From assembly GCF_015694705.1 (NCBI RefSeq), contig NZ_JADQDR010000012.1:1-64000 (forward strand): a stretch of DNA of 64,000 nucleotides, in the 5' to 3' direction. A model generated the notes under the pieces. That model searched no databases. It saw only the letters and a list, made by a program, of their open reading frames with translations, and was not told the origin of the DNA. Source of the DNA: Pontibacter rufus (GTDB lineage Bacteria > Bacteroidota > Bacteroidia > Cytophagales > Hymenobacteraceae). The translations under genes were made by a program, and so were the position numbers. Positions 1 to 64,000 of the stretch are shown here, one piece after another (position 1 is the stretch's first letter; each line of letters begins with the position of its first letter).

Positions 1-65
1 TATACATCCCCGCACAATCAGACACCAACCTGGCCAAGCCCCCGCATGCTCTTCGAAATAAACTA

Positions 66-108
66 TCCCAAAAGACCATTCGTTCCTGTGGCTACAGGAA
101 CGAATGGT
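66..108 (-). terminator. Likely rho-independent terminator of the tsaB-DUF2480 unit
   Basis: A 14-bp perfect stem (75-88 with 95-108) and a 6-base loop lie about 60 bases beyond the DUF2480 stop codon. Read leftward, the stem is followed by CTTTTGGG, a weak U-tract. The stem is strong but the tail is poor, so it may also be an mRNA-stabilising hairpin. Confidence 0.55.
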
Positions 109-167
109 AACTTCTGACAGTTTTGGCTTTCACATCTGTGCAGCATTTTCCAAAATGCCTGCCAGCT

Positions 168-680
168 TTACACATTCTTCGGCCGCTTATACAACGGAAC
201 AGTGCTACATGGCTCGCCATACATCAGGCTGGAAGCAACAGGCAGCAGTTTCCGCATGATTTCTACATAGGCATAGGTGGGCACGGGTATGCTGCCGCAG
301 CCTTTTACTACAATCTTTGCATCGCGATATTCTTCCGGATCTATTTTAGCAATAGCTTCCTGCAGCAAAGCTTGCTCCAATACCTCCAAATCGCCAAACA
401 CATAATAGTTTGCGTGTCCCTGCAGCTTCGTTGCCAGCAACATATAAGCCCAGGTCGGCACAATGGCATCGGCAGAACAAATAATAGCTATGTTTTTACC
501 ATCATAAGCAGACCAGTCGTGCTCTTTAACAAAAGCTCTGAAATCTTTCTCCCTCAAAATTAACCCATGAAAGAGATTCTCCTTGATATCGTATACTACC
601 CGTTCGCCCGGATGAAGCAATTCCTCCAGGTTTATAGTTGTGAGGGCGCTTTGCGCCACCCTGTTAATTAGCTCTTCCAT
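168..680 (-). CDS. DUF2480 family protein
   Basis: A 170-residue soluble protein with no signal peptide or membrane segment. The C-terminal GEPCSTVPLYKRPK segment and overall length match the DUF2480 family, which is found in Bacteroidetes and has no known function. It starts only 3 bases after the tsaB stop codon, so the two genes are almost certainly co-transcribed. Function is unknown; a link to tRNA modification would rest on this linkage alone. The family call is from recognition of the sequence. Confidence 0.85.
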   Translation of the reverse strand: MEELINRVAQSALTTINLEELLHPGERVVYDIKENLFHGLILREKDFRAFVKEHDWSAYDGKNIAIICSADAIVPTWAYMLLATKLQGHANYYVFGDLEVLEQALLQEAIAKIDPEEYRDAKIVVKGCGSIPVPTYAYVEIMRKLLPVASSLMYGEPCSTVPLYKRPKNV

Positions 681-683
681 AAT

Positions 684-1385
684 TTATACTTTGTCTGGCG
701 CCTTACGGGCACCTGTTATATAAACATCCTTCAAATAAAAGGGTTCATAATATGCCACATCTTCAAACTGCTTTTGCGCATACTTGTTTAGTGCCAGCTG
801 CCCGATTGTTTTAGCCGACGGAAGTATACTATCGATGAAAAGTGCATTGCTGTTCCCGCTTACCAACTCCTTAAATTTACCGGCCCCGCTCCCAAAAAAG
901 ATGATGCCCTGCTGCGCCAGTCTCTCCTGCAGGATATCCGATTCAAGTATAAGGGGCGCAACAGGTTCTACTTCCTCCAGTTGATGGTTGAGCAGGCAAG
1001 TATAAACTTCCATGCGGCGGGCATCCAGCATCGGGCAAAACAGATACTGCTCGGGGTTTGGCGTGGCTGCTATTACCTGTGCGGTCAAACCATGTAATGT
1101 AGAAACTTCAAGCAAAGGGATATCGAGCGAAAAGCAAAGTCCTTTCGCCGTGGAGCTGCCAATACGCAAACCTGTATACGAACCCGGCCCGCCTGATACT
1201 GCTACAGCACTCAAGTCTTCAAGTGCTAAGCCGCAGTTTTCAACGAGCTGCGCTATCATAACGGTGATGTGCGACGAGTGCGACTTTTCTATCTGTAGTT
1301 CTGAGGCCCCGAGCAACTGGTTGTCTTTATACAAGGCAACAGAGCAAACCGTAGATGATGTCTCGATAGCTAAAAGTACCGCCAT
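684..1385 (-). CDS. tsaB: tRNA N6-threonylcarbamoyladenosine biosynthesis protein TsaB
   Basis: TsaB is the non-catalytic partner of TsaD and TsaE in making the t6A37 modification of ANN-decoding tRNAs in the cytoplasm. The N-terminus MAVLLAIETSSTVCSVALY is the ASKHA/YeaZ fold signature, and VSGGPGSYTGLRIG is the glycine-rich loop typical of TsaB. The open frame extends 31 codons further upstream, but the internal ATG at 1385 puts the ETS motif at the usual position, so it is chosen. At 233 residues the length is normal. DUF2480 follows after 3 bases. Confidence 0.93.
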   Translation of the reverse strand: MAVLLAIETSSTVCSVALYKDNQLLGASELQIEKSHSSHITVMIAQLVENCGLALEDLSAVAVSGGPGSYTGLRIGSSTAKGLCFSLDIPLLEVSTLHGLTAQVIAATPNPEQYLFCPMLDARRMEVYTCLLNHQLEEVEPVAPLILESDILQERLAQQGIIFFGSGAGKFKELVSGNSNALFIDSILPSAKTIGQLALNKYAQKQFEDVAYYEPFYLKDVYITGARKAPDKV

Positions 1386-1581
1386 ACTTGTGTTGATGTG
1401 TAAAATGAACTGCAAAGGTAGCGCAAGCCAGACAAGCAGGCAAATCGGCCTTGATGGTAAAACAGACGGAGGCAGCACTTAAGTCAGCACCGCCTCCGCC
1501 TATTTTATACTTATACTATATACTTGTTGCTTGAGTGAGGGGGAAGTTACGTTGTACTATAACACAAAACGCCACCGCCAT

Positions 1582-1622
1582 CCAACCACCCCTAATCTCT
1601 CCTTTTCTAAGGAGGGGATTTT
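1582..1622 (+). repeat. Solo copy of REP-like palindrome
   Basis: This is a 41-base element beginning CCAACCACCCCTAA with a stem whose arms read CTCTCCTT and AAGGAGGGG. It matches the repeats that bracket the DUF559 gene at 32465-32949 at all but about five positions. It stands alone between tsaB and the S41 protease gene, with no nuclease gene beside it. The rest of the 280-base spacer holds several TATACTT words and no gene. Confidence 0.8.
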
Positions 1623-1667
1623 ACCATATACTTAAATCCGTTCCTCGTGCTTGCTTACACTTTATAC

Positions 1668-3317
1668 TTAATGTACTTTCAGGTATGAGGCGTAGCGCTG
1701 CGGATCGTTGAGCACCTGTATGGCGGCCAGAATGTCCGGGTCATCGTCGAAAGTAGCTTCGATGTAGCCTTTCTGTAAATAATAGCGCGAAGCTATTTCT
1801 GCTTCCAGCACTTCTTTTATCTCCGGCTTAAAGCGCGTCAGGTCGTTGGCCTTGTTGTGCGATACTTTTTGCTTGATGGTCTCAATTTCCTGCTTGATGT
1901 CGTCGTAGTGTTTGCCATCCTTCGCCTTCTCCGCCAAATCTTCCAACTCGCGTTCTATACCTGTAGTATACGACAGATCTTTGCCGCCCAGGTAAGCTAT
2001 AAATTTCTGGTACTCCTCATCAGAAAGCTCAAACTTACTGGCGGGCGGGATGTTGGCATGCTCCAGTTTATACTTATTAGCATAATCAAATAAATACCCT
2101 TTGTTGGCAATAGTACGGGTAATTTCAGAATATACCGGATCTTTCACTTCCACGTCAGGGCTCACGCCACCGCCATCGTATACTATGCGACCTGCAGCAG
2201 TTTTAAAGGCTACGCGCAGCGAATCGGCAATGGTGGGAGCGCTACCGTCCTCGTTGCGATGGGTATAATCGATAGCCTGGATGCAGCGGCCGCTCGGGAT
2301 GTAATATTTGGCTGTGGTTACTTTCAGTTGTGAGTTGTAAGACAGTGGGCGCGTGGCCTGCACCAATCCTTTGCCGAAAGTGCGTTCGCCCACCAGCACA
2401 GCGCGGTCATAATCCTGCATTACGCCGGCTACAATTTCGGAGGCCGAGGCGCTGTGCGAACTGGTGAGTATCACCAGTGGTATGTTTTTGTCTAAAGGCT
2501 CGTCCAGGGCAGTATAGGTTTTATTCCACTCTTTTACCTTGCCTTTGGTGCTCACAATGTCTTTGCCTTTGTCTATAAATATGTTGGAGATGTTCACGGC
2601 TTCGTGCAGCAAGCCGCCGGGGTTGCCGCGCAAATCAAACACAATCTTCTTTGCTCCCTGCTCCTTCAGCTTCTGCACTGCCAGCTTCACTTCTTTAGAG
2701 GCATCCACCGTAAAGCCGGAAAGCTGGAAATAGCCAATCTCCTCATTGAGCATGCCATAATAGGGCACATTGTCTACGGTAATGTTGGAGCGCTTCAGCT
2801 CAATCGTCTTCGGTTTGGTTTGCCCGTAGCTGCGCACCTCCAGCTTAACCGGAGAGTTTGCCTGCCCTTTCAGCAAAGTACTTACTTCTTCGGTGCTTTT
2901 ATTGGTTACGGTTATGCCGTTTATTTTTAGGATTTCATCACCAATAGCAAGGCCGGCTTCGTAAGCGGGAGAGTCTTCGTACGGCATCTGCACCACAATT
3001 TTGCCGTCGCGGTTGCCAATAATGGCGCCAATGCCGCCGTACTGCCCGGTCGTCATAGTGCGGAAATCCTCAATATCGTCTTCGGGAATGTAATTGGTAT
3101 AAGGGTCCAGTGACCGGAGCATGGCGTCGATGCCGGTGCGCATCAGCTGCGCCGGTGAAACGTCGTCTACATAAAAAGTATTTACCTCTTTAAAGAGCGT
3201 CGCAAAAACATCCAGGTTTTTGGCGATTTCGAAATAACGTTCGGAATCCGTTTTAAAAGAGAAAAGGCTCAGGGCAAGGCACCCTGCCAGCACAGCGGCG
3301 ATAGACTTCTTGTACAT
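1668..3317 (-). CDS. S41 family C-terminal processing protease
   Basis: A 549-residue periplasmic serine protease of the CtpA/Tsp class, which cuts proteins near their C-termini. The order is: an N-terminal signal or anchor (residues 1-20), a CTP N-terminal domain, a PDZ domain (about 95-170, with the GGIGA and AGLAIGDEILKING signatures), then the S41 core. The catalytic Ser lies in SASASE (about 289-294) and the general-base Lys is K316 in GERTFGKG. A C-terminal extension of about 150 residues is helical. The substrate is unknown. It lies just downstream of rnpA, with 30 bases between. Confidence 0.92.
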   Translation of the reverse strand: MYKKSIAAVLAGCLALSLFSFKTDSERYFEIAKNLDVFATLFKEVNTFYVDDVSPAQLMRTGIDAMLRSLDPYTNYIPEDDIEDFRTMTTGQYGGIGAIIGNRDGKIVVQMPYEDSPAYEAGLAIGDEILKINGITVTNKSTEEVSTLLKGQANSPVKLEVRSYGQTKPKTIELKRSNITVDNVPYYGMLNEEIGYFQLSGFTVDASKEVKLAVQKLKEQGAKKIVFDLRGNPGGLLHEAVNISNIFIDKGKDIVSTKGKVKEWNKTYTALDEPLDKNIPLVILTSSHSASASEIVAGVMQDYDRAVLVGERTFGKGLVQATRPLSYNSQLKVTTAKYYIPSGRCIQAIDYTHRNEDGSAPTIADSLRVAFKTAAGRIVYDGGGVSPDVEVKDPVYSEITRTIANKGYLFDYANKYKLEHANIPPASKFELSDEEYQKFIAYLGGKDLSYTTGIERELEDLAEKAKDGKHYDDIKQEIETIKQKVSHNKANDLTRFKPEIKEVLEAEIASRYYLQKGYIEATFDDDPDILAAIQVLNDPQRYASYLKVH

Positions 3318-3347
3318 ATATTTCAGGTTTGAGGACGCGGGGAAAGA

Positions 3348-3758
3348 CTATTTAGTCTGACAACGTTCTAAACCTGAAATTAGTTTTTTTTGAATTGTGG
3401 CAAAGGATTTTTTTTCTTTGCCAATGTAAAGGATGCCCAGCAGGCGGGGTGCCTGTGCCGGATTTTGTGTAAGAAGATGCTTGTTGAGGCGGTAAGCCTC
3501 ACGCATTTGCCGCTTGAGGCGGTTGCGATCAGTGGCGCGCTTAAAGTAACGCTTGGATACAGAGATAAGCACCTGCGTTTTATCAGGCGGCATATCCTGC
3601 GGCGTAAGGTATACGAACCGCAGCGGATACAAATTAAAAGAAGAACCCTTGCTGAAGAGCAGCGCAATGTGGCGCCTGCTGCACAAGTGTTCTTCTTTCG
3701 GAAAAGTATAGGAAGCCGGTTGCGCTGCTTTATACCCGTTAGCTGGCTCCATTTGCAT
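3348..3758 (-). CDS. rnpA: Ribonuclease P protein component
   Basis: This is the small basic protein subunit that helps RNase P RNA trim the 5' leader of tRNA precursors. It has the RnpA hallmarks: a start-proximal LCSRRHIALLFSKGSSF stretch and the RNR-type motif RATDRNRLKRQMREAYR around the middle. At 136 residues it is normal in length. An alternative start two codons later is possible. It follows rpmH by 37 bases, the near-universal rpmH-rnpA pair. Confidence 0.95.
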   Translation of the reverse strand: MQMEPANGYKAAQPASYTFPKEEHLCSRRHIALLFSKGSSFNLYPLRFVYLTPQDMPPDKTQVLISVSKRYFKRATDRNRLKRQMREAYRLNKHLLTQNPAQAPRLLGILYIGKEKKSFATIQKKLISGLERCQTK

Positions 3759-3795
3759 GAGCGGCTACAGCAAGCAAAGCGCATCCCGCAAGGGA

Positions 3796-3954
3796 TTACG
3801 CCTTGTGTTTTCTTTCGTCAGAAACGGTTAGTCTCTTTCTGCCTTTGGCTCTTCTGCTGGCCAATACTCTTCTGCCGTTAGCGGTCTCCATTCTTGATCT
3901 GAAACCGTGCTTGTTTCTTCTTTTTCTCTGAGAAGGCTGGAATGTTCTTTTCAT
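3796..3954 (-). CDS. rpmH: 50S ribosomal protein bL34
   Basis: A 52-residue, very basic protein. Translating 3954 down to 3796 gives [20 protein letters not shown], then a [20 protein letters not shown] stretch, which is bL34. The stop is TAA at 3796-3798. It is the first gene of the rpmH-rnpA unit and has a good Bacteroidetes-type promoter just upstream (3983-4013). Many gene callers miss it because of its size. Confidence 0.97.
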
Positions 3955-3982
3955 CGTCTGCCAATGGTTTTATTATGGCCTG

Positions 3983-4013
3983 CAAAATTAGTAAAGCTTT
4001 GTAAAATAACAAA
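3983..4013 (-). promoter_or_regulatory. Bacteroidetes-type promoter of rpmH-rnpA
   Basis: Read leftward, TTTG at 4010-4013 is followed by exactly 19 bases and then TAATTTTG at 3983-3990, a full match to the TTTG-N19-TAnnTTTG consensus. It lies about 30 bases before the rpmH start. Confidence 0.75.
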
Positions 4014-4265
4014 GGCATCCCGGATTATATTTCCGGAAAGATAATTTAAAAGCCCCGGGTAAGTATAAATCTTTGGCTATTACTATACTAAGGTAGATCT
4101 AAACCTTTGATTTTGTGCGGCTACGTGCTTTCGGGATGCAGGTGTGAACATATTATACTACGTAGAAACCACCTGTGGCATGGGAATAAGCACAAAAAAA
4201 GAGGAAGACCACCAGGGCCTTCCTCTTTTCGTTATTTTCATAGTTTGTATTTTGCTCTGTAACCT
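4014..4265. other. Spacer between rpmH and a small hypothetical gene
   Basis: Apart from the rpmH promoter and the terminator at 4192-4230, I see no gene. It contains one AAGTATA word near 4061. Confidence 0.5.
4192..4230 (-). terminator. Rho-independent terminator
   Basis: The stem AAAGAGGAAG/CTTCCTCTTT with an 11-base loop is followed, read leftward, by a run of seven T. It serves the small gene at 4266-4469. Confidence 0.85.
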
Positions 4266-4469
4266 TTACTTTTTATCGTAAGGCATGTTGTTACCGCCTT
4301 TTGCTAAATTGCGGTTTGGGTTTTGCACTTTTGAGTCGTCTTGCTGCAGCGTCTTTTTAGCAGGGTCCAAATGCATTCCCTGCTGGCTTTGGTTCTTCAT
4401 GTCAGATGAAATACGCTCTTCCGACTGCTGCTGTAATCTCTCTTTATTGTTATTTTTATTATCGTTCAT
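4266..4469 (-). CDS. Small hydrophilic hypothetical protein
   Basis: A 67-residue protein, very rich in Asn, Gln, Lys and Asp, with no hydrophobic stretch and no recognisable domain. It is probably disordered. An ATG start and a strong terminator 35 bases beyond its stop support it being a real, separately transcribed gene. The composition resembles small stress-type or hydrophilin-like proteins, but that is only an analogy. The upstream spacer (4470-4620) carries a TATACTT word. Confidence 0.6.
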   Translation of the reverse strand: MNDNKNNNKERLQQQSEERISSDMKNQSQQGMHLDPAKKTLQQDDSKVQNPNRNLAKGGNNMPYDKK

Positions 4470-4623
4470 AGTTCAGTTCCCTCTTCAGTATATACTTACT
4501 TTTACCCCTGCCGCCGGAATTTTGTTGTCTATATTTGAGATTAAACTTTGCCGCATGCTCTGATTTTAGTACAAAAGCGCTGTTGCCATAACGGTAGTAC
4601 CTTCAGCAGCAGGAGCTAAAACG

Positions 4624-4653
4624 AAAAAGGAAAGCGTATGCTTTCCTTTTTTA
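4624..4653 (-). terminator. Terminator after the PfkB kinase gene
   Basis: A 12-bp stem AAAAAGGAAAGC/GCTTTCCTTTTT with a 4-base loop lies 24 bases past the kinase stop codon. T-runs flank it on both strands, so it could act in both directions. Confidence 0.8.
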
Positions 4654-4676
4654 CATGCAGTAATTTATAGTGCTGT

Positions 4677-5600
4677 TTATTGCAGTATCGTGTCAAAGGC
4701 TACCAGTTCTACAAACTTCTGCACGCGGCTGTCAATATCTTGCTGCGTCAGGTTTTTGAGGCGCTCGGTGCCAAATTTCTCTACGCAAAACGAAGCCATG
4801 GCCGATCCGTAAATGACAGCCCGCTTCATATTTTCAAAGCTGGTGTCGCCGGTGCTGGCCAGATAACCGATAAAACCTCCGGCAAACGTGTCGCCGGCGC
4901 CGGTTGGGTCAAACACTTCTTCCAAGGGCAATGCAGGCGCGAAAAACACGTTTTCCCCGTGGAACAGCAGCGCACCGTGTTCGCCTTTCTTAATGATCAG
5001 GAATCTGGGGCCCATCGCTACAATCTTTTTGGCTGCTTTTACCAGCGAGTATTCGCCGCTCAGCTGGCGCGCCTCCTCGTCGTTGATAGAGAGCACATCC
5101 ACCAGGGCCATGGTTTCTTTCAGATCATCCAGGGCAATATCCATCCAGAAATTCATGGTATCCATTACCACCAACTTCGGGCGTTCGTGCAGGCGTTCAA
5201 TTACGGTTTTCTGTACTTGCGGCGCCAGGTTGCCCAGCATCAGGAACTCGCAGCCCTGGTAGCTCTGCGGAATAACAGGATCGAAATCACCAAGCACGTT
5301 CAGTTCCGTTACCAGCGTTTCGCGGCTGTTCATGTCGTTAAAATAGCGGCCCGACCAGAAGAAGGATTTCTCATTCTCCTTTACCTGCACGCCTTCGGTG
5401 CTGATGTGGCGCTCATGCATCAGTTGGATATGATCCTGGTCGAAATCACCGCCTACCACAGATACCACGTTTACCGGCTGCACGAAGTACGAAGCGGCCA
5501 ATGAAATATACGAGGCCGCACCACCCACAATTTTATCTGTTTTTCCGAAGGGCGTCTCCAGCGCATCAAACGCCATCGAACCGACTACTGTTAAGCTCAT
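4677..5600 (-). CDS. PfkB family carbohydrate kinase
   Basis: A 307-residue ribokinase-fold sugar or nucleoside kinase that uses ATP to phosphorylate a hydroxyl. The N-terminal GGAASYISLAASY motif and the C-terminal DPTGAGDTFAGGFIGYLA motif (with the catalytic Asp) are both intact. The substrate cannot be told from sequence. The gene stands alone between a terminator and tRNA-His. Just upstream of the ATG there is a short direct repeat. Confidence 0.9.
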   Translation of the reverse strand: MSLTVVGSMAFDALETPFGKTDKIVGGAASYISLAASYFVQPVNVVSVVGGDFDQDHIQLMHERHISTEGVQVKENEKSFFWSGRYFNDMNSRETLVTELNVLGDFDPVIPQSYQGCEFLMLGNLAPQVQKTVIERLHERPKLVVMDTMNFWMDIALDDLKETMALVDVLSINDEEARQLSGEYSLVKAAKKIVAMGPRFLIIKKGEHGALLFHGENVFFAPALPLEEVFDPTGAGDTFAGGFIGYLASTGDTSFENMKRAVIYGSAMASFCVEKFGTERLKNLTQQDIDSRVQKFVELVAFDTILQ

Positions 5601-5609
5601 ATTTTTTAA

Positions 5610-5638
5610 TTTTGAATGAGTGAGTTTTGAATGAGTGA
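5610..5638. repeat. 14-bp tandem direct repeat
   Basis: TTTTGAATGAGTGA occurs at 5610-5623 and again at 5625-5638, one base apart, immediately upstream of the PfkB kinase start. It may be slippage-prone leader DNA; no function is evident. Confidence 0.6.
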
Positions 5639-5683
5639 ATAAGTTAAAGTACGTCAGGTATAAACACCCTTTTCTGCTAATTT

Positions 5684-5720
5684 TTATTTCCCTCCCCGGA
5701 GGGGCCAGGGTGAGTTCACC
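5684..5720 (-). repeat. Degenerate REP-like palindrome
   Basis: The core CCCTCCCCGGAGGGG is followed by CCAGGGTGAG. This resembles the right-hand repeat of the DUF559 cassette (CCCCTCCTT...AAGGAGGGG, then TTAGGGGTGG) with a shorter loop and several changes. It is probably a diverged family member. Confidence 0.45.
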
Positions 5721-5766
5721 TCCGCTATACTTACTGAAGCACCTTATACTTCACTTGATATAAAGA

Positions 5767-5805
5767 TAAAACAAAAAAGCCCTTGAAGGTTTGCTTCAAG
5801 GGCTT
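5767..5805 (-). terminator. Terminator of tRNA-His
   Basis: A perfect 12-bp stem AAGCCCTTGAAG/CTTCAAGGGCTT with a 5-base loop starts a few bases after the tRNA 3' end. Read leftward it is followed by TTTTTTGTTTT. Confidence 0.88.
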
Positions 5806-5807
5806 CG

Positions 5808-5881
5808 GGTGGAAGATGGGGCTCGAACCCACGACCCCCAGAATCACAATCTGGTGCTCTAACCGACTGAGCTACAACCAC
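5808..5881 (-). tRNA. tRNA-His (anticodon GTG)
   Basis: On the minus strand the gene begins GTGGTTGTAGCTCAGTCGGT and shows a normal D-arm, an anticodon stem-loop with GTG at 5845-5847, and a T-arm with GTTCGAGCC. The flanking G (5882) and the C discriminator (5808) supply the extra G-1:C73 pair typical of tRNA-His. CCA is not encoded. The acceptor stem has two U-U mismatches near its base (GTGGTTG against CTTCCAC). It has its own promoter and terminator. Confidence 0.95.
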
Positions 5882-5896
5882 CGTGTTTTGAGATTG

Positions 5897-5927
5897 CAAA
5901 GATACACACGAAATCACATGATGCAAT
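5897..5927 (-). promoter_or_regulatory. Promoter of tRNA-His
   Basis: Read leftward, ATTG (5924-5927) is followed by 19 bases and then TATCTTTG (5897-5904). The -7 element is a full TAnnTTTG match and the -33 element matches at three of four positions. The mature tRNA starts 15 bases further on. Confidence 0.65.
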
Positions 5928-5954
5928 ATTCTCTGCGCATTTTTACTAAAATAT

Positions 5955-7289
5955 TTACCTGTCGAACAGCAGCCGATCGCCTTTTTCGCTCTCGTCAAAA
6001 ACCCCGTTTGCAAAAGCCAGGTGCCCCGACACGAAAGTATACAGAATGCTGCTGCCAAAAGTATGGCCCTCCAGCGGCGACCAGTTGCATTTATAGTAGG
6101 TGTTCTCTTTGGTAACGGTATAGGGCTTATTTAAATCTACCAGCACCAGGTCGGCCCAGTAGCCTTCGCGGATATAGCCGCGCCCGCGCACATTGAAAAG
6201 TATGGCTGGCGCGTGGCTCATTTTTTCTACCATTTTCTCCAGCGTCAGCTTGCCTTGCTTTACAAACTCCAGCATCATTTGCAGCGAATGCTGTACCAGC
6301 GGCACTCCCGACGGTGCTTTTTTATACTTGTGCTGCTTCTCGTCCCAGGTATGCGGCGCGTGGTCGGTGGCGATTACGTCCAGTTTGTCTTCCAATAAGC
6401 CTTGCAGCAACGCCTCTTTGTGGCGATGCTCTTTTATAGCCGGGTTGCACTTTATCAGCGTACCATACTTGTCGTAATCTTCCTTATCGAACCAGAGATG
6501 ATGCACGCATACTTCGGCGGTGATGCGCTTTTGCGCCAGCGGAATGTCGTTGCGGAACAGCTTGAGTTCTTCTTCGGTAGAAATGTGTAAAATGTGCAGG
6601 CGCGTGTTGTGCTTTTCAGCCAGCTTAACGGCCAGAAAGGAGGATTTAAAACAAGCTACTTCGCTGCGGATTTCCGGGTGGCATTTAATAGGAATGTCAT
6701 CGCCATACTTCTCCTCGTAAATGGCCATGTTATCGCGGATGGTTTGCTCGTCTTCGCAATGCACCGCAATGGGTAGTTTGGCTTTGGAGAAAATCTGCTC
6801 CAGCGTTTCAGCATTATCCACCAGCATGTTGCCCGTGGAGGAGCCCATAAAAATCTTGATACCGCACACGGTGTTCGGGTTGGTGAGCAGCACTTCGGCT
6901 AAGTTATCGTTGGTGGCGCCCATGTAAAAGGAGTAGTTCGCCAGCGAAGATTCGGCAGCAATTTTATACTTGTCCTCTAGTAGTTCCTGCGTTACCGCAT
7001 TGGGCACCGTGTTAGGCATCTCCATAAAAGATGTAGTGCCGCCCGCAACAGCTGCTCTCGCCTCAGTTTCGATGGTAGCCTTCTGCGTGAGGCCCGGCTC
7101 CCGGAAATGCACCTGGTCGTCAATCACACCGGGCAGCAGGTATAAACCGGTAGCATCTATAATTTCGTCAGCTTCAGCACTTAGGTTTTGGCCGATTTGC
7201 GCAATGCGCCCGTCTTTGATAAGCACATCGGCTGTGCGTATACTTCCTTCGTTTACGAGCTGCGCGTTTTTGATAAAGGTTGATTTCAT
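5955..7289 (-). CDS. pyrC: Dihydroorotase-like amidohydrolase
   Basis: A 444-residue protein of the cyclic amidohydrolase family. Dihydroorotase closes carbamoyl-aspartate to dihydroorotate in pyrimidine synthesis. The ATG at 7289 is chosen over the longer open frame because MKSTFIKNAQLVNEG is a normal start. GVIDDQVHFREPG matches the metal-binding loop, except that the first His of the usual HxH is Gln; VHCEDE and ATDHAPHTWDEK carry further expected metal and catalytic residues. The Gln may lower or abolish metal binding, or be a lineage feature. No other pyr genes are nearby. Confidence 0.85.
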   Translation of the reverse strand: MKSTFIKNAQLVNEGSIRTADVLIKDGRIAQIGQNLSAEADEIIDATGLYLLPGVIDDQVHFREPGLTQKATIETEARAAVAGGTTSFMEMPNTVPNAVTQELLEDKYKIAAESSLANYSFYMGATNDNLAEVLLTNPNTVCGIKIFMGSSTGNMLVDNAETLEQIFSKAKLPIAVHCEDEQTIRDNMAIYEEKYGDDIPIKCHPEIRSEVACFKSSFLAVKLAEKHNTRLHILHISTEEELKLFRNDIPLAQKRITAEVCVHHLWFDKEDYDKYGTLIKCNPAIKEHRHKEALLQGLLEDKLDVIATDHAPHTWDEKQHKYKKAPSGVPLVQHSLQMMLEFVKQGKLTLEKMVEKMSHAPAILFNVRGRGYIREGYWADLVLVDLNKPYTVTKENTYYKCNWSPLEGHTFGSSILYTFVSGHLAFANGVFDESEKGDRLLFDR

Positions 7290-7416
7290 AGAGTTAGGAT
7301 ACGTGCTCAACAAAGTTAGCACATTATCTTAATCCTGCATTTCTCATCAAAATAGTTACTGGCTGATATCGATATTGCCTACTAAACTTCTTTATATAGT
7401 GCAGCATTTATACCTG

Positions 7417-8652
7417 TTATGGCTGCATCAGCTTGCCTATAAAGAGTATGGTGTTGGAAGATTTCTCCCGGATCAGGAAAACAAAGGGCCTGTTTACTTT
7501 TAACGCCGGCGGCCCGACTGATGTAGTAGTAAATCCGACAGACGTTACAGCGGCCGCCTCTGTGCCCTCCTCATTCACCTCCAGAAAGGTTTTGTGCATT
7601 ACTTCTGATATCTGTAATGGCCGGTCTCCCACCACCATTTGGCTGAAATCTGCATCGTCGCCAAAAGCAATGCCCATACCTAAAGCCGATAATGTTTCGT
7701 TCAGCTCCGTTTTATACTCCAGCTTGAATTTGGGTATGTGCAGTTCCACTCCCGATGTATCTGCCGCGGCCAACCAGGTGGATACGCTTTCATCGTTTAG
7801 TTCCTGTACCACATCATCTACAGTATGTTGCCCGGTAGGCACCAGCAAGGTCATACTGAACTGGCCGTTGCCATAAGGCAAATCAATCAGCTTTTTGCTG
7901 TCATCCTGATAGTATAAATACCTGGCTTTTTTTGTGGTCATAAAGTCATGCGATACGGTGCTGCCATCTTCCTTGTAAAAAGGCGCCGGCTTTGTCAGCT
8001 CTTTGTCGAACAGGTAGGTCCAGGTACCTTTAAAGTAAATGGCGTTTATGAGGAAGAGTACATCATCGGCACTGGTGCTCTCAATTATACCTGTAATCTT
8101 ACCGTTGGTCTTCTCCTTCACCCAGCTGTTCATCTGGTCTTTGGCCGTGGGAGAAGTAAAATCCAGCCCCTGCACAGTCGCATCGAAGTAGGTCTGGTTT
8201 AGTTTAACGAAGGGTGCTTGTAGCTGGTAATCCCTGTTATGCCACAGCGAGTTGGCATAGGTAAAAGTCACTTTCCTGTCCATGCCGGTCAGCAACCCGG
8301 CCAGCGACTTATACGATTGATTTATTTCTTCGTCCGTGGGCAGTTTAAAACCCAAGGTTTGGCGCATGGCTTCTTTCGTAGAACTTCCGGCACCATTGTA
8401 GGCCATGGTGAGCGCCATGCTAATGCTCAGCGGAGAAATGAACACATTCTTCGCTCCTTCTGCCTCGCTCAGCTGCGCAAAAGACCGGAAGGCAAAATTA
8501 TTGGAGCTCTGGACCGTCGCTGCTTCCTGTGTAGTCAGCGGACGCAGGTTTGGGGGATTATCAGGCGAAGCAGCATCAGGCTCGCAGCCGGAAAGCACCA
8601 TAAGCGCAGCAATAACTGCTGCAACAGCTGATTTGATGTAATTCTTTTGCAT
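7417..8652 (-). CDS. Serpin family protein, lipoprotein
   Basis: A 411-residue serine protease inhibitor on a lipid anchor. The ATG at 8652 gives a clean lipoprotein signal ending in VLSGC; the longer frame has no signal. The serpin fold is clear: NVFISPLSISMALTMAYNGA, then the hinge EEGTEAAAVTSV and the C-terminal NRPFVFLIREKSSNTILFIG. The hinge keeps small residues, so the loop should be able to insert (an inhibitory serpin). The scissile bond probably lies in the Thr/Ser-rich TTTSVGPP segment, which suggests an elastase-like or subtilisin-like target. Inhibitory action is inferred. Confidence 0.92.
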   Translation of the reverse strand: MQKNYIKSAVAAVIAALMVLSGCEPDAASPDNPPNLRPLTTQEAATVQSSNNFAFRSFAQLSEAEGAKNVFISPLSISMALTMAYNGAGSSTKEAMRQTLGFKLPTDEEINQSYKSLAGLLTGMDRKVTFTYANSLWHNRDYQLQAPFVKLNQTYFDATVQGLDFTSPTAKDQMNSWVKEKTNGKITGIIESTSADDVLFLINAIYFKGTWTYLFDKELTKPAPFYKEDGSTVSHDFMTTKKARYLYYQDDSKKLIDLPYGNGQFSMTLLVPTGQHTVDDVVQELNDESVSTWLAAADTSGVELHIPKFKLEYKTELNETLSALGMGIAFGDDADFSQMVVGDRPLQISEVMHKTFLEVNEEGTEAAAVTSVGFTTTSVGPPALKVNRPFVFLIREKSSNTILFIGKLMQP

Positions 8653-8834
8653 GATGTACAGTTTAGATAGCGTACCAGAAACCGGCGACAGGTGTTTTTC
8701 GCCTTTTATACTTTGTAACACCATGACCCCTAAACGGTTGAAAGGGTTGCATAAGGTATAGAGATCCTTAAAGAACAGAAATCTATTACTTTACCATACT
8801 CGTTAAATTTAAAAATCAGTTATCTTTATAGAGT

Positions 8835-9053
8835 ATGAAAATAAACATCGACTACCTGAACGATCAGAATGGTAATCCGAAAGCCGTACAATTATCGATT
8901 GCTGAATGGCAGCGACTTCAAAAGAAACTATTATACTATGAGCAGAAACTGAAAATCAGAAGCGATCTGGCAGAAGCCTTTGATGATGTTGCCCATATGC
9001 AGCAGGGGAAAAAACCGAAGCAAAGCCTTACCGAGTTTCTGAATGAATTATAA
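8835..9053 (+). CDS. Antitoxin-like protein of a decayed RelE-type pair
   Basis: A 72-residue protein. Its N-terminus MKINIDYLNDQNGNPKAVQL followed by SIAEWQRLQKKLLYYEQKLK resembles the short-strand-plus-helix start of small Bacteroidetes antitoxins. A RelE/ParE-like reading frame overlaps its 3' end (ATG at 9043) but is broken, so this is an orphan. It may still bind DNA or neutralise a relative elsewhere. Family membership rests mainly on context. Confidence 0.6.
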   Translation: MKINIDYLNDQNGNPKAVQLSIAEWQRLQKKLLYYEQKLKIRSDLAEAFDDVAHMQQGKKPKQSLTEFLNEL

Positions 9054-9111
9054 TGTTATTCTTACTGATAAATTTAAGAAATAGGCAAAGCGACTGCTAA
9101 AGAAATATTTA
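9043..9111 (+). pseudogene. Remnant of a RelE/ParE-type toxin
   Basis: Starting at the ATG at 9043, the frame reads MNYNVILTDKFKK, then an amber stop (TAG, 9082-9084), then AKRLLKKYL before similarity ends near 9111. This is the usual N-terminus of RelE-family toxins, in which the stop codon sits where Gln (CAG) is common. Everything after about residue 23 is missing; the neighbouring minus-strand gene ends there. The 11-base overlap with the antitoxin is the normal arrangement of such pairs. Confidence 0.7.
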
Positions 9112-9735
9112 GTCTTCACTGTAGCCCTGCTTCAATTCTTTCTCAATAAGTTTTACCCATTCAGCTTGTGCTTCCAACCATAGGTACTTCTTCCACTCTT
9201 CTGCATACTCTCCTTCTTTTTGATAATCTTTAATGTAAAACTCATATACAGAATGGCCTAACTTCATAACTACACCTTGATATGAATAGTGGCTTATACT
9301 TGGCGGTAGCGAAATGACTTTGGCACCATCGTTCTTAACTTCTGTAGTACCTACTTTCGTTTTCTGCAACTTGGTTTTGTGTACTTCATAAAAAGAAAAT
9401 ATACCTGGGAGTTTGTTCAGCTTAGCTACAGTTTCATTACAGCAACTTATCTCCTTCAAGTAACTTTGTCCCTTCTCTTTCCACAAAATTTTGGCGTTTA
9501 AGCTTTCATCTTCACAAGCACATGGTGGTTCGTACCCTTTTTCATGAAGAATATAACAGCCTGTACAACCTGTAGTATAAATTAAGAAAGTGTCAGCCTT
9601 ACTTTCCATCAGTTCTTGTCTGGCAATTTCAATCTTTTCATTCACATCATACTTTTCACCCTGCCCCTTAGCTGATTTTAGAGCTATCATAGAAAAAGCA
9701 GCTGCAAGCAGTATTTTATAGTATAGTTTGAGCAT
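9109..9735 (-). CDS. Secreted hypothetical protein, paralogue of 53097-53693
   Basis: A 208-residue protein with an N-terminal signal (KILLAAAFSMIALKSAKGQG). It has six Cys, including CTGCY, CACED and SCCNE, which suggests disulfides outside the cytoplasm. It shares DTFLIYT, a middle ILWKEKGQSYLK/YLFWVKNKQSFLK block and a SHYSYQGV/SHSFFHKL block with the protein at 53097-53693. The gene is clearly more AT-rich than its neighbours and abuts the toxin remnant, which suggests acquisition. No known domain is recognised. Confidence 0.75.
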   Translation of the reverse strand: MLKLYYKILLAAAFSMIALKSAKGQGEKYDVNEKIEIARQELMESKADTFLIYTTGCTGCYILHEKGYEPPCACEDESLNAKILWKEKGQSYLKEISCCNETVAKLNKLPGIFSFYEVHKTKLQKTKVGTTEVKNDGAKVISLPPSISHYSYQGVVMKLGHSVYEFYIKDYQKEGEYAEEWKKYLWLEAQAEWVKLIEKELKQGYSED

Positions 9736-9815
9736 AAAGTTTGTTTTCTGCTATCTAAATATACAACTATAATCGCTCCAATCTATCCATCTCACCTCCC
9801 TACCATAAAAAGCCG

Positions 9816-9823
9816 TACTTTTG
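9816..9823 (+). promoter_or_regulatory. Possible -7 element of the DEAD-box helicase gene
   Basis: TACTTTTG matches TAnnTTTG and lies 31 bases before the helicase ATG. No TTTG is seen at the expected -33 position. Confidence 0.35.
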
Positions 9824-9854
9824 TTTATCACTACAAAGTATAAATTTAAATACC

Positions 9855-11204
9855 ATGGCAGCGGAAGCAGAAAAGGAAGTTAATACGTTCGAAGATTTTA
9901 AGCTGAACAAGCAGCTGCTGAACGCCATTACCGAGGCCGGTTACGAAAAACCAACACCTATACAACTACAGGCCATTCCACTGATAATGGCAGGGCATGA
10001 TATACTGGGTATCGCCCAAACAGGCACAGGCAAAACAGCTGCCTTTCTGCTGCCGTTGCTCATGAAAGTGAAATATGCGCAGGGCCAGCACCCGCGCGCG
10101 CTCATCATTGCGCCTACCCGCGAGCTGGTGATGCAGATTGAGGAGAACATCACGCTGCTGGCGAAGTATACCGGCCTGCGCCACACAGCCATCTACGGCG
10201 GCCTGGGACCCAAAACGCAAATCGAAACGATAAACCAGGGCATTGACATACTGGTGGCTACGCCCAAACGCCTGATGGAACTCTACCTGAAAGGCGACCT
10301 GATCCTGAAAGAACTGAAGACGCTCATACTTGACGAGGCCGACAAGATGATGGACATGGGCTTTATGCCGCAAATCCGGCAGTTACTGGAGGTCATTCCG
10401 CGCAAGCGCCAAAATCTTTTATTCTCCGCCACTATGCCTGATAAGGTGGTGCAATTATCGGAGGAATTCCTGGAGTTTCCGGTGCGGGTGGAGGTAACAC
10501 CACAGGCCACGCCGGTAGAAACCGTAAGTCAGGTACTGTACCAGGTACCCAACCTGCGCACCAAAATTGAGCTGCTGGAATACCTGATCCAGGATACGGA
10601 GGCGTTGAACCGCGTTATTATCTTTACCAGGAGCAAGAAAAATGCAGAGAGCGTGTCTAAGTTTCTGGAGCACCGCAACTATGGCGAAGTGCGGGCCATA
10701 CACGGCAACAAAGGCCAGAACACGCGCATCAACTCAATGGAGGCATTTAAAGGCGGCGAAGTGCGTTTTTTAGTGGCAACGGATGTGGCAGCCCGCGGCA
10801 TCGACGTAAGCATGGTGAGCCACGTTATTAATTTTGATGTGCCGCTGATTTATGAGGATTACGTGCACCGCATTGGCCGTACGGGTCGTGCTGAAAATGT
10901 GGGTGCTGCCATTACGTTTGCCAATGAGGTGGAAATGTACCATATTCATCAAATAGAAAAGCTTATCCGGATGCAGATACCTGTGCTGCCGCTTCCGGCA
11001 GCAGTAAAAGTATTTGAAACGCCCTTTGAGGAAGCGCAGGAAATGGCCCGCGAAACAGACTTTATCAAGCGGCGCGACAATCCGGATTTTAAAGGCGCCT
11101 TCCACGAGAAAAAAGCCATCCCGAAATCAAGAGATAAAAGAGGCAAAGGCAACCCGAAAAATGCCAGTTGGCAGAAAACGAAGAAGAAAGGCGGAAAAAA
11201 GTAA
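9855..11204 (+). CDS. DEAD-box ATP-dependent RNA helicase
   Basis: A 449-residue RNA helicase with all core motifs in order: the Q motif (EKPTPIQLQAIP), AQTGTGKT, PTRELVMQ, DEAD (LILDEADKMMDMGF), SAT, and the C-terminal ATDVAARGID and HRIGRTGRA. A Lys/Arg-rich tail (from about residue 400) probably adds RNA binding. Likely roles are ribosome assembly or mRNA decay at low temperature, as in RhlE/CsdA-type proteins; the exact subgroup cannot be fixed here. It is transcribed alone. Confidence 0.95.
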   Translation: MAAEAEKEVNTFEDFKLNKQLLNAITEAGYEKPTPIQLQAIPLIMAGHDILGIAQTGTGKTAAFLLPLLMKVKYAQGQHPRALIIAPTRELVMQIEENITLLAKYTGLRHTAIYGGLGPKTQIETINQGIDILVATPKRLMELYLKGDLILKELKTLILDEADKMMDMGFMPQIRQLLEVIPRKRQNLLFSATMPDKVVQLSEEFLEFPVRVEVTPQATPVETVSQVLYQVPNLRTKIELLEYLIQDTEALNRVIIFTRSKKNAESVSKFLEHRNYGEVRAIHGNKGQNTRINSMEAFKGGEVRFLVATDVAARGIDVSMVSHVINFDVPLIYEDYVHRIGRTGRAENVGAAITFANEVEMYHIHQIEKLIRMQIPVLPLPAAVKVFETPFEEAQEMARETDFIKRRDNPDFKGAFHEKKAIPKSRDKRGKGNPKNASWQKTKKKGGKK

Positions 11205-11293
11205 AGGAAAGGCTTATTGCCATCCCAACAGGATAATAAACAGCATCATATTATCTGATTGACTGGCCTAGAACTTTAAATTATCTCAGGCAG

Positions 11294-11746
11294 TTAGAAC
11301 AGCCTCACCGCCGCTTTCTCGAATTCTGTTACCATAAAGGTAAGTGTGACGCTCCAGAAAAGCGAGCTCCAGAACATATGTATCAGGATGTGTTTGCGGG
11401 AGGTGCCAAACAGGGCCACCACTATAGTGCCCAGAATAGGCGTGAAGATAACGGGCGTCAGAAAAGCGATACCTCTTACGCCGAAACGCCTCCAGATTAG
11501 CACAATGCGGCGGTTTTGCTTGCAGAAAACCGGCTTGCGCTGCGCCCGCCGCCGTTTAGACATCCATTTAGAAAATGCCCGGCCCACTACAGAAAATATT
11601 AACACGCTGGTCATCATGCCTGCCATGGTCAGCAGCACGGTTTCTGTGTAAGACAAGCCTAGTGACACCCCTGTTAAAGGGCCACCAAAAAACTTGACCA
11701 TACTTACCAAATACACCGAAAGGTACTTCAAAATCTCTACTGCCAC
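11294..11746 (-). CDS. Small multi-drug export-like membrane protein
   Basis: A 150-residue integral membrane protein with about four hydrophobic segments. The WRRFGVRGIAFLTPVIFTPI stretch resembles the putative small multi-drug export family (PF06695), for which a transport role is not well shown. The open frame starts with GTG at 11746; an ATG at 11701 is an alternative but would cut into the first hydrophobic segment. There is no operon partner. Confidence 0.65.
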   Translation of the reverse strand: MAVEILKYLSVYLVSMVKFFGGPLTGVSLGLSYTETVLLTMAGMMTSVLIFSVVGRAFSKWMSKRRRAQRKPVFCKQNRRIVLIWRRFGVRGIAFLTPVIFTPILGTIVVALFGTSRKHILIHMFWSSLFWSVTLTFMVTEFEKAAVRLF

Positions 11747-11918
11747 AGCTTCAATGAAAGAATTGTACTCAAAACTACCAAAAAGCGCTAGATATACCTA
11801 CACGCTCTAAAAATTTAATAAGTGTATAATTTTTTCAATAATCTATTTGAGTAAAGGGTAAGTTAATGTATTTCCTGCATGAAGAGGTATAACGGACTGG
11901 CAGGCATATAAGTTCAGG

Positions 11919-12575
11919 TTATATTTTAGGTCCGAAAGCCAAATCGCCGGCATCGCCCAGGCCCGGCACAATGTAGGCCCGTTCGTTCAGGCGCTCGTCC
12001 AGCGCACCCAGCCAAATCAGCGCTTCGGGTACTTGCTGCTGCACGTAGGCAATGCCCTCCGGCGAGGCAATAACTGCGGCAAAATGCACCTGTTTGGGCT
12101 TTCCGTGGCGCAGCATTCCTTCATACGCCTTCATTAGCGATCGCCCCGTCGCCAGCATCGGGTCAGCCAGAATCAGGATCTTGTCATGCAGGTCGGTCGA
12201 AGCCAGGTACTCCATGTTGATAACAAGTTCAGTATGCTCCTCTTCTACCCGGTAAGCGCCCACAAACGTGCTGTAGGCTTTATCAAAATAATTCAGCATT
12301 CCCTGGTACAGCGGCAGGCCCGCTCTAAGTATAGTTGCCAGCACCGGCTGCTCGGTCAGCAGCATTGTCTTTGTTTCGGCCAGCGGTGTGGTGATGGTTT
12401 GCTGCGTATAAGGCAATGTTTTAGAGATTTCGTAAGCCAGCAGTTCTCCCAGCCGCTCTAGGTTGCGGCGGAAACGCAGGCTGTCGCGCTGCACGCTTAC
12501 ATCGCGCAGCTCAGCTACAAAATGGTTGGCCAGTGAGGGCGTTTCGGTCAGGATGCGGAGGTTTGTTCGTTGCAT
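11919..12575 (-). CDS. upp: Uracil phosphoribosyltransferase
   Basis: This enzyme salvages uracil by joining it to PRPP to give UMP. The PRPP-binding loop is ILADPMLATGRSL, and the C-terminal uracil-binding region GLGDAGDLAFG is present. The ATG at 12575 starts the conserved MQRTNLRILTETPSLANHFV segment and is preferred to a start 18 codons upstream. At 218 residues it is normal. It is transcribed away from the RemB-like gene. Confidence 0.94.
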   Translation of the reverse strand: MQRTNLRILTETPSLANHFVAELRDVSVQRDSLRFRRNLERLGELLAYEISKTLPYTQQTITTPLAETKTMLLTEQPVLATILRAGLPLYQGMLNYFDKAYSTFVGAYRVEEEHTELVINMEYLASTDLHDKILILADPMLATGRSLMKAYEGMLRHGKPKQVHFAAVIASPEGIAYVQQQVPEALIWLGALDERLNERAYIVPGLGDAGDLAFGPKI

Positions 12576-12782
12576 GAGCAGTATCAGCGTATAGACACGG
12601 GCGAAAGATACGCAAGGCGTAATTGGCACACTACACTTTGCATAAAAATTAGTGCTTTATACAGCTCCGCTTTTGTCTGTGCTATTTACAGCATAAAGTC
12701 TTATATCTAACATCCTGATACTTGTGTCTCTTTTCGTACATTCGCATTTCTGATTTGCTTCGCTCCAACCCGAATACCTGAT

Positions 12783-14453
12783 ATGAAAGCTATACTTTGC
12801 GTGTCCGGCTTTTGCCTTGCCGCCGGATTCGCCGCCCGGGCGCAGGACGTGTACGTGCCGTATAACCCCGACATTTACCACCTGATAGACCGTTACCAGA
12901 TAAAGTATGGCGACCAGGTGCCGCATTTACAAACGGCTGTGCGGCCGTACGGCAGGCTGGAGGTCGCAGATTTGGCAGAGGTAAGCGCCCGGAATGCACA
13001 GGGCGCGGCGGATGAATTTAACACCGCATACCTCCTCAACGACAACTGGAACTATACCACCGACGAAAGCAACCACAGCAGGCGGCCTATACTTAACCGC
13101 TTTTATGAGAACCAGTCGGATTTCTACCACATCGAAAAAGAAAACTTTACGCTACGCGTGAATCCCGTACTGGGACTGGAAGCGGGCCTCGACAACCAAA
13201 CTGACGGCCTGCGCTACGTGAACACGCGCGGCGTGCAGCTGGAAGGCACCATTGATGATAAGTTTGGCTTTTATACTTTTATCGGCGAGAACCAGGCGCG
13301 CTTTCCGGGCTACGTGCAGGACCGCATTGCCCGCGACAATGTAGTGCCACACGAAGCGTTCTGGAAGCCATTTAAAGAAGATGGCTACGATTTCCTGACG
13401 GCACGCGGCTACGTGAACTATGCGCTGAGCAGGCACGTCGAGATTCAGCTCGGCCATGATCGCCATTTTATCGGCGACGGCTACCGTTCTCTCATCTATT
13501 CCGACTATGCACCGGCGGCTTTTTTCCTGAAGCTGAACACGCAAGTATGGCGGCTGCAATACATGAACCTGTTCCAGGAACTAACGGCTGAGTACCGCCG
13601 TCAGAATACCGATATCCTGTTCCCGAAAAAGTATATGGCGCTGCACCGCCTGGGCATAAACGTGACAAACAACCTGAATGTGGGCGTGTTCGAACAGGTG
13701 ATATTTGCGCGCGGCAAAGGCCGTTTTGAACTGCAGTACCTCAACCCGGTTATCTTTTACAGAAGTATAGAGCAGGCCATGGGCAGCGAAGACAATGCCA
13801 TGCTGGGCGCCGATTTCCGATGGAACATCCGCCACCGCGTGCAGTTGTATGGCCAGTTGCTACTGGACGAGTTTCTGCTGAATGAAGTAAAAACCGGCAG
13901 CGGCTGGTGGGGCAACAAGCAGGGAGGCCAGCTGGGCGCCAAGTATATCGATGCTTTCGGGCTAAGTAACCTTGATTTGCAGGGCGAGGTGAACATCATC
14001 CGGCCCTATACTTACCAGCATATCAATCAGTTTACCAATTACCAACATTATAACCAGCCGCTGGCGCACCCGGTTGGTGCGAACCTCTACGAGCTGATTG
14101 GCATTGTGCATTACCAGCCCCTGCCACGCCTGATGCTGACGGGTAAAGCCATTGCCACAGGCTACGGCCAGGATGTGGTATCCGCTGCCGACACGCTGAA
14201 CTGGGGCAACAACGTGCTGCTCTCCTACCTGGATCGCGCGCAGGAATATGGCAACACTATTGGGCAGGGCATCAAAACAAACCAGATCCATATCGACCTG
14301 ACAGCCACTTTCATGCTCAAACACAACGTTTTTATCGACCTGAAGCAAATCGTGCGCCGCACCAACGCGGAAGATAATTCACTGGACAGGAACACGGTTT
14401 ATACTTCCGTGGCCTTCCGCTGGAACATCCCGCAACGGCTGCATGAGTTTTAA
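12783..14453 (+). CDS. Outer-membrane barrel, RemB/Wzi-like
   Basis: A 556-residue secreted protein (signal ends at ARAQ) with many short amphipathic strands, alternating aromatics and a C-terminal strand ending in a hydrophobic residue, as in outer-membrane barrels. The ENFTLRVNPVLGLEAG and VEIQLGHDRHFIGDGYRSL segments resemble the capsule-assembly Wzi family, which in gliding Bacteroidetes includes the motility protein RemB. It could anchor surface polysaccharide or act in gliding; I cannot separate these. gld genes lie about 32-45 kb away. Confidence 0.75.
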   Translation: MKAILCVSGFCLAAGFAARAQDVYVPYNPDIYHLIDRYQIKYGDQVPHLQTAVRPYGRLEVADLAEVSARNAQGAADEFNTAYLLNDNWNYTTDESNHSRRPILNRFYENQSDFYHIEKENFTLRVNPVLGLEAGLDNQTDGLRYVNTRGVQLEGTIDDKFGFYTFIGENQARFPGYVQDRIARDNVVPHEAFWKPFKEDGYDFLTARGYVNYALSRHVEIQLGHDRHFIGDGYRSLIYSDYAPAAFFLKLNTQVWRLQYMNLFQELTAEYRRQNTDILFPKKYMALHRLGINVTNNLNVGVFEQVIFARGKGRFELQYLNPVIFYRSIEQAMGSEDNAMLGADFRWNIRHRVQLYGQLLLDEFLLNEVKTGSGWWGNKQGGQLGAKYIDAFGLSNLDLQGEVNIIRPYTYQHINQFTNYQHYNQPLAHPVGANLYELIGIVHYQPLPRLMLTGKAIATGYGQDVVSAADTLNWGNNVLLSYLDRAQEYGNTIGQGIKTNQIHIDLTATFMLKHNVFIDLKQIVRRTNAEDNSLDRNTVYTSVAFRWNIPQRLHEF

Positions 14454-14670
14454 CCTTACCTTAAACAGGAGCGGGGTTCCGCTTCCATTACTCAAAGGCC
14501 GAGTTTCATAGCGATAGCTTAACCTCCCTTCCACCAGGATCCTTGCAGGATGACAAAGAAGGGAAAAGAAGTATATACTGCCTTATACTTCAACTAAAGC
14601 ACAAACAGCGACCATAGTAACGTTTAAAATCGAAGCTTTCGAAAGAACAGTAGCTATCGAAAGAATTCCA
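14454..14670. other. Spacer after the RemB-like gene
   Basis: No gene is seen. The GGATCCTTGCAGGATGACA segment at 14538-14556 is partly self-complementary, and TATACTT-type words occur near 14573 and 14584. Together with 14671-15035 this is a 580-base non-coding stretch. Confidence 0.4.
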
Positions 14671-14758
14671 GTCCTTGGGTTGAGCGCCTTGGTGTGTTCC
14701 GGTGCCCGAAGGGCAGCGCTCCAGCGCAGGTTCACGCCGCCTCGCTCAACTCAAGGAC
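14671..14758. repeat. 88-base inverted-repeat element
   Basis: The ends GTCCTTGGGTTGAGCG (14671-14686) and CGCTCAACTCAAGGAC (14743-14758) are 16-base inverted repeats with one mismatch. Inside lies a smaller hairpin, GCCC-GAAG-GGC on the plus strand or a UUCG loop on the minus strand (14703-14713). The GC content is higher than in the surrounding spacer. It could be a REP/MITE-like element or a structured RNA. Its relatives should be dispersed in the genome if it is a repeat. Confidence 0.65.
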
Positions 14759-15035
14759 GAGCCCCGCGGGCTTGGAGCGCACCAAAGCCAAAGATGAAAC
14801 AAGAAGCTTATAAAGCCGTGGATGAACAGCAACTACAAAGCATAGCCTACAAACCCCCAACACACAACCACTACTTTTATACTTGGCATCCTTATAAAAT
14901 AAGTACCTTTGCACCGGCATAGCGCCGGAAAACAGCCGGCGCTTAATTTATACTTAAACCGATAATCCTGAAAGCGGCAGCCAACCTGCCACTGCCGGCT
15001 TGCCCGTACACTGCTGCGGCAGGCAATATTTTACC

Positions 15036-16874
15036 ATGAAAACTTACCTCCGCATACTTCAGTTTGCCAGACCTTACAGCCGGTTTGTGCCGATTTATAC
15101 GCTTTATACCCTCCTGGGCATCATTTTCGGGTTGCTCAATTTCACGCTCATCATTCCGCTGCTGAACGTGCTGTTCGGGGAAGTGGGCGCACAGGAGGCC
15201 GTACAGATGGCAGCCACTAAGCCGGAATTCAGCTTCACCTTCGACTTTATCAAGCATTTTTTCAACTATTATTTCGGGCAGGTAATCTTGCAGCAAGGCA
15301 AACAGGGCGCTTTGTTGTTCGTGTGCATCATCATCATCGTGTCCGTATTGCTGGCCAACCTGTTCCGCTACCTGGCTTTCCGGGTGATTGGGGCGCTGCG
15401 GGCGCATGTGGTCCGCAACATGCGCCAGGCCATTTACAAACGCGTAACAGAACTGCAGCTGGGCTATTTTAACAACGAGCGCAAAGGCGATCTGATGACG
15501 CGCCTGACCGTGGACATACAGGAAGTGGAGAGTTCGGTGGTGAGTACGCTGACGGTGGTGGTGCGGGAACCCATTTCCATCATCGCTTTTTTCGCCATTC
15601 TGTTCTCGATGTCGGTAAAGCTGACGCTTTTTACGCTGATCCTGCTGCCTGTGTCCGGGGGCATTATTTCAGGTATTTCCAAGCAGCTGAAGCGTAAGGC
15701 CAAACAAGGACAGGATTCGCTCAGTTTTATTCTGACCATTATTGATGAGACTATCAGCGGCATGCGCGTGATAAAAGCCTTTAACGCCGAGCCGTTTATA
15801 CTTAGCAAATTCCACGATCAGAACGACCGTTACGCCCGCATTCAGCGCTCCATTGCCAACAAACGCGATTTGGCTTCGCCGCTGTCGGAGGTGTTGGGTG
15901 TTGCAGTGGTGGCCGGACTGCTTTTTTATGGCGGCTCATTGGTGCTTAACCAGCAATCGGACCTCAAGCCGGCCGAGTTTATCACCTACATCATCCTGTT
16001 CTCGCAGGTGCTGGTGCCGGCTAAAGCCATGTCTTCGGCGTTCAGCAACATTCAGCGGGGGCTGGTGTCCGGCGATCGGGTGCTGCAGGTAATCGACACG
16101 CAACCGCAGATACAAAACAAGCCGGGTGCCAGGGTGCTGCCCAGCTTTGCGCATGAAATTGAGTTCCGGAACGTAGGCTTCGGCTATGGTAAAAAACCTG
16201 TGCTGCAGGACATCAACATCCACATCCCGAAAGGGAAAACAATAGCGCTGGTAGGCCCGTCGGGTGGTGGCAAATCCACGCTGGCCGATTTGATACCCCG
16301 CTTCTACGACCCGACCAGTGGCAGTATCCTGATGGATGGCCACGACATCCGCGACTATACCATGGAGTCGGTGCGGGATAAGATAGGGGTGGTAACGCAG
16401 GAATCCATCCTCTTCAACGACACGATTTTCAACAACATCGCCTTCAACAAAACCAATGCAACCGAGGAGGAGGTAATAGCAGCAGCTAAAATCGCCAATG
16501 CACACGAGTTTATCATGCAGGCCGAAAATGGTTATCAGACCGTTATCGGCGATCGTGGCGGAAAATTATCAGGGGGGCAGCGCCAGCGCCTGAGCATTGC
16601 GCGCGCCATACTTAAAAACCCGCCCATACTTATACTGGACGAGGCCACCTCGGCGCTGGATACAGAATCGGAGAAGCTGGTGCAGGAGGCGCTTACCAAC
16701 CTGATGAAGAACCGTACCTCCATTGTAATCGCCCACCGGCTGAGCACCATACAGCACGCCGACGAAATTCTGGTGCTGCAGCAAGGACAGATTGTGGAGC
16801 GCGGCACACACGACGAATTATCACAAAACAGTGGTCTTTACGCCAGGTTAACGCAGCTGCAACTGGTTCCATAA
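15036..16874 (+). CDS. ABC transporter, fused membrane and ATPase domains (MsbA-like)
   Basis: A 612-residue half-transporter that works as a dimer in the inner membrane, probably exporting lipid A, another lipid or a drug. Six membrane segments occupy about residues 15-300. The ATPase domain has Walker A GPSGGGKST, Q-loop, signature LSGGQRQRLS, Walker B ILILDEATSALD and the H-loop. The ATG at 15036 is chosen over one 12 codons upstream because membrane segment 1 follows it directly. gmhA, a heptose enzyme of the LPS core, is nearby, which fits an LPS-related role, but this is inference. Confidence 0.93.
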   Translation: MKTYLRILQFARPYSRFVPIYTLYTLLGIIFGLLNFTLIIPLLNVLFGEVGAQEAVQMAATKPEFSFTFDFIKHFFNYYFGQVILQQGKQGALLFVCIIIIVSVLLANLFRYLAFRVIGALRAHVVRNMRQAIYKRVTELQLGYFNNERKGDLMTRLTVDIQEVESSVVSTLTVVVREPISIIAFFAILFSMSVKLTLFTLILLPVSGGIISGISKQLKRKAKQGQDSLSFILTIIDETISGMRVIKAFNAEPFILSKFHDQNDRYARIQRSIANKRDLASPLSEVLGVAVVAGLLFYGGSLVLNQQSDLKPAEFITYIILFSQVLVPAKAMSSAFSNIQRGLVSGDRVLQVIDTQPQIQNKPGARVLPSFAHEIEFRNVGFGYGKKPVLQDINIHIPKGKTIALVGPSGGGKSTLADLIPRFYDPTSGSILMDGHDIRDYTMESVRDKIGVVTQESILFNDTIFNNIAFNKTNATEEEVIAAAKIANAHEFIMQAENGYQTVIGDRGGKLSGGQRQRLSIARAILKNPPILILDEATSALDTESEKLVQEALTNLMKNRTSIVIAHRLSTIQHADEILVLQQGQIVERGTHDELSQNSGLYARLTQLQLVP

Positions 16875-17005
16875 CAGATAAATAGTATAATTTTAGGTAA
16901 ATTACTGCGCAATAGAATGAATTTAAGAATAATGTTTTTTAAAAGTGATATTATTTTTTAGCTTTATAACAGACACATTATTGTACTTAAACCTGTTATA
17001 GCCAC

Positions 17006-17341
17006 ATGAAAGCACTTAAAGCCGTTCTTGATGTAGTGGTATTAGCTTACATTGCGTTTACTATTTTACTGCTGACTTCCGTAATTGAGGTGGAGGCTAT
17101 GTTTGAAGTTTCTGCCGGAGCCGAGGTCCTTGACATTTATAAAATGCTGGTAGCAGCAGGCGCCGGCCTTATGCTGGTTAAGCTGCTGGTAACAAACCTG
17201 TACATTGCCGACATTAGCCGGGCGCTGTATCTGGCACAACTAAAAATTAACAACCTGAAAGCCGACCTGTACGAAAAGCGGCAGGCCTTCAGGAGCAACA
17301 GCTACAAACAGGCCCACGTCGAAGAGACAGAGGCCGCATAA
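17006..17341 (+). CDS. Small two-span membrane protein of unknown function
   Basis: A 111-residue protein with two hydrophobic segments (about 7-27 and 47-67) and a charged C-terminal half with coiled-coil character. It ends 9 bases before gmhA, so the two are probably co-transcribed. No family is recognised. Confidence 0.7.
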   Translation: MKALKAVLDVVVLAYIAFTILLLTSVIEVEAMFEVSAGAEVLDIYKMLVAAGAGLMLVKLLVTNLYIADISRALYLAQLKINNLKADLYEKRQAFRSNSYKQAHVEETEAA

Positions 17342-17350
17342 AAATTTCTG

Positions 17351-17923
17351 ATGAACCAAACCATACTGGCAGAGCTGACACAGGCGCAGCAAGTGCTCCA
17401 TGCCTTTCTCTCTGACAGCAACAACATTGCCGCCATTGAACGGGCAGCCGGAATAATGGCCGCATCGGTGAAGGCCGGTGGCAAAATACTGAGCTGCGGC
17501 AATGGCGGCTCCATGTGCGATGCCATGCACTTTGCCGAAGAACTGACCGGCCGTTACCGCAACGACCGCAAAGCTATTCCGGCTATTGCTATCTCGGATG
17601 TGAGCCACATGAGCTGCGTGAGCAACGACTATGGCTACGATTTTGTGTTTTCGCGCTATCTGGAGGCATTAGGCAACCAGGGGGATGTGCTGCTGGCCAT
17701 CAGCACCAGTGGCAACTCCGGCAACGTAATTAAAGCAGCCGAAACAGCCAAAGCCAAAGGGATGAAAGTTATCGGCCTTACAGGCAAGGATGGCGGCAAA
17801 CTGGCCCCGCTCTGCGACGTGGAGGTACGGGTGCCGCACACAGGCTACGCCGACCGCATACAGGAAATCCACATCAAGGTCATTCACATCTTTATACTTC
17901 TAATCGAACAGCAACTGCTGTAG
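17351..17923 (+). CDS. gmhA: D-sedoheptulose 7-phosphate isomerase
   Basis: A 190-residue SIS-domain enzyme that converts sedoheptulose 7-phosphate to D-glycero-D-manno-heptose 7-phosphate, the first step towards LPS heptose. The phosphate-binding [20 protein letters not shown] and [14 protein letters not shown] motifs are typical of GmhA, as is the C-terminal [16 protein letters not shown] helix. It acts in the cytoplasm as a tetramer. Other heptose genes (hldE, gmhB) are not in the window. Confidence 0.93.
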
Positions 17924-18225
17924 TACTTTCCCCAGGCACTCACAGGCCTGAAAGACATCGTGAGGCCGGTTAGGCAACAAGTATAGAAAGTATATATTTG
18001 CCTCAGATGCCAGTATTAACCGGTGCCGCCAAAGCCGGAAACCTCAAAAAGTATAAACCCAGGCAGCCAGCTTATACTTCTTATACTACTGCTGTCCATT
18101 AAAACCGGAAGATTGCAGCAAGATTATCTATCCTCTCCCACTCTGCATAATTCATTTTGCGAGAAGTACGTATACAGGCGTTGCCGGCTTTTACGATCCA
18201 GCGCTCCTTTATACTTTGCAGCACT
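17924..18225. other. Spacer between gmhA and a lipoprotein gene
   Basis: Contains several TATACTT/AAGTATA words (near 17980, 18049, 18073 and 18210). TATATTTG at 17993-18000 matches a -7 promoter element, but the -33 element is poor. No gene is seen. Confidence 0.4.
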
Positions 18226-18891
18226 ATGAAACACACATTATACTTTATACTTGCCCTCAGCCTGTTCGCCTGCCAGTCCCATGACAGCAATCAAACAGAA
18301 ATCAGCACAGCCTCCCCAGGCACAGATACGATGACGGATACGGCCACGACAGCTGAACCTGCAAAACCCGTCGTACCTGATTCAGCTTACCTGATTGTGC
18401 CCGGCCAGCGTGTTGGCCAGGTAGAACTGGGTATGCCGGCAGCGGTAGTTAACAATATCCTGGGCAAAGCCGACAGCGGAGACGCCGCAATGGGCAAAGC
18501 TCTTTCTTTCTGGGTAAGCAAGACCGGCAACGGGCCGCGCGAGTATGTGGCCGTATATACCGTCAACGATTTTGATGGCAGCGGCGACGGGCCTAAAGTA
18601 GATCAGGTGCAGGTTACATCTCCGCAGTTTAAAACCATAGATGGTACCGGCACCGGCGATGCACTGTCTCAAATTCGGAAACAGTTTAGCCATCTCAGGC
18701 CACTAGCTTATTATACTAACCAGAAAAACCAGCAGGTATACATTTACGATGACCAGCCACAAGGCATTGCTTTTGAGATAACCGTAGCCGACAGCCTTTG
18801 CACTGCCATCACGGTGCACCGGCAGGGCACCGATGTAACCGACACCTATCTGCCCGTGCACCCAGACATGACACGGCTGGAGCATCAGTAA
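18226..18891 (+). CDS. Lipoprotein of unknown function
   Basis: A 221-residue protein. The ATG at 18226 gives the lipoprotein signal MKHTLYFILALSLFAC; the longer frame lacks any signal. A Thr/Ala/Asp-rich linker (about residues 20-50) is followed by a folded part that begins VGQVELGMPAAVVNNILGKA, a repeat-like segment also seen in proteins with SmpA/OmlA-like folds (G-x-ELGM). That resemblance is weak. It is transcribed alone. Confidence 0.75.
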   Translation: MKHTLYFILALSLFACQSHDSNQTEISTASPGTDTMTDTATTAEPAKPVVPDSAYLIVPGQRVGQVELGMPAAVVNNILGKADSGDAAMGKALSFWVSKTGNGPREYVAVYTVNDFDGSGDGPKVDQVQVTSPQFKTIDGTGTGDALSQIRKQFSHLRPLAYYTNQKNQQVYIYDDQPQGIAFEITVADSLCTAITVHRQGTDVTDTYLPVHPDMTRLEHQ

Positions 18892-19035
18892 GCCGCGCTG
18901 TCACTTGATATCCGGTTTTGAAGTATGACACCGGCTTTTATATTTTTGTAAATACAATCGGAATCAATTGTACATAACCGTTGTTCCGGCTCCATATTAA
19001 TTGATTTAAAAACTTATACTTCCTAAAGCGAAAGC

Positions 19036-20574
19036 ATGCTCATCAAGACATTTGGCAGCGCCGTGCAGGGCGTAAACGCTTATACAATTACGGTTGAGGT
19101 CAGCGTATCGGCTGGCACCAGGTATTTTCTGGTTGGCCTTCCGGACAACGCCGTAAAGGAAGGCGAGCAACGCATTGAATCAGCCCTGAAACATTATGGT
19201 TACAAAATGCCGCGCCAGAAAGTAGTCATTAATATGGCGCCCGCCGACATCCGCAAAGAAGGCTCTGCTTACGACCTGACCATTGCCATGGGCATACTGG
19301 CAGCTTCGGGCCAGATGCAGGCCGACAAAGTGGCGGAGTACATGATCATGGGCGAATTGTCGCTGGATGGATCACTTCGTCCGCTGAAGGGTGTGTTGCC
19401 CATTGCCATACAGGCCCGCAAAGAAGGCTTTAAAGGATTTATACTTCCCGCACAAAATGCGCAGGAGGCAGCCATCGTCAACAACCTGGATGTAATTGGC
19501 GTGCAGAACATACAGGAAGCTATTGAGTTTCTGGACGGGCAGCGCACCATTGAACCCCTCGTAATCGATACCCGCGATATCTTCCTGAGCACCGTAGACC
19601 AGTATGCCGCTGACTTCTCGGATGTGCAGGGCCAGGAAAACATTAAACGCGCCCTGGAAATCGCCGCAGCAGGTGGTCACAACGTGATTATGATCGGTCC
19701 GCCGGGTGCTGGCAAAACCATGCTGGCCAAGCGTTTGCCATCTATACTGCCGCCGCTCTCGATGCACGAGGCGCTGGAAACAACTAAAATTCATTCGGTG
19801 GCCGGTAAGTTAGGGCAGGCATCGTCTTTGCTTACCACGCGCCCCTACCGGGCACCGCATCATACTATCTCGGATGTGGCTTTGGTGGGTGGCGGCGGCA
19901 ATCCGCAACCCGGCGAAATATCGCTGTCGCACAACGGCGTTTTGTTTCTGGATGAATTGCCCGAGTTTAAGCGCACCGTGCTGGAGGTAATGCGCCAGCC
20001 GCTGGAAGAGCGCCGCGTCACTATTTCCCGCGCCAAAACGTCCATCGATTTCCCTGCAAATTTTATGCTCGTGGCCAGCATGAACCCGTGCCCCTGCGGC
20101 TATTATAATCATCCGGAGAAAGAATGTGTATGCGGCCCCGGCGTAGTGCAGCGCTACCTGAACAAGGTAAGCGGTCCGCTACTCGATCGCATCGACCTGC
20201 ATGTGGAAGTTACGCCCGTTACATTTGATGAAATGACGGCGACCCGGAAAGCCGAAGACAGCAGCGCAGTGCGTGAGCGGGTAGTACGCGCCCGCGCATT
20301 GCAAACAGAACGTTTTAAAGTATACCCCGATATCCACTCCAATGCCATGATGCCCTCGCAAATGGTGAAGGAGATATGCCAGATAAATGATGCCGGCAGA
20401 GCGCTGCTGAAAACAGCAATGGAGCGCCTGGGACTATCGGCCCGCGCTTACGACCGCATTCTGAAGGTAAGCCGCACCATTGCCGATCTGGCCGGAAGCG
20501 ACGACATCAAAATCGAACACTTAGCAGAAGCCATTCAGTACCGCAGCCTGGACAGGGAAGGCTGGGCAGGTTAA
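19036..20574 (+). CDS. comM: YifB/ComM family magnesium chelatase-like AAA+ ATPase
   Basis: A 512-residue protein: an N-terminal Lon-like ChlI domain, a AAA+ core with Walker A GPPGAGKTMLAKRLPSILPP and Walker B LFLDELPEF, a four-Cys segment (CPCGYYNHPEKECVC) that probably binds zinc, and a C-terminal ChlI domain. ComM is a branch-migration helicase that promotes recombination of DNA taken up by natural transformation. It is common in bacteria, so its presence does not prove competence, but it is of interest beside the very frequent TATACTT word. Confidence 0.93.
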   Translation: MLIKTFGSAVQGVNAYTITVEVSVSAGTRYFLVGLPDNAVKEGEQRIESALKHYGYKMPRQKVVINMAPADIRKEGSAYDLTIAMGILAASGQMQADKVAEYMIMGELSLDGSLRPLKGVLPIAIQARKEGFKGFILPAQNAQEAAIVNNLDVIGVQNIQEAIEFLDGQRTIEPLVIDTRDIFLSTVDQYAADFSDVQGQENIKRALEIAAAGGHNVIMIGPPGAGKTMLAKRLPSILPPLSMHEALETTKIHSVAGKLGQASSLLTTRPYRAPHHTISDVALVGGGGNPQPGEISLSHNGVLFLDELPEFKRTVLEVMRQPLEERRVTISRAKTSIDFPANFMLVASMNPCPCGYYNHPEKECVCGPGVVQRYLNKVSGPLLDRIDLHVEVTPVTFDEMTATRKAEDSSAVRERVVRARALQTERFKVYPDIHSNAMMPSQMVKEICQINDAGRALLKTAMERLGLSARAYDRILKVSRTIADLAGSDDIKIEHLAEAIQYRSLDREGWAG

Positions 20575-21047
20575 AGGAAAAGCGCACCTTCCACGGTTTT
20601 GTAGCACAGCATTGTCAACGTACCTGTTTGGCACCAGGCCGTTATACTCTATTTTGCAGTGATTTGTGTCTAATTCAATGCAAAATATTTTGACCAAATA
20701 TTGCATATACCGCCTGCTGGCAGCATTTCCGGCCCATCTAATCAAATCTTACCGGCAACTTATAATCCTATAAACGTATAACCCTGTAGCAATAACGCAG
20801 CGCCCTATACTTTGGCTAAATAAATATTATGATGCTCTATATAGTTTATTAATATGTTTTGGCCTGCTTATTGCTAAGCTCTCATCTGTAACGGCAATGC
20901 ATCGGCTAAAGGCTTTCCACTGAAACACCGGATGCTACGGATTAGCCGCTTACATCATTACAGTTGTTATACATACAAACACAAAAACTATTTTAAAACC
21001 TGTATGCTGGCTGCAGAACAGCCGTATGCAACAACTTGAAAAAAATT
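20575..21047. other. 473-base spacer with an imperfect dyad
   Basis: An AT-rich dyad at 20678-20706 (ATGCAAAATATTT against AAATATTGCAT) lies about 100 bases after comM and could be a weak terminator or operator. TATACTTTGG occurs at 20808-20817. No gene is seen. Confidence 0.4.
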
Positions 21048-21725
21048 ATGAAAAAGTTATTATTTGCATTTTCTTTCGTACTGGCTTCCATCACGGCTGC
21101 GCAGGCACAATCTGGTTTTGGTATAAGAGCGGGCGCCAACCTCTCTAACGTTTCAGGTGATCTTCGCGATGAAGACCGTTTTGAGAACAAGTTTGGTTTC
21201 CATGCCGGTATCACGTATAACCTGGCTATAGTTGAAGACTTTTTCTCCATCCAGCCGGAGTTGCTGTATTCACAAAAAGGCTTCAAGAACAACGAAGACG
21301 AATTTCACTCTGACCTGCTGAATATTGATGTTCGTCGCGAGGGTACCGTGAACTACAACTATTTAGATTTGCCTGTACTGGCGAAAATTAAAGCAGGCCC
21401 GCTTTACTTTGAGGCCGGCCCACAAGCATCTTACCTGCTTGGCGTAAACAACAAAACCAAGACCTATAGCGACGGCGAGCTGCAGGATTCTGACAACGAC
21501 CCGCAAAGTGTAGACGGCTTAAAAAGATTTGAACTGGGTTATGCCGCAGGTATTGGCCTGGCCAGCAACAATGGCATCAGCATTGGCCTGCGCTACAACG
21601 GCAGCTTTTCTGACTTCGTAGATCAGGACGTTGACTATGGAGAATTCGGAGAAGACCTAACCGGTGCCCGTAACTCCGTAATTATGCTGACTGTTGGCTT
21701 CACTATTCCATCAGGCGGATACTAA
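21048..21725 (+). CDS. Small outer-membrane beta-barrel (porin family, PorT-like)
   Basis: A 225-residue barrel protein with a signal ending in AQAQ. The FGIRAGANLSNVSG opening and the paired strands ending in a C-terminal hydrophobic strand are typical of the Bacteroidetes outer-membrane-barrel (PF13568) family. The ATG at 21048 is used; a TTG four codons earlier is less likely. The next gene on the strand is a related barrel (21896-22549). The ligand or role is unknown. Confidence 0.85.
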   Translation: MKKLLFAFSFVLASITAAQAQSGFGIRAGANLSNVSGDLRDEDRFENKFGFHAGITYNLAIVEDFFSIQPELLYSQKGFKNNEDEFHSDLLNIDVRREGTVNYNYLDLPVLAKIKAGPLYFEAGPQASYLLGVNNKTKTYSDGELQDSDNDPQSVDGLKRFELGYAAGIGLASNNGISIGLRYNGSFSDFVDQDVDYGEFGEDLTGARNSVIMLTVGFTIPSGGY

Positions 21726-21761
21726 CAGCCTTCCTGTAATCATACTTAGCAATTCTTTAGC

Positions 21762-21803
21762 AAAAAAGCCAGCTTCGCCTTCGGGTGAAGCTGGCTTTTT
21801 TTA
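21762..21803 (+). terminator. Rho-independent terminator
   Basis: The stem GCCAGCTTC/GAAGCTGGC, extended by A/T pairs, is followed by seven T. It separates the two barrel genes. Confidence 0.9.
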
Positions 21804-21895
21804 TTGCCTTTAAAGTATGCGGGCATGGTCCTGCTAACCAAATAGCAGTTGTAGCAGTAAAACCAAATATTAATTGCTGTTTTACCTGCTATACT

Positions 21896-22549
21896 ATGAA
21901 AAAGCTGATTCTACTTCTGTTTCTTATACTTGTGCCGCTGCTGGCTGTGCAGGCACAATACCTGCGCTTCGGAGGAAAGGCAGGCGGCGGCTTCTCAAAG
22001 GCGGCAGGCGATGGTTCTGATCAGATGCAGCACTTGGCAGGAATGCAGGCCGGCCTGCTTTTAAGTTACGAGTTTGTGTCGCGGCTGGCCGTGCAGGCAG
22101 AGCTGAACTATAATCAAAAAGGCTTTACCTACAGTGAGTATGCGGCAGATGCAAGCAGCGACGAATACCTTAGCGGCGATATGCGGCTGCATTACCTCGA
22201 ACTTCCGCTGCTGTTGAAAATACAAAAAGGCGGCCTGTTTGCCGAAGCCGGACCTTACGTAGGGTATCTTCTGAACAAAGACAGCGATGTACACCGCTTC
22301 AGCAGCAGCGGCATTGTGCCTGAACCCGTTGACCTGGGGCCGGAGCCGGTTTCTATTAATGATTTTAACCGCTGGGACTATGGCTATGCCGCCGGGATAG
22401 GTCTTATTATGGACAACGGCTTTTTTTTGAGCATCCGCAACACCGGCGGATTCCGATCTTTTTCCAAAGCGCTTGATCAGAAAAACCAGGTATGGCAGAT
22501 ATCTGTGGGATTTCTGATGCCGCCACCCCGCCCGGCCAGCCTCATGTGA
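21896..22549 (+). CDS. Small outer-membrane beta-barrel (porin family)
   Basis: A 217-residue barrel protein with a signal ending in VQAQ. The ATG at 21896 is used because the longer GTG-started frame runs through the upstream terminator. It shares with 21048-21725 the opening FGGKAGGGFSKAAGDGS, the QAELNYNQKGF and LYLEL/LHYLELPLLLKI strands, and the WDYGYAAGIGL segment, so the two are probably an old tandem duplication. The function is unknown. Confidence 0.85.
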   Translation: MKKLILLLFLILVPLLAVQAQYLRFGGKAGGGFSKAAGDGSDQMQHLAGMQAGLLLSYEFVSRLAVQAELNYNQKGFTYSEYAADASSDEYLSGDMRLHYLELPLLLKIQKGGLFAEAGPYVGYLLNKDSDVHRFSSSGIVPEPVDLGPEPVSINDFNRWDYGYAAGIGLIMDNGFFLSIRNTGGFRSFSKALDQKNQVWQISVGFLMPPPRPASLM

Positions 22550-22570
22550 GCAGCTCTATACCCTGAACAT

Positions 22571-22609
22571 AGCAAAAGACCCGGTGATTGATACACCGGG
22601 CCTTTTGCT
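22571..22609 (+). terminator. Terminator between convergent genes
   Basis: The stem AGCAAAAG-CCCGGTG/CACCGGG-CCTTTTGCT has a 7-base loop and lies between the barrel gene and the leftward M20 peptidase gene. It could serve both. Confidence 0.8.
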
Positions 22610-22636
22610 ATATTTATACTTTATACTTGCGATGAC

Positions 22637-24004
22637 TTATGACTTTCTGCTCATCTCAGCATAATGCTTATAAAACAGCGGAATGGTTTCTATGCCTTTC
22701 ATAAAATTGAATATCCCGAAATGCTCATTTGGCGAGTGGATAGCATCCGAATCAAGGCCAAAGCCCATCAGCACTGAATCCAGCCCCAGTTCTGATTTAA
22801 ACATAGCCACAATCGGAATAGAGCCACCGCTGCGCACCGGAACCGGTTTCACGCCAAACGTGTCTTCGTATGCTTTGGCGGCTGCCTGGTAAGCAACCGA
22901 ATCTGTAGGCGTAACCACAGGCTCACCGCCATGGTGCGGCCTTACTACTACTTTTACACTGGCAGGTGCTATACTTTCGAAGTGCTTCTTAAACTTCTCC
23001 GTTATTTCTTCGGAGGATTGGTGGGGCACCAGGCGCATCGATATTTTGGCAAAGGCCTGCGCAGGAATTACGGTTTTAGCCCCCTCGCCGGTATAGCCGC
23101 CCCAGATGCCGTTCACGTCCAGCGTCGGGCGGATAGCGTTGCGCTCCATGGTTACATAACCTGCCTCGCCGTGTACATCCGTTAAATCGAGCGCCTTCTT
23201 ATACTTGTCCAGGTCAAACGGCGCCCGTGCCATTTCAGCGCGCTCCTCCTGGCTTAATTCTTCCACATTGTCGTAAAAGCCGGGAATGGTAATGCGGTTG
23301 TTTTCGTCGTGCAGCGAGGCTATCATCTTGCACAAAATGTTGATAGGGTTTGCCACCGCTCCGCCGTACAGGCCGGAATGCAGGTCTCGGTTTGGCCCGG
23401 TTACCTCCACCTCCACGTAGCTCAGGCCGCGCAAACCGGTGGTGATGGAAGGCGTATCGTTGGCCAGCATGCCCGTATCCGAAATCAGGATTACGTCGCC
23501 CTGCAGCTTCTCTTTGTTTTCCTTTATAAATGTTCCCAGATTTACCGAGCCGACTTCCTCCTCTCCCTCAATCATAAACTTCACGTTGCAGGCCAGTGTG
23601 TTGGTGCGCATCATGGTTTCGAAGGCCTTTATATGCATGTACATCTGCCCTTTGTCGTCGCAGGCACCGCGGGCGTATATGTTACCGTCTTTGATGACTG
23701 GCTCAAACGGAGGCGAATTCCATAGCTCATAAGGGTCGGCGGGCTGCACATCGTAGTGGCCGTATACCAGCACGGTTGGCAGGTTCTTGTCTATTATTTT
23801 CTCGCCATACACCACCGGGTTGCCTGCCGTTTCTACCAGTTCCACATTGTTGGCACCGGCTTCTGTCAGTTTCTGCTGCACAAACTCAGCGGTGCGCAGT
23901 ACGTCAGCCTTAAACTTAGCATCAGCGCTGACAGACGGAATACGGAGCATCTCGAGCAGTTCATTTACAAAGCGGTCCTTGTTTTCGGAGATATAATCGT
24001 TCAT
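22637..24004 (-). CDS. M20 family dipeptidase
   Basis: A 455-residue zinc exopeptidase of the PepV/carnosinase-like branch. VLVYGHYDVQP holds the first metal His and Asp, EGEEEVGS the catalytic and metal Glu residues, and the C-terminal HSPNEHF the last metal His. A lid domain sits at about 200-370. It probably degrades dipeptides in the cytoplasm; no signal peptide is present. Substrate range is not predictable. Confidence 0.92.
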   Translation of the reverse strand: MNDYISENKDRFVNELLEMLRIPSVSADAKFKADVLRTAEFVQQKLTEAGANNVELVETAGNPVVYGEKIIDKNLPTVLVYGHYDVQPADPYELWNSPPFEPVIKDGNIYARGACDDKGQMYMHIKAFETMMRTNTLACNVKFMIEGEEEVGSVNLGTFIKENKEKLQGDVILISDTGMLANDTPSITTGLRGLSYVEVEVTGPNRDLHSGLYGGAVANPINILCKMIASLHDENNRITIPGFYDNVEELSQEERAEMARAPFDLDKYKKALDLTDVHGEAGYVTMERNAIRPTLDVNGIWGGYTGEGAKTVIPAQAFAKISMRLVPHQSSEEITEKFKKHFESIAPASVKVVVRPHHGGEPVVTPTDSVAYQAAAKAYEDTFGVKPVPVRSGGSIPIVAMFKSELGLDSVLMGFGLDSDAIHSPNEHFGIFNFMKGIETIPLFYKHYAEMSRKS

Positions 24005-24117
24005 GGGTTTCTCTTTTCGTTCGAAATAAATTTACAAAAAAGCCATCCCCGTAATGCTGGATGGCTTTCTATGATACTGTTATGTTTGATGAGGCAAATT
24101 ATACTTGCGACTTATAC

Positions 24118-24762
24118 TTACCTTCTGCGCCCCAAATGAATGTTGGCTTTACTTTCTTCGCCCTGCAACAGGCGGTTGATATTTTTGCGATGTGTAAGTA
24201 CCACCACCGCGAAAATAACAAACCCGAATATTATCAGGATAGGATTATCAGGGTGGAAGCGCGGCAGCAGCAGCAGAATCGGGAAAGCCAGCGCCGCCAC
24301 CATTGAGCCCAGCGATACATACTTAGAGGTGAAGAGCACCACCATAAAAACAATGATACACATCAGCGCTACCAGCGGCTGTATGGCCAGCATCATGCCC
24401 AGCAAAGTAGCCACACCTTTGCCGCCTTTAAAGCGCTCATATACCGGAAAAATGTGCCCCAGCACGGCCAACGCACCAAATATCAACTGATACACCACCA
24501 ACTGATCAGCAGGCACGGCGTTAAAGATAATCAGGAAGCCCGCCAGCGAAGTGGCAGTCCATCCTTTGAAAATATCAATTAGCATGACGGCTGCGCCCGG
24601 CTTTTTGCCCAGCACCCGGAACGTGTTGGTGGCCCCGGAATTGCCGCTGCCGTGCTGCCGGATGTCGATGCCGTAATAGGCTTTGCCCACCCAAACGCCC
24701 GTACAGATAGAGCCAATCAAATAAGCGGCTACACCAAGTATAGCTATCAAGAGTATATTCAT
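24118..24762 (-). CDS. plsY: Glycerol-3-phosphate acyltransferase PlsY
   Basis: A 214-residue inner-membrane enzyme that moves the acyl group of acyl-phosphate to glycerol-3-phosphate, starting phospholipid synthesis. The three signature motifs are visible: GSICTGVWVGKAYYGIDIR with SGNSGATN, and FKGGKGVAT. The ATG at 24762 starts right before the first membrane segment and is preferred to one 18 codons upstream. A perfect 16-bp hairpin lies 20 bases upstream. Confidence 0.95.
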   Translation of the reverse strand: MNILLIAILGVAAYLIGSICTGVWVGKAYYGIDIRQHGSGNSGATNTFRVLGKKPGAAVMLIDIFKGWTATSLAGFLIIFNAVPADQLVVYQLIFGALAVLGHIFPVYERFKGGKGVATLLGMMLAIQPLVALMCIIVFMVVLFTSKYVSLGSMVAALAFPILLLLPRFHPDNPILIIFGFVIFAVVVLTHRKNINRLLQGEESKANIHLGRRR

Positions 24763-24781
24763 AAATAAGGTCTTTTTCAGG

Positions 24782-24819
24782 CCTGTGCGTCGCCAAAACT
24801 TTCTTTGGCGACGCACAGG
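24782..24819. repeat. Perfect 16-bp hairpin in the plsY leader
   Basis: CCTGTGCGTCGCCAAA (24782-24797) pairs fully with TTTGGCGACGCACAGG (24804-24819), with a 6-base loop and no T-tract. TATATTTG, a -7-like element read leftward, lies about 25 bases further upstream, so the hairpin would sit in the plsY leader. Confidence 0.7.
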
Positions 24820-24909
24820 TACTATAAGCGTGTGGCAGGAAACTCAAATATAAATAAATCCTGCTTCAAACGCCAAAAAGGCGATCTTCTAAATGTATAT
24901 ACGCATTGC

Positions 24910-27900
24910 TTAGGGGTTCTGGTTATTTATGCCCACCGCAGAGGCAGCCCCAAGCGGATCAATTTTGTCCTTCTTCCTTTTCTTCTTTCCAACTTGATCA
25001 GGCTGCTCTTCCATATAATCAAAATTGCCGGCTCCATCCTTTATCACCGGCTGCCCGATTGCTACATTAAGAGCATCTTTGCCTTGCAGATAAGTAGTGC
25101 TGAAGTGATCGACAAACTGATTCTTCTCCATCGGCTCACCGGCATAAAATCCGTAGTTGCTGCTGGCGCCACGGCTGCCTTTAGATTTGGAGCGGATGGC
25201 GTTATTTAATTTCTCGTCGGATGAAGTAATTGTGAGGGCGTTTTCCAGGAAGCTAAAGTAATACCAGGTATAGGAGTCGGCCTGCAGGTACAGGTTCACC
25301 ACCGGCTCGCCGTTCTTGTCCTGGCGCATCTCCAGGTAGCCATCCATTTCTGTGCTGATATCATCCTTCAGGATGCTGGCCAGTTTTATTTTGCCGGTGC
25401 TGTACCAGGCATTCTGTTCGTTAGACCAGCGCAGGTTTACCTGGCTCAGCACCAGGCTGCGCACCAGCTTTTTAGAGAGCTTGGGCAGCGGCACATATTC
25501 CGTAGCTGCGCGTTCCACATACCTGCGTACTTCACCGTCGCCTATAAATTCGGCCAGTTTGTAGCGCATGGCCTCACTAATGTCCGATGCTCCACCGGTA
25601 ACCGCCCCGTTGCCCCGCAGGTTCCCGGCCATGGCAGTAAGCGCCTGGTCCGGCATCTCCAGATCAAAAGCCAGAAAAGCATCAAGCTTGTAGCGGGCGC
25701 TGTCAACGTTGGCATCGCCGCTGCCGGCTGCCGCTACATTAAAGTTCTTCATCGGCTGCAGCAGGTTAAGCCGGCCCTCAAACTGCACCGTATTTGATGT
25801 TTCGTTGTAGCGCAGCACATTGCCCTGGTAAGAGTCGGCGTAAGCACGATCCGCACGGCCAATCTTAAATTCGCTTTTCTCCTTGTTGTAAGACAGCAAC
25901 CCATCCACAGCAAAAAGATCCAGGTCTTCTTCGTCCTGCTTCTTCGAGGCAAAAGTGTTGTATAGCTTAGCAGAACGCTTTGATACGTGCAGGCCGGTGT
26001 GCAGCGGTGTGCCATCCGCGGCTTTTGGTTTGATGATCGGGATGCGCACGTTGTCCGGGTTTAGCGTGTCTTTTTTGTATGGAAACCAGTCAGCATCGGC
26101 GGGGTTGCCCGTAAAGTTCAGCTTCAGCTCGCCATCAAAACTGAGATACTGCTGGGGCGCGTGCATCGCAATTTTGCCGCGGTACAAAATGCGCGGAAAG
26201 ATGTAAAACGGATTCCCCTCCTCGGCCTGGGCAGTGGCGGAAGTATAAACCGCCCTCTTTTTCTCCTGCGGATTGCCATACATAAAACGGGAAAAAGTGA
26301 GTTTAAACGAATCAGCCGCTGCGTTTTTGTAATCTGCTACGGCATCTCCCTTAAAAGCCTTCCGCGAAAGCACGTCAATATTGCCGGCGTACAGTTTGTG
26401 GTATTGCAGTGCCGAGTCGGCCAGTACTTTGGCGTTGCGCAGCGTCTGTATGGTAGCATCGGCAGCCACAGCCACTTTGCCGCTATCCGGCACCAGGTAT
26501 ACATCGGCCACAGCAATGTAGGGCACGCCGCCTGCCAGCAGGGTGTTCATCTTTAAATCATACTCACCGCTGGCGGCCATAAACTGCAGTGAGTCCTGCT
26601 GCGGATGCAGGGAGTAAAACCAGTTCTTGGCGCCGTTTTCATCGGCCTGCAGGCTTACTTTCTGCTTGTTCATATCCCAGCGGGCGCTGCTCATCGAAGT
26701 TTTATACTGTGCCTTCGGGAATTCTATACTGGCTACTCCTTTCTGCTCGCTGGCAAAATCCACAAAGCCTTCGTTCAGGTCATATGCAAAAGCCATGTCC
26801 TGCGCCTTGACGGCAGGCTTGCCCGCCACATCCGATTTGGCAATTATGGTGGCATGGTTGCCGCTGAGGCCCCGCTGCTTAAAAAGTAGCTGCGCCGCCG
26901 TTACGTTTGCCACCGGGTTATCTACCACACCGCTGCCATACAGGCCGCCCGGCGACAGCTTGGCCACACCCCTGAAATCAAACCCTTCTTTGTAGATTTT
27001 CATCGGCTCACCGGTTGTCTGCACATACATGCTATCGGCCTGCGGCAGCCAGTTCATCGCAAAGCCGGTTAACGAAGCCACCGGAAAAGCCGTGCCGGCC
27101 AGCGTTCCTTCAGCTATACTTACCGAAGTACCCGCATTGGTGGTAACAGCATTTTTGTAGTAAGTATAGGATGGCGCCTGCAGCGTAGCCGTCAGGTACG
27201 TAAGTTTGCCCTTGCTCTGGATGCCTGCGGAGCTCATCATTATGGTATCGTAAACCATTCCCTTGCCGCCATAAGCGGGCAGCCCTTTGGCCGGAGGCTG
27301 GTGATAAAAGCCCAGTGTTTCGTCCGGCATCAGCTGTAGTTTGGCTTCAATGGGCGGGAAAATGCCTCCTGAGTTAAACGTACCGTCAAAAGCCAGCGCA
27401 CCTTTGCCTGAACTCAGCGAGTCGATCTTAAACGGCGGCATATCGAAGTATACGGTGCTGTCGTAGGCGCCGCCCGCCACATCTGGGCGGCTAAACGCCA
27501 CCTGCGCACCCGATACTGCATCAAACTTTGGATAATCAAGCAGCTGTTTGCGTCCTGATTTATTGTCTGGTTTGTTGATGTACAGCTTGCCCGACATGCT
27601 GCTGCCTTTACCTGTCAGCACCTGGTCGGTAGCTTTGCCCCCCCTGCCCCCGCGATGCGACACCAGGGCCACGGTATCCAGTTTAGCCAGGTCGATAGAA
27701 AATTCATCATAACTAAACTTAAATGCCGTACCCTTGAAAGCCAGCCGGCTGGCATATACTTCTCCATCAAATACAAGGTCACGGTTTTTCAGGAGGTGAA
27801 TTTCGCGACGGCGCGGAAGTATATATACGCTGGCCGTGTCGTTATTAAAAGTAATTTTGTCCACACCGCGTACTGTCAGTTCGTTGTTGTCGAGGTTTAA

Positions 27901-29709
27901 GGTTGCGTTGCGACCGGAGGGCACCACCGATTTAATGACCAGGTGATCGTAGTCGGTCAGGTCGCGGGCAGCGCCTACATAGTGCCAGGCTTTGGATTTG
28001 AGCTGTATGTAGCCGCCTGCGGGATCATAGTTCAGGTAACCGTCGCGGGAAAGGGTGGCTGCCGCTTCTTTAATGGCGGCTTCCTTGATGTTGGTGGTAC
28101 GGGCCACATCTGCTGCATAAAATTCGTTGCGCTTCGCCTTGGCTGCGTAGCCTATCAGCACCTGTAGCGGATGAAAAGTAGCCACGCCCACCAGTTGCTG
28201 AAAACGGTTATTAGAGAAATACTCCGTAGACTCCAGCTGCACCGGAATCAGCGTCTTGGTATTCAGGATGGAGAAATCTACTTCCGGATTATTCAGATTC
28301 CAGTGCAGGCGCTCCGCTTTGATTTCCAGCTTGTGATACGTATCAAAAAAGGGAGTGCGGGCATAAACTCCGTCGTCTTTGGTGAGCGTCAGGTCCTGCT
28401 GCGACCTGGAGAAGCGCAGTTGCATGGCCGGGTGCGTCAGGGAATCTTTCTGCTGGTAAATGGCCACCGAAGCGCGGTTAGCAAGTATGAGCGAATCGGT
28501 GATAGTATAGTCGCGGGCAACTGCGCGAAACTTGTGCCGCCCGCCCTGCGACACCAGCAATTCTGACAGGCTGCCATCCAGCGGTTTGCTGCCCATGATA
28601 TTGCCCACCAGCGAGAAGCCACCCCTGTAAGCTATATTATCAGCCAGGGGTTTAAACTTTGCATCGTTGGTAAAAGAGAAAAACTTAGGATAAGGATATG
28701 CCCCTGCCTTGCGCTTGCTGCTTATCCATTCCAGGGCTCCGTCTACGGGAGCAGTAAGCACAGCCGGATACGTAATGGTAACATCCGGCGCCTTAAAACC
28801 GGCGAAAGAAGTATTAAAATTATACTTGCGCAGCTCGGCAACAGCCGTTTCTCCATGTGCCTGCCAGGCAAAAGTACCGCCTTCCCCAACAAACAGGTTG
28901 CCAGTCAGCATCAGTTGTCCGCCTGTCCGGGCAATAGCGGCAGAATCCCAAGGCGTAACGAAGGTAAGGGTAACATTCTCGAATTTAAGCACAGGCCCTG
29001 TTACCTCTGGCTGTAGCGGCAGAAACTGCTTCTTTATACTTTCTTTGCGTGCTTTCTCTGTCTTCTGCTTATCTTCTTTTTGGGGAGCGGCGCTGATGGT
29101 GCCCCAGCCATCTTCTTCTGCGGACTGTTCCGGTGCCACGGCTGCCTCCTCAGAAACATTGTCCCAGCCATCCTGGCCTTCACTTTGCTCATCTCCGGCC
29201 TTGCTGGCGCCTTTGTAGGCAAAGCTGAAGCTGCCGCCTGTACCGCGTAAGCTATAGTAAGAGTTTTGAAATACGCGGTTGGTGCTCAGGTACAGGCTGG
29301 CGGCGCTCAGGAAACGCTCCATATTTTTGATGTCTTCCTGTTTTACGGCTTTGGCTGTTACGTCCAGCATATCGTCCAGAGCGCTGCCGCGCAGGTGCTG
29401 GTTGTTTATACCGGATGCCACCATCGTAAAAAACTGCGCAAAGTGCGGGTTGGTGCGCAGGCGCTTTCGGTACATGTCCTGGGCAATGTCAATCACCTGC
29501 TTCTGTTGTTTGGCTGTGATGTTTTCGCTGTTCCAGGCCGTTTCCAGGCTGGCGGATAGCTGTTCGGCCTGCTCCGCCCTGCCTGCCAGCAACATTGCTT
29601 TTACATCCGCCAGAAAATCTGCAGGCTTGTCCGACAATCTTACCTGGCTTTGGGCCTGTGCCGTTGCAATCGTTAAAAAAAAGAATAAAGGTAAAAGTTT
29701 AAGCCGCAT
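24910..29709 (-). CDS. Giant secreted protein of unknown function
   Basis: At 1599 residues this is the largest gene in the window. The ATG at 29709 gives a signal peptide (MRLKLLPLFFFLTIATAQAQ); starts 14 and 35 codons upstream lack one. A helical region (about 30-150) and an acidic low-complexity segment rich in Glu, Gln, Asp and Trp (about 170-220) come first. The long remainder alternates short polar strands with phrases such as ALAFDGTFNSGG, KLNFTGNP and QFEGRLNL, which suggests a repetitive beta structure like the LptA/LptD or AsmA/TamB type. That fold is inference. It is probably periplasmic or at the outer membrane. Confidence 0.85.
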   Translation of the reverse strand: MRLKLLPLFFFLTIATAQAQSQVRLSDKPADFLADVKAMLLAGRAEQAEQLSASLETAWNSENITAKQQKQVIDIAQDMYRKRLRTNPHFAQFFTMVASGINNQHLRGSALDDMLDVTAKAVKQEDIKNMERFLSAASLYLSTNRVFQNSYYSLRGTGGSFSFAYKGASKAGDEQSEGQDGWDNVSEEAAVAPEQSAEEDGWGTISAAPQKEDKQKTEKARKESIKKQFLPLQPEVTGPVLKFENVTLTFVTPWDSAAIARTGGQLMLTGNLFVGEGGTFAWQAHGETAVAELRKYNFNTSFAGFKAPDVTITYPAVLTAPVDGALEWISSKRKAGAYPYPKFFSFTNDAKFKPLADNIAYRGGFSLVGNIMGSKPLDGSLSELLVSQGGRHKFRAVARDYTITDSLILANRASVAIYQQKDSLTHPAMQLRFSRSQQDLTLTKDDGVYARTPFFDTYHKLEIKAERLHWNLNNPEVDFSILNTKTLIPVQLESTEYFSNNRFQQLVGVATFHPLQVLIGYAAKAKRNEFYAADVARTTNIKEAAIKEAAATLSRDGYLNYDPAGGYIQLKSKAWHYVGAARDLTDYDHLVIKSVVPSGRNATLNLDNNELTVRGVDKITFNNDTASVYILPRRREIHLLKNRDLVFDGEVYASRLAFKGTAFKFSYDEFSIDLAKLDTVALVSHRGGRGGKATDQVLTGKGSSMSGKLYINKPDNKSGRKQLLDYPKFDAVSGAQVAFSRPDVAGGAYDSTVYFDMPPFKIDSLSSGKGALAFDGTFNSGGIFPPIEAKLQLMPDETLGFYHQPPAKGLPAYGGKGMVYDTIMMSSAGIQSKGKLTYLTATLQAPSYTYYKNAVTTNAGTSVSIAEGTLAGTAFPVASLTGFAMNWLPQADSMYVQTTGEPMKIYKEGFDFRGVAKLSPGGLYGSGVVDNPVANVTAAQLLFKQRGLSGNHATIIAKSDVAGKPAVKAQDMAFAYDLNEGFVDFASEQKGVASIEFPKAQYKTSMSSARWDMNKQKVSLQADENGAKNWFYSLHPQQDSLQFMAASGEYDLKMNTLLAGGVPYIAVADVYLVPDSGKVAVAADATIQTLRNAKVLADSALQYHKLYAGNIDVLSRKAFKGDAVADYKNAAADSFKLTFSRFMYGNPQEKKRAVYTSATAQAEEGNPFYIFPRILYRGKIAMHAPQQYLSFDGELKLNFTGNPADADWFPYKKDTLNPDNVRIPIIKPKAADGTPLHTGLHVSKRSAKLYNTFASKKQDEEDLDLFAVDGLLSYNKEKSEFKIGRADRAYADSYQGNVLRYNETSNTVQFEGRLNLLQPMKNFNVAAAGSGDANVDSARYKLDAFLAFDLEMPDQALTAMAGNLRGNGAVTGGASDISEAMRYKLAEFIGDGEVRRYVERAATEYVPLPKLSKKLVRSLVLSQVNLRWSNEQNAWYSTGKIKLASILKDDISTEMDGYLEMRQDKNGEPVVNLYLQADSYTWYYFSFLENALTITSSDEKLNNAIRSKSKGSRGASSNYGFYAGEPMEKNQFVDHFSTTYLQGKDALNVAIGQPVIKDGAGNFDYMEEQPDQVGKKKRKKDKIDPLGAASAVGINNQNP

Positions 29710-29814
29710 AGCATTGGATAAAATGTTCACAAATCTTAGGGAATCAGGCATCACACCTTCGGGATGTACAATCTTAACTATTAAATAAATCGCTCTAATA
29801 TAATAATATGGCAA

Positions 29815-30271
29815 GTTATAAATTATTACATCAATTTATCAGAAACACAGCATTTATTTTTTAACTTGCTACTAATCAATGAAATGCTTAACAAATATTA
29901 GAATACCCGATTGAATAGTTTATACTACTAAGTAAATCACACCCATTACATAGTACAAAAACAAAAATAATATTGGAAGTGTTATATTCCAACACTCCAG
30001 GCATGGCATTGCCTTAGGGTTCAATACAGGTTGTGGTTTACAGAATTGATGCTATCTGCTGCTAATTTACCCTGGCCTCTGCGGGGAGCAGGGCTGATGT
30101 ATGATTCCGGTTCTTCCATTGCGCGCCCGGAGGTGCGCGATTAGAGTGAATTTATTAATGCGGATTTGATAGCAAGGTTGATTTAGTGGGCATGAAAGCG
30201 GGACGGCACTGCTTTCAAAGAGGAGCCGGAGATAGCTTATACTTAAATGGTATTCACAAATTGCTATCCGG
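29815..30271. other. Spacer without a recognised gene
   Basis: About 450 bases, AT-rich near the giant gene and then more GC-rich (30060-30150). A short imperfect dyad GGAAGTGTT/AACACTCC lies near 29975-29998. No terminator or RNA gene is clear. Confidence 0.4.
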
Positions 30272-31111
30272 TTATTTAGCCTCTTCGGCCTTAAATACCG
30301 CCGACACCCAGTTATGCTTTTCGCGATGGGAAATAAAATCCAGCCCCAGGGTGGCTGCCCGCTCCCGGATTATGGGTAAATCTTCGGTGTAAAAGCCGCT
30401 CAGCAAAAGCCATCCTGCAGGCTTCAGCACTGCTGTATATGCAGGCATGTCGTCCAGCAACACGTTGCGGTTGATGTTGGCCAGTATAATATCGAAAGAC
30501 GCTTCGCCTGAAATGGTTTCAGCACCGCCCAGGCGCACGTCTATACTTGCGTAATTGTTCAACTCAGCGTTCTCGCGGGCATTTTCCACGGTCCAGTCCT
30601 CAATCTCCACCGCTACGATTTCTGAAGCTCCCAGTTCACCGGCCATAATCGCCAGGATGCCGGTGCCGCAGCCCATGTCCAGCACGCGCTTGTCCTGGTG
30701 GTCCAGCGTGAGCTGGTTTTCTATCATGAGCGTGGTGGTTTCGTGGTGACCTGTGCCGAACGACATTTTGGGGTTGATGACGATATCATACTTTGCATGC
30801 GCCGGCTTCTCATGAAACGAAGCCCGCACCGATACCTGATCGCCGATAAAGAGCGGCTCAAAGTTGCGCTCCCACTCCTCGTTCCAGTTCTGCCGCTCAA
30901 TTCTTTGCACGGTGTAGGCCACCTGCACAAAATCATCGTAGCGGTTCAGGGTTTCGTCCAGCGCCGGCTGGTTATACTTGTCCTGGGTAATGTAGGCGCT
31001 GAATCCGTCTGCCGTCTCTACAAAAGCATCATAACCCAACTCACCCAGCTCGGCTGTAAGTATATCTGCGAAATCCGGGTTTACGTGTAAAGTTACTTCT
31101 ATAAAGTCCAT
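30272..31111 (-). CDS. prmA: Ribosomal protein L11 methyltransferase
   Basis: A 279-residue SAM-dependent enzyme that trimethylates ribosomal protein uL11. The N-terminal substrate-recognition domain is followed by the class I fold with VLDMGCGTGILAIMA (SAM loop) and the IILANINRNVLL motif IV. FGTGHHETT is typical of PrmA. The gene ends a leftward pair with the DUF6150 gene, 8 bases apart. Confidence 0.94.
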   Translation of the reverse strand: MDFIEVTLHVNPDFADILTAELGELGYDAFVETADGFSAYITQDKYNQPALDETLNRYDDFVQVAYTVQRIERQNWNEEWERNFEPLFIGDQVSVRASFHEKPAHAKYDIVINPKMSFGTGHHETTTLMIENQLTLDHQDKRVLDMGCGTGILAIMAGELGASEIVAVEIEDWTVENARENAELNNYASIDVRLGGAETISGEASFDIILANINRNVLLDDMPAYTAVLKPAGWLLLSGFYTEDLPIIRERAATLGLDFISHREKHNWVSAVFKAEEAK

Positions 31112-31119
31112 GGCAGTAA

Positions 31120-31491
31120 TTATTCGCGGCAGGTAGCAAAGGAGCGCACATCGGTATAATGCACGGTAAAATCTGCCAGGTTCCGGTTATCGGTTACGTA
31201 TAAAATGTGGTCGGCAAAAGCTTTGCTGGGCGTAAGATACCAGACGGCGGTAGCATCGGCAAAAAGCTTGTTGTTTTCGCGGTACACAATCATGTTAGCA
31301 AAAGCCTCGTCCTCATTCAGGAAAACAGTAAACGAAGCGTCTCTTTTATACTTGGGATCCCGCTCCAGGTACACCGAACCATAGATGTTGCAATAATCTT
31401 TGGCCACTGTGGTTTTGGCCGGCGCAGTTACCGGTACAGGTGAGGTATAAAGCGGCATGAGAGCCAGCCAGAGCGTGAATAACAATTGCAT
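31120..31491 (-). CDS. DUF6150 family secreted protein
   Basis: A 123-residue protein with a hydrophobic signal-like N-terminus (MQLLFTLWLALMPLY). The body consists of repeated short strands with the pattern FADxxVYxT/ (SVYLERDP, EAFANMIVYRENNKLFAD, KAFADHILYVTDNRNLADF), bracketed by Cys in DYCNIYG and ATCRE. This matches the DUF6150 family. Function is unknown. The ATG at 31491 is chosen. It lies between tpiA and prmA, transcribed with prmA. Confidence 0.8.
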   Translation of the reverse strand: MQLLFTLWLALMPLYTSPVPVTAPAKTTVAKDYCNIYGSVYLERDPKYKRDASFTVFLNEDEAFANMIVYRENNKLFADATAVWYLTPSKAFADHILYVTDNRNLADFTVHYTDVRSFATCRE

Positions 31492-31527
31492 AGGTATAAA
31501 TTTAATCAAAGATAACAATATGCCTAA

Positions 31528-31567
31528 CAAAAAAGGCTCCCGAAAATTTCATCGGAAGCCTTTTTTA
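31528..31567 (-). terminator. Terminator after tpiA
   Basis: The stem AAAAAAGGCTCCCGA/TCGGAAGCCTTTTTT has an 8-base loop and T-runs on both sides, 21 bases past the tpiA stop codon. Confidence 0.88.
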
Positions 31568-31587
31568 TACTTGTATCTTAATTATTT

Positions 31588-32349
31588 CTAGAATGATTTG
31601 ATGATATCGGTAAAGTCTCTGGATTTGAGCGAGGCGCCGCCTATCAGGCCGCCGTCTACATCTGGCTGCGCAAACAGCTCTTTGGCATTGCCGGGGTTGC
31701 AGCTTCCGCCATACAAAATGCTGGTGTTGTAGGCTGCCTCCGCATCAAACAGCCGCGACAGTTGCTCCCGGATATAAGCGTGCATTTCCTGTGCTTGCTG
31801 GCTGCTGGCGGTGCGGCCGGTACCAATAGCCCAGATTGGTTCGTAGGCTATTACCACCTTGTCAAACTCCTCGTTGCTCAGGTATGAAAGGCTGTCGTGC
31901 AGTTGCTGGCCTACGTAGTCGAAGTGGCGATCCGCATCGCGCTCCTCTAGGGGCTCCCCGCAGCAAAAAATTGGCTTTAAACCTTGCGCTATACTTGCTT
32001 TCAGTTTCTGATACAAGGTCTGCGCATCTTCGTGGTGGTACATGCGGCGCTCACTGTGCCCGATAATCACGTATTCCGTTCCTATTGATTGCAGCATACG
32101 CGCTGACACTTCGCCGGTATAAGCACCACTTTCGTGCTCGCTTACGTTCTGGGCAGCCAGGTGCAGTTTATCATTGCCCTGCGTTAGTTTGCCCACACTT
32201 TGCAGGTATGGAAAAGGCGGCGCAATAACGACAGTCACCTCGCCGGTTACCTCGTCTTTCACCATGTTATCGATCTCCGATACCAGCGTGAGCGCCTCCT
32301 CGTAAGTTTTGTTCATTTTCCAGTTACCTGCAACGATCTTCTTTCTCAT
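31588..32349 (-). CDS. tpiA: Triosephosphate isomerase
   Basis: A 253-residue TIM barrel that interconverts dihydroxyacetone phosphate and glyceraldehyde 3-phosphate in glycolysis. The catalytic Lys is in GNWKMN, the His in IIGHSERR, and the Glu in VIAYEPIWAIGTG; the phosphate-binding loop GGASLKS is present. It is transcribed alone, with a terminator beyond its stop codon. Confidence 0.97.
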   Translation of the reverse strand: MRKKIVAGNWKMNKTYEEALTLVSEIDNMVKDEVTGEVTVVIAPPFPYLQSVGKLTQGNDKLHLAAQNVSEHESGAYTGEVSARMLQSIGTEYVIIGHSERRMYHHEDAQTLYQKLKASIAQGLKPIFCCGEPLEERDADRHFDYVGQQLHDSLSYLSNEEFDKVVIAYEPIWAIGTGRTASSQQAQEMHAYIREQLSRLFDAEAAYNTSILYGGSCNPGNAKELFAQPDVDGGLIGGASLKSRDFTDIIKSF

Positions 32350-32464
32350 GTTTTATACTTTGATTGGTGATGGTTATACTTGCTTTGGCAGCTATACAGC
32401 TGTACGGCAAGTTAGTAAATTCTGGTTTAGCGCGTTTTAGTATTTAACTTTTTACAGTCCCAGT

Positions 32465-32505
32465 CCAACCACCCCTAACCCCTCCTTGTCTAAGGAGGGG
32501 AATTT
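32465..32505 (+). repeat. Left inverted repeat of the DUF559 cassette
   Basis: Begins CCAACCACCCCTAA and contains the 9-bp stem CCCCTCCTT/AAGGAGGGG with a 4-base loop (GTCT), ending AATTT. The hairpin plus single-stranded tail resembles REP sequences. Confidence 0.88.
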
Positions 32506-32548
32506 ATAGTTTGCCACTGTTGTATGGGTGTAGCAAACATTCGTGAAG

Positions 32549-32902
32549 ATGACACTACACAACAGGAGATATCTGAAGGAAAATCGCAAAGAATTAAGAA
32601 ATTACTCAACTCCGGCTGAAGGAGAACTATGGAAGTATTTGAAAGCAGGACAGCTACACGGGCGTAAGTTCAGGAGGCAGCACAGCATTGGCAATTATAT
32701 TTTAGACTTCTACTGCCCTTCTGAGAAACTGGCGATAGAATTAGATGGCCATGTTCACTTGCATTCTGCCGCAGCCGAAGCTGATATGAAACGAGATAAT
32801 ATACTTAATGAGCTAGGTGTAAAGGTGCTACGTTTTGAGAACAAAGACATATTTCAAAACCTCGATGCGGTGCTACAGGAAATTTCAGAAAATTTCAAAT
32901 AG
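32549..32902 (+). CDS. DUF559 endonuclease-domain protein (PD-(D/E)XK/Vsr-like)
   Basis: A 117-residue protein of the DUF559 family, related to very-short-patch repair and type II-like nucleases. The core shows RNYSTPAEGELW (E24/E26), GRKFRRQHSIGNYILDFYC with D53, then IELDG with E64 and D66, and a C-terminal GVKVLRFENKDI. These fit the PD-(D/E)XK metal site, so it is probably catalytically active. A GTG at 32543 is an alternative start. It lies within a pair of inverted palindromes, which suggests it may cut or move them, by analogy with RAYT/REP pairs. Confidence 0.88.
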   Translation: MTLHNRRYLKENRKELRNYSTPAEGELWKYLKAGQLHGRKFRRQHSIGNYILDFYCPSEKLAIELDGHVHLHSAAAEADMKRDNILNELGVKVLRFENKDIFQNLDAVLQEISENFK

Positions 32903-32908
32903 ACAGTA

Positions 32909-32949
32909 AAATTCCCCTCCTTAGAAAAGGAGGGGTTAGGGGTGGTTGG
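32909..32949 (-). repeat. Right inverted repeat of the DUF559 cassette
   Basis: The reverse complement of the left repeat with one change in the loop (TTCT for GTCT). It begins 6 bases after the nuclease stop codon and ends about 45 bases before the uvrA stop codon; its hairpin may also terminate transcription. Confidence 0.88.
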
Positions 32950-32993
32950 ATACATCAGCCGCTCAAATCATACTTGTACTTCTATACTTTCCC

Positions 32994-35801
32994 TTACAAC
33001 TTCCCTTTCAAAAACCGTGCAGTGTCATTCCCTTCCAATTTCACCAGCTCCTCGGGAGTGCCTTCGAAGAGCAGGTGGCCGCCGTTGGTGCCGCCTTCCG
33101 GGCCAAGGTCGATGATCCAGTCTGCTGATTTGATGATGTCCATGTTGTGCTCGATGATGACGACGGTATTGCCGTTCTCGATGAGCGCGTTGATGGAGGT
33201 GAGCAGTTTGCTGATGTCGTGGAAGTGCAGGCCGGTGCTGGGCTCATCAAAGATAAAGAGGATATTTTCCTGGTGCGGCTGCGCACCTTTGGTCAGGAAC
33301 GAGGCCAGTTTTACGCGCTGCGCCTCTCCTCCCGACAAAGTGTTGCTCGATTGCCCCAGCCGGATATAGCCCAGGCCTACGTCGTTCAACGGCTTCAGCT
33401 TTTCGATAATCTTGGCTTGATCGGCAAAAAAATCGATGCTGTCGGCAATGGTCATGTCCAGCACCTCGGCAATGCTTTTATCTTTATACTTGATGTCGAG
33501 CACATCCTGCTTGAAGCGCTGGCCATGGCAGCTTTCACAGGTCAGGTAGATGTCAGCCATAAACTGCATCTCAATTTTTACCTGTCCTTCGCCCTGGCAT
33601 ACTTCGCAACGGCCACCCTCAATGTTAAAGGAGAAATGCGACGGCTTAAAGCCTCTAGCCTTCGCCAGCGGTTGGTCGGCATACAGTGTCCGAATGGCAT
33701 CGTAGGCTTTTACATAGGTGACCGGGTTGGAGCGCGAGGATTTGCCAATAGGGTTCTGATCTACAAACTCGACATGCTGAATTTTACCATAATCGCCCGC
33801 CAGTTTGTCAAATTTACCGGTACTCTCAGAAGAACTGCCGTGCAGCTTCTGCATAGCCGGAGCCAGTATCTTCCGAATCAGGGTTGATTTGCCGGAGCCG
33901 CTTACGCCCGTTACCACCGTCATTACGCCAAGTGGCACTTTTACGGTCAGGTTTTTGAGGTTGTTCTCGCGGGCGCCGATAATCTCAATGGCGTTGCGCC
34001 ACTTGCGGCGTTGCGGCGGCACAGGTACCTCCATACGGCCACTCAGGTATTTGGCTGTATAAGTGTCCGTATGCTGCGTCATCTCCTCAAAAGTACCCTG
34101 AAACATCAGGTTACCGCCGCCAGAGCCGGCCTCTGGCCCGATATCGATGAGCTGATCGGCCGCTTTCATGATTTCTTCTTCGTGCTCCACCACAATCACC
34201 GTGTTGCCAATTTGCTGCAGCGAGCGCAGTACGCCAATCAGTTGCTCGGCATCTTTGGGGTGCAGCCCTATACTTGGCTCATCCAGGATATACATAGAAC
34301 CCACCAGCGCACTACCCAAAGAAGTAGCCAGGTTGATACGCTGGCTCTCGCCGCCTGAAAGTGTGTTGGACAGGCGGTTAAGTGTCAGATAGCCCAACCC
34401 CACGCGTAGCAGGTAACTTAGCCGGTTGGCCACTTCCGTTACCAGGCGTTCGGCCACATTCTGCTCGTGTTCGGTAAGTTCCAGGTTCTGGAAAAACGGC
34501 TGCACCTGCGTGAGCGGCATCAGCACCAGGTCGGTTATACTTTTGCCGTTTACTTTTACATAAGCTGCGTCTTTGCGCAGGCGTGATCCTTTGCAGTCAG
34601 GACACACGGTGCGGCCACGGTAGCGCGACAACATGACGCGGTATTGAATTTTATGCGTTTGCGCCTGTATGTGCCTGAAAAAGTCGTTGAGACCCTCGAA
34701 ATATTTATTACCCGTCCAGAGTAGTTCCTGTTCGGTCTCCGTCAGTTCGTTGTAAGGGCGGTGAATGGGAAAATCGAAACGGATACCGTTTTTGATAAGC
34801 GGCTGCAGCCACTCGTTCATTTTGTCGCTTCGCCACGGCGCGATGGCTCCTTCGTACACGGTCAGGCTCTTGTCCGGTATCACCAAATCCGGGTCGATGC
34901 CGAGCACGCTGCCGAAGCCCTCGCAGGTCTGGCAGGCGCCGTACGGGTTGTTGAAGCTGAAGAAGTTGACCGATGGCTCTTCGAATACGATTCCATCCAG
35001 CTCAAATTTATCGGAGAACACACGCTCCTGATCGTCGCCATACTTGACACGGCACGCACCCTGGCCTTCAAAAAAAGCCGTCTGCACCGAATCGGCAATG
35101 CGGAACTGCAGGTCTTCGTCGTTTTTGTAAACGACAGCCCGATCGACAAGTATAAAAAGCTCATTCCCCAATTCAGGCGCTTCCTGCGCCAGCAGCTCTT
35201 CTATGAAGTATACCTGCCCATCAGCGTAAATGCGCGAATAGCCTTTCTGCAAAAGCAAGTCCAGCTCTTTGTCCAGCGTACGATCCGGCTGCTGATGCAG
35301 GGGGGCCAGGATCATCACACGCGCTTCATTCTCCAGCGAAAAAATAAAGTTCACCACATCCGTCACCGTATCTTTCTGCACCACCTCGCCCGAAACCGGC
35401 GAAATCGTTTTGCCGATGCGTGCATAAAGTAGCTTCAGGTAATCATAAATCTCAGTGCTGGTGCCTACCGTGGAGCGGTTGTTCTTTATACTTACCTTCT
35501 GCTCGATGGCAATAGCCGGGCTGATGCCTTTGATGTAATCCACGTCAGGCTTGTCCATACGGCCCAGGAACTGGCGGGCGTAAGAACTAAGGCTTTCCAC
35601 GTACATGCGCTGCCCTTCGGCATACAGGGTATCGAAGGCCAGCGAGGATTTGCCCGAACCGGAAAGGCCGGTGACAACGATAAATTGGTTGCGGGGCAGC
35701 GCCACGCTCAGGTTTTTGAGGTTATGCACGCGGGCACCTTTGATGATGATGTTCTGGCGCGCGTCGAGTTCGTCGAGGTTATAATCAGGAATGTATGCCA
35801 T
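32994..35801 (-). CDS. uvrA: Excinuclease ABC subunit A
   Basis: A 935-residue damage-recognition ATPase of nucleotide excision repair. Two ABC ATPase modules are complete: Walker A GLSGSGKSSLAFD and GVSGSGKSTLIRK, signatures LSGGESQRINLA and LSGGEAQRVKLA. Zinc fingers show as CPDCKGSRL, CEVCQGEGQ and CESCHGQRF. The ATG at 35801 starts MAYIPDYNLDELDARQNIII and is preferred to one 17 codons upstream. uvrB is not in the window. Confidence 0.97.
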   Translation of the reverse strand: MAYIPDYNLDELDARQNIIIKGARVHNLKNLSVALPRNQFIVVTGLSGSGKSSLAFDTLYAEGQRMYVESLSSYARQFLGRMDKPDVDYIKGISPAIAIEQKVSIKNNRSTVGTSTEIYDYLKLLYARIGKTISPVSGEVVQKDTVTDVVNFIFSLENEARVMILAPLHQQPDRTLDKELDLLLQKGYSRIYADGQVYFIEELLAQEAPELGNELFILVDRAVVYKNDEDLQFRIADSVQTAFFEGQGACRVKYGDDQERVFSDKFELDGIVFEEPSVNFFSFNNPYGACQTCEGFGSVLGIDPDLVIPDKSLTVYEGAIAPWRSDKMNEWLQPLIKNGIRFDFPIHRPYNELTETEQELLWTGNKYFEGLNDFFRHIQAQTHKIQYRVMLSRYRGRTVCPDCKGSRLRKDAAYVKVNGKSITDLVLMPLTQVQPFFQNLELTEHEQNVAERLVTEVANRLSYLLRVGLGYLTLNRLSNTLSGGESQRINLATSLGSALVGSMYILDEPSIGLHPKDAEQLIGVLRSLQQIGNTVIVVEHEEEIMKAADQLIDIGPEAGSGGGNLMFQGTFEEMTQHTDTYTAKYLSGRMEVPVPPQRRKWRNAIEIIGARENNLKNLTVKVPLGVMTVVTGVSGSGKSTLIRKILAPAMQKLHGSSSESTGKFDKLAGDYGKIQHVEFVDQNPIGKSSRSNPVTYVKAYDAIRTLYADQPLAKARGFKPSHFSFNIEGGRCEVCQGEGQVKIEMQFMADIYLTCESCHGQRFKQDVLDIKYKDKSIAEVLDMTIADSIDFFADQAKIIEKLKPLNDVGLGYIRLGQSSNTLSGGEAQRVKLASFLTKGAQPHQENILFIFDEPSTGLHFHDISKLLTSINALIENGNTVVIIEHNMDIIKSADWIIDLGPEGGTNGGHLLFEGTPEELVKLEGNDTARFLKGKL

Positions 35802-36189
35802 ATAGACGGCGGCTGGCTGCAGCGGCTGCTTATACTTGCAGCGGCGCCACAAAGGCCTGTTTTTCGGTTTTGATGAAGATGTAAAGTTACGAATAGCTAA
35901 GCGCTTTAAGAAGCAGTTTGTTATACCTGCTTTCTCAGGAGAAGCACATCAGGTTATAACACGCGCCAGGCGCAATTGGTTTAGCTGTTTCCGGGATGAT
36001 AGAATAGCTATTTATACAATAGCAACAGCGCTCGCTTCCGCCCGGAACAACAGCATAAAGGCAAACCGCGCCTGTTCTCCGTCTGAATTCTATCTCTCTA
36101 CCAAAGTCTGCTGCGTATAAACTTATCTGCTGCTGCCTTTTACCCGTATGTATGGTGGACGCATTTATCTAAAAATAAAACTTTATTTT

Positions 36190-36312
36190 ATGGGAAAAGG
36201 AGATAGAAAATCAAGAAAAGGCAAAATCACGAAGGGAACTTACGGCAACAGGCGCCCGCACAAAGCCAATAAAGCTAAAGAGCAAACCGAAACTAAAGAG
36301 GCTGCTAAGTAG
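36190..36312 (+). CDS. 30S ribosomal protein bTHX
   Basis: A 40-residue basic protein that starts MGKGDRKSRKGKITKGTYGN and continues RRPHKANKAKEQTE. This is the Thx family, a small peptide that sits in the head of the 30S subunit in Thermus and in Bacteroidetes. It is easily missed by gene callers. The start is the ATG at 36190 and the stop TAG at 36310-36312, with a terminator 30 bases later. Confidence 0.93.
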   Translation: MGKGDRKSRKGKITKGTYGNRRPHKANKAKEQTETKEAAK

Positions 36313-36341
36313 ATAGCCTGCATACACCTTTAAAAACAACA

Positions 36342-36378
36342 CAAAGCACCGTTCGTATCTGAACGGTGCTTTGTGTTT
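36342..36378 (+). terminator. Terminator of the bTHX gene
   Basis: The stem AAAGCACCGTTC/GAACGGTGCTTT has a 6-base loop and is followed by GTGTTTTAT. Confidence 0.85.
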
Positions 36379-36456
36379 TATACCTGATGTAGTTGATCGT
36401 TTTTCGTTAATCGTTTTTCAGGTTCGTGATACGTAGCACCTACCTGCAGACTGCAT

Positions 36457-37728
36457 TTAAGCGGTTTCCAGTTCGGGGGTAATATCCAGGCTGCGCAGTT
36501 TGTCGGCTTTAAAAGCAGTAACGCCTACCACCAGAATCGTCATAATGCCGCCAAAAACCACTGAGGTGACCGTACCCATCAGCTTGGCCGCAAAACCTGA
36601 CTCAAACGCGCCTATCTCGTTGGAGGAACCGACAAAAATATTATTTACCGACGACACCCGGCCTTTCATGTACTCAGGCGTGAGGGTATGAATAAGGGTA
36701 TTCCGAATGATAACACTGATGCTGTCGAAGCCACCGCTGAGAGCCAGCAGCAGCAGCGAAAACCAGAAGTTGGTAGAAAGTCCAAATAAAATAATGCACA
36801 CACCAAAACCCGCCACGCACCAGAGCATCTTCTTCCCGGCATTCACCGAAATCGGGTAGTAAGCCATGATAAGGGCCATCAGCACAGAACCGACAGCAGG
36901 CGCAGCACGCAAAAAGCCAAGTCCCTCGGGTCCGGTTTCCAGTATTTCGGAAGCGAAGATGGGCAGCAGCGCCACTGCGCCGCCAAACAGCACCGCAAAC
37001 AAGTCCAGCGAAATAGCGCTCAGGATTACCTGGTTATTGAACACGAACTTTATACCCGACCGCAGGCTTTCCATCATACTTTGCGGGTTAATGTTTTCCG
37101 GCAGCGGCCTGGAAGCGATAAAGGCAAACGACAGCAGCGACAGCAGCACGAGTGTGGCATCGGTGCTGTAAGCGGCTGTTACCCCGAAAAAGCCATAAAT
37201 CAGTCCGCCAATGGCCGGGCCGACGAGCGAGGCAGTCTGCCAGGTGGTACTGCTCCAGGTGATGGCGTTGGCGTACAGTTGCTTGCCGGCCACCAGCTGC
37301 GGCATAAAAGAGAACACCGCCGGGCCCATAAAGCCACGGGCAATGCCGCTTACAAAAATTACTCCGTAAATGGGCAGCGCTCCCAGGTGATCGAGTGCAT
37401 GGCTGATATTGAGCGTAAACGCCAGCAGTGTGAGCGAACAGCATAACAGCGCCGTTACAGTTACTATAATTATTTTCTTGCGTGCCACTATATCGGCCAG
37501 GTAGCCGGCGTAAAGCGATACCACAATAGACGGAATGGCCTCGGCCAGCCCCATCAGGCCCAGCGATAAAGGGTCTTTGGTGATATCGTAAATCTGCCAG
37601 CCTACAATGACAGCCTGGATCTGCATGGCCAGTGTAATGCAGAGCCGCGCCGAAATGTACAACCGGAAATCAGGTATACGCAGCACCGCGTACGGATCAT
37701 GCCTGGGTGCCGGATTAGTGCTGCTCAT
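36457..37728 (-). CDS. MFS exporter (EntS-like)
   Basis: A 423-residue major facilitator protein with 12 predicted membrane segments. The first loop AGYLADIVARKK is the MFS motif A region, and the overall pattern (including the HDPYAVLRIPDFRLYISARL start) resembles the MFS_3/EntS group, which includes enterobactin exporters and drug exporters. The substrate is not predictable and no siderophore genes are nearby. It is transcribed alone. Confidence 0.9.
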   Translation of the reverse strand: MSSTNPAPRHDPYAVLRIPDFRLYISARLCITLAMQIQAVIVGWQIYDITKDPLSLGLMGLAEAIPSIVVSLYAGYLADIVARKKIIIVTVTALLCCSLTLLAFTLNISHALDHLGALPIYGVIFVSGIARGFMGPAVFSFMPQLVAGKQLYANAITWSSTTWQTASLVGPAIGGLIYGFFGVTAAYSTDATLVLLSLLSFAFIASRPLPENINPQSMMESLRSGIKFVFNNQVILSAISLDLFAVLFGGAVALLPIFASEILETGPEGLGFLRAAPAVGSVLMALIMAYYPISVNAGKKMLWCVAGFGVCIILFGLSTNFWFSLLLLALSGGFDSISVIIRNTLIHTLTPEYMKGRVSSVNNIFVGSSNEIGAFESGFAAKLMGTVTSVVFGGIMTILVVGVTAFKADKLRSLDITPELETA

Positions 37729-38215
37729 AGCTTTGTCTGCTTGTTTTATACTTCTGCCGCAAAGCTACGCCAAACTGCAATTTCCAACAGCATGGCCGCC
37801 TCAAAATAAACTATAAACCACCTGGCAGCGTTGTTACCAGGAGCCATACTTCTGCGTTGCAGTCTTGCGATTTATACTTATGCTTCAGGTTAACAGTCTG
37901 ATTCCGGTATAAAATCCGGCATAAACTATTTTACGCTTAATGCTTAAATTTAAGGCTTGGCTGCAACACAAATTTACCTTAAGAAGTATACATTTTTTAG
38001 AAACAATTACACCAGTTTAAGGCCGCCGCATTCCTGTTCCAGCCTGACATTTACTCCATTGTAATGGTTTCATTATGTTTTTGTGATGGTTTCGGCCCAC
38101 ATATTGCGCTATTATTAACTATACTTTGTGAAACAAACGCAAGTGCCCGGGATGCGTATCCTGTGGGACTATAAGACGTTTATTGACCGATTTTTTATTT
38201 AACACGCATCATTTT
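37729..38215. other. Spacer upstream of a small hypothetical gene
   Basis: About 490 bases with TATACTT/AAGTATA words near 37746, 37873, 37985 and 38119. No gene or clear hairpin is seen. Confidence 0.4.
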
Positions 38216-38560
38216 ATGAGAAGACTTGACATCCGTAACCTGCTGGAGAACATTGAAAAAAAGGTGAACCAGCATGAGATAACTACTGACACAGATGTAA
38301 CTAACCTGATTAATTCAGAAATTAACGCAGCCATTAACCTGAAGTATAAAAAAGAAAATACAGCCGATGTAAACGATGCTGCCCTGCAGAATGTGTCCTG
38401 CACCACACTGGAGTGCTACCTGGATCACCTTAAATCGGTAGAACAGAAGCTGCAGCGCCCTTATAGCATTACGGCGCAGGGCAATGCGGTGGAGGAGCGC
38501 GACATTAACCGCCGCCTGCTGCTCATCCTGAACCGGCTGAAAGGCTACAGCAGAAAGTAA
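38216..38560 (+). CDS. Small cytoplasmic hypothetical protein
   Basis: A 114-residue, mostly helical, charged protein with no signal or membrane segment. The ATG at 38216 (MRRLDIRNLLENIEKKV) is used instead of an upstream TTG. Its own strong terminator 30 bases after the stop codon supports a monocistronic real gene. No family is recognised. Confidence 0.7.
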   Translation: MRRLDIRNLLENIEKKVNQHEITTDTDVTNLINSEINAAINLKYKKENTADVNDAALQNVSCTTLECYLDHLKSVEQKLQRPYSITAQGNAVEERDINRRLLLILNRLKGYSRK

Positions 38561-38590
38561 AAGCCACAACGGCCGGCTTATTATCAATTC

Positions 38591-38632
38591 ATCCTTCGAT
38601 AAGTTTCAACAACTCTGTCGAAGGATTTTTTT
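38591..38632 (+). terminator. Rho-independent terminator
   Basis: The stem ATCCTTCGA/TCGAAGGAT with an 18-base loop is followed by a run of seven T. Confidence 0.82.
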
Positions 38633-38839
38633 ATGGCCCTGCGACACATCCTGCTTTCCTGTTGTTCTGCTTTCATCTTGGAGCATACATGAGGCAAGCT
38701 TGCAGTTTGGGTAAGTATAGCAGAAGCAAGTATAAAATATGTCACACGCCAGTTAAACCTGTGCCGAAGCATTTCGGGAAATTTGAAGCAGGTAAAAACT
38801 TGTGCCCTGAACCATAGCGCTTACAGGTGATGTTTATCA

Positions 38840-38870
38840 TTTTTAAGCTGCCGCCGCTTCGCTACCTTTG
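38840..38870 (+). promoter_or_regulatory. Promoter of the truncated globin gene
   Basis: TTTT (38840-38843), 19 bases, then TACCTTTG (38863-38870). The same two boxes with the same spacing precede the HU gene at 41691-41721. The globin ATG is 62 bases downstream of the -7 box. Confidence 0.65.
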
Positions 38871-38931
38871 CCATACTTAAACAGTGTTTAGCTACAAGCA
38901 GGACATTAGCATAAAGCAGCAGGAATTTGAT

Positions 38932-39312
38932 ATGAAAAAAGACATAGAAAACGAGGCAGACATAAAGCTGCTGGTAGATACTTTTTATGACAGCGTGAAC
39001 CAGGACGAGCTTTTATCGCCTGTGTTCAACGGTTTTGCGCAGGTAAACTGGGCGCACCACCTGCCTGTGATGTATAATTTCTGGAGTTCGGTGCTGTTTG
39101 GCACGATGGCGTACAAAGGCCAGCCATTCCCCAAGCACCTGCGCCTGCCCATAACCCAGCAGCATTTCAGCCGCTGGGTAAGCCTGTTTACGCAAACAGT
39201 TAACAGCTTATTTGAAGGCGCCAAAGCCGAAGAAACCAAACAGAAAGCCACCAGCATTGCCCGTATATTCCAGATGAAGCTGGGCCTGTTCAGCACTATA
39301 CCTGCGCAATAG
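38932..39312 (+). CDS. Group III truncated hemoglobin
   Basis: A 126-residue heme protein. The LLVDTFYDSVNQDELLSPVF start, WAHHLPVMYNFWSSVLFG and the proximal-His segment ITQQHFSRWV match group III truncated globins, which may bind O2, NO or peroxide. The ATG at 38932 is used because a GTG-started frame 16 codons longer has no support. It is monocistronic, with a promoter and a weak terminator. The physiological ligand is unknown. Confidence 0.9.
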   Translation: MKKDIENEADIKLLVDTFYDSVNQDELLSPVFNGFAQVNWAHHLPVMYNFWSSVLFGTMAYKGQPFPKHLRLPITQQHFSRWVSLFTQTVNSLFEGAKAEETKQKATSIARIFQMKLGLFSTIPAQ

Positions 39313-39809
39313 CAGCAGGCTTTTATACCTGTCGCTTATACTTAAACACGCAGCAACTGCTGCTGCTTTACGCCGGATACACAAACATTTGCCGCGGCAA
39401 AAGTTTTTTTTGGCAGATTGGCTTTATTTTTGTTCCTTTCCTTATAATTAATTCAATAAAGTATTTTGCTAATCGGATCCCGGCCTGAGGCGCTTTTTGC
39501 TGGGTGGCTTGATATTTGTGCCGCTATACCTGCAGCAGGCCTGGTGCATACGTTGCCAATATTTTTTTAGTACTGAAGGCTGAACTACATCCTGGTTCGT
39601 ATGTGATTTAGCTTTAAACGCTGCAACGTAAGAATTGCCGGACAGCATACAGCACACTTCAGATTTTTTTTCGGAATGGCGGCGCTAACTGTTGCACAAG
39701 CGAAATGCATTTTCTACATTTGATTTACACTTCTTTAAAATATTTGTTTTAAAAGCTAAACGCAACAATATGATATAAAGCTTTACGTTACCCTTAATGT
39801 AGCTTTACG
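39313..39809. other. Spacer between the globin and sigma factor genes
   Basis: About 500 AT-rich bases. Apart from the possible terminator at 39388-39411, TATTTTTG near 39425 resembles a -7 element. No gene is supported. Confidence 0.4.
39388..39411 (+). terminator. Possible terminator of the globin gene
   Basis: The palindrome TTTGCCGCGGCAAA is followed by AG and eight T. The stem is short (about 5 bp with a 4-base loop), so confidence is modest. Confidence 0.45.
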
Positions 39810-40412
39810 ATGAATAAAACTACCCAGCTGAGCGACTCCGCTTTGGTTTCGCTTTACATCGCAGGTAATGAAAATGCGTTTGAACAGCTAGTAAACCGAC
39901 ACAAAAACAAAGTCTTTACAACCATTTTACTGATTGTAAAGGATACCTATACCGCTGAAGACCTGATGCAGGACGCTTTTATTAAAGCTGTCCATACAAT
40001 GAAGGGCGGCCGGTATAACGAAGAAGGCAAGTTTTCTTCCTGGATCTGCCGCATCGCGCATAATCTGGCGATCGACTTTTTCCGTAAAGAGAAACGTAGC
40101 CCGATGATCACGCTGGAAGACGGCAGCAATGTGTTTAATACTTTATCTTTTTCAGAAGACTCGGCTGAGTCGCTGCAGATAAGAGAAGACACGCATGCCC
40201 GCCTGCGCGAGCTTATCCAGGCGTTGCCCCAGACGCAACGCGAGGTGCTGATGATGCGGCATTATGCCGACATGAGCTTTCAGGAGATAGCTGAGGCAAC
40301 CGGGGTGAGCATCAACACTGCTTTAGGTCGTATGCGCTATGCGCTTATCAACCTTCGGAAGAAGATGCAATACAACGATATAACCTATGATAAAAACCTC
40401 TACTCAGAATGA
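39810..40412 (+). CDS. ECF-type RNA polymerase sigma factor
   Basis: A 200-residue sigma-70 family protein. Region 2 reads YTAEDLMQDAFIKAVHTM with the -10-binding helix, and region 4 has the helix-turn-helix MSFQEIAEATGVSINTALGRMRYA. It directs RNA polymerase to a specific set of promoters. The next gene overlaps its 3' end by 26 bases, the usual place for a regulator of the sigma factor. The signal is unknown. Confidence 0.93.
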   Translation: MNKTTQLSDSALVSLYIAGNENAFEQLVNRHKNKVFTTILLIVKDTYTAEDLMQDAFIKAVHTMKGGRYNEEGKFSSWICRIAHNLAIDFFRKEKRSPMITLEDGSNVFNTLSFSEDSAESLQIREDTHARLRELIQALPQTQREVLMMRHYADMSFQEIAEATGVSINTALGRMRYALINLRKKMQYNDITYDKNLYSE

Positions 40413-40617
40413 GCTGATCCAGTATGTGTACGATGAGTTGGCAGACGATGCCCGCATGCAACTGGAAGCAGTATTGATGCAGGACAACGAGCTGGCCGAA
40501 ACCTGCTCCGAACTGCTGGAGATGCAGTTTTTGCTTCAGAATGCGGTAAAATCGCCAGGTGAACGCGCTATCAGCAATATTTTAAATTACTCCAAAAGCT
40601 TAAGTTTGCAGTCTTAA
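40387..40617 (+). CDS. Small protein coupled to the sigma factor (possible anti-sigma)
   Basis: A 76-residue acidic, helical protein overlapping the sigma gene by 26 bases in another frame, so translation is probably coupled. It has a zinc-finger-like position for an anti-sigma N-terminus (QYVYDELADDARMQLEAVLM) but lacks the HxxxCxxC metal motif, and there is no membrane segment. It may be a soluble zincless anti-sigma factor; that is inference from position. Its last codons lie inside the terminator hairpin. Confidence 0.7.
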   Translation: MIKTSTQNELIQYVYDELADDARMQLEAVLMQDNELAETCSELLEMQFLLQNAVKSPGERAISNILNYSKSLSLQS

Positions 40618-40637
40618 CCGGCTGCAAACTTTTTTTA
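40604..40637 (+). terminator. Terminator overlapping a gene end and abutting nth
   Basis: The stem GTTTGCAG/CTGCAAAC with a 10-base loop includes the stop region of the 76-residue protein. The seven-T tail runs directly into the nth ATG at 40637, so nth needs a promoter inside the upstream gene or read-through. Confidence 0.82.
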
Positions 40638-41320
40638 TGCGCACAAAAGAACGTTACCGCCTCCTGATAGATTATTTTACGCAGAACTTTCCGGAACCGG
40701 AAACAGAGTTAGCTTATACGAACCCGTATGAACTGATTCTGGCTGTGGTGCTCAGCGCGCAATGCACCGACAAGCGCGTGAACATGGTTACGCCTGCCCT
40801 TTTTGAGGCCTTCCCCACACCGGAGCATCTGGCCGCCGCCACTTCCGACGACGTGCTGCCATACATTAAAAGCATCTCTTACCCCAACAACAAAGCCAGG
40901 CACCTCGCCGGACTGGGCAGGATGCTGGTAGAGCAATTTGGCTCAGAAGTGCCCAGCACAGTAGAGGAACTCGTGAAACTGCCCGGTGTAGGCCGCAAAA
41001 CGGCCAATGTAATTGTATCCGTTATCTGGAACCAGCCGGCCATGGCCGTAGATACGCACGTGTTCCGGGTAAGCAAGCGCCTGGGTTTGGTTTCTAAAAA
41101 AGCCAGAACACCGCTGGATGTAGAGAATGAATTGGTTGCCAACCTGCCCACAGAACTGATTGCCAAAGCGCACCACTGGCTCATACTACATGGCCGCTAC
41201 ATCTGCGTTGCCCGCCGCCCCAAGTGCGAAATCTGCCCACTCTCCCATTTCTGCGCTTTCTTCCAGAAGAACTTCCCCAACATTCCGGATGATCCGGAGA
41301 ACAAACTGAGCAGCCTGTAG
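40637..41320 (+). CDS. nth: Endonuclease III
   Basis: A 227-residue DNA glycosylase/AP lyase that removes oxidised pyrimidines. The helix-hairpin-helix LPGVGRKTANVI carries the catalytic Lys (K121) and D139 follows in AVDTHVFRV. The 4Fe-4S cluster Cys are C190, C197, C200 and C206 (C-x6-C-x2-C-x5-C). The start lies at the end of a terminator T-run. A long stem-loop follows 80 bases after the stop codon. Confidence 0.96.
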   Translation: MRTKERYRLLIDYFTQNFPEPETELAYTNPYELILAVVLSAQCTDKRVNMVTPALFEAFPTPEHLAAATSDDVLPYIKSISYPNNKARHLAGLGRMLVEQFGSEVPSTVEELVKLPGVGRKTANVIVSVIWNQPAMAVDTHVFRVSKRLGLVSKKARTPLDVENELVANLPTELIAKAHHWLILHGRYICVARRPKCEICPLSHFCAFFQKNFPNIPDDPENKLSSL

Positions 41321-41400
41321 ATAAGCCTTCAAGTATAGATTTATACCTAAAACCACATAGTGCACCAGTATCAGTAGCTGCAATAATTAATAAAACCATG

Positions 41401-41437
41401 TATGAAACAACGGCTATTCATTAGCCGTTGTTTCATA
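41401..41437 (+). terminator. Stem-loop after nth
   Basis: A perfect 16-bp stem TATGAAACAACGGCTA/TAGCCGTTGTTTCATA with a 5-base loop. The T-tract after it is short (TTTCATACTC lies within the stem), so it may act in both directions or stabilise the 3' end. Confidence 0.6.
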
Positions 41438-41690
41438 CTCTTGTAGCCCGGAGTTGCTCCTAAATATCACCTCCCTGGCACAGGCTCTGAAGCCTGCTCC
41501 CCCTGACAATTATGGTTTTATGGCAAGCTAATGGGCAACTTAGTGCCGAAGAAAAATGCCTGCCGTCCTGTTAAAATATAAACCTCCGGCGGGCGTTAGA
41601 GAGGCAGAACGGGCAACACAGGCACTACAAAGTCCATGCGGCGGTACGTAAAAGTTTAATGCTCAAGGGGTAATAATTTAGCAGCAAAGC
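41438..41690. other. Spacer between nth and the HU gene
   Basis: About 250 bases beyond the nth stem-loop, with no gene seen. Confidence 0.4.
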
Positions 41691-41721
41691 TTTTACTTAT
41701 CGAAAAGTCAGGTTACCTTTG
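41691..41721 (+). promoter_or_regulatory. Promoter of the HU-TPR-bS22-rng cluster
   Basis: TTTT (41691-41694), 19 bases, then TACCTTTG (41714-41721), a full -7 match. The GTG start of HU is about 90 bases further on, leaving a long leader. Confidence 0.68.
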
Positions 41722-41731
41722 TGCCCCGAAA

Positions 41732-41759
41732 ATCAGGAAATCAAAGCGCGTTTCCTGAT
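41732..41759 (+). other. Hairpin in the HU leader
   Basis: ATCAGGAAA (41732-41740) pairs with TTTCCTGAT (41751-41759) across a 10-base loop, followed by GCTTTTAAAGG. An AAAGGAG with an ATG-TAA start-stop (41774-41779) follows. It could be an attenuator or a protein-binding site for HU. Confidence 0.45.
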
Positions 41760-41810
41760 GCTTTTAAAGGAGAATGTAACTTATTATTAAAATTATAAAA
41801 AACTAAACAA

Positions 41811-42116
41811 GTGACTAAAGCAGAAGTAATATCAGAGGTTGCTGACAAAACAGGAATCGATAAGGCGGATGTGCAGGCAACAGTAGAGGCTTTCTTCAAA
41901 GTGGTAAAAGACTCAATGGCCAACGGCAACAACATCTATGTGCGGGGTTTTGGCAGCTTTGTGAACAAGAAACGTGCGAAGAAAGTAGCCCGTAACATCT
42001 CCAAGAATACCTCTATCATTATTGATGAGCATTTTATTCCAAGCTTCAAGCCATCTAAAACCTTTATCCAGAAGATCAAAAACAGTAAAAAAATCAAAGA
42101 ATTAGCGCATTCCTAA
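41811..42116 (+). CDS. HU/IHF family DNA-binding protein
   Basis: A 101-residue DNA-bending protein (start GTG). The fold is clear: VTKAEVISEVADKTGIDKAD, then IYVRGFGSFVNKKRAKKVAR, then the arm region NISKNTSIIIDEHFIPSFKP. Family members wrap DNA and act in nucleoid structure, replication and recombination. GTG is the only sensible start. It is the first gene of a cluster that continues with a TPR protein, bS22 and rng. Confidence 0.93.
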   Translation: MTKAEVISEVADKTGIDKADVQATVEAFFKVVKDSMANGNNIYVRGFGSFVNKKRAKKVARNISKNTSIIIDEHFIPSFKPSKTFIQKIKNSKKIKELAHS

Positions 42117-42181
42117 TTCTTTTGTATCTTTGCGGTTCTAAATTTGTTAGTAGTTCATAAACAATTGCTTACGCAGAAAGA

Positions 42182-43045
42182 ATGTCACGATCACAAATAC
42201 TGATAGTTGTAGTAGCCATCGCTTTGATGGCCGCTATGTTCTTTTTGCCCAAAGTAATTGTAAATGAAAAGGACAAAGAAACCTTCGCCTCCAACCAGGA
42301 AGCTGCTCCGGCAGAGGGGCACACAGCCGACGATGGCCATGAACATGATGCAGCAGCTGTTGCTGCCGATGCGCATACGGAAGCCTCGCCCGAACAATTA
42401 ATGGCCCTCACCACAGCACGCACCAAGTATAAGAAAACGACTGATGAGCGTACGCGTACAAAAGTGGCTGCGCAGCTCGCAGAAGCTTATTATGAGGCAG
42501 CCAAGTATGACAGCGCCGGCTATTACTACGAAATAGCCGCTGAAGCACGGCCTGGCGAAACAACTTACAAGAAGGCCGGAGACAGTTATTACGAGGCTTT
42601 TACGTATGCCCCCACACAGGAGCGTGCCAACGAGTTGGGCGCCAAAGCCCGCGACATGTATGAACAGGTGCTGAAGAATAACCCTGCTAACCTGGATGCC
42701 AAAACCAATGTAGCCATGACGTACATTGCTACCACCAACCCGATGCAGGGCATTACGCTGCTGCGCGAGGTGATTTCGGCAGACCCGAACAACGAGAAGG
42801 CGCTGTTTAACCTGGGCGTTCTTTCGATGCAGTCTAACCAGTACGACAAGGCGGCAGAGCGCTTCCGGAAGCTTGTTGCGCTGAATCCGGAGAATGTAGA
42901 AGCAACCTTCTATTTAGGCGTGTCGCTGGCCAAAACGGGGCAGCAGGAAGAAGCCAGAGCTTTGTTTAACAAGGTAAAGGGCATGAGCAAAGACCCGGCG
43001 CTGACAGCATCGGTAGAAGAGGCACTGGCCGCGCTGAACAAGTAG
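42182..43045 (+). CDS. Membrane-anchored tetratricopeptide-repeat protein
   Basis: A 287-residue protein with an N-terminal membrane segment (residues 5-22), a His/Ala/Asp-rich linker (about 38-60), and about four TPR units (from about 90, with LGVLSMQSNQYDKAAERFRKL the clearest). It probably hangs in the periplasm and holds partner proteins. It lies between HU and bS22, a cluster common in this phylum. The partner is unknown. Confidence 0.85.
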   Translation: MSRSQILIVVVAIALMAAMFFLPKVIVNEKDKETFASNQEAAPAEGHTADDGHEHDAAAVAADAHTEASPEQLMALTTARTKYKKTTDERTRTKVAAQLAEAYYEAAKYDSAGYYYEIAAEARPGETTYKKAGDSYYEAFTYAPTQERANELGAKARDMYEQVLKNNPANLDAKTNVAMTYIATTNPMQGITLLREVISADPNNEKALFNLGVLSMQSNQYDKAAERFRKLVALNPENVEATFYLGVSLAKTGQQEEARALFNKVKGMSKDPALTASVEEALAALNK

Positions 43046-43081
43046 AAAAAGAAATTTATCAATTTATAAAAAACCAAGACT

Positions 43082-43171
43082 ATGCCTTGCGGAAAGAAAA
43101 GAAAAAGACATAAGATCGCTACACACAAAAGAAAGAAGCGTTTAAGAAAGAACAGACATAAGAAGAAGTAA
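43082..43171 (+). CDS. Small ribosomal protein of the AURKAIP1/COX24 family (bS22-like)
   Basis: A 29-residue, extremely basic peptide, MPCGKKRKRHKIATHKRKKR followed by LRKNRHKKK. It matches the AURKAIP1/COX24 domain, whose mitochondrial form is mS38 and whose mycobacterial form is bS22 in the 30S subunit. It is too short for routine ORF calls. It lies between the TPR gene and rng. Confidence 0.9.
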   Translation: MPCGKKRKRHKIATHKRKKRLRKNRHKKK

Positions 43172-43191
43172 TTTCTTCTGCGTGATTTGAG

Positions 43192-43218
43192 GCCCACTTT
43201 GCCCAGGCGATAGTGGGC
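43192..43218 (+). other. Stem-loop upstream of rng
   Basis: GCCCACT (43192-43198) pairs with AGTGGGC (43212-43218) across a 13-base loop, with no T-tract. It lies in the leader or intercistronic RNA just before rng and could be a processing or feedback site. Confidence 0.4.
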
Positions 43219-43253
43219 TTCGGCCTATACATCCAACTAATCTTTGAGAGAAA

Positions 43254-44852
43254 TTGAGTAACGAACTAATTATCAATTCTACTCAGGATGGCGAACGCAT
43301 TGCGCTTTTACAGGACAAAAGACTCGTAGAATATCACTTCGAACGGAAGGACACGAACTATACCGTAGGTGATATTTTTCTGGGCACTGTAAAAAAAGTA
43401 ATGCCCGGACTAAATGCTGCTTTTATCGATATTGGCTACCAGAAAGATGCTTTTCTGCATTACCATGACCTGGGAGCCAATTTCAGAACACTGAACAAGT
43501 ATGTAAAAGCAGTACAGACACAGAAGAACGCAACACCCAAACTCAACCAGTTAAAGTTTGAGCCTGAAATAGACAAACTGGGTAAGATAGCCGATGTCCT
43601 GAAAAAGGGGCAACAGCTGCTGGTCCAGATTGTAAAAGAGCCAATTTCCACGAAAGGCCCGCGCCTTTCCTGCGAAATCTCCCTGGCAGGGCGATACCTG
43701 GTGCTCGTACCGTTTTCGAATACGGTAAGCGTATCCAAAAAAATCGTCAGCAAAGAGGAGCGCACCCGGCTCAAGCGCCTGATCACAAGTATAAAACCGG
43801 AAAATTTCGGTGTGATCATCCGGACAGTGGCCGAAGGGCGTGAAGTGGCAGAGCTCGACAGAGACATGCGCAACATGCTCGACAACTGGGAAGAAGGGTT
43901 TAAAACATTGCGGCTAGCCAAGCCCTGTGACAAAATCATAGGTGAGCTAAATCGTTCTTCTTCCATTTTGAGGGATTTATTGAACGAAAGTTTTGACAAC
44001 ATAGTGGTGGATGACACCGCCCTCTATGACGAGATCAAAACGTACATCGGCAGTATTGCTCCGGATAAGTTAAACATTCTGAAGCATTACACCGGCAAGA
44101 CCAAAACCTACGAACACTTTAACATCGAAAAGCAGCTGAAGGCAGCTTTCGGCAAAACGGTAACCATTCCGGGCGGCGGCTACCTGGTGATAGAACACAC
44201 CGAAGCGCTGCATGTGGTAGATGTTAACAGTGGGAATAAATCTAATACCGAAACCGATCAGGAGGCCACAGCGCTGAATGTGAACATGACGGCAGCCAAA
44301 GAAGTGGCCCGCCAGCTTCGCCTCCGGGATATAGGTGGTATCATTGTGATTGACTTCATCGATATGAAGTCGCCGGAAAACCGGCAGAAAGTTTTTGAGG
44401 TGATGAAAGAGGAAATGCGGAAAGATCGATCCAGGTCTACCATACTTCCCATCTCCAAGTTCGGCCTGATGCAGATAACGCGTCAGCGCGTGAGGCCGGA
44501 GCAAAATATTATTACCGGCGAAGTTTGCCCGACCTGTAACGGCACCGGTAAAATTACGGCCAGTATACTGGTAACAGATGAAATTGAGGCAGCGGTAGAC
44601 GACCTGCTGACAAGCCACAACCACAAAGGTTTAACGATATACCTGCATCCTTTTGTGCACGCCTACTATACCAAGGGCCTGTATTCGAAGCAGGTAAAAT
44701 GGTTCTTTAAATACTTTAAGTGGATAAAGCTGATAAAAGATACTTCGCTCGGAATTACTGATTTTAAAGTGATGGATGAAAGAAGCGAGGAAATTGAATT
44801 GCGTGCGGCACTGGCAGATGTAAGTGTGGTGCCCGACACAGACGAAGATTAA
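43254..44852 (+). CDS. rng: Ribonuclease E/G family endonuclease
   Basis: A 532-residue single-strand-specific RNA endonuclease that matures rRNA and starts mRNA decay. The N-terminal S1 domain (about 35-130, VGDIFLGTVKKVMPGLNAAF) is followed by the RNase H-like catalytic part with metal Asp in VVDVNSG and IVIDFIDM, and the Zn-link CPTCNG. The start is TTG at 43254, as expected for MSNELIINSTQDGERIALLQ. It lacks the long RNase E scaffold tail. Confidence 0.94.
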   Translation: MSNELIINSTQDGERIALLQDKRLVEYHFERKDTNYTVGDIFLGTVKKVMPGLNAAFIDIGYQKDAFLHYHDLGANFRTLNKYVKAVQTQKNATPKLNQLKFEPEIDKLGKIADVLKKGQQLLVQIVKEPISTKGPRLSCEISLAGRYLVLVPFSNTVSVSKKIVSKEERTRLKRLITSIKPENFGVIIRTVAEGREVAELDRDMRNMLDNWEEGFKTLRLAKPCDKIIGELNRSSSILRDLLNESFDNIVVDDTALYDEIKTYIGSIAPDKLNILKHYTGKTKTYEHFNIEKQLKAAFGKTVTIPGGGYLVIEHTEALHVVDVNSGNKSNTETDQEATALNVNMTAAKEVARQLRLRDIGGIIVIDFIDMKSPENRQKVFEVMKEEMRKDRSRSTILPISKFGLMQITRQRVRPEQNIITGEVCPTCNGTGKITASILVTDEIEAAVDDLLTSHNHKGLTIYLHPFVHAYYTKGLYSKQVKWFFKYFKWIKLIKDTSLGITDFKVMDERSEEIELRAALADVSVVPDTDED

Positions 44853-44864
44853 CAACGATACAGA

Positions 44865-44920
44865 TTACACATACAAAAGCCGCCCCGATTAGCTAATCGG
44901 GGCGGCTTTTGTATGTGTAA
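44865..44920. terminator. 56-bp perfect palindrome, bidirectional terminator
   Basis: The two 28-base arms are exact reverse complements with no central spacer. The core is AAAAGCCGCCCCGATTAG and its complement, so an RNA hairpin forms on either strand and ends in a run of T. It lies between rng and the leftward barrel gene, serving both. Confidence 0.9.
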
Positions 44921-44929
44921 CGAGGCTTA

Positions 44930-45601
44930 TCAGAACTTAACGCCGAAGTCGATGGATACGCTATTATTTTTCAGCGCTATATTTTTATCGCCAAGTAGCT
45001 TTTCATAATAGTCATCAATATCGGTAAGGCCGCGGTGATAGGTAAGTCCCGCAAAAATTTTGGTGCTCTGCCCCACCTGGTACTCCACGCCGCCACCCAG
45101 CAATGCATCCGCTTCAAAAATGTTAAAGCGCTTCAGCACCTTCTCGCTGTCAATTACTTTATGATTGTTTACCTTGGCGGCTACTTTCGTATTCAGCGAG
45201 CCGCCTACCTGGAAGTATGCGATGGTGCCAGGGGCCACTTCGTTGGTAAAAAGCTTTAATGTAACAGGCAACTCAACGTACTGGAGCGCGATGTCATCTT
45301 TACCAGCTGTGGTGATGGTGGCGCCGGAGCCGTCGTCGTGGCTATAAGTATAGGAAACTTCGCTGCCCTTGCCGCGGAACAGCAAACCTGTGCTGAATGC
45401 ATAATTCTGGGCGAAGAAATAGTCGGCCACGACCCCCACACCCAGGTGCAGACCGCTGTTCTCTTTTTCCAGGTTATACTTGTCTTCGGCTACAAAGCGG
45501 TTGCCTGTTATGGTGGGCGATACCATCAACCCGATCTCAATCTGCGCCATGGAGGTAAAGCCGGCACATAAAAAAAGCACTAAAAGTGTAAGTTTCTTCA
45601 T
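44930..45601 (-). CDS. Small outer-membrane beta-barrel (porin family)
   Basis: A 223-residue barrel protein with a signal ending in SMAQ. Amphipathic strands (LHLGVGVVADYFF, IALQYVELPVTLKLF, GGGVEYQVGQSTKIFAGLTY) and a C-terminal FGVKF end are typical of the PF13568 barrel family. It is similar in type to the two barrels at 21-22.5 kb but clearly more distant. Function is unknown. Confidence 0.85.
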   Translation of the reverse strand: MKKLTLLVLFLCAGFTSMAQIEIGLMVSPTITGNRFVAEDKYNLEKENSGLHLGVGVVADYFFAQNYAFSTGLLFRGKGSEVSYTYSHDDGSGATITTAGKDDIALQYVELPVTLKLFTNEVAPGTIAYFQVGGSLNTKVAAKVNNHKVIDSEKVLKRFNIFEADALLGGGVEYQVGQSTKIFAGLTYHRGLTDIDDYYEKLLGDKNIALKNNSVSIDFGVKF

Positions 45602-45677
45602 CTGTATAATTAAATTAAAATAAAGCTGTTACTCTATTACGTAACAACCCCCTATTTTTGTACAAAATACCTGACAA

Positions 45678-46682
45678 ATGTATTACAGATTATCCATACT
45701 AGCTATACTATTCTGCTGCCTCGGCTGCCAGAAAAAAGGATGTAGTTTACCCAACGAAATAGCCAAAATACCTGTAGATGTGGAGATTGAGCGATTGGAA
45801 AAGCCTTTCTTTGCCGCCACTTCTAAAGCAGATATTGCTGATTTTCTGGAGGCGCATCCTGTATTTGCTGAAAAATATTTGCAGCAAAACCAATATCCTT
45901 CTGACTCCCTGCTGCTAAACCCGCTCTATGAACTAACCACCAATCCGGCCCTGGATACGCTGAAAACACAGGCAGTGCAGACTTTTGCCGACATGAGCCG
46001 CGAAGAGCAGGAACTGGAAACGGCTTTTAAAGTTATCAAGTATAACTATCCTAACTCTTATGTGCCACAGGTGAAAACCTTTGTTACGGGCCTTGGCAGC
46101 ATGGGCAGCGACCTGTTTGTGTCGGATAGCCTGCTAGTGTTTGGACTGGATTATTTTATCGGGCCAAAGGCCAGGTACAGGCCACAGGTATACGATTACA
46201 TCCTGAGACGCTATGAACGCGAAGACATGGTGCCGGCCGCTTTGCTGTTGCTCTCGAACCGGTTTAACAAGACCGGCGACCAGGACCGTAACCTGCTCAG
46301 CGAAATGATCAGCGCCGGCAAGGCTTATTATTTTGTGCAGTCCGTGATGCCCTGCGTTCCCGATTCTTTGATCATCGGGTATTCCGGGCAACAGATAGCG
46401 GATATAAACTATAACGAAGGCCGCATCTGGGCACATTTTATTGAAAAAAGCCTGCTGTACGAGAAAAGCCCTTTTCTGATGAACAAGTACATTGGCGAGC
46501 GGCCCAACACCCCCGAAATCGATCCCAAAGCGCCCGGCCGCATTGGTGCCTGGGTAGGCTGGCAGATAGTGCGCAAATACATGGAGCGCAATCCCGAGGT
46601 TACATTGCCCCAACTCATGGCCGAAACAGATTACCAGAAAATTTTCAGCGAATCGAAGTATAAACCCGAGCGGAGGCGGTAG
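45678..46682 (+). CDS. gldB: Gliding motility lipoprotein GldB
   Basis: A 334-residue lipoprotein (lipobox CCLGC). The DVEIERLEKPFFAA start and PLYELTTNPALDTLKTQAVQ, GLDYFIGPKARYRPQVYDYI and RIGAWVGWQIVRKYMERNP segments match the GldB family, required for gliding and type IX-linked functions in Flavobacterium. It probably sits on the inner or outer membrane facing the periplasm. gldC, its common neighbour, is not beside it. Confidence 0.88.
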   Translation: MYYRLSILAILFCCLGCQKKGCSLPNEIAKIPVDVEIERLEKPFFAATSKADIADFLEAHPVFAEKYLQQNQYPSDSLLLNPLYELTTNPALDTLKTQAVQTFADMSREEQELETAFKVIKYNYPNSYVPQVKTFVTGLGSMGSDLFVSDSLLVFGLDYFIGPKARYRPQVYDYILRRYEREDMVPAALLLLSNRFNKTGDQDRNLLSEMISAGKAYYFVQSVMPCVPDSLIIGYSGQQIADINYNEGRIWAHFIEKSLLYEKSPFLMNKYIGERPNTPEIDPKAPGRIGAWVGWQIVRKYMERNPEVTLPQLMAETDYQKIFSESKYKPERRR

Positions 46683-46844
46683 GTTGTTAATGGTTCATCG
46701 TTAATCGTTGCTTGACAAATTGCTGATAGTTAACTGGCTGCATTGCCTGTGGTTAGCTCATTAAAACTTTACTGGATTTGTCATTTTGAGAACGAACACA
46801 TATCTGAACAACAATTTAACAATGTAGCCATTTAACCATCGAGA

Positions 46845-48050
46845 ATGCATATTGCCGTCCTGAACCAGCACCACCACAACCCCGATTGCCCTGCTACCTG
46901 CCGCCACTATACTTTTATGGAGCAGCTGGCGCAGCGGCACCGCATAAGCCTGGTGGCCAGCGATGGCTGGCGGCACACCCGCCTCACAAACAAGTATAGC
47001 TGGGCGCCGGCAGGTGTAGAACTGCACGAGTGCCAGGTACCGTATGCCAACAAAATGGGCATGATGCTGCGGCTGAAATCGTTCACGGGGTTTGCCGCTT
47101 CGGCTTTCAGGAGAACGATGCAGTTGCAAAAGCCGGATGTGCTGTGGGCTGTCTCTACGCCGTTGAGCACGCCGTGGATAGCAGCACAGGTGGCGCGGCT
47201 GCGCGGTGTGCCGTGGATATTTGAGGTGCAGGATTTGTGGCCGAGCTTTCCGATAGAGATGGGTGCGGTAAAGAGCAACTTCTTGCAGAACCGCCTTTAT
47301 AGTATAGAAAAGCGCTTGTATCACAGCGCCAGCCACATCATCACGCTCTCTCCGGATATGACAGATTATGTGGCAGGCCTGGGCATCAGTCTGGATAAGA
47401 TAACGACCAGCTACAACGGTACCGACCTGGAACTGGCGGCAGCCGTACAACCTGCGCAAGTGATGGCGCTGCGCCAGAAGTATAAATTATCAGACAAACA
47501 AATGGTACTTTACGCCGGCACCTATGGTCGCGCCAACGGTATGCAGGCGTTGATGCAGGCGGTTGCAAGTATGGCATCTGACGAAAGCATACAGTTTATT
47601 TTTATTGGCAGCGGGTATTATGAGCCGCAACTGCAGGAGCTGGCGCAGCGCATGCCTAATTTACTATTGTTGCCGCCACAGCCACGCCATGAGGTATTTA
47701 AATGGTTCCAGCTGGCAGATTTATCACTGGTCACCTTTAACGATTTACCAGTGCTGGCAACCAACTCTCCTGCTAAATTTTATGATAGCCTCGCCTGCGG
47801 CACACCCGTTGTTGTCACGAATCCGGGCTGGACAAAAGACTTTGTAGACAAGTATAAATGCGGTTGGTATACACCTGCCGGACAGCCAGCCGCTATGGCA
47901 CAGATTATAAAGGATATACTGGCACAGCCGCAGGCACTGCAACAAGCAGGTGAGCGGGGGATGGCAATTGCCAAAGAGTTATTCGACCGGCAAAACTTGG
48001 CAGCACAAGTGGAAGAAGTACTATTAAGTGTAACTGGCAAGCAGATCTAA
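46845..48050 (+). CDS. Glycosyltransferase family 4 protein
   Basis: A 401-residue GT-B glycosyltransferase. The N-terminal domain begins MHIAVLNQHHHNPDCPATCR; the C-terminal domain has the typical VLYAGTYGRANGMQALM, FIFIGSGYYEPQLQEL and PAKFYDSLACGTPVVVTNPGW (nucleotide-sugar-binding Glu is Asp/Cys-rich here). It resembles WbuB-type transferases that build surface polysaccharides. The sugar and acceptor are unknown. It is transcribed alone. Confidence 0.92.
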   Translation: MHIAVLNQHHHNPDCPATCRHYTFMEQLAQRHRISLVASDGWRHTRLTNKYSWAPAGVELHECQVPYANKMGMMLRLKSFTGFAASAFRRTMQLQKPDVLWAVSTPLSTPWIAAQVARLRGVPWIFEVQDLWPSFPIEMGAVKSNFLQNRLYSIEKRLYHSASHIITLSPDMTDYVAGLGISLDKITTSYNGTDLELAAAVQPAQVMALRQKYKLSDKQMVLYAGTYGRANGMQALMQAVASMASDESIQFIFIGSGYYEPQLQELAQRMPNLLLLPPQPRHEVFKWFQLADLSLVTFNDLPVLATNSPAKFYDSLACGTPVVVTNPGWTKDFVDKYKCGWYTPAGQPAAMAQIIKDILAQPQALQQAGERGMAIAKELFDRQNLAAQVEEVLLSVTGKQI

Positions 48051-48178
48051 ACTATACTTCGGTACTCCTCTCTGTATATTTCTGGCACAAGCTTTGGTAA
48101 TGTATTTCTGAAGCATAAAATCAGGCCTTATACTTTGCTCCACGATAAATAATCCAAAGGTTTTAAAAGACGAGATTC

Positions 48179-48646
48179 ATGAAAAAAGTTGTAATAGCCT
48201 TGTCCTTCGGGATATTGATGGCAGGCAGTTCGTTTGCGCAAAGCGCGCCGCAGCAGGAAGCAAAATTCCGTACAGAACATCGGAATAGAAAAGATAAGGG
48301 TGATAGGAAAAGTCCTGAGGAAAGAGCAGCGCAAAGAACTGAAAAACTCAGCAAACAACTCGGACTGAGCAAATCGCAGGAGAAGAAATTGCTGGCCCTT
48401 AACCTGGAAAACATCCGGGAGATGCAGGCCATGCGTGCCAACCACAATAAAGGCGACAAACGCAGCACGGAGCAGCGTGAGCACCTGAAAGCATCCCGGG
48501 AAAAGCGGGATGCCGCCCTCAAAGACATCCTGACGAAAAAGCAATATGCACAGTATCAGCAGCAACGCGAAGAGATGAAGGCGCAGCATAAAGGCCGTCA
48601 GTACCACAAAGGCAACAGGGAGCGCAGCCAGAAGTATAACGGCTAA
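48179..48646 (+). CDS. Periplasmic Spy/DUF4890-like basic protein
   Basis: A 155-residue secreted protein (signal ends at SSFAQ). The mature part is very rich in Lys, Arg, Glu and Gln and is helical; the EERAAQRTEKLSKQLGLSKS and ALKDILTKKQYAQYQQQREE segments follow the pattern of CpxP/Spy-like and DUF4890 proteins. Chaperone or stress function is inferred. It has its own terminator. Confidence 0.8.
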   Translation: MKKVVIALSFGILMAGSSFAQSAPQQEAKFRTEHRNRKDKGDRKSPEERAAQRTEKLSKQLGLSKSQEKKLLALNLENIREMQAMRANHNKGDKRSTEQREHLKASREKRDAALKDILTKKQYAQYQQQREEMKAQHKGRQYHKGNRERSQKYNG

Positions 48647-48661
48647 GCCGACATTGCGATA

Positions 48662-48710
48662 GTATAAACAAAAGAGGCAGGCCGCTATGACCTGCCTCTT
48701 TTGTTTATAC
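48662..48710 (+). terminator. Long rho-independent terminator
   Basis: About 20 paired bases around the core AAAAGAGGCAGG/CCTGCCTCTTTT, with a 9-base loop; the base of the stem pairs GTATAAAC with GTTTATAC, so the common AAGTATA word is partly built into it. Confidence 0.85.
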
Positions 48711-49207
48711 CTGCTGCCCTTGTTGTTACGCTCTATCTTCCCCGTATTAAAGCGAAGTATACCCGTTGCAACACAGGTGTCAGGAATCATACCTTTTGCG
48801 GCATTTATACTTGCTGCTCCCGCCTGTAGCTTAAATTCGATAAGGACGCCTGCTTGCGCCCGGAGCCTGTATACTTAAAAATTCATCACCCGAAAGCCAG
48901 CCTGATGCATTATGATGTGGTAATAACAGGATAATGGTGGTATAGTATAGATTTATTTACATCGCATAAAGCTATTATATACATATTTTTTACTATTATT
49001 ACATACAACCAAAGCGTTAAGCACATGGAAGCGCGCATTAACATCTGCCTTTTACCATACTCGCGTCCATCAAAGTTATTGGTTGTACCGCTTCCGCTTA
49101 AACTACTTTCCCGGATTCCTGCAGCAGAATAGCAATAACAGAGATACTGCTTTCACTCCCCGTGTTTATTTAACAATGCAAGTGCCGCATAAACAAACGC
49201 CATACAG
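48711..49207. other. Spacer before the large receptor-like gene
   Basis: About 500 bases with AAGTATA/TATACTT words near 48756, 48806 and 48870. No gene or convincing promoter is seen. Confidence 0.4.
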
Positions 49208-51997
49208 ATGAAACAAACGCTACGCTTTATCATGTTTTTGGGCCTGGTGCTAAACGCAGGCCTGTCTTTTTCACAAAGCAGCAAAGGCGAGATAAAAGGC
49301 AGGCTGCTGGATGCCACAACAAAAGAGGCGTTGCCCTACGCGACAGTAGCCGTTTATACTGCTTCGGACACGACGATGGTTACCTTCAGGATGAGCGACG
49401 AGAAAGGAAACTTCCGCGTTCCGAGCCTCCCCTTAAACCAGCAGCTCCGCGTGCTTGCAACCATGATGGGCTTTGCCGTATACAGAAAGGAATTTACCCT
49501 GACACCGGCACAGCCTGAAACAGATTTCGGAGATATAAGTATGGCGCAATCTGCCAGCCTGCTCAGTGAGGTGCTGATTACAGCTGAGATGCCGCCCGTA
49601 CTGGTAAAAAACGATACGCTCGAGTTTAATGCCTCCTCCTTTAAAACGCTGCCTACTTCTCTGGTAGAAGATCTGTTAAAGAAACTTCCCGGGGTATCGG
49701 TGAGCACGGCGGGCGATATTACGGTAAACGGGAAACCGGTAAATAAAATACTGGTAGATGGCAAAGAGTTTTTCGGGAGCGATCCGAAAGTAGCCAGCCG
49801 CAACCTGCCCGCCGATGTGATAGAAAAAGTACAGGTGATGAACGACCCGGAGGCGCTTCTCCGCGATCCGGACATGCCCGAAATCGATATCCCGCAGGTA
49901 ATCAACCTGAAGTTTAAGAAAGGCATCAAAAAAGGAATGTTCGGCAAGTTGTATGCAGGCGCCGGAACACATGAGAGGTACGAAGGCGGCGGCATCCTGA
50001 ATATGTTCCGGGACACCACGCAGCTAAGTGTGCTGGGCTATTCGAACAACCTGAACCGCCCCGGCTTTGGCTTCGAGGACATTTCCAGGATTGGCGGGTT
50101 TAGCCGGAGCGGGTTCAATTCGATGATGATCAGGAGCGATGGCGGCTTTGCTTTAAATGGTATTTCGTTTGGCGCAACCGGCGAGGGCATCCAGCAGTCA
50201 TCGGGTGGCGGCGCCAATTTCAACACGGTGTTTAAGAATGGCATTAAGCTAAATCTGCAGTATTTTTATGGCGGCATCAATGCCGACCTGAACCAGATAG
50301 TAAACTCGGAGCAGTTCCTGGAGCAGGACACCATCAACACACGCCGGACGCGGGATGAGTATAGCCGGAACCAAAGCCACCGGGTAGGCGGCAAACTGGA
50401 GTGGGAGCTGGACTCTTTAACAGATTTGAGTATTGCGCCAAGTATAACCTTTACCCGCCAGGCGTCTGACCAGTTATCTTTGACCAACACCCTATTGAAC
50501 TTTGCCGAACGCCTGAACGAAAGCACCAATCAGCAAAGTATAAATGACGATGCGACCAGTTTCTCAAATACTTTGTCTTTGAATCGCAGGTTCAGGAAGA
50601 AGGGCCGGAGCTTTACGTTTTATGGTTATTACGACTATAATACCGGCCTGCAGAACCAATACAACGATGCTGTTAATTACTTTTACGAGCCCGACAGCTA
50701 TACCACCTACCTGGATCAGTTAAGAAATGTTGACAGAACCGGCCTCTCTTTAAACAACTCTGCTTCTTACACAGAACCTATCCACAAAAATTTAGGCGCT
50801 GTTGTAAGGCTTAATGCCGAATATTTTAAAGACGAAAACACGCTCCGCACTTTTAACGCAGCAGAGCAAACCGGCGACTATACTGATGAAGTACCCGGCT
50901 TATCGAACGGCGTGAACAGGCGCGGCTGGCGAAACTATCTGACAACAGGCTTCAGGTGGAAAATAAAAGATGCTTCTGTGCAGCCCGGCATCCGGTTTAC
51001 TTCTTTAAGCATCAAAAACAGCTTCCTGAAGAACCCGGATATCAAACAGAATTACTTTTACATTTACCCGTCCCTGAACATCAACTGGAAAGATTTATAC
51101 TTCAGCTACAATGTAAATGTAGAAGAGCCCAACGCTGTTGATCTGCAGCCGGTGCAGGACAATTCCAATCCCCTGTTTGTCCAGTATGGCAACCCGGAAC
51201 TGCTGCCTACTATTTCAAACTCCTTTAACCTGAGTTTCAGGAAGTATGATACAAAAAGGTCCATTAACTACAGCGCCTATGCCTATGGCTCCATTAGCAA
51301 CGATGCTGTAACGCGGGAGCGGACGATAGATGAAAACGGCGTGCAGACCTCCCGGCCGGTAAACACAGACGGCAACTGGAGCTTAAACGGCAACGGCCGC
51401 TTTATGAAGGATTACAAGTATGATAACAACCGGCAGTTCTCGGTGGGCGCTGCCATGCGTGTTTCGTACAGGCGGACACTCATCCTGCTGAATGGGCTTG
51501 AAAGCTACAGCAGGACGTGGGCCTTATACCCGTCGCTGGAAGCAAGGGTAAACCTGAACGACAAGCTGGAACTGAACCAGACCTTTTCTCTGAGCCACCA
51601 GCGCAGCACTTATGAGAACGATGTTTTTGATAACCTGCAGTTCAATACCCGCGAATCAGAATCAGGCATTGTGATCCGGATGCCGAAGAAACTTGTTTGG
51701 GAAGCTACTTTCGATTACTGGTACAACTCCAATACAGCTCCGGGCCTGCAGAAAAGCTATGGCCGCCTGAACGGCGCCGTTACCTTCCTGTTCATGAAAA
51801 ACGACCGTGCCCAGTTGAAGCTCTCTGTCTTTGATTTGCTGGATCAGAATATCAGTTCCTACCGCAGCATCCGCGAAAACCTGATAGAAGATTACCAGAC
51901 TATGGCCTTGAGCCGCTACGCGATGCTCACTTTTACCTACAACATCCGCAACTTCGGCGGCAAAGTAGGCGGTACTAATCCTATTTTCAGGTTTTAA
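49208..51997 (+). CDS. Large outer-membrane receptor-like barrel with CarboxypepD-like domain
   Basis: A 929-residue protein. After the signal (ends at LSFSQ) comes a carboxypeptidase-regulatory-like domain (about 25-110: EIKGRLLDATTKEALPYATV), then a plug-like domain (LPGVSVSTAGDITVNGKPVN, KILVDGKEFFGSDPK) and a C-terminal barrel. It belongs to the TonB-receptor superfamily branch called outer membrane beta-barrel family (PF14905-like). No partner SusD gene is present, so a polysaccharide-uptake role is not supported; the cargo is unknown. Confidence 0.88.
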   Translation: MKQTLRFIMFLGLVLNAGLSFSQSSKGEIKGRLLDATTKEALPYATVAVYTASDTTMVTFRMSDEKGNFRVPSLPLNQQLRVLATMMGFAVYRKEFTLTPAQPETDFGDISMAQSASLLSEVLITAEMPPVLVKNDTLEFNASSFKTLPTSLVEDLLKKLPGVSVSTAGDITVNGKPVNKILVDGKEFFGSDPKVASRNLPADVIEKVQVMNDPEALLRDPDMPEIDIPQVINLKFKKGIKKGMFGKLYAGAGTHERYEGGGILNMFRDTTQLSVLGYSNNLNRPGFGFEDISRIGGFSRSGFNSMMIRSDGGFALNGISFGATGEGIQQSSGGGANFNTVFKNGIKLNLQYFYGGINADLNQIVNSEQFLEQDTINTRRTRDEYSRNQSHRVGGKLEWELDSLTDLSIAPSITFTRQASDQLSLTNTLLNFAERLNESTNQQSINDDATSFSNTLSLNRRFRKKGRSFTFYGYYDYNTGLQNQYNDAVNYFYEPDSYTTYLDQLRNVDRTGLSLNNSASYTEPIHKNLGAVVRLNAEYFKDENTLRTFNAAEQTGDYTDEVPGLSNGVNRRGWRNYLTTGFRWKIKDASVQPGIRFTSLSIKNSFLKNPDIKQNYFYIYPSLNINWKDLYFSYNVNVEEPNAVDLQPVQDNSNPLFVQYGNPELLPTISNSFNLSFRKYDTKRSINYSAYAYGSISNDAVTRERTIDENGVQTSRPVNTDGNWSLNGNGRFMKDYKYDNNRQFSVGAAMRVSYRRTLILLNGLESYSRTWALYPSLEARVNLNDKLELNQTFSLSHQRSTYENDVFDNLQFNTRESESGIVIRMPKKLVWEATFDYWYNSNTAPGLQKSYGRLNGAVTFLFMKNDRAQLKLSVFDLLDQNISSYRSIRENLIEDYQTMALSRYAMLTFTYNIRNFGGKVGGTNPIFRF

Positions 51998-52045
51998 ATT
52001 TGGTGGCAGGTATAAAGTATGGGCGTTATTCCCTGCAGTATAATT

Positions 52046-52441
52046 TTATTTTGTCCAGTTTTCGATTTTTATATTTTGTAAATGTTCAAAGTGCTTCTCA
52101 TTATTTGTGACCAAAGTCATTTCATTTACAATAGCCGTTGCTCCAATCAATAAATCAAAGTCATCCACAACATTGCCTTCTTTTCTAAGCCTTGCTTTCT
52201 CTTTGGCATAAATATCTAAAGCACTATAAATCGGGAGCTGTTTAAATTTGTCAGCCAGTTCATTAATAATAAGCCTGTTTTTTTCTGGATAAACACTCTT
52301 TTCAGCGCCAAATTTCAGTTCTGCAATGGTGATCTCCGAAATGAAGAGATTATCAAACCCTATTTTCTCAATTTTTTCAACAAGCCCAAATCTGCCTTTC
52401 AAGAAATAAATACAGATGTTTGTATCCAGCAGGTAATTCAT
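52046..52441 (-). CDS. PIN-domain toxin (VapC-like)
   Basis: A 131-residue PIN-domain RNase. The acidic site residues appear as MNYLLDTNICIYFL (D6), ITIAELKFGAE (E), and DDFDLLIGATAIVNEMTLVTNNEKHF (D residues). VapC toxins cut tRNA or rRNA and are held by a partner. Its ATG overlaps the antitoxin stop by one base. The gene is AT-rich and lies at the edge of an accessory island. Confidence 0.9.
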   Translation of the reverse strand: MNYLLDTNICIYFLKGRFGLVEKIEKIGFDNLFISEITIAELKFGAEKSVYPEKNRLIINELADKFKQLPIYSALDIYAKEKARLRKEGNVVDDFDLLIGATAIVNEMTLVTNNEKHFEHLQNIKIENWTK

Positions 52442-52683
52442 TATAAATCCTCAATTTGCCTGTCTGTATGCCTGCTTGCTCGTATTTTTTCAATCATTTC
52501 TTCCGCACTTTGGTCAGATTGCCAAGCACCAAATAATTCTTTCCACGAATCATCCTTAAGTTCTCTCTTTTGCTCTCTCAGAGAATCCGAAATCTTGCTG
52601 ATTAAATCAAGTTTTATATCGGCACTCAAGTTTTTAATCATGCCAAAAAAGTTATCTGCTATATCTATCCTGTTTGTTTTCAT
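52441..52683 (-). CDS. Antitoxin partner of the PIN-domain toxin
   Basis: An 80-residue acidic and basic, helical protein; it overlaps the toxin start by one base, the classic coupled arrangement. The N-terminal part has a small KTNRIDIADNFFGMIKNLSA strand-helix segment. It has no recognised DNA-binding fold, but should bind the toxin and repress the pair. The call depends on context. Confidence 0.78.
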   Translation of the reverse strand: MKTNRIDIADNFFGMIKNLSADIKLDLISKISDSLREQKRELKDDSWKELFGAWQSDQSAEEMIEKIRASRHTDRQIEDL

Positions 52684-52762
52684 GAAAATCCTGATTTTAA
52701 TCCATCAAATTAACGAGAATTATCAGGCTTTTGGTTTAGCTAACATTTGTCAATCCGAACTT

Positions 52763-52981
52763 TCATTGACGCAGGTTCTTGATAAAACCTAGGGTATCTA
52801 CATATTCCCGCGTCTTTCCTTTTTCAATGGCATATACCATCGCTAAGTCTTCAGCGTCTTCCTCCGTCAGTATTCTGGTCTTAATCCCCAACTTATTAGC
52901 TAATTGTATAATTGTATAAGCAGTGTTAACAGAGTCAGATTCGCTCGATAAAATGGCTGTTTTGATTTCTTTTAGGTTAAT
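52763..52981 (-). pseudogene. Broken orphan antitoxin fragment
   Basis: Reading leftward from about 52981, a frame gives NLKEIKTAILSSESDSVNTA, then a QLANKLGIKTRILTEEDAED stretch and a tail that ends GFIKNLRQ, with stop TGA at 52763-52765. The middle and end resemble small Bacteroidetes antitoxins. The frame has a TAA at 52982-52984 directly upstream and no ATG before the conserved part, so the N-terminus is lost or uses a rare start. No toxin gene lies beside it. Confidence 0.6.
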
Positions 52982-53020
52982 TTATCTTGAATTATCAGTA
53001 ATATAATTCTGTATTCAAAT

Positions 53021-53090
53021 GCGCTCTGGCGTTACTCGTGCAGCCGATGGGCGAAGCAAAGCTGATCCTAAGTGCGGCACTTTATTAGGC
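53021..53090. repeat. GC-rich structured spacer in an AT-rich island
   Basis: A 70-base GC-rich block between two AT-rich coding remnants, ending 6 bases from the stop codon of the secreted protein at 53097. It contains AAGTGC-G-GCACTT (53070-53082), flanked by CCT/AGG. It somewhat recalls cassette recombination sites, but no paired R'/R'' motifs are convincing. Confidence 0.4.
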
Positions 53091-53096
53091 GATGAT

Positions 53097-53693
53097 TTAC
53101 TTTGCTACAGCTTCATATTCTTTTACTGCAGCAGATGTCATTTCAATTAGCTCTTTTAGTTTGGTGCTTTGATTTTGCTTATAGTATATGTTTGGCTTAC
53201 CATTATCAAAGGTTTCAAATTTCAAAGCATAGTCACTTACTTTCTTTTCTGATGAGACATTTGGCGTGATTAACTTGAGTTTGTGGAAAAATGAATGACT
53301 TACAACTTGTCTCACTTCTACTGGCTTACTTCCTTTTGTTCTAATTAACATAGTTGGAGCTTCTATTTGCTCTTTCTCTATCCTTTGTCTATTAAGAGCA
53401 TAGAGCTTGGCTGGACTCGCTTTAGGAAGCTTTACAGTTTCATACCTGTTACACTTGTCGAACTTTTTCAAGAACGACTGTTTGTTTTTTACCCAGAACA
53501 AGTACTGGTTATTTTCGGAATCACAAGGGTTAATTGCAGGTAGTCTTCCTGAACTATAGTAAGTGTAGATTAGGAAAGTGTCCACACCCTCCGACTTCAT
53601 GCTGTCAATGTAGCTGTTTACTTTCTCTTCTACCACTTGCGCCTTTGATGTAGCCGTAAGAATAAACATAAGAATACAAGCTACTCGCATCAT
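53097..53693 (-). CDS. Secreted hypothetical protein, paralogue of 9109-9735
   Basis: A 198-residue protein with a signal ending in SKAQ. It shares DTFLIYT, the FWVKNKQSFLKKFDKCNR block and the VSHSFFHKL block with the protein at 9109-9735, but lacks most of its Cys. It is AT-rich, as is its paralogue, and likewise sits beside a broken toxin-antitoxin gene. No known domain is recognised. The spacer to mutY (53694-54089) has no well-supported gene. Confidence 0.72.
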   Translation of the reverse strand: MMRVACILMFILTATSKAQVVEEKVNSYIDSMKSEGVDTFLIYTYYSSGRLPAINPCDSENNQYLFWVKNKQSFLKKFDKCNRYETVKLPKASPAKLYALNRQRIEKEQIEAPTMLIRTKGSKPVEVRQVVSHSFFHKLKLITPNVSSEKKVSDYALKFETFDNGKPNIYYKQNQSTKLKELIEMTSAAVKEYEAVAK

Positions 53694-54089
53694 TCCATTA
53701 CACTTTCAAATTCTTCTTTTCTATAATTACAACGGCTAGGCTAAGGCACGCTTTGGTGTGTTTTAGTTTTTGTTGTGCTGCGATTTTCTTGTTCTTTCAA
53801 TAACCCAAGAGCCAATGGCTATCAGATTTAATGTGCAAACTATTCGAGGGAAAATCTTCCCCAGCTTTCCTAAACACGCTAATATCATACATACTTTATA
53901 CAAGATATGTAAAAAAAGCCTCCGCTTAGTATGAATACCGAAGAAATAAAAACAACTGCTGTCAGCAAAAGAAATCTCATGCTTTAGCAAGCATAAGTAT
54001 AGGCGGCCTGATACCTAAATCCCAACAAAACATTAATTTGCCTGTTCTTCTGAATCCTGCTATCAACTCCAGGTATAAACCAACGCTGT
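53694..54089. other. AT-rich spacer before mutY
   Basis: A 75-codon leftward frame at 53763-53990 has membrane-like composition but no other support. A short GC-rich segment (53731-53760) resembles the style of 53021-53090. One AAGTATA word at 53995 marks the right-hand edge of a 2-kb stretch free of that word. Confidence 0.35.
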
Positions 54090-55181
54090 ATGCAAGCCAC
54101 CGACCATACTTACTTTGCTCGCACCCTCCTCACCTGGTACGGGCAGCACAAACGCAGCCTGCCCTGGCGCGATACCATTAACCCCTACTTTATATGGCTG
54201 TCGGAGGTAATTTTGCAGCAGACGCGCGTGGCGCAGGGCCTCCCCTATTATCATAAGTTTGTGCAGGCTTACCCTACGGTGCAAGCACTGGCGGCTGCGC
54301 CTGAAGATGAAGTATTGCGGCTGTGGCAGGGACTGGGCTATTACTCCAGGGCCAGGAACATGCACCACACGGCAAAGTTGGTAGCAGACAAGTATAACGG
54401 CCACTTTCCGGACAAGTATAGCGAGCTGCTGAAGTTGAAGGGCGTGGGCAGCTATACCGCCGCCGCCATTGCTGCCTTTGCTTTCCGGGAGCAGGTGGCG
54501 GTGCTGGACGGCAACGTGTTCCGGGTGCTGGCGCGTGTGTTTGGCATAACGGATGATATTGCTGCCCCTGCATCCAGAAAAGTATTTCAGCAATTGGCGG
54601 ATAAGCTGGTGCCTGCTGAGGCGCCTGACACCTACAACCAGGCCATTATGGAATTTGGCGCCATCCAGTGCACGCCCCTGATGCCCGACTGCCTGTTTTG
54701 TCCGCTGCAACAAAGCTGCTTTGCCTTTAACCATGGCATGGTGCAGGAGCTGCCCGTAAAATCAAAGGCGAAAGCAGCGCGGCCACGTTACTTCCATTAC
54801 ATTGTGTTTGTATTTGAGGGAAGCTACTACCTGCGCAAGCGGCTGGAGGGCGACATCTGGCAGGGCTTGTATGATTTTTACCTGTACGAGAGCGACGACA
54901 AAAACCTGCGGCCGGAAGCGCTGCTGCAGGAACTGGAAGCGGCAGGCATACCGGTGCAGGAGGCCCAACTGCAATTGCCGCATAAAGACTATAAACATAC
55001 CCTCACTCACCAGAAAATCACGGCTCGATTTTATCAAATAAAGCTGAATACACGTTTAAGGGAGCAGGTATTGCAGGAAACCCGGCTGGCCCTGTATACC
55101 CCTGAAAAAATAGAGGAATTACCGAAGTCGGTTCTTATCAGCAGCTATTTGAAAGATGCAAAAGTTTTAGTAAATTTATAA
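54090..55181 (+). CDS. mutY: A/G-specific adenine DNA glycosylase
   Basis: A 363-residue enzyme that removes A mispaired with 8-oxoguanine. Catalytic E39 (WLSEVILQQTRV) and D140 (VLDGNVFRV) are present, along with helix-hairpin-helix LKGVGSYTAAAIAAF and the 4Fe-4S Cys C194, C201, C204 and C210. The C-terminal NUDIX-like 8-oxoG recognition domain begins around residue 235. It starts the mutY-ssb-gldE-gldD run conserved in this phylum. Confidence 0.96.
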   Translation: MQATDHTYFARTLLTWYGQHKRSLPWRDTINPYFIWLSEVILQQTRVAQGLPYYHKFVQAYPTVQALAAAPEDEVLRLWQGLGYYSRARNMHHTAKLVADKYNGHFPDKYSELLKLKGVGSYTAAAIAAFAFREQVAVLDGNVFRVLARVFGITDDIAAPASRKVFQQLADKLVPAEAPDTYNQAIMEFGAIQCTPLMPDCLFCPLQQSCFAFNHGMVQELPVKSKAKAARPRYFHYIVFVFEGSYYLRKRLEGDIWQGLYDFYLYESDDKNLRPEALLQELEAAGIPVQEAQLQLPHKDYKHTLTHQKITARFYQIKLNTRLREQVLQETRLALYTPEKIEELPKSVLISSYLKDAKVLVNL

Positions 55182-55288
55182 ACTGAACTATTCTGAAAGT
55201 CAAAGCATTCAGATATTCAGTATGCCATATTGCCTCCGGCTAGGTTGCCGGAGTAGCCCAAATAATTAAATACTAAAGACAAGAAAGC

Positions 55289-55765
55289 ATGGCAAGTGTA
55301 AACAAAGTAATTCTGGTTGGGAACTTAGGTAAGGACCCCGAAGTACGTCACCTGGAAGGCGGCGTGGCGGTAGCAAGATTCTCCCTGGCTACTTCCGAAA
55401 CTTTTAAAGACAAAAACGGTCAGAAGCAGGAGCGTACCGAGTGGCACAACATTGTGTTATGGCGCGGCTTGGCCGAAGTAGCGGAGAAATACCTGCGCAA
55501 AGGCCAGTCGGTGTACATCGAAGGCAAAATACGCTCTAACAACTACCAGGACAAAGAAGGCGTGCAACGCTACAGCACCGAGATTGTAGCCGACAACATG
55601 ACCATGCTGGGCGGCCGCAGTGACAATGGTAATGGCAACAGCGGCAATTATCAGGAACAACCGGCAACGGCACAGGCTTCAGGCAACTTTGGTGGCGGAT
55701 CTGCTTCGTCCCAGGGCAATGCTTCGGCTTTCCAGAACGACGAGCCGGACGACCTGCCGTTCTAA
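55289..55765 (+). CDS. ssb: Single-stranded DNA-binding protein
   Basis: A 158-residue OB-fold protein: [20 protein letters not shown], then [22 protein letters not shown]; a Gly/Asn/Gln-rich linker (105-145) and the acidic tip DEPDDLPF that recruits partner proteins such as RecG. It coats single-stranded DNA in replication and repair. A 7-bp hairpin (55234-55253) lies in its leader. Confidence 0.96.
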
Positions 55766-55791
55766 CCTATGTTTAACTAAATCCATTAATT

Positions 55792-57162
55792 TTGGAAAGT
55801 ACAGATTCCGGCGACCCCCTGAGTTATAGTTTACTGCAATTACTCCAGAACGATTATACCTTACAAAGTATAGAATATCTGGCCGCTATACTTACGGGGT
55901 TCCTGCTTTTGCTGCTCTCTGCCCTCACTTCGGGGGCAGAGGCAGCTTTTTTCTCTCTCAGCGAGCAGGAGATAGCCCGGTGCCGCACAAGCACCCGCAA
56001 ATCCGAGATGCTGGTATACAGCCTCCTGCAAAATCCACGTAAACTGCTTACCAACATCCTGGTGCTCAACAACGGCATCAACGTCAGCCTCATCATGCTG
56101 TTTGCGTATGTGGCCTGGCTGGTGTTCGGCACCAGGTCGTTGCCAGCCGCTATCATTGTTGGCGGCGCATTGTTGCTCACTTTTCTGATTGTATTCTGCG
56201 GCGAGGTGTTGCCCAAAGTATATGCCCAGAAAAAACGGCTCGATATAGCCCGGCGCACCGCCCCTTTCCTGCGGGCCCTGCAAACAATTACGAGCCCGCT
56301 CTCGCGGGTACTGATGGCAATCAGCGGCTACATCGAGAAGCATTACATGATCCGGGGCTACAACCATACCATCGAAGATCTGCACCACAGCCTGGACGTG
56401 GCCCTCACCAACGAGGAGTCATCGCCGGAGGAGCGGCGAATTTTGCGGGGTGTGGTTAACTTCGGCTCTATTACCGTAAGGCAGATCATGCGTCCCCGCG
56501 TGGACATGGAAGCTTTCAGCACGACGGCTACATTGCCGCAACTGCTGCCCCGCATTGTGCAGTGGGGTTATTCGCGCATTCCGGTATACACCGAAAGCAC
56601 CGACAAAATTGAAGGTATACTTTACATCAAGGATTTATTGCCCCACCTGCACGAGGGCGAAAACTTTAACTGGCAGCAACTGATACGGCCGCCATTCTTT
56701 GTGCCCGAAACGCAGCGCATCTCCGATCTTTTCCAGAACTTTAAGGAAAAACATGTGCACATGGCCATTGTGGTGAATGAGTATGGCGCCACCTCCGGCC
56801 TGCTTACACTCGAGGATATTGTAGAAGAGATTGTAGGGGAGATTAACGATGAGTTTGATGACGACGATGACATTATCTACTCTCAACTCGATGAAAATAC
56901 TTTTATATTTGACGGAAAGACTTCGCTGCACGACTTTTGTAAGATAACAGAAGCGCCTTTTGATGCCTTTAACGAAGTTAAAGGCGACAACGAAACAGTA
57001 GCCGGACTGATGCTGGCACTGTTCTCCCGCATTCCGCGGGCAGGCGAGCGCACTTCTTATGGCCGTTTCCATTTTACGGTCGAGTCGGCGGACTCAAAGC
57101 GCGTCAAACGGGTTAAGATAAATGTTGCTACTAAAAAAGAACAATATAACAAAGCTGGCTAA
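55792..57162 (+). CDS. gldE: Gliding motility-associated protein GldE
   Basis: A 456-residue inner-membrane protein of the CorC/HlyC (UPF0053) type: a DUF21/CNNM membrane part with about three to four segments (30-170), a CBS pair (about 215-340: [33 protein letters not shown]), and a CorC/HlyC C-terminal domain. GldE works with GldD in gliding or type IX secretion in Flavobacterium. The start is TTG at 55792; no ATG is near. It overlaps gldD by 41 bases. Confidence 0.9.
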
Positions 57163-57742
57163 GCTGCAGGTATGGCTGTGGTTGGGTTTAGCGGCTGCTG
57201 TGGCCGCCTGCAGTGCCGAGTATACGCCCAAGCCCAAAGGCTACAACCGCATCGATTTGCCGCCTGCCGCCTACCAGCCGCTACCGGATCAGCATCCCTA
57301 TACTTTCGAGTACTCTAAATATGCCAAAATCCGTCCGGATTCTTCGGGCATTGCGCAGCCGCACTGGATAAACATTATTTACCCCTCGCTGGGCGCAAAT
57401 GTGCAGCTCACTTACAAAAGCATCGGCCATAGCGACAAAATGCTGAATGACCTGATTGAAGACTCCCGCAAGCTCACGTCCAAGCACCAGATAAAAGCCT
57501 ATTCTATCGAAGAGTCAGAGATTAAGACGCCTGCCGGTGATATAGCTTCGGTATTTGAGCTGACCGGAGAAGTTCCCAGCCAGTTCCAGTTTTATGTAAC
57601 CGACTCTACAGAGCACTTCCTGCGTGGCGCCTTATACTTTAAAACCGCCACTGCCAACGACTCGCTGGCCCCTGTGATCGAGTATGTAAAAAAGGACATC
57701 GTGCACCTGCTCAACACGCTGGAGTGGAAGGACAAGCAGTAG
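57122..57742 (+). CDS. gldD: Gliding motility lipoprotein GldD
   Basis: A 206-residue lipoprotein (lipobox VAACS). The mature start [19 protein letters not shown], the [19 protein letters not shown] segment and the [15 protein letters not shown] segment match the GldD family. It sits in the periplasmic leaflet and is required for gliding in Flavobacterium. Its ATG at 57122 lies inside the gldE 3' end, so translation is likely coupled. Confidence 0.92.
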
Positions 57743-57752
57743 CTCCAAAGAC

Positions 57753-57777
57753 CTCGCAGTGTGCGCAGTTCTGCGAG
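57753..57777 (+). repeat. Short inverted repeat beside an orphan gene
   Basis: CTCGCAG and CTGCGAG (7 bp) bracket an 11-base loop. The sequence lies between gldD and the AT-rich orphan at 57852 and may be a dispersed palindrome or a weak terminator. Confidence 0.4.
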
Positions 57778-57851
57778 CGTCTGAATAGGATAGCTGTTAT
57801 TGAGGCGCTGCAGCTTAAGCCTTTTAAGAAAGAGTAGCATCAAGCATAGGC

Positions 57852-58352
57852 ATGAACAGTAAATACTTAAACTCAAGATATATAGTTCCTGCTGTTACAG
57901 CTTTGATATTGGTGTACATCTTGGTTCCAAAGTATGATTTCACCTATTACAAGCTTCCTCCTGAAGATACCTATGTCACCAAGGTAGAGTACAGCAGCAT
58001 TTTTAAAGGAAACTATACTTATTTTACTGTAGGTAAGTACAATAAATGGGCAATTCCTAAAAGCTTTGTACATCCTGTTTATTCCGGGTGGACTGGTGCT
58101 TATGATGTCTTTCTTTCATCTACTAGCGGAAACATAAAAATATATGGGTTCAATGGTTATTTTGAGACCGCTAACCTAAGTAGCCACTTTAGTTTTGAAA
58201 AAGTTAGCACCGATCGGCAAGGATCGAAAGAATGGGCAAGTATGAAGGTCCGCCCCAGAAGTACATTTATGTATCTAGTGGCGATTAATGGAATAAGAGG
58301 TGGGTCTTATAGCCAATACTTCTTTTCAACAACCCACCGATACCAAATATAA
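57852..58352 (+). CDS. Orphan membrane-anchored hypothetical protein
   Basis: A 166-residue protein with an N-terminal membrane segment (YIVPAVTALILVYILVP) and a beta-rich, aromatic-rich remainder. It is AT-rich and breaks the otherwise core run of gldD and recG, with a palindrome on one side and a strong terminator on the other. No family is recognised; it may be recently acquired. Confidence 0.68.
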   Translation: MNSKYLNSRYIVPAVTALILVYILVPKYDFTYYKLPPEDTYVTKVEYSSIFKGNYTYFTVGKYNKWAIPKSFVHPVYSGWTGAYDVFLSSTSGNIKIYGFNGYFETANLSSHFSFEKVSTDRQGSKEWASMKVRPRSTFMYLVAINGIRGGSYSQYFFSTTHRYQI

Positions 58353-58386
58353 AGCCCCGGCAGCATTTACTCCTGTCGGGGCTTTT
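58351..58386 (+). terminator. Terminator between the orphan gene and recG
   Basis: The stem AAAGCCCCGGCAG/CTGTCGGGGCTTT (one G-U pair) with a 9-base loop is followed by T. It overlaps the upstream part of the longest recG frame, which supports the later recG start. Confidence 0.85.
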
Positions 58387-58441
58387 GCTTATTTTTGCAA
58401 TCTATACTTGCCATACTTTCACCCAGAGTAAACCAGAGGTC

Positions 58442-60541
58442 TTGAGCAACTTTTTCCATACAAAGCTGGAGTACCTGAAAGGCGTGGGGCCGATGCGCGC
58501 GGAGCTGTTACAGAAAGAGCTCAACATGTTCACCTACGGCGACCTCATCCAGCATTATCCGTTCCGCTACCTCGACCGCACACAGTTCTACAAAGTAGCC
58601 GAGTTGGACGAGAGCATGCCCTACGTGCAGGTGCGTGGCCGCATCAGGGGAAAAGAAGTGCTGGGCGAAGGACGCAAGCAACGCCTGGCAGCCACGCTGG
58701 TAGACGAGGACGGAGACCAACTGGAACTAGTATGGTTTAAGGGCGTGAAGTGGATGCAGAAAACGCTGAAAAACCACACCGATTACATCGTGTTTGGCAA
58801 GCCCACCGAATTTAACGGCCGTTATAGTATGGCGCACCCCGAGCTGGAAGAACTGGCGGAGGAGAAACAAACCACCGCTTTTCTGCAGCCCGTTTACCAT
58901 ACTACCGAAAAGCTAAAAGCGCACCGCATCGACAGCAAAGTCATCAGCAAGATGATGGAACATTTGCTGAAGGTGGCGCTGCCACAGGTGCAGGAAACCC
59001 TATCGGAAGAGCTGATTGACCACTACCGGCTGATGGACAAGCGCAATGCGCTGCGCAACATTCACTTCCCGGAGTCGGCGGAGAAGTATAAAGCGGCCAC
59101 CTTCCGGCTCAAGTTTGAAGAGCTGTTTTACATACAGCTGCGCCTGTTCCGGCAGAAACTCGTGCGCAAAGCCGACCTGAAAGGGCAGGTGTTCAACCAC
59201 GTGCCTACCCTCAACGAGTTCTACAAGAATCACCTCACCTTCGACCTTACCAACGCGCAGAAGCGCGTGGTAAAGGAAATATACGCTGACCTGACCTCGG
59301 GCAAGCAAATGAACCGGTTGCTGCAAGGCGATGTAGGTTCGGGCAAAACCATCGTCGCTTTTATCACCATGTTGATTGCGGCTGATAACGGCGCACAATC
59401 CGTGCTGATGGCCCCTACCGAAATTCTGGCTGACCAGCACTATGTGGGGCTGAAGAAATTTGCCGATAGCCTGGGCATCAACCTGGGCAAACTCACCGGC
59501 TCTACCAAAGCCAGCGAACGCAAAATACTGCACGAACAGCTGCGCTCCGGCGACATGAAAATGATTGTGGGCACGCACGCGCTGCTCGAAGATGTAGTTC
59601 AATTCCAGAACCTGGGACTCTGTATTGTGGACGAGCAGCACCGCTTCGGCGTGGAGCAACGCTCCAAGCTATGGCGCAAAAACCCGCGCATCATTCCGCA
59701 TGTGCTCGTGATGACAGCGACGCCAATTCCGCGCACCCTGGCTATGACCCTGTATGGCGACCTGGATGTATCTGTGATAGACGAAATGCCAGCAGGACGT
59801 AAAGATATCATTACGGTGCATCGCTTCGATTCGCACCGCCTGCGCGTATTCCAGTTTATCCGGAATGAAGTGAAGTTGGGCCGCCAGGTATACATCGTGT
59901 ATCCGCTGATTGAGGAATCGGAGCAGATGGAGAACTACAAAGACCTGATGGACGGCTACGAGAGCGTGAAACGGGCCTTTCCGGAGCTAAAGGTAAGTAT
60001 GGTGCATGGCAAAATGAAGTCGCAGGACAAAGACTTTGAGATGCAGCGTTTCGTGAAGAATGAAACACAGATAATGGTAGCAACCACCGTAATTGAAGTT
60101 GGGGTGAACGTGCCCAATGCTTCGGTGATGGTGATAGAAAGTGCGGAACGCTTTGGACTGTCGCAACTGCACCAGTTGCGCGGGCGAGTGGGGCGTGGTG
60201 CGGAACAGAGCTACTGCATTCTGATGACAGGTTACAAACTGAGCAAAGACAGCAAAACACGCCTGGAGACGATGGTGCGCACCAACAACGGCTTCGAGAT
60301 TGCCGACATCGACCTGAAACTACGCGGCCCCGGCGATTTGATGGGCACCCAGCAAAGCGGCGTACTGGATTTGCTCATTTCCGATCTGGCCAAAGATGCC
60401 CCTATCCTACAGGAAGCGCGGGCAGCGGCGCAGCGTGTTCTGGAAGCAGATCCGCAACTGGACCAGCCACCAAATGCCAATATCCTAAGGCATATTAAAT
60501 CCCTGAGTGCGAATGCGGTAAACTGGAGCCGGATTAGCTAA
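58442..60541 (+). CDS. recG: ATP-dependent DNA helicase RecG
   Basis: A 699-residue branch-migrating helicase that rescues stalled forks and processes Holliday junctions. The wedge domain is N-terminal (KLEYLKGVGPMRAELL). The helicase core has GDVGSGKT, the DEQHRFG box, MTATPIPRTLAMT, and the motif VI segment QLHQLRGRVGRG. The TTG at 58442 (SNFFHTKLEYLKGVGP) is used instead of the longest frame, which would run through the terminator hairpin. Confidence 0.95.
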   Translation: MSNFFHTKLEYLKGVGPMRAELLQKELNMFTYGDLIQHYPFRYLDRTQFYKVAELDESMPYVQVRGRIRGKEVLGEGRKQRLAATLVDEDGDQLELVWFKGVKWMQKTLKNHTDYIVFGKPTEFNGRYSMAHPELEELAEEKQTTAFLQPVYHTTEKLKAHRIDSKVISKMMEHLLKVALPQVQETLSEELIDHYRLMDKRNALRNIHFPESAEKYKAATFRLKFEELFYIQLRLFRQKLVRKADLKGQVFNHVPTLNEFYKNHLTFDLTNAQKRVVKEIYADLTSGKQMNRLLQGDVGSGKTIVAFITMLIAADNGAQSVLMAPTEILADQHYVGLKKFADSLGINLGKLTGSTKASERKILHEQLRSGDMKMIVGTHALLEDVVQFQNLGLCIVDEQHRFGVEQRSKLWRKNPRIIPHVLVMTATPIPRTLAMTLYGDLDVSVIDEMPAGRKDIITVHRFDSHRLRVFQFIRNEVKLGRQVYIVYPLIEESEQMENYKDLMDGYESVKRAFPELKVSMVHGKMKSQDKDFEMQRFVKNETQIMVATTVIEVGVNVPNASVMVIESAERFGLSQLHQLRGRVGRGAEQSYCILMTGYKLSKDSKTRLETMVRTNNGFEIADIDLKLRGPGDLMGTQQSGVLDLLISDLAKDAPILQEARAAAQRVLEADPQLDQPPNANILRHIKSLSANAVNWSRIS

Positions 60542-60600
60542 GATCCTTGCTTTGCCAGCATAAGTTTACAGCAGACTTTATGGCAAAAGCACCTGCTAAA

Positions 60601-60634
60601 TAAAAAGGCATGATTTCACGCGAAACCATGCCTT
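60601..60634 (-). terminator. Terminator after the GT2 gene
   Basis: The stem AAGGCATG/CATGCCTT plus four further pairs lies 41 bases past the GT2 stop codon and, read leftward, is followed by TTTTTATTTA. It is shared with recG, which converges on it. Confidence 0.82.
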
Positions 60635-60674
60635 CCATACTATACACCTGGTGTTATACTTTCCTCACACAAGT

Positions 60675-61400
60675 CTATACCTGCAAATCAGAATACGTGT
60701 AGCTTGTCGTTTGCTGCCGTTCATGCCGCAATTTCCTGGTAAAAGAGGCGAGCTGCAGCATCATGTGCGAGAAACCTACATACGACACAATATCCACATA
60801 CATTCTGAACTCCTGCAGGGAGCCGTCGATTACGCCCAGTTTATCTACTTTATAGGTGTTGATGGCCGACCAAGGGATCCAGCGCACTACCTTCCGGTGG
60901 CGCAGCATGTAACGGTTAATCGCCACTTCCAGCTGATAACACTTTATAGGCTCATACAGCGCCCTCTCCAAATCCTGTTTGCGGAGCAACCGCTCACCCG
61001 ACAACAGAATGTCACTACGATACCACTTTACAAACCAGGGCGCGTTAATGCGCCGGAGTATAAGCATATTCACAGCATCGGCATGTAAAATATACGCTTC
61101 AATAGCTGCTTCGAGTTCTGCTTTGTTGATATCCTGCAAATCGGCATCCATCAGCAACACGTGCTTGCTCCTGACGTGTTTTAAACCATACTTTACAGCG
61201 GCTGCTTTTCCCGCATTTTGCGGTAGTCGCACAACCTCCACATCCGGCCAGTGCTGTTGTATAAAATCAGATGTTCCGTCCATAGAGCCATCGTCGATGC
61301 ACAGCACCTGCGCAATCTGGTTTATTGTTGTAAGTACCTCCAGGACTGGTGCAATGCGCTCCCGCTCGTTATAAAAAGGGATCAAACAGGTTATATCCAT
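60675..61400 (-). CDS. Glycosyltransferase family 2 protein
   Basis: A 241-residue GT-A glycosyltransferase. The start MDITCLIPFYNERERIAPVL, VLCIDDGSMDGTSDFI and the metal-binding MDADLQD are typical. A C-terminal part without membrane segments follows. It may act on a lipid-linked sugar or a protein; the acceptor is unknown. It is transcribed alone between two terminators. Confidence 0.9.
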   Translation of the reverse strand: MDITCLIPFYNERERIAPVLEVLTTINQIAQVLCIDDGSMDGTSDFIQQHWPDVEVVRLPQNAGKAAAVKYGLKHVRSKHVLLMDADLQDINKAELEAAIEAYILHADAVNMLILRRINAPWFVKWYRSDILLSGERLLRKQDLERALYEPIKCYQLEVAINRYMLRHRKVVRWIPWSAINTYKVDKLGVIDGSLQEFRMYVDIVSYVGFSHMMLQLASFTRKLRHERQQTTSYTYSDLQV

Positions 61401-61509
61401 ACATCTATTTCTCTTATCAGGTAATGTTTGCTATCCTCTTACGTTAAAAAACAACATCTCTCCGGCTTCACTTTTAATTCCAGCTTCAAAATTACTACAT
61501 CAAAAACTT

Positions 61510-61545
61510 AAAAGAGGCCATCTCTTCAAGAAATAGCCTCTTTTA
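61510..61545 (-). terminator. Terminator after the acyl-CoA dehydrogenase gene
   Basis: The stem CTTAAAAGAGGC/GCCTCTTTTAAAG with a looser inner part lies 20 bases past the dehydrogenase stop codon, with T-runs on both sides. Confidence 0.75.
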
Positions 61546-61564
61546 AAGTATAATCGTTAAAAAG

Positions 61565-63358
61565 TTAATAAGCATATTCGTTTGCATCAATCAATTTCGC
61601 AGCAATGCGCCGGCGTGCTTCTTTGGTATTATACAGATCTTTTTTAGTAAAGCGCTTCAGGCCCATGAATAACAGGCGTTGCTCGTCGCCTTCGGCCATA
61701 GAGGCAATAGCTTCTTTACCGGCAATAAAAGCGATGTCTGCGGCATCATTCACGGTTACGCGGGCAATGTCTATTTCATTGGCCACCGCCGCTTCGCCCT
61801 TTATACTCACCAGTTTTTCTACCCGCAATAATGTTGATTCCGCCACATAGGTTTTAATGGCCATGTCGGCGATATTCATCAGAACTTCCTGTTCTTTGGC
61901 CAGCGAGTTCATATACTTTTGTACCGCAGTGCCCGCTACCAGCAAAATGGCTTTTTTGAGGTTACGGATGGCTTTATTCTCCGCGGCAAACAGGCCTTCT
62001 TCTTCAGCCCCGAAATCCGGAATGGCCATGAGTTCCTGCTGCACCGCCTGCGCGGGGCCCATCAAATCCAGCTCACCGTTCATGCCTTTTTTCAATACCA
62101 TTTCCACAATCAGCATGCGGTTGATTTCGTTGGTACCTTCAAAGATACGGTTGATACGGGAGTCGCGGTAAGCGCGATCCATCGGGTAATCGGCCGAAAA
62201 GCCATAGCCGCCGTAGATCTGCACGCCTTCGTCTACCACGTAATCAAGCGCTTCAGAACCTTCTACTTTTAAGATGGCACACTCTACAGCAAACTCGCGA
62301 GCGGCACCCAAAAGCGCCTCGTTTTCGCCTTTGCCGGAAGCCAGCAAGGCCTGTTCCATGCGGTTTACATCCATACCGGCGCGGTACAGCGCAGATTCTA
62401 TACCGAAAATACGGATAGCCTGCTCCGCCAGCTTGTGCCGGATAGCCCCGAACTTGGAGATAGGCAGCTTAAACTGGATGCGCTCGTTGGCATACTTAAT
62501 CGACAGGTCGGCCACGTGCTTGGCAGCGCCCAACGTAGCTGCGCCCAGTTTAATACGGCCAATGTTCAGGATATTGAACGCAATCAAATGACCCTTGCCG
62601 ATTTCGCCCAGCACGTTTTCTTTCGGCACCTGGCAATCAGAGAAAAATACCTGGCGCGTAGACGAACCTTTGATACCCATTTTATGCTCCTCGTTGCCGA
62701 GGCTCAGGCCCGGATACCCTTTCTCCACAATAAAGCCCGTGAACTTATCGCCATCTACCTGCGCAAATACGATGAACACATCAGCAAAACCCGCGTTGGT
62801 AATCCACATTTTCTGACCGTTCAGGATGTAGTGCGTACCGGCATCGTTCAGCACCGCTTTGGTTTTCGCGGCCAGTGCATCAGAACCGGAACCCGGCTCC
62901 GTGAGGCAGTAAGACGACATCCACTCACCACTTACCAGCTTTGGCAGGTATTTCTGCTTCTGCGCTTCGTTGCCGAAGTATAGGATAGGCAGTGTACCAA
63001 TACCGGTGTGTGCCGCGAAAGCCACCGGAAACGAGTGGCCGCCCCCTACCGATTCCGTTACCAGCAAGGCCGTGTTAAAGTCCATGTTCAGGCCGCCATA
63101 CTCTTCAGGTATGGACACGGCGAACAGGCCGAGTTCGCCTGCTTTTTTCATCAGGCTTTCCATCAGGCCTTCCTCGTGGTTGTCGAGGCGGTCGAGCAAA
63201 GGCATTACCTCGTCCTGCACAAAATCTTTGCAGGTCTGGGCCATCATGCGTTGCTCCTCGTTAAATTCGGCAGGTATAAATACGTCCTGCGGATTGGTTT
63301 CCTTTATCAGGAACTCACCACCTTTGATGGTAGCTGTTTGGTTGGTTGCGTTTTCCAT
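61565..63358 (-). CDS. Acyl-CoA dehydrogenase
   Basis: A 597-residue FAD enzyme that carries out the first step of beta-oxidation. The N-terminal helical domain is followed by the beta-barrel (CLTEPGSGSDALA, WITNAGFADVFIVFAQ) and the C-terminal helices with the IQIYGGYGF and RINRIFEGTNEINRM segments, where the FAD-binding and the likely catalytic Glu lie. A C-terminal extension makes it VLCAD-length. The ATG at 63358 is used. A thiolase gene lies just upstream, the other end of the pathway. Confidence 0.94.
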   Translation of the reverse strand: MENATNQTATIKGGEFLIKETNPQDVFIPAEFNEEQRMMAQTCKDFVQDEVMPLLDRLDNHEEGLMESLMKKAGELGLFAVSIPEEYGGLNMDFNTALLVTESVGGGHSFPVAFAAHTGIGTLPILYFGNEAQKQKYLPKLVSGEWMSSYCLTEPGSGSDALAAKTKAVLNDAGTHYILNGQKMWITNAGFADVFIVFAQVDGDKFTGFIVEKGYPGLSLGNEEHKMGIKGSSTRQVFFSDCQVPKENVLGEIGKGHLIAFNILNIGRIKLGAATLGAAKHVADLSIKYANERIQFKLPISKFGAIRHKLAEQAIRIFGIESALYRAGMDVNRMEQALLASGKGENEALLGAAREFAVECAILKVEGSEALDYVVDEGVQIYGGYGFSADYPMDRAYRDSRINRIFEGTNEINRMLIVEMVLKKGMNGELDLMGPAQAVQQELMAIPDFGAEEEGLFAAENKAIRNLKKAILLVAGTAVQKYMNSLAKEQEVLMNIADMAIKTYVAESTLLRVEKLVSIKGEAAVANEIDIARVTVNDAADIAFIAGKEAIASMAEGDEQRLLFMGLKRFTKKDLYNTKEARRRIAAKLIDANEYAY

Positions 63359-63366
63359 TATTTTCA

Positions 63367-63398
63367 AGATTTTAGATGCTAGATTTTAGACCTTAGAC
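63367..63398 (-). repeat. Left inverted array (TCTAANN units)
   Basis: On the minus strand it reads GTCTAAGGTCTAAAATCTAG and on, that is four TCTAA-type units. It is paired with the block at 63763-63794. Confidence 0.7.
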
Positions 63399-63428
63399 CT
63401 TTTATCGATTAGAGTATTTCTAAAGCTG

Positions 63429-63755
63429 TTAATCATTTTCTGAATGGGGGTCTAACTGATTTAACAGCGTTGCCAATGTGTCATTCGTGATAAAACCGAA
63501 AGATTCGGCCAGGTATAGTTGTGTTTCCAATTCGAAGGCGGAGCCTAAAGCTATACTTAAGAATTGGGAGAACTCTTTTGATGAATTGCGTCCTGCCCCC
63601 TCAGCAATATTAGAAGGAATAGAAACTGCAGAGCGATTGATTTGAGATGTTAGACCATATTTCTCGTTTGCAGGAAACTGCGCTGTCGTTTTGTAAACCA
63701 GCTTTGCAAGCTCCATTGAACGTTGCCATATTTTCAATTCCTTGAAATTATGCAT
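63429..63755 (-). CDS. Four-helix-bundle protein (23S rRNA-intervening sequence protein family)
   Basis: A 108-residue helical protein. The start MHNFKELKIWQRSMELAKLV, then LTSQINRSAVSIPSNIAEGA and SSKEFSQFLSIALGSAFELE, matches the 23S rRNA-IVP (S23) family, first seen within rRNA intervening sequences and also as the Avd accessory protein of diversity-generating retroelements. Here it is free-standing, with no reverse transcriptase or rRNA nearby. Its function in such a setting is unknown. Confidence 0.88.
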   Translation of the reverse strand: MHNFKELKIWQRSMELAKLVYKTTAQFPANEKYGLTSQINRSAVSIPSNIAEGAGRNSSKEFSQFLSIALGSAFELETQLYLAESFGFITNDTLATLLNQLDPHSEND

Positions 63756-63762
63756 GACAAAA

Positions 63763-63794
63763 GTCTAACATCTAATATCTAACGTCTAATATCT
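63763..63794 (+). repeat. Right inverted array (TCTAANN units)
   Basis: Reads GTCTAACATCTAATATCTAA and on. It matches the reverse complement of the left block at 26 of 32 bases and reaches two bases into the stop codon of the thiolase gene. Confidence 0.7.
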
Positions 63795-64000
63795 ATTTCA
63801 ACAACTCATAAACCCCCGCTACCCCTTGTCCGCCGCCGACGCAGGCGGTTACCAGGCCATAACTGCCACCGGTGCGGCGCAGGTCATGGAACATTTGAAT
63901 GCTGAGTTTGGCGCCGGAACAGCCCAGCGGGTGGCCAAGCGCGATGGCGCCGCCGCTGATGTTCAGCTTGTCAGGATTGAAGTTGAGGTGGCGCATTACC
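63793..64000 (-). CDS. Acetyl-CoA C-acyltransferase (thiolase), 3' part
   Basis: Only the C-terminal 68 residues lie in the window; the gene continues past 64000. [16 protein letters not shown] holds the active-site His, and TACVGGGQG the second catalytic Cys. Thiolase cleaves 3-ketoacyl-CoA in the last step of beta-oxidation. It is upstream of the acyl-CoA dehydrogenase, separated now by the four-helix-bundle cassette. The stop is TAG at 63793-63795. Confidence 0.93.

Follow-up and report, generated by a model that had tools for sequence, protein, structure and literature searches.

In the 64,000-nucleotide stretch of Pontibacter DNA analyzed here (the window), a stand-alone DUF559 nuclease gene is bracketed by two inverted copies of an intrastrand-triplex (IT) motif, an arrangement that recurs across Pontibacter and in other phyla. 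The IT-DUF559-IT arrangement is probably a discrete selfish unit, here called the IT-REP system, in which the nuclease would recognize its own IT and spread it through cutting and copying by host repair. The initial annotation had suggested an undescribed system that mobilizes REP sequences; the idea of a system held up, and the movement of the repeats by the enzyme is what we infer.

The features of the locus are given in Table 1. The gene lies between tpiA and uvrA, and the two 42-nt arms are inverted, 98% complementary and separated by 403 nt. The inverted repeats of 41 bases first described here, with their single change in the hairpin loop, proved correctly placed to within one base, and the 9-bp stem was recovered, as both arms fold as 9-bp hairpins in single-stranded DNA (z = -2.9 and -3.6, with 1 of 200 shuffles equally good for each). 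The G-rich strand of the left motif is the minus strand and reads CCCCTCCTT-loop-AAGGAGGGG-TTA-GGGGTGGTT, with the third strand pointing outward. The tail had been called conserved and single-strand-like; it is conserved, but it is more than single-strand-like, because GGGGTGGTT, on the outer side of each arm, is the mirror of the stem strand AAGGAGGGG with T opposite A, which is the purine-motif third-strand design. The arms thus contain the Y arm, R arm and mirror third strand that define the IT repeats known as BoxC, PIT or TM, and, judged by its sequence, each looks able to fold into an intrastrand triplex of the BoxC/PIT design. The available text of PMC4666352 reports physical triplex formation in vitro for TM-ECO, that is, for other sequences.

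Table 1. Positions of the nuclease gene and the IT motifs in the window.
Feature	Position	Strand	Evidence or remark
Left IT motif	32464..32505	-	Inverted-repeat search, IT detector score 33.8, ssDNA fold
DUF559 (PF04480) PD-(D/E)XK-type nuclease gene, 119 aa	32543..32902	+	GTG start; ATG at 32549 possible
Right IT motif, left-arm sequence inverted, third strand outward	32909..32950	+	IT detector score 33.8, ssDNA fold
Solitary IT motif of like design, slightly decayed	1583..1616	-	IT detector score 22.5

The combination CCCCTCCTT-gap-AAGGAGGGG was found twice in the window and in 0 of 100 shuffles. The IT detector gave seven hits of any score in the window, and 0, 0, 0, 0 and 1 in five 64-kb Markov controls. 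Both window hairpins (32914-32935 and 32479-32500) also resemble terminators on the strand that runs into the element, with AATTT after the stem, and they may additionally stop transcripts that come in from outside it.

DUF559 was present in 46 of 50 Pontibacter genomes. With an IT score of at least 20 and a distance within 350 bp (L027 was excluded for its short contig), IT motifs were found on both sides of 85 of the 129 loci, on one side of 25 and on neither side of 19, and the bracketing pair was inverted in 85 of 85. The third strands pointed outward in 48 of the Pontibacter pairs and inward in 37, a direction that appeared by eye to be mostly constant within a family. Control windows taken 635-1000 bp from the same loci had ITs on both sides in 0 cases, on one side in 1 and on neither in 125. 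Inverted repeats with a score of at least 15 were present at 118/129 DUF559 loci versus 0/126 same-locus control windows. Control ORFs were drawn from four locus sets (106 loci, two of the sets biased towards ITs) using an HMM filter that skipped 27 DUF559 ORFs; 0 of these 134 ORFs were bracketed by ITs and 46 had an IT on one side, from which it is seen that ITs are common between genes here. Long inverted repeats flanked 16 of the 134 control ORFs, all 16 within Y1/RAYT loci. Together, the shuffles, the Pontibacter-wide counts, the control windows and the control ORFs rule out a chance origin of the bracketed arms. Genes of the Y1_Tnp family, many of them RAYT-sized, occur in 43 of the 50 genomes and have their own non-IT inverted repeats, with scores up to 81.

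The flanks of the Pontibacter loci fall into eight repeat families with different stems, one family being a single row. Family labels were set by flank patterns, with one-sided matches allowed and four rows unlabelled; before the tree was seen, B2 and B3 were merged into B and F and G into F, and single choices were made for L163, L175, L176, L251 and L256. On the nuclease protein tree of 129 rows, in which many forks are open and 17 of 126 inner branches are starred, the labels required 8 changes, compared with a minimum of 7 and a shuffled mean of 78.7 (0 of 200 shuffles as low). The loci form 68 site clusters, family A spanning 22 sites, C 12 and G 16, and six intergenic sites carry different families in different genomes. 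Because the changes on the tree are few, the site clusters many and some sites mixed, the repeat follows the nuclease lineage and not the site. A single copy was found in 84 of 104 genome-family combinations.

The third strand covaries with the stem. When nine Pontibacter stem types were paired with nine tail sets, the tails having been picked by G content alone, the identity pairing was the single best of 362,880. This result rests on the whole set, since some tails suit other stems well: the A tails score equally on the D stem and on their own (0.97), and the B3 tails match the F stem fully. At stem A positions, the third strand had T 205 times, A 97 times and another base 4 times.

Copies of the repeat are dispersed through the genomes. 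A genome-wide search had been proposed at the outset, and it returned 17 matches to CCACCCCTAACCCCTCC in the window's own genome (at most one mismatch, the two in the window included; reversed control 0), so the repeat does occur beyond the locus. These matches split into two types. Inverted pairs of the second type have a stem with GGAGGGG and the third strand GGGGTGGG (for example C15:397940-398016, C11:926197-926273 and C17:2494-2570); no matching DUF559 clade for the GGGGTGGG pairs was found in this genome, and we regard them as orphan copies or relics. Across Pontibacter, there were 0-141 copies of family A and 0-43 of family C per genome, with reversed controls at 0. The median for family A was 23 in the 27 genomes with a clade A nuclease versus 9 in the 23 without (p = 0.002), and for family C it was 10.5 in the 18 genomes with the cognate clade versus 3 in the 32 without (p = 0.002), where genomes are taken as independent and G028 is counted with clade A, as L164 sits there. 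Genomes without the cognate clade still have copies of its IT family, and the four Pontibacter genomes free of DUF559 have 1, 0, 8 and 0 copies of A and C together. Twenty pairs chosen from the listings for closeness are inverted IT pairs whose starts lie about 75-200 bp apart, too short for the nuclease gene, and such pairs are also present in the window's genome; one of the twenty has a single IT reaching the score, and one adjoins a DUF559 unit.

From 80 relatives in named genomes, the best 13, being Pontibacter, were set aside and 8 that lay close to contig ends were dropped. All of the remaining 59 non-Pontibacter loci had an IT, on both sides in 43 (42 with an inverted pair) and on one side in 16; in their control windows (n = 47), there were 0 with ITs on both sides and 3 with one. 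The two-sided cases belong to eight named phyla, which are Bacteroidota, Acidobacteriota, Pseudomonadota, Fidelibacterota, Calditrichota, Ignavibacteriota, Verrucomicrobiota and Ca. Edwardsiibacteriota, and in a ninth, Ca. Fermentibacterota, an IT stands beside DUF559 on one side only. Since these 59 relatives were chosen by similarity, a wider Bacteroidota sample was taken, made up of the 60 highest-listed stand-alone DUF559 hits without an earlier locus. Of its 58 analyzable loci, 34 had ITs on both sides (32 inverted), 16 on one and 8 on none, and arms with an inverted-repeat score of at least 15 were found at 26 of 58; among the control windows (n = 57), 54 had none and 3 had one. Twelve further stand-alone loci of the phylum, outside the 60-locus sample and with five on cut contigs left out, gave 10 with both sides and 2 with none. 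The initial annotation had asked whether DUF559 genes in relatives might consistently lack flanking palindromes; relatives across Pontibacter and other phyla have them. In Acidobacteriota and in some Bacteroidota (L100, L101, L103, L104, L106, L109 and others), the loop that separates the stem from the third strand contains a second, variable hairpin.

E. coli K-12 has one BoxC-like IT motif 168 bp from ycjD, on one side, and it is the sole IT detected in a 12-kb stretch. It has the TM-ECO type A design with TTA as second loop and is probably one of the 23 MG1655 copies counted in PMC4666352. In strain KE47, two ITs stand beside the DUF559 gene on the same side. A place matching 80% or more of the query, the fabI-sapF interval with ycjD, was present in 3333 of the 5426 E. 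coli genomes. In ATCC 25922, which is without ycjD, a TetR/RND/MFS efflux operon fills the interval and no IT with a score of at least 20 was found in the 2.7-kb piece scanned, so this strain is not a clean empty ycjD site. DUF559 matches were found in 40 of 72,556 plasmid records and 5 of 50,697 phage records. Sixteen of these loci (15 from the plasmid collection and 1 phage) were picked for variety, and 11 had an IT scoring at least 19 within 400 bp and 5 had none; the Photobacterium and Neisseria stretches among them are little informative, because another 16 and 6 ITs, respectively, lie within them. Of four cyanobacterial plasmid loci, three had short-stem hairpins only, and two further loci were without an IT.

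The window ORF matched DUF559 (PF04480, E = 3e-33), and the only other Pfam match was MTES_1575. The residues D53, E64 and D66, which the initial annotation took as those of a PD-(D/E)XK nuclease, are D55, E66 and D68 when counted from the GTG start (the lower numbers apply if the start is the ATG two codons later), and they are invariant in 40 aligned homologues. A Pfam match above the cut-off, the D...ExD residues and the predicted fold together identify the protein as a PD-(D/E)XK enzyme of the DUF559 family. The best match of the AlphaFold2 model (pLDDT 89) was NGO0050, a putative endonuclease-like protein (48% identical, Z = 15.3), followed by the homing endonuclease I-Bth0305I (Z = 11.0) and Vsr (Z = 9.4); the match to TnsA (Z = 6.5) was weak and below the trust level. 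As modelled, the fold is of the Vsr/I-Bth0305I type. A YcjD profile finds Vsr in the available text of PMC1189080, and that of PMC12907096 reports that the SOS response seen in a Caulobacter methyltransferase mutant is due to the DUF559 protein VsrA. The dN/dS of 64 non-independent pairs had a median of 0.065 and a maximum of 0.15, which at the level of sequence indicates that the function of the nuclease is kept by strong purifying selection.

DUF559 domains were also found inside host genes (L330, L332, L343, L348, L333, L335, L340, L354, L507-L509 and L519-L523). Of 12 such domains examined in long Bacteroidota ORFs, 11 were flanked by ITs on each side and the remaining 1 on a single side, and the edge ITs were translated in frame as peptides such as PLPLGEGRGG. 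Pfam assigned the hosts of ten fused cases to LeuRS (2), MetH, HsdR (2), HsdM, three other restriction or methylase proteins and an N-formylglutamate amidohydrolase, in which the DUF559 domain is at the protein end; a Pfam scan at E = 1e-6 found no intein domain in these ten. The restriction-protein cases may be plain domain fusions, and LeuRS and MetH are clearer.

A MetH-like match was present in 74 of 76 genomes of one family and was mostly uninterrupted. In the MetH genes read, the linker measured 60 nt in each of the 12 empty copies and 471-564 nt in the five filled ones, where part of the host linker is replaced; four of the five have ITs at both ends. Two other MetH linkers measured 99 and 75 nt, the former with apparent IT remnants. 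The LeuRS linker was 27-42 nt in nine empty genes and 411-630 nt in seven filled ones, which had ITs at both edges (2/7), one edge (3/7) or neither (2/7), and eight more linkers of 51-96 nt were without ITs. In other LeuRS genes (L452, L512, L513, L515 and L518), the linker carries different short, in-frame, repeat-like peptides, NVIASEAKQS and RHSELVSES. The linker sequences suggest that this position may be a hot spot for palindromic elements.

On a tree of 35 MetH genes (5 filled, 2 scars and 28 empty), the states needed 5 changes compared with a shuffled mean of 6.8, and filled genes stood in three places, mixed with empty ones, on a tree with 3 of 31 inner branches starred. On the nuclease tree, the five MetH copies formed one clade (99*), and the seven LeuRS copies lay together on one side of a weakly supported branch (78). 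This pattern is compatible with a site-specific element that was gained repeatedly and with a single old insertion that was lost repeatedly; because the MetH tree is poorly resolved, one old MetH insertion with losses stays a candidate.

It could be that a free-standing, homing-type DUF559 cleaves sites that bear or resemble an IT and is copied into them, with the ITs spreading by other means. The fold of I-Bth0305I, the nearest characterized one, the grouping of the MetH and LeuRS nucleases, the intermixing of filled and empty MetH hosts and the six intergenic sites with different families all speak for such hitchhiking. It would leave unexplained why IT copy number tracks the cognate nuclease and why every nuclease clade, at many unrelated sites, comes with an IT family of its own, and the poorly resolved MetH tree also fits an old insertion with repeated loss; on balance, we consider it unlikely. 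A housekeeping or defensive role, in which a structure-specific DUF559 nuclease resolves IT triplexes or mismatches and the nearby ITs are regulatory or substrate sites, would agree with the Vsr-like fold, the strong purifying selection and the usual single copy. Presence and absence at many sites, siting inside housekeeping genes and bracketing by inverted pairs would not be predicted from it, and such a role is quite improbable.

Mobilization of the ITs by the RAYT (TnpA-REP) transposases of Pontibacter, with the DUF559 gene as a passenger, would draw on the wide occurrence of Y1_Tnp-family genes. Of 30 Y1/RAYT loci taken, 29 could be examined; no IT motif was found within 350 bp of any of them, and 15 had their own inverted repeats. 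Five genomes with DUF559 and with no Y1 match (G012, G031, G037, G046 and G048) have 22, 12, 1, 19 and 32 family A copies, respectively. Given that no IT was scored at the 29 loci, RAYT mobilization is rejected as the main cause and strikes us as very improbable. Ordinary bidirectional terminators flanking a small gene by accident, a reading suggested by the terminator-like stems of the window and the position between the uvrA 3' side and the tpiA 5' side, can hardly be the answer and are rejected as sufficient, since the T run beside the stem is absent in at least one family (L042 and L045), the 40/41 identity, the conserved third strand, the match to nuclease clades and the spread over genomes are unexplained, and the available text of PMC4666352 reports PIT/BoxC elements without terminator activity.

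The selfish unit is the preferred reading. It draws on the observed pairing and cognacy of repeat and nuclease, the covariation of stem and third strand, the link to copy number, the presence or absence at fixed sites (within genes as well), the purifying selection and the nuclease fold. Each nuclease lineage, paired with its own IT family of hairpin and mirror third strand, would recognize the cognate IT in its single-stranded or folded state, as could arise on the lagging strand. It would then nick or cut beside the IT, or cut an empty target, and host repair would fill the break with a copy of either the whole unit or an IT pair alone; on this view, the solitary ITs and the inverted pairs are non-autonomous copies. 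No PD-(D/E)XK enzyme is known to rejoin DNA, and for this reason the copying of ITs must lean on the host and the proposed mechanism differs from RAYT chemistry and is nearer to homing. No target-site duplication was found at the sites compared, where the empty intergenic sites have diverged and the MetH linker is partly replaced. Joined-flank searches gave gene-free sites for L202 (in G023) and L043 (in G029), with intergenic DNA too diverged for the junctions to be read, and the L204 site in G026 has an apparent right-arm remnant and other ITs.

The initial annotation had compared the architecture to REP sequences with a RAYT but a different nuclease family. That comparison is supported; the repeats themselves are not tagged REPs and are of the intrastrand-triplex (BoxC/PIT) design. 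As in REP/REPIN and RAYT systems, short hairpin repeats occur singly or as inverted pairs around a usually single-copy nuclease gene, repeat families are paired with enzyme lineages and there are dispersed non-autonomous copies. In contrast to them, the window enzyme is a PD-(D/E)XK DUF559 protein and not an HUH/Y1 transposase, and the repeat is of the IT design. The REP tags named GTAG and CGTC in the available text of PMC3733652 are absent from both strands of the full window arms. The IT-DUF559 system thus works like REP/RAYT and is not a member of it, having no HUH enzyme and no GTAG or CGTC tag.

The BoxC/PIT/TM-ECO repeats share the C-rich arm, the G-rich arm, the mirror third strand, the inverted pairs and the unstable loci, but no enzyme is named for them in the available text of PMC4666352, whereas the families described here have cognate DUF559 genes. 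In that text, the authors never found mobility activities around the 23 BoxC/TM-ECO copies of E. coli MG1655. The Vsr-like homing endonuclease I-Bth0305I is the closest characterized fold and, similarly, there are site-specific lineages with filled and empty hosts; the window system, however, is without intron or intein, its gene being a stand-alone ORF, and is bracketed by ITs and usually free-standing between genes. The Vsr mismatch endonuclease shares the fold, but the window gene has tpiA and uvrA rather than a DNA methyltransferase as neighbors and is bracketed by repeats. Rickettsia palindromic elements are likewise palindromic repeats read in frame within protein genes; they are short and not known to encode an enzyme, whereas here the palindromes enclose an entire nuclease domain. 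The literature searched, whose scope stopped short of preprint servers and most subscription journals, yielded no link between DUF559 and palindromes, REP or triplex repeats. IT-DUF559 joins known IT repeats to a known nuclease family.

IT repeats occur widely among bacteria and have been linked to genome instability. We propose, tentatively and with less assurance than for the unit itself, that stand-alone DUF559 nucleases could be the hitherto missing enzymes that mobilize a pan-bacterial superfamily of IT repeats, E. coli BoxC included. They would recognize triplex-forming DNA, form a further class of nuclease-repeat replicators beside RAYT/REPIN and IS200/IS605, and have inserted entire in-frame segments into housekeeping proteins, LeuRS and MetH among them. 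A cognate nuclease makes IT spread directly testable in E. coli K-12, with YcjD and BoxC. If true, the proposal would give the DUF559 family a candidate function, would show enzymes that are matched to a triplex code in DNA, and would provide a route for mobile DNA to add in-frame segments to essential proteins.
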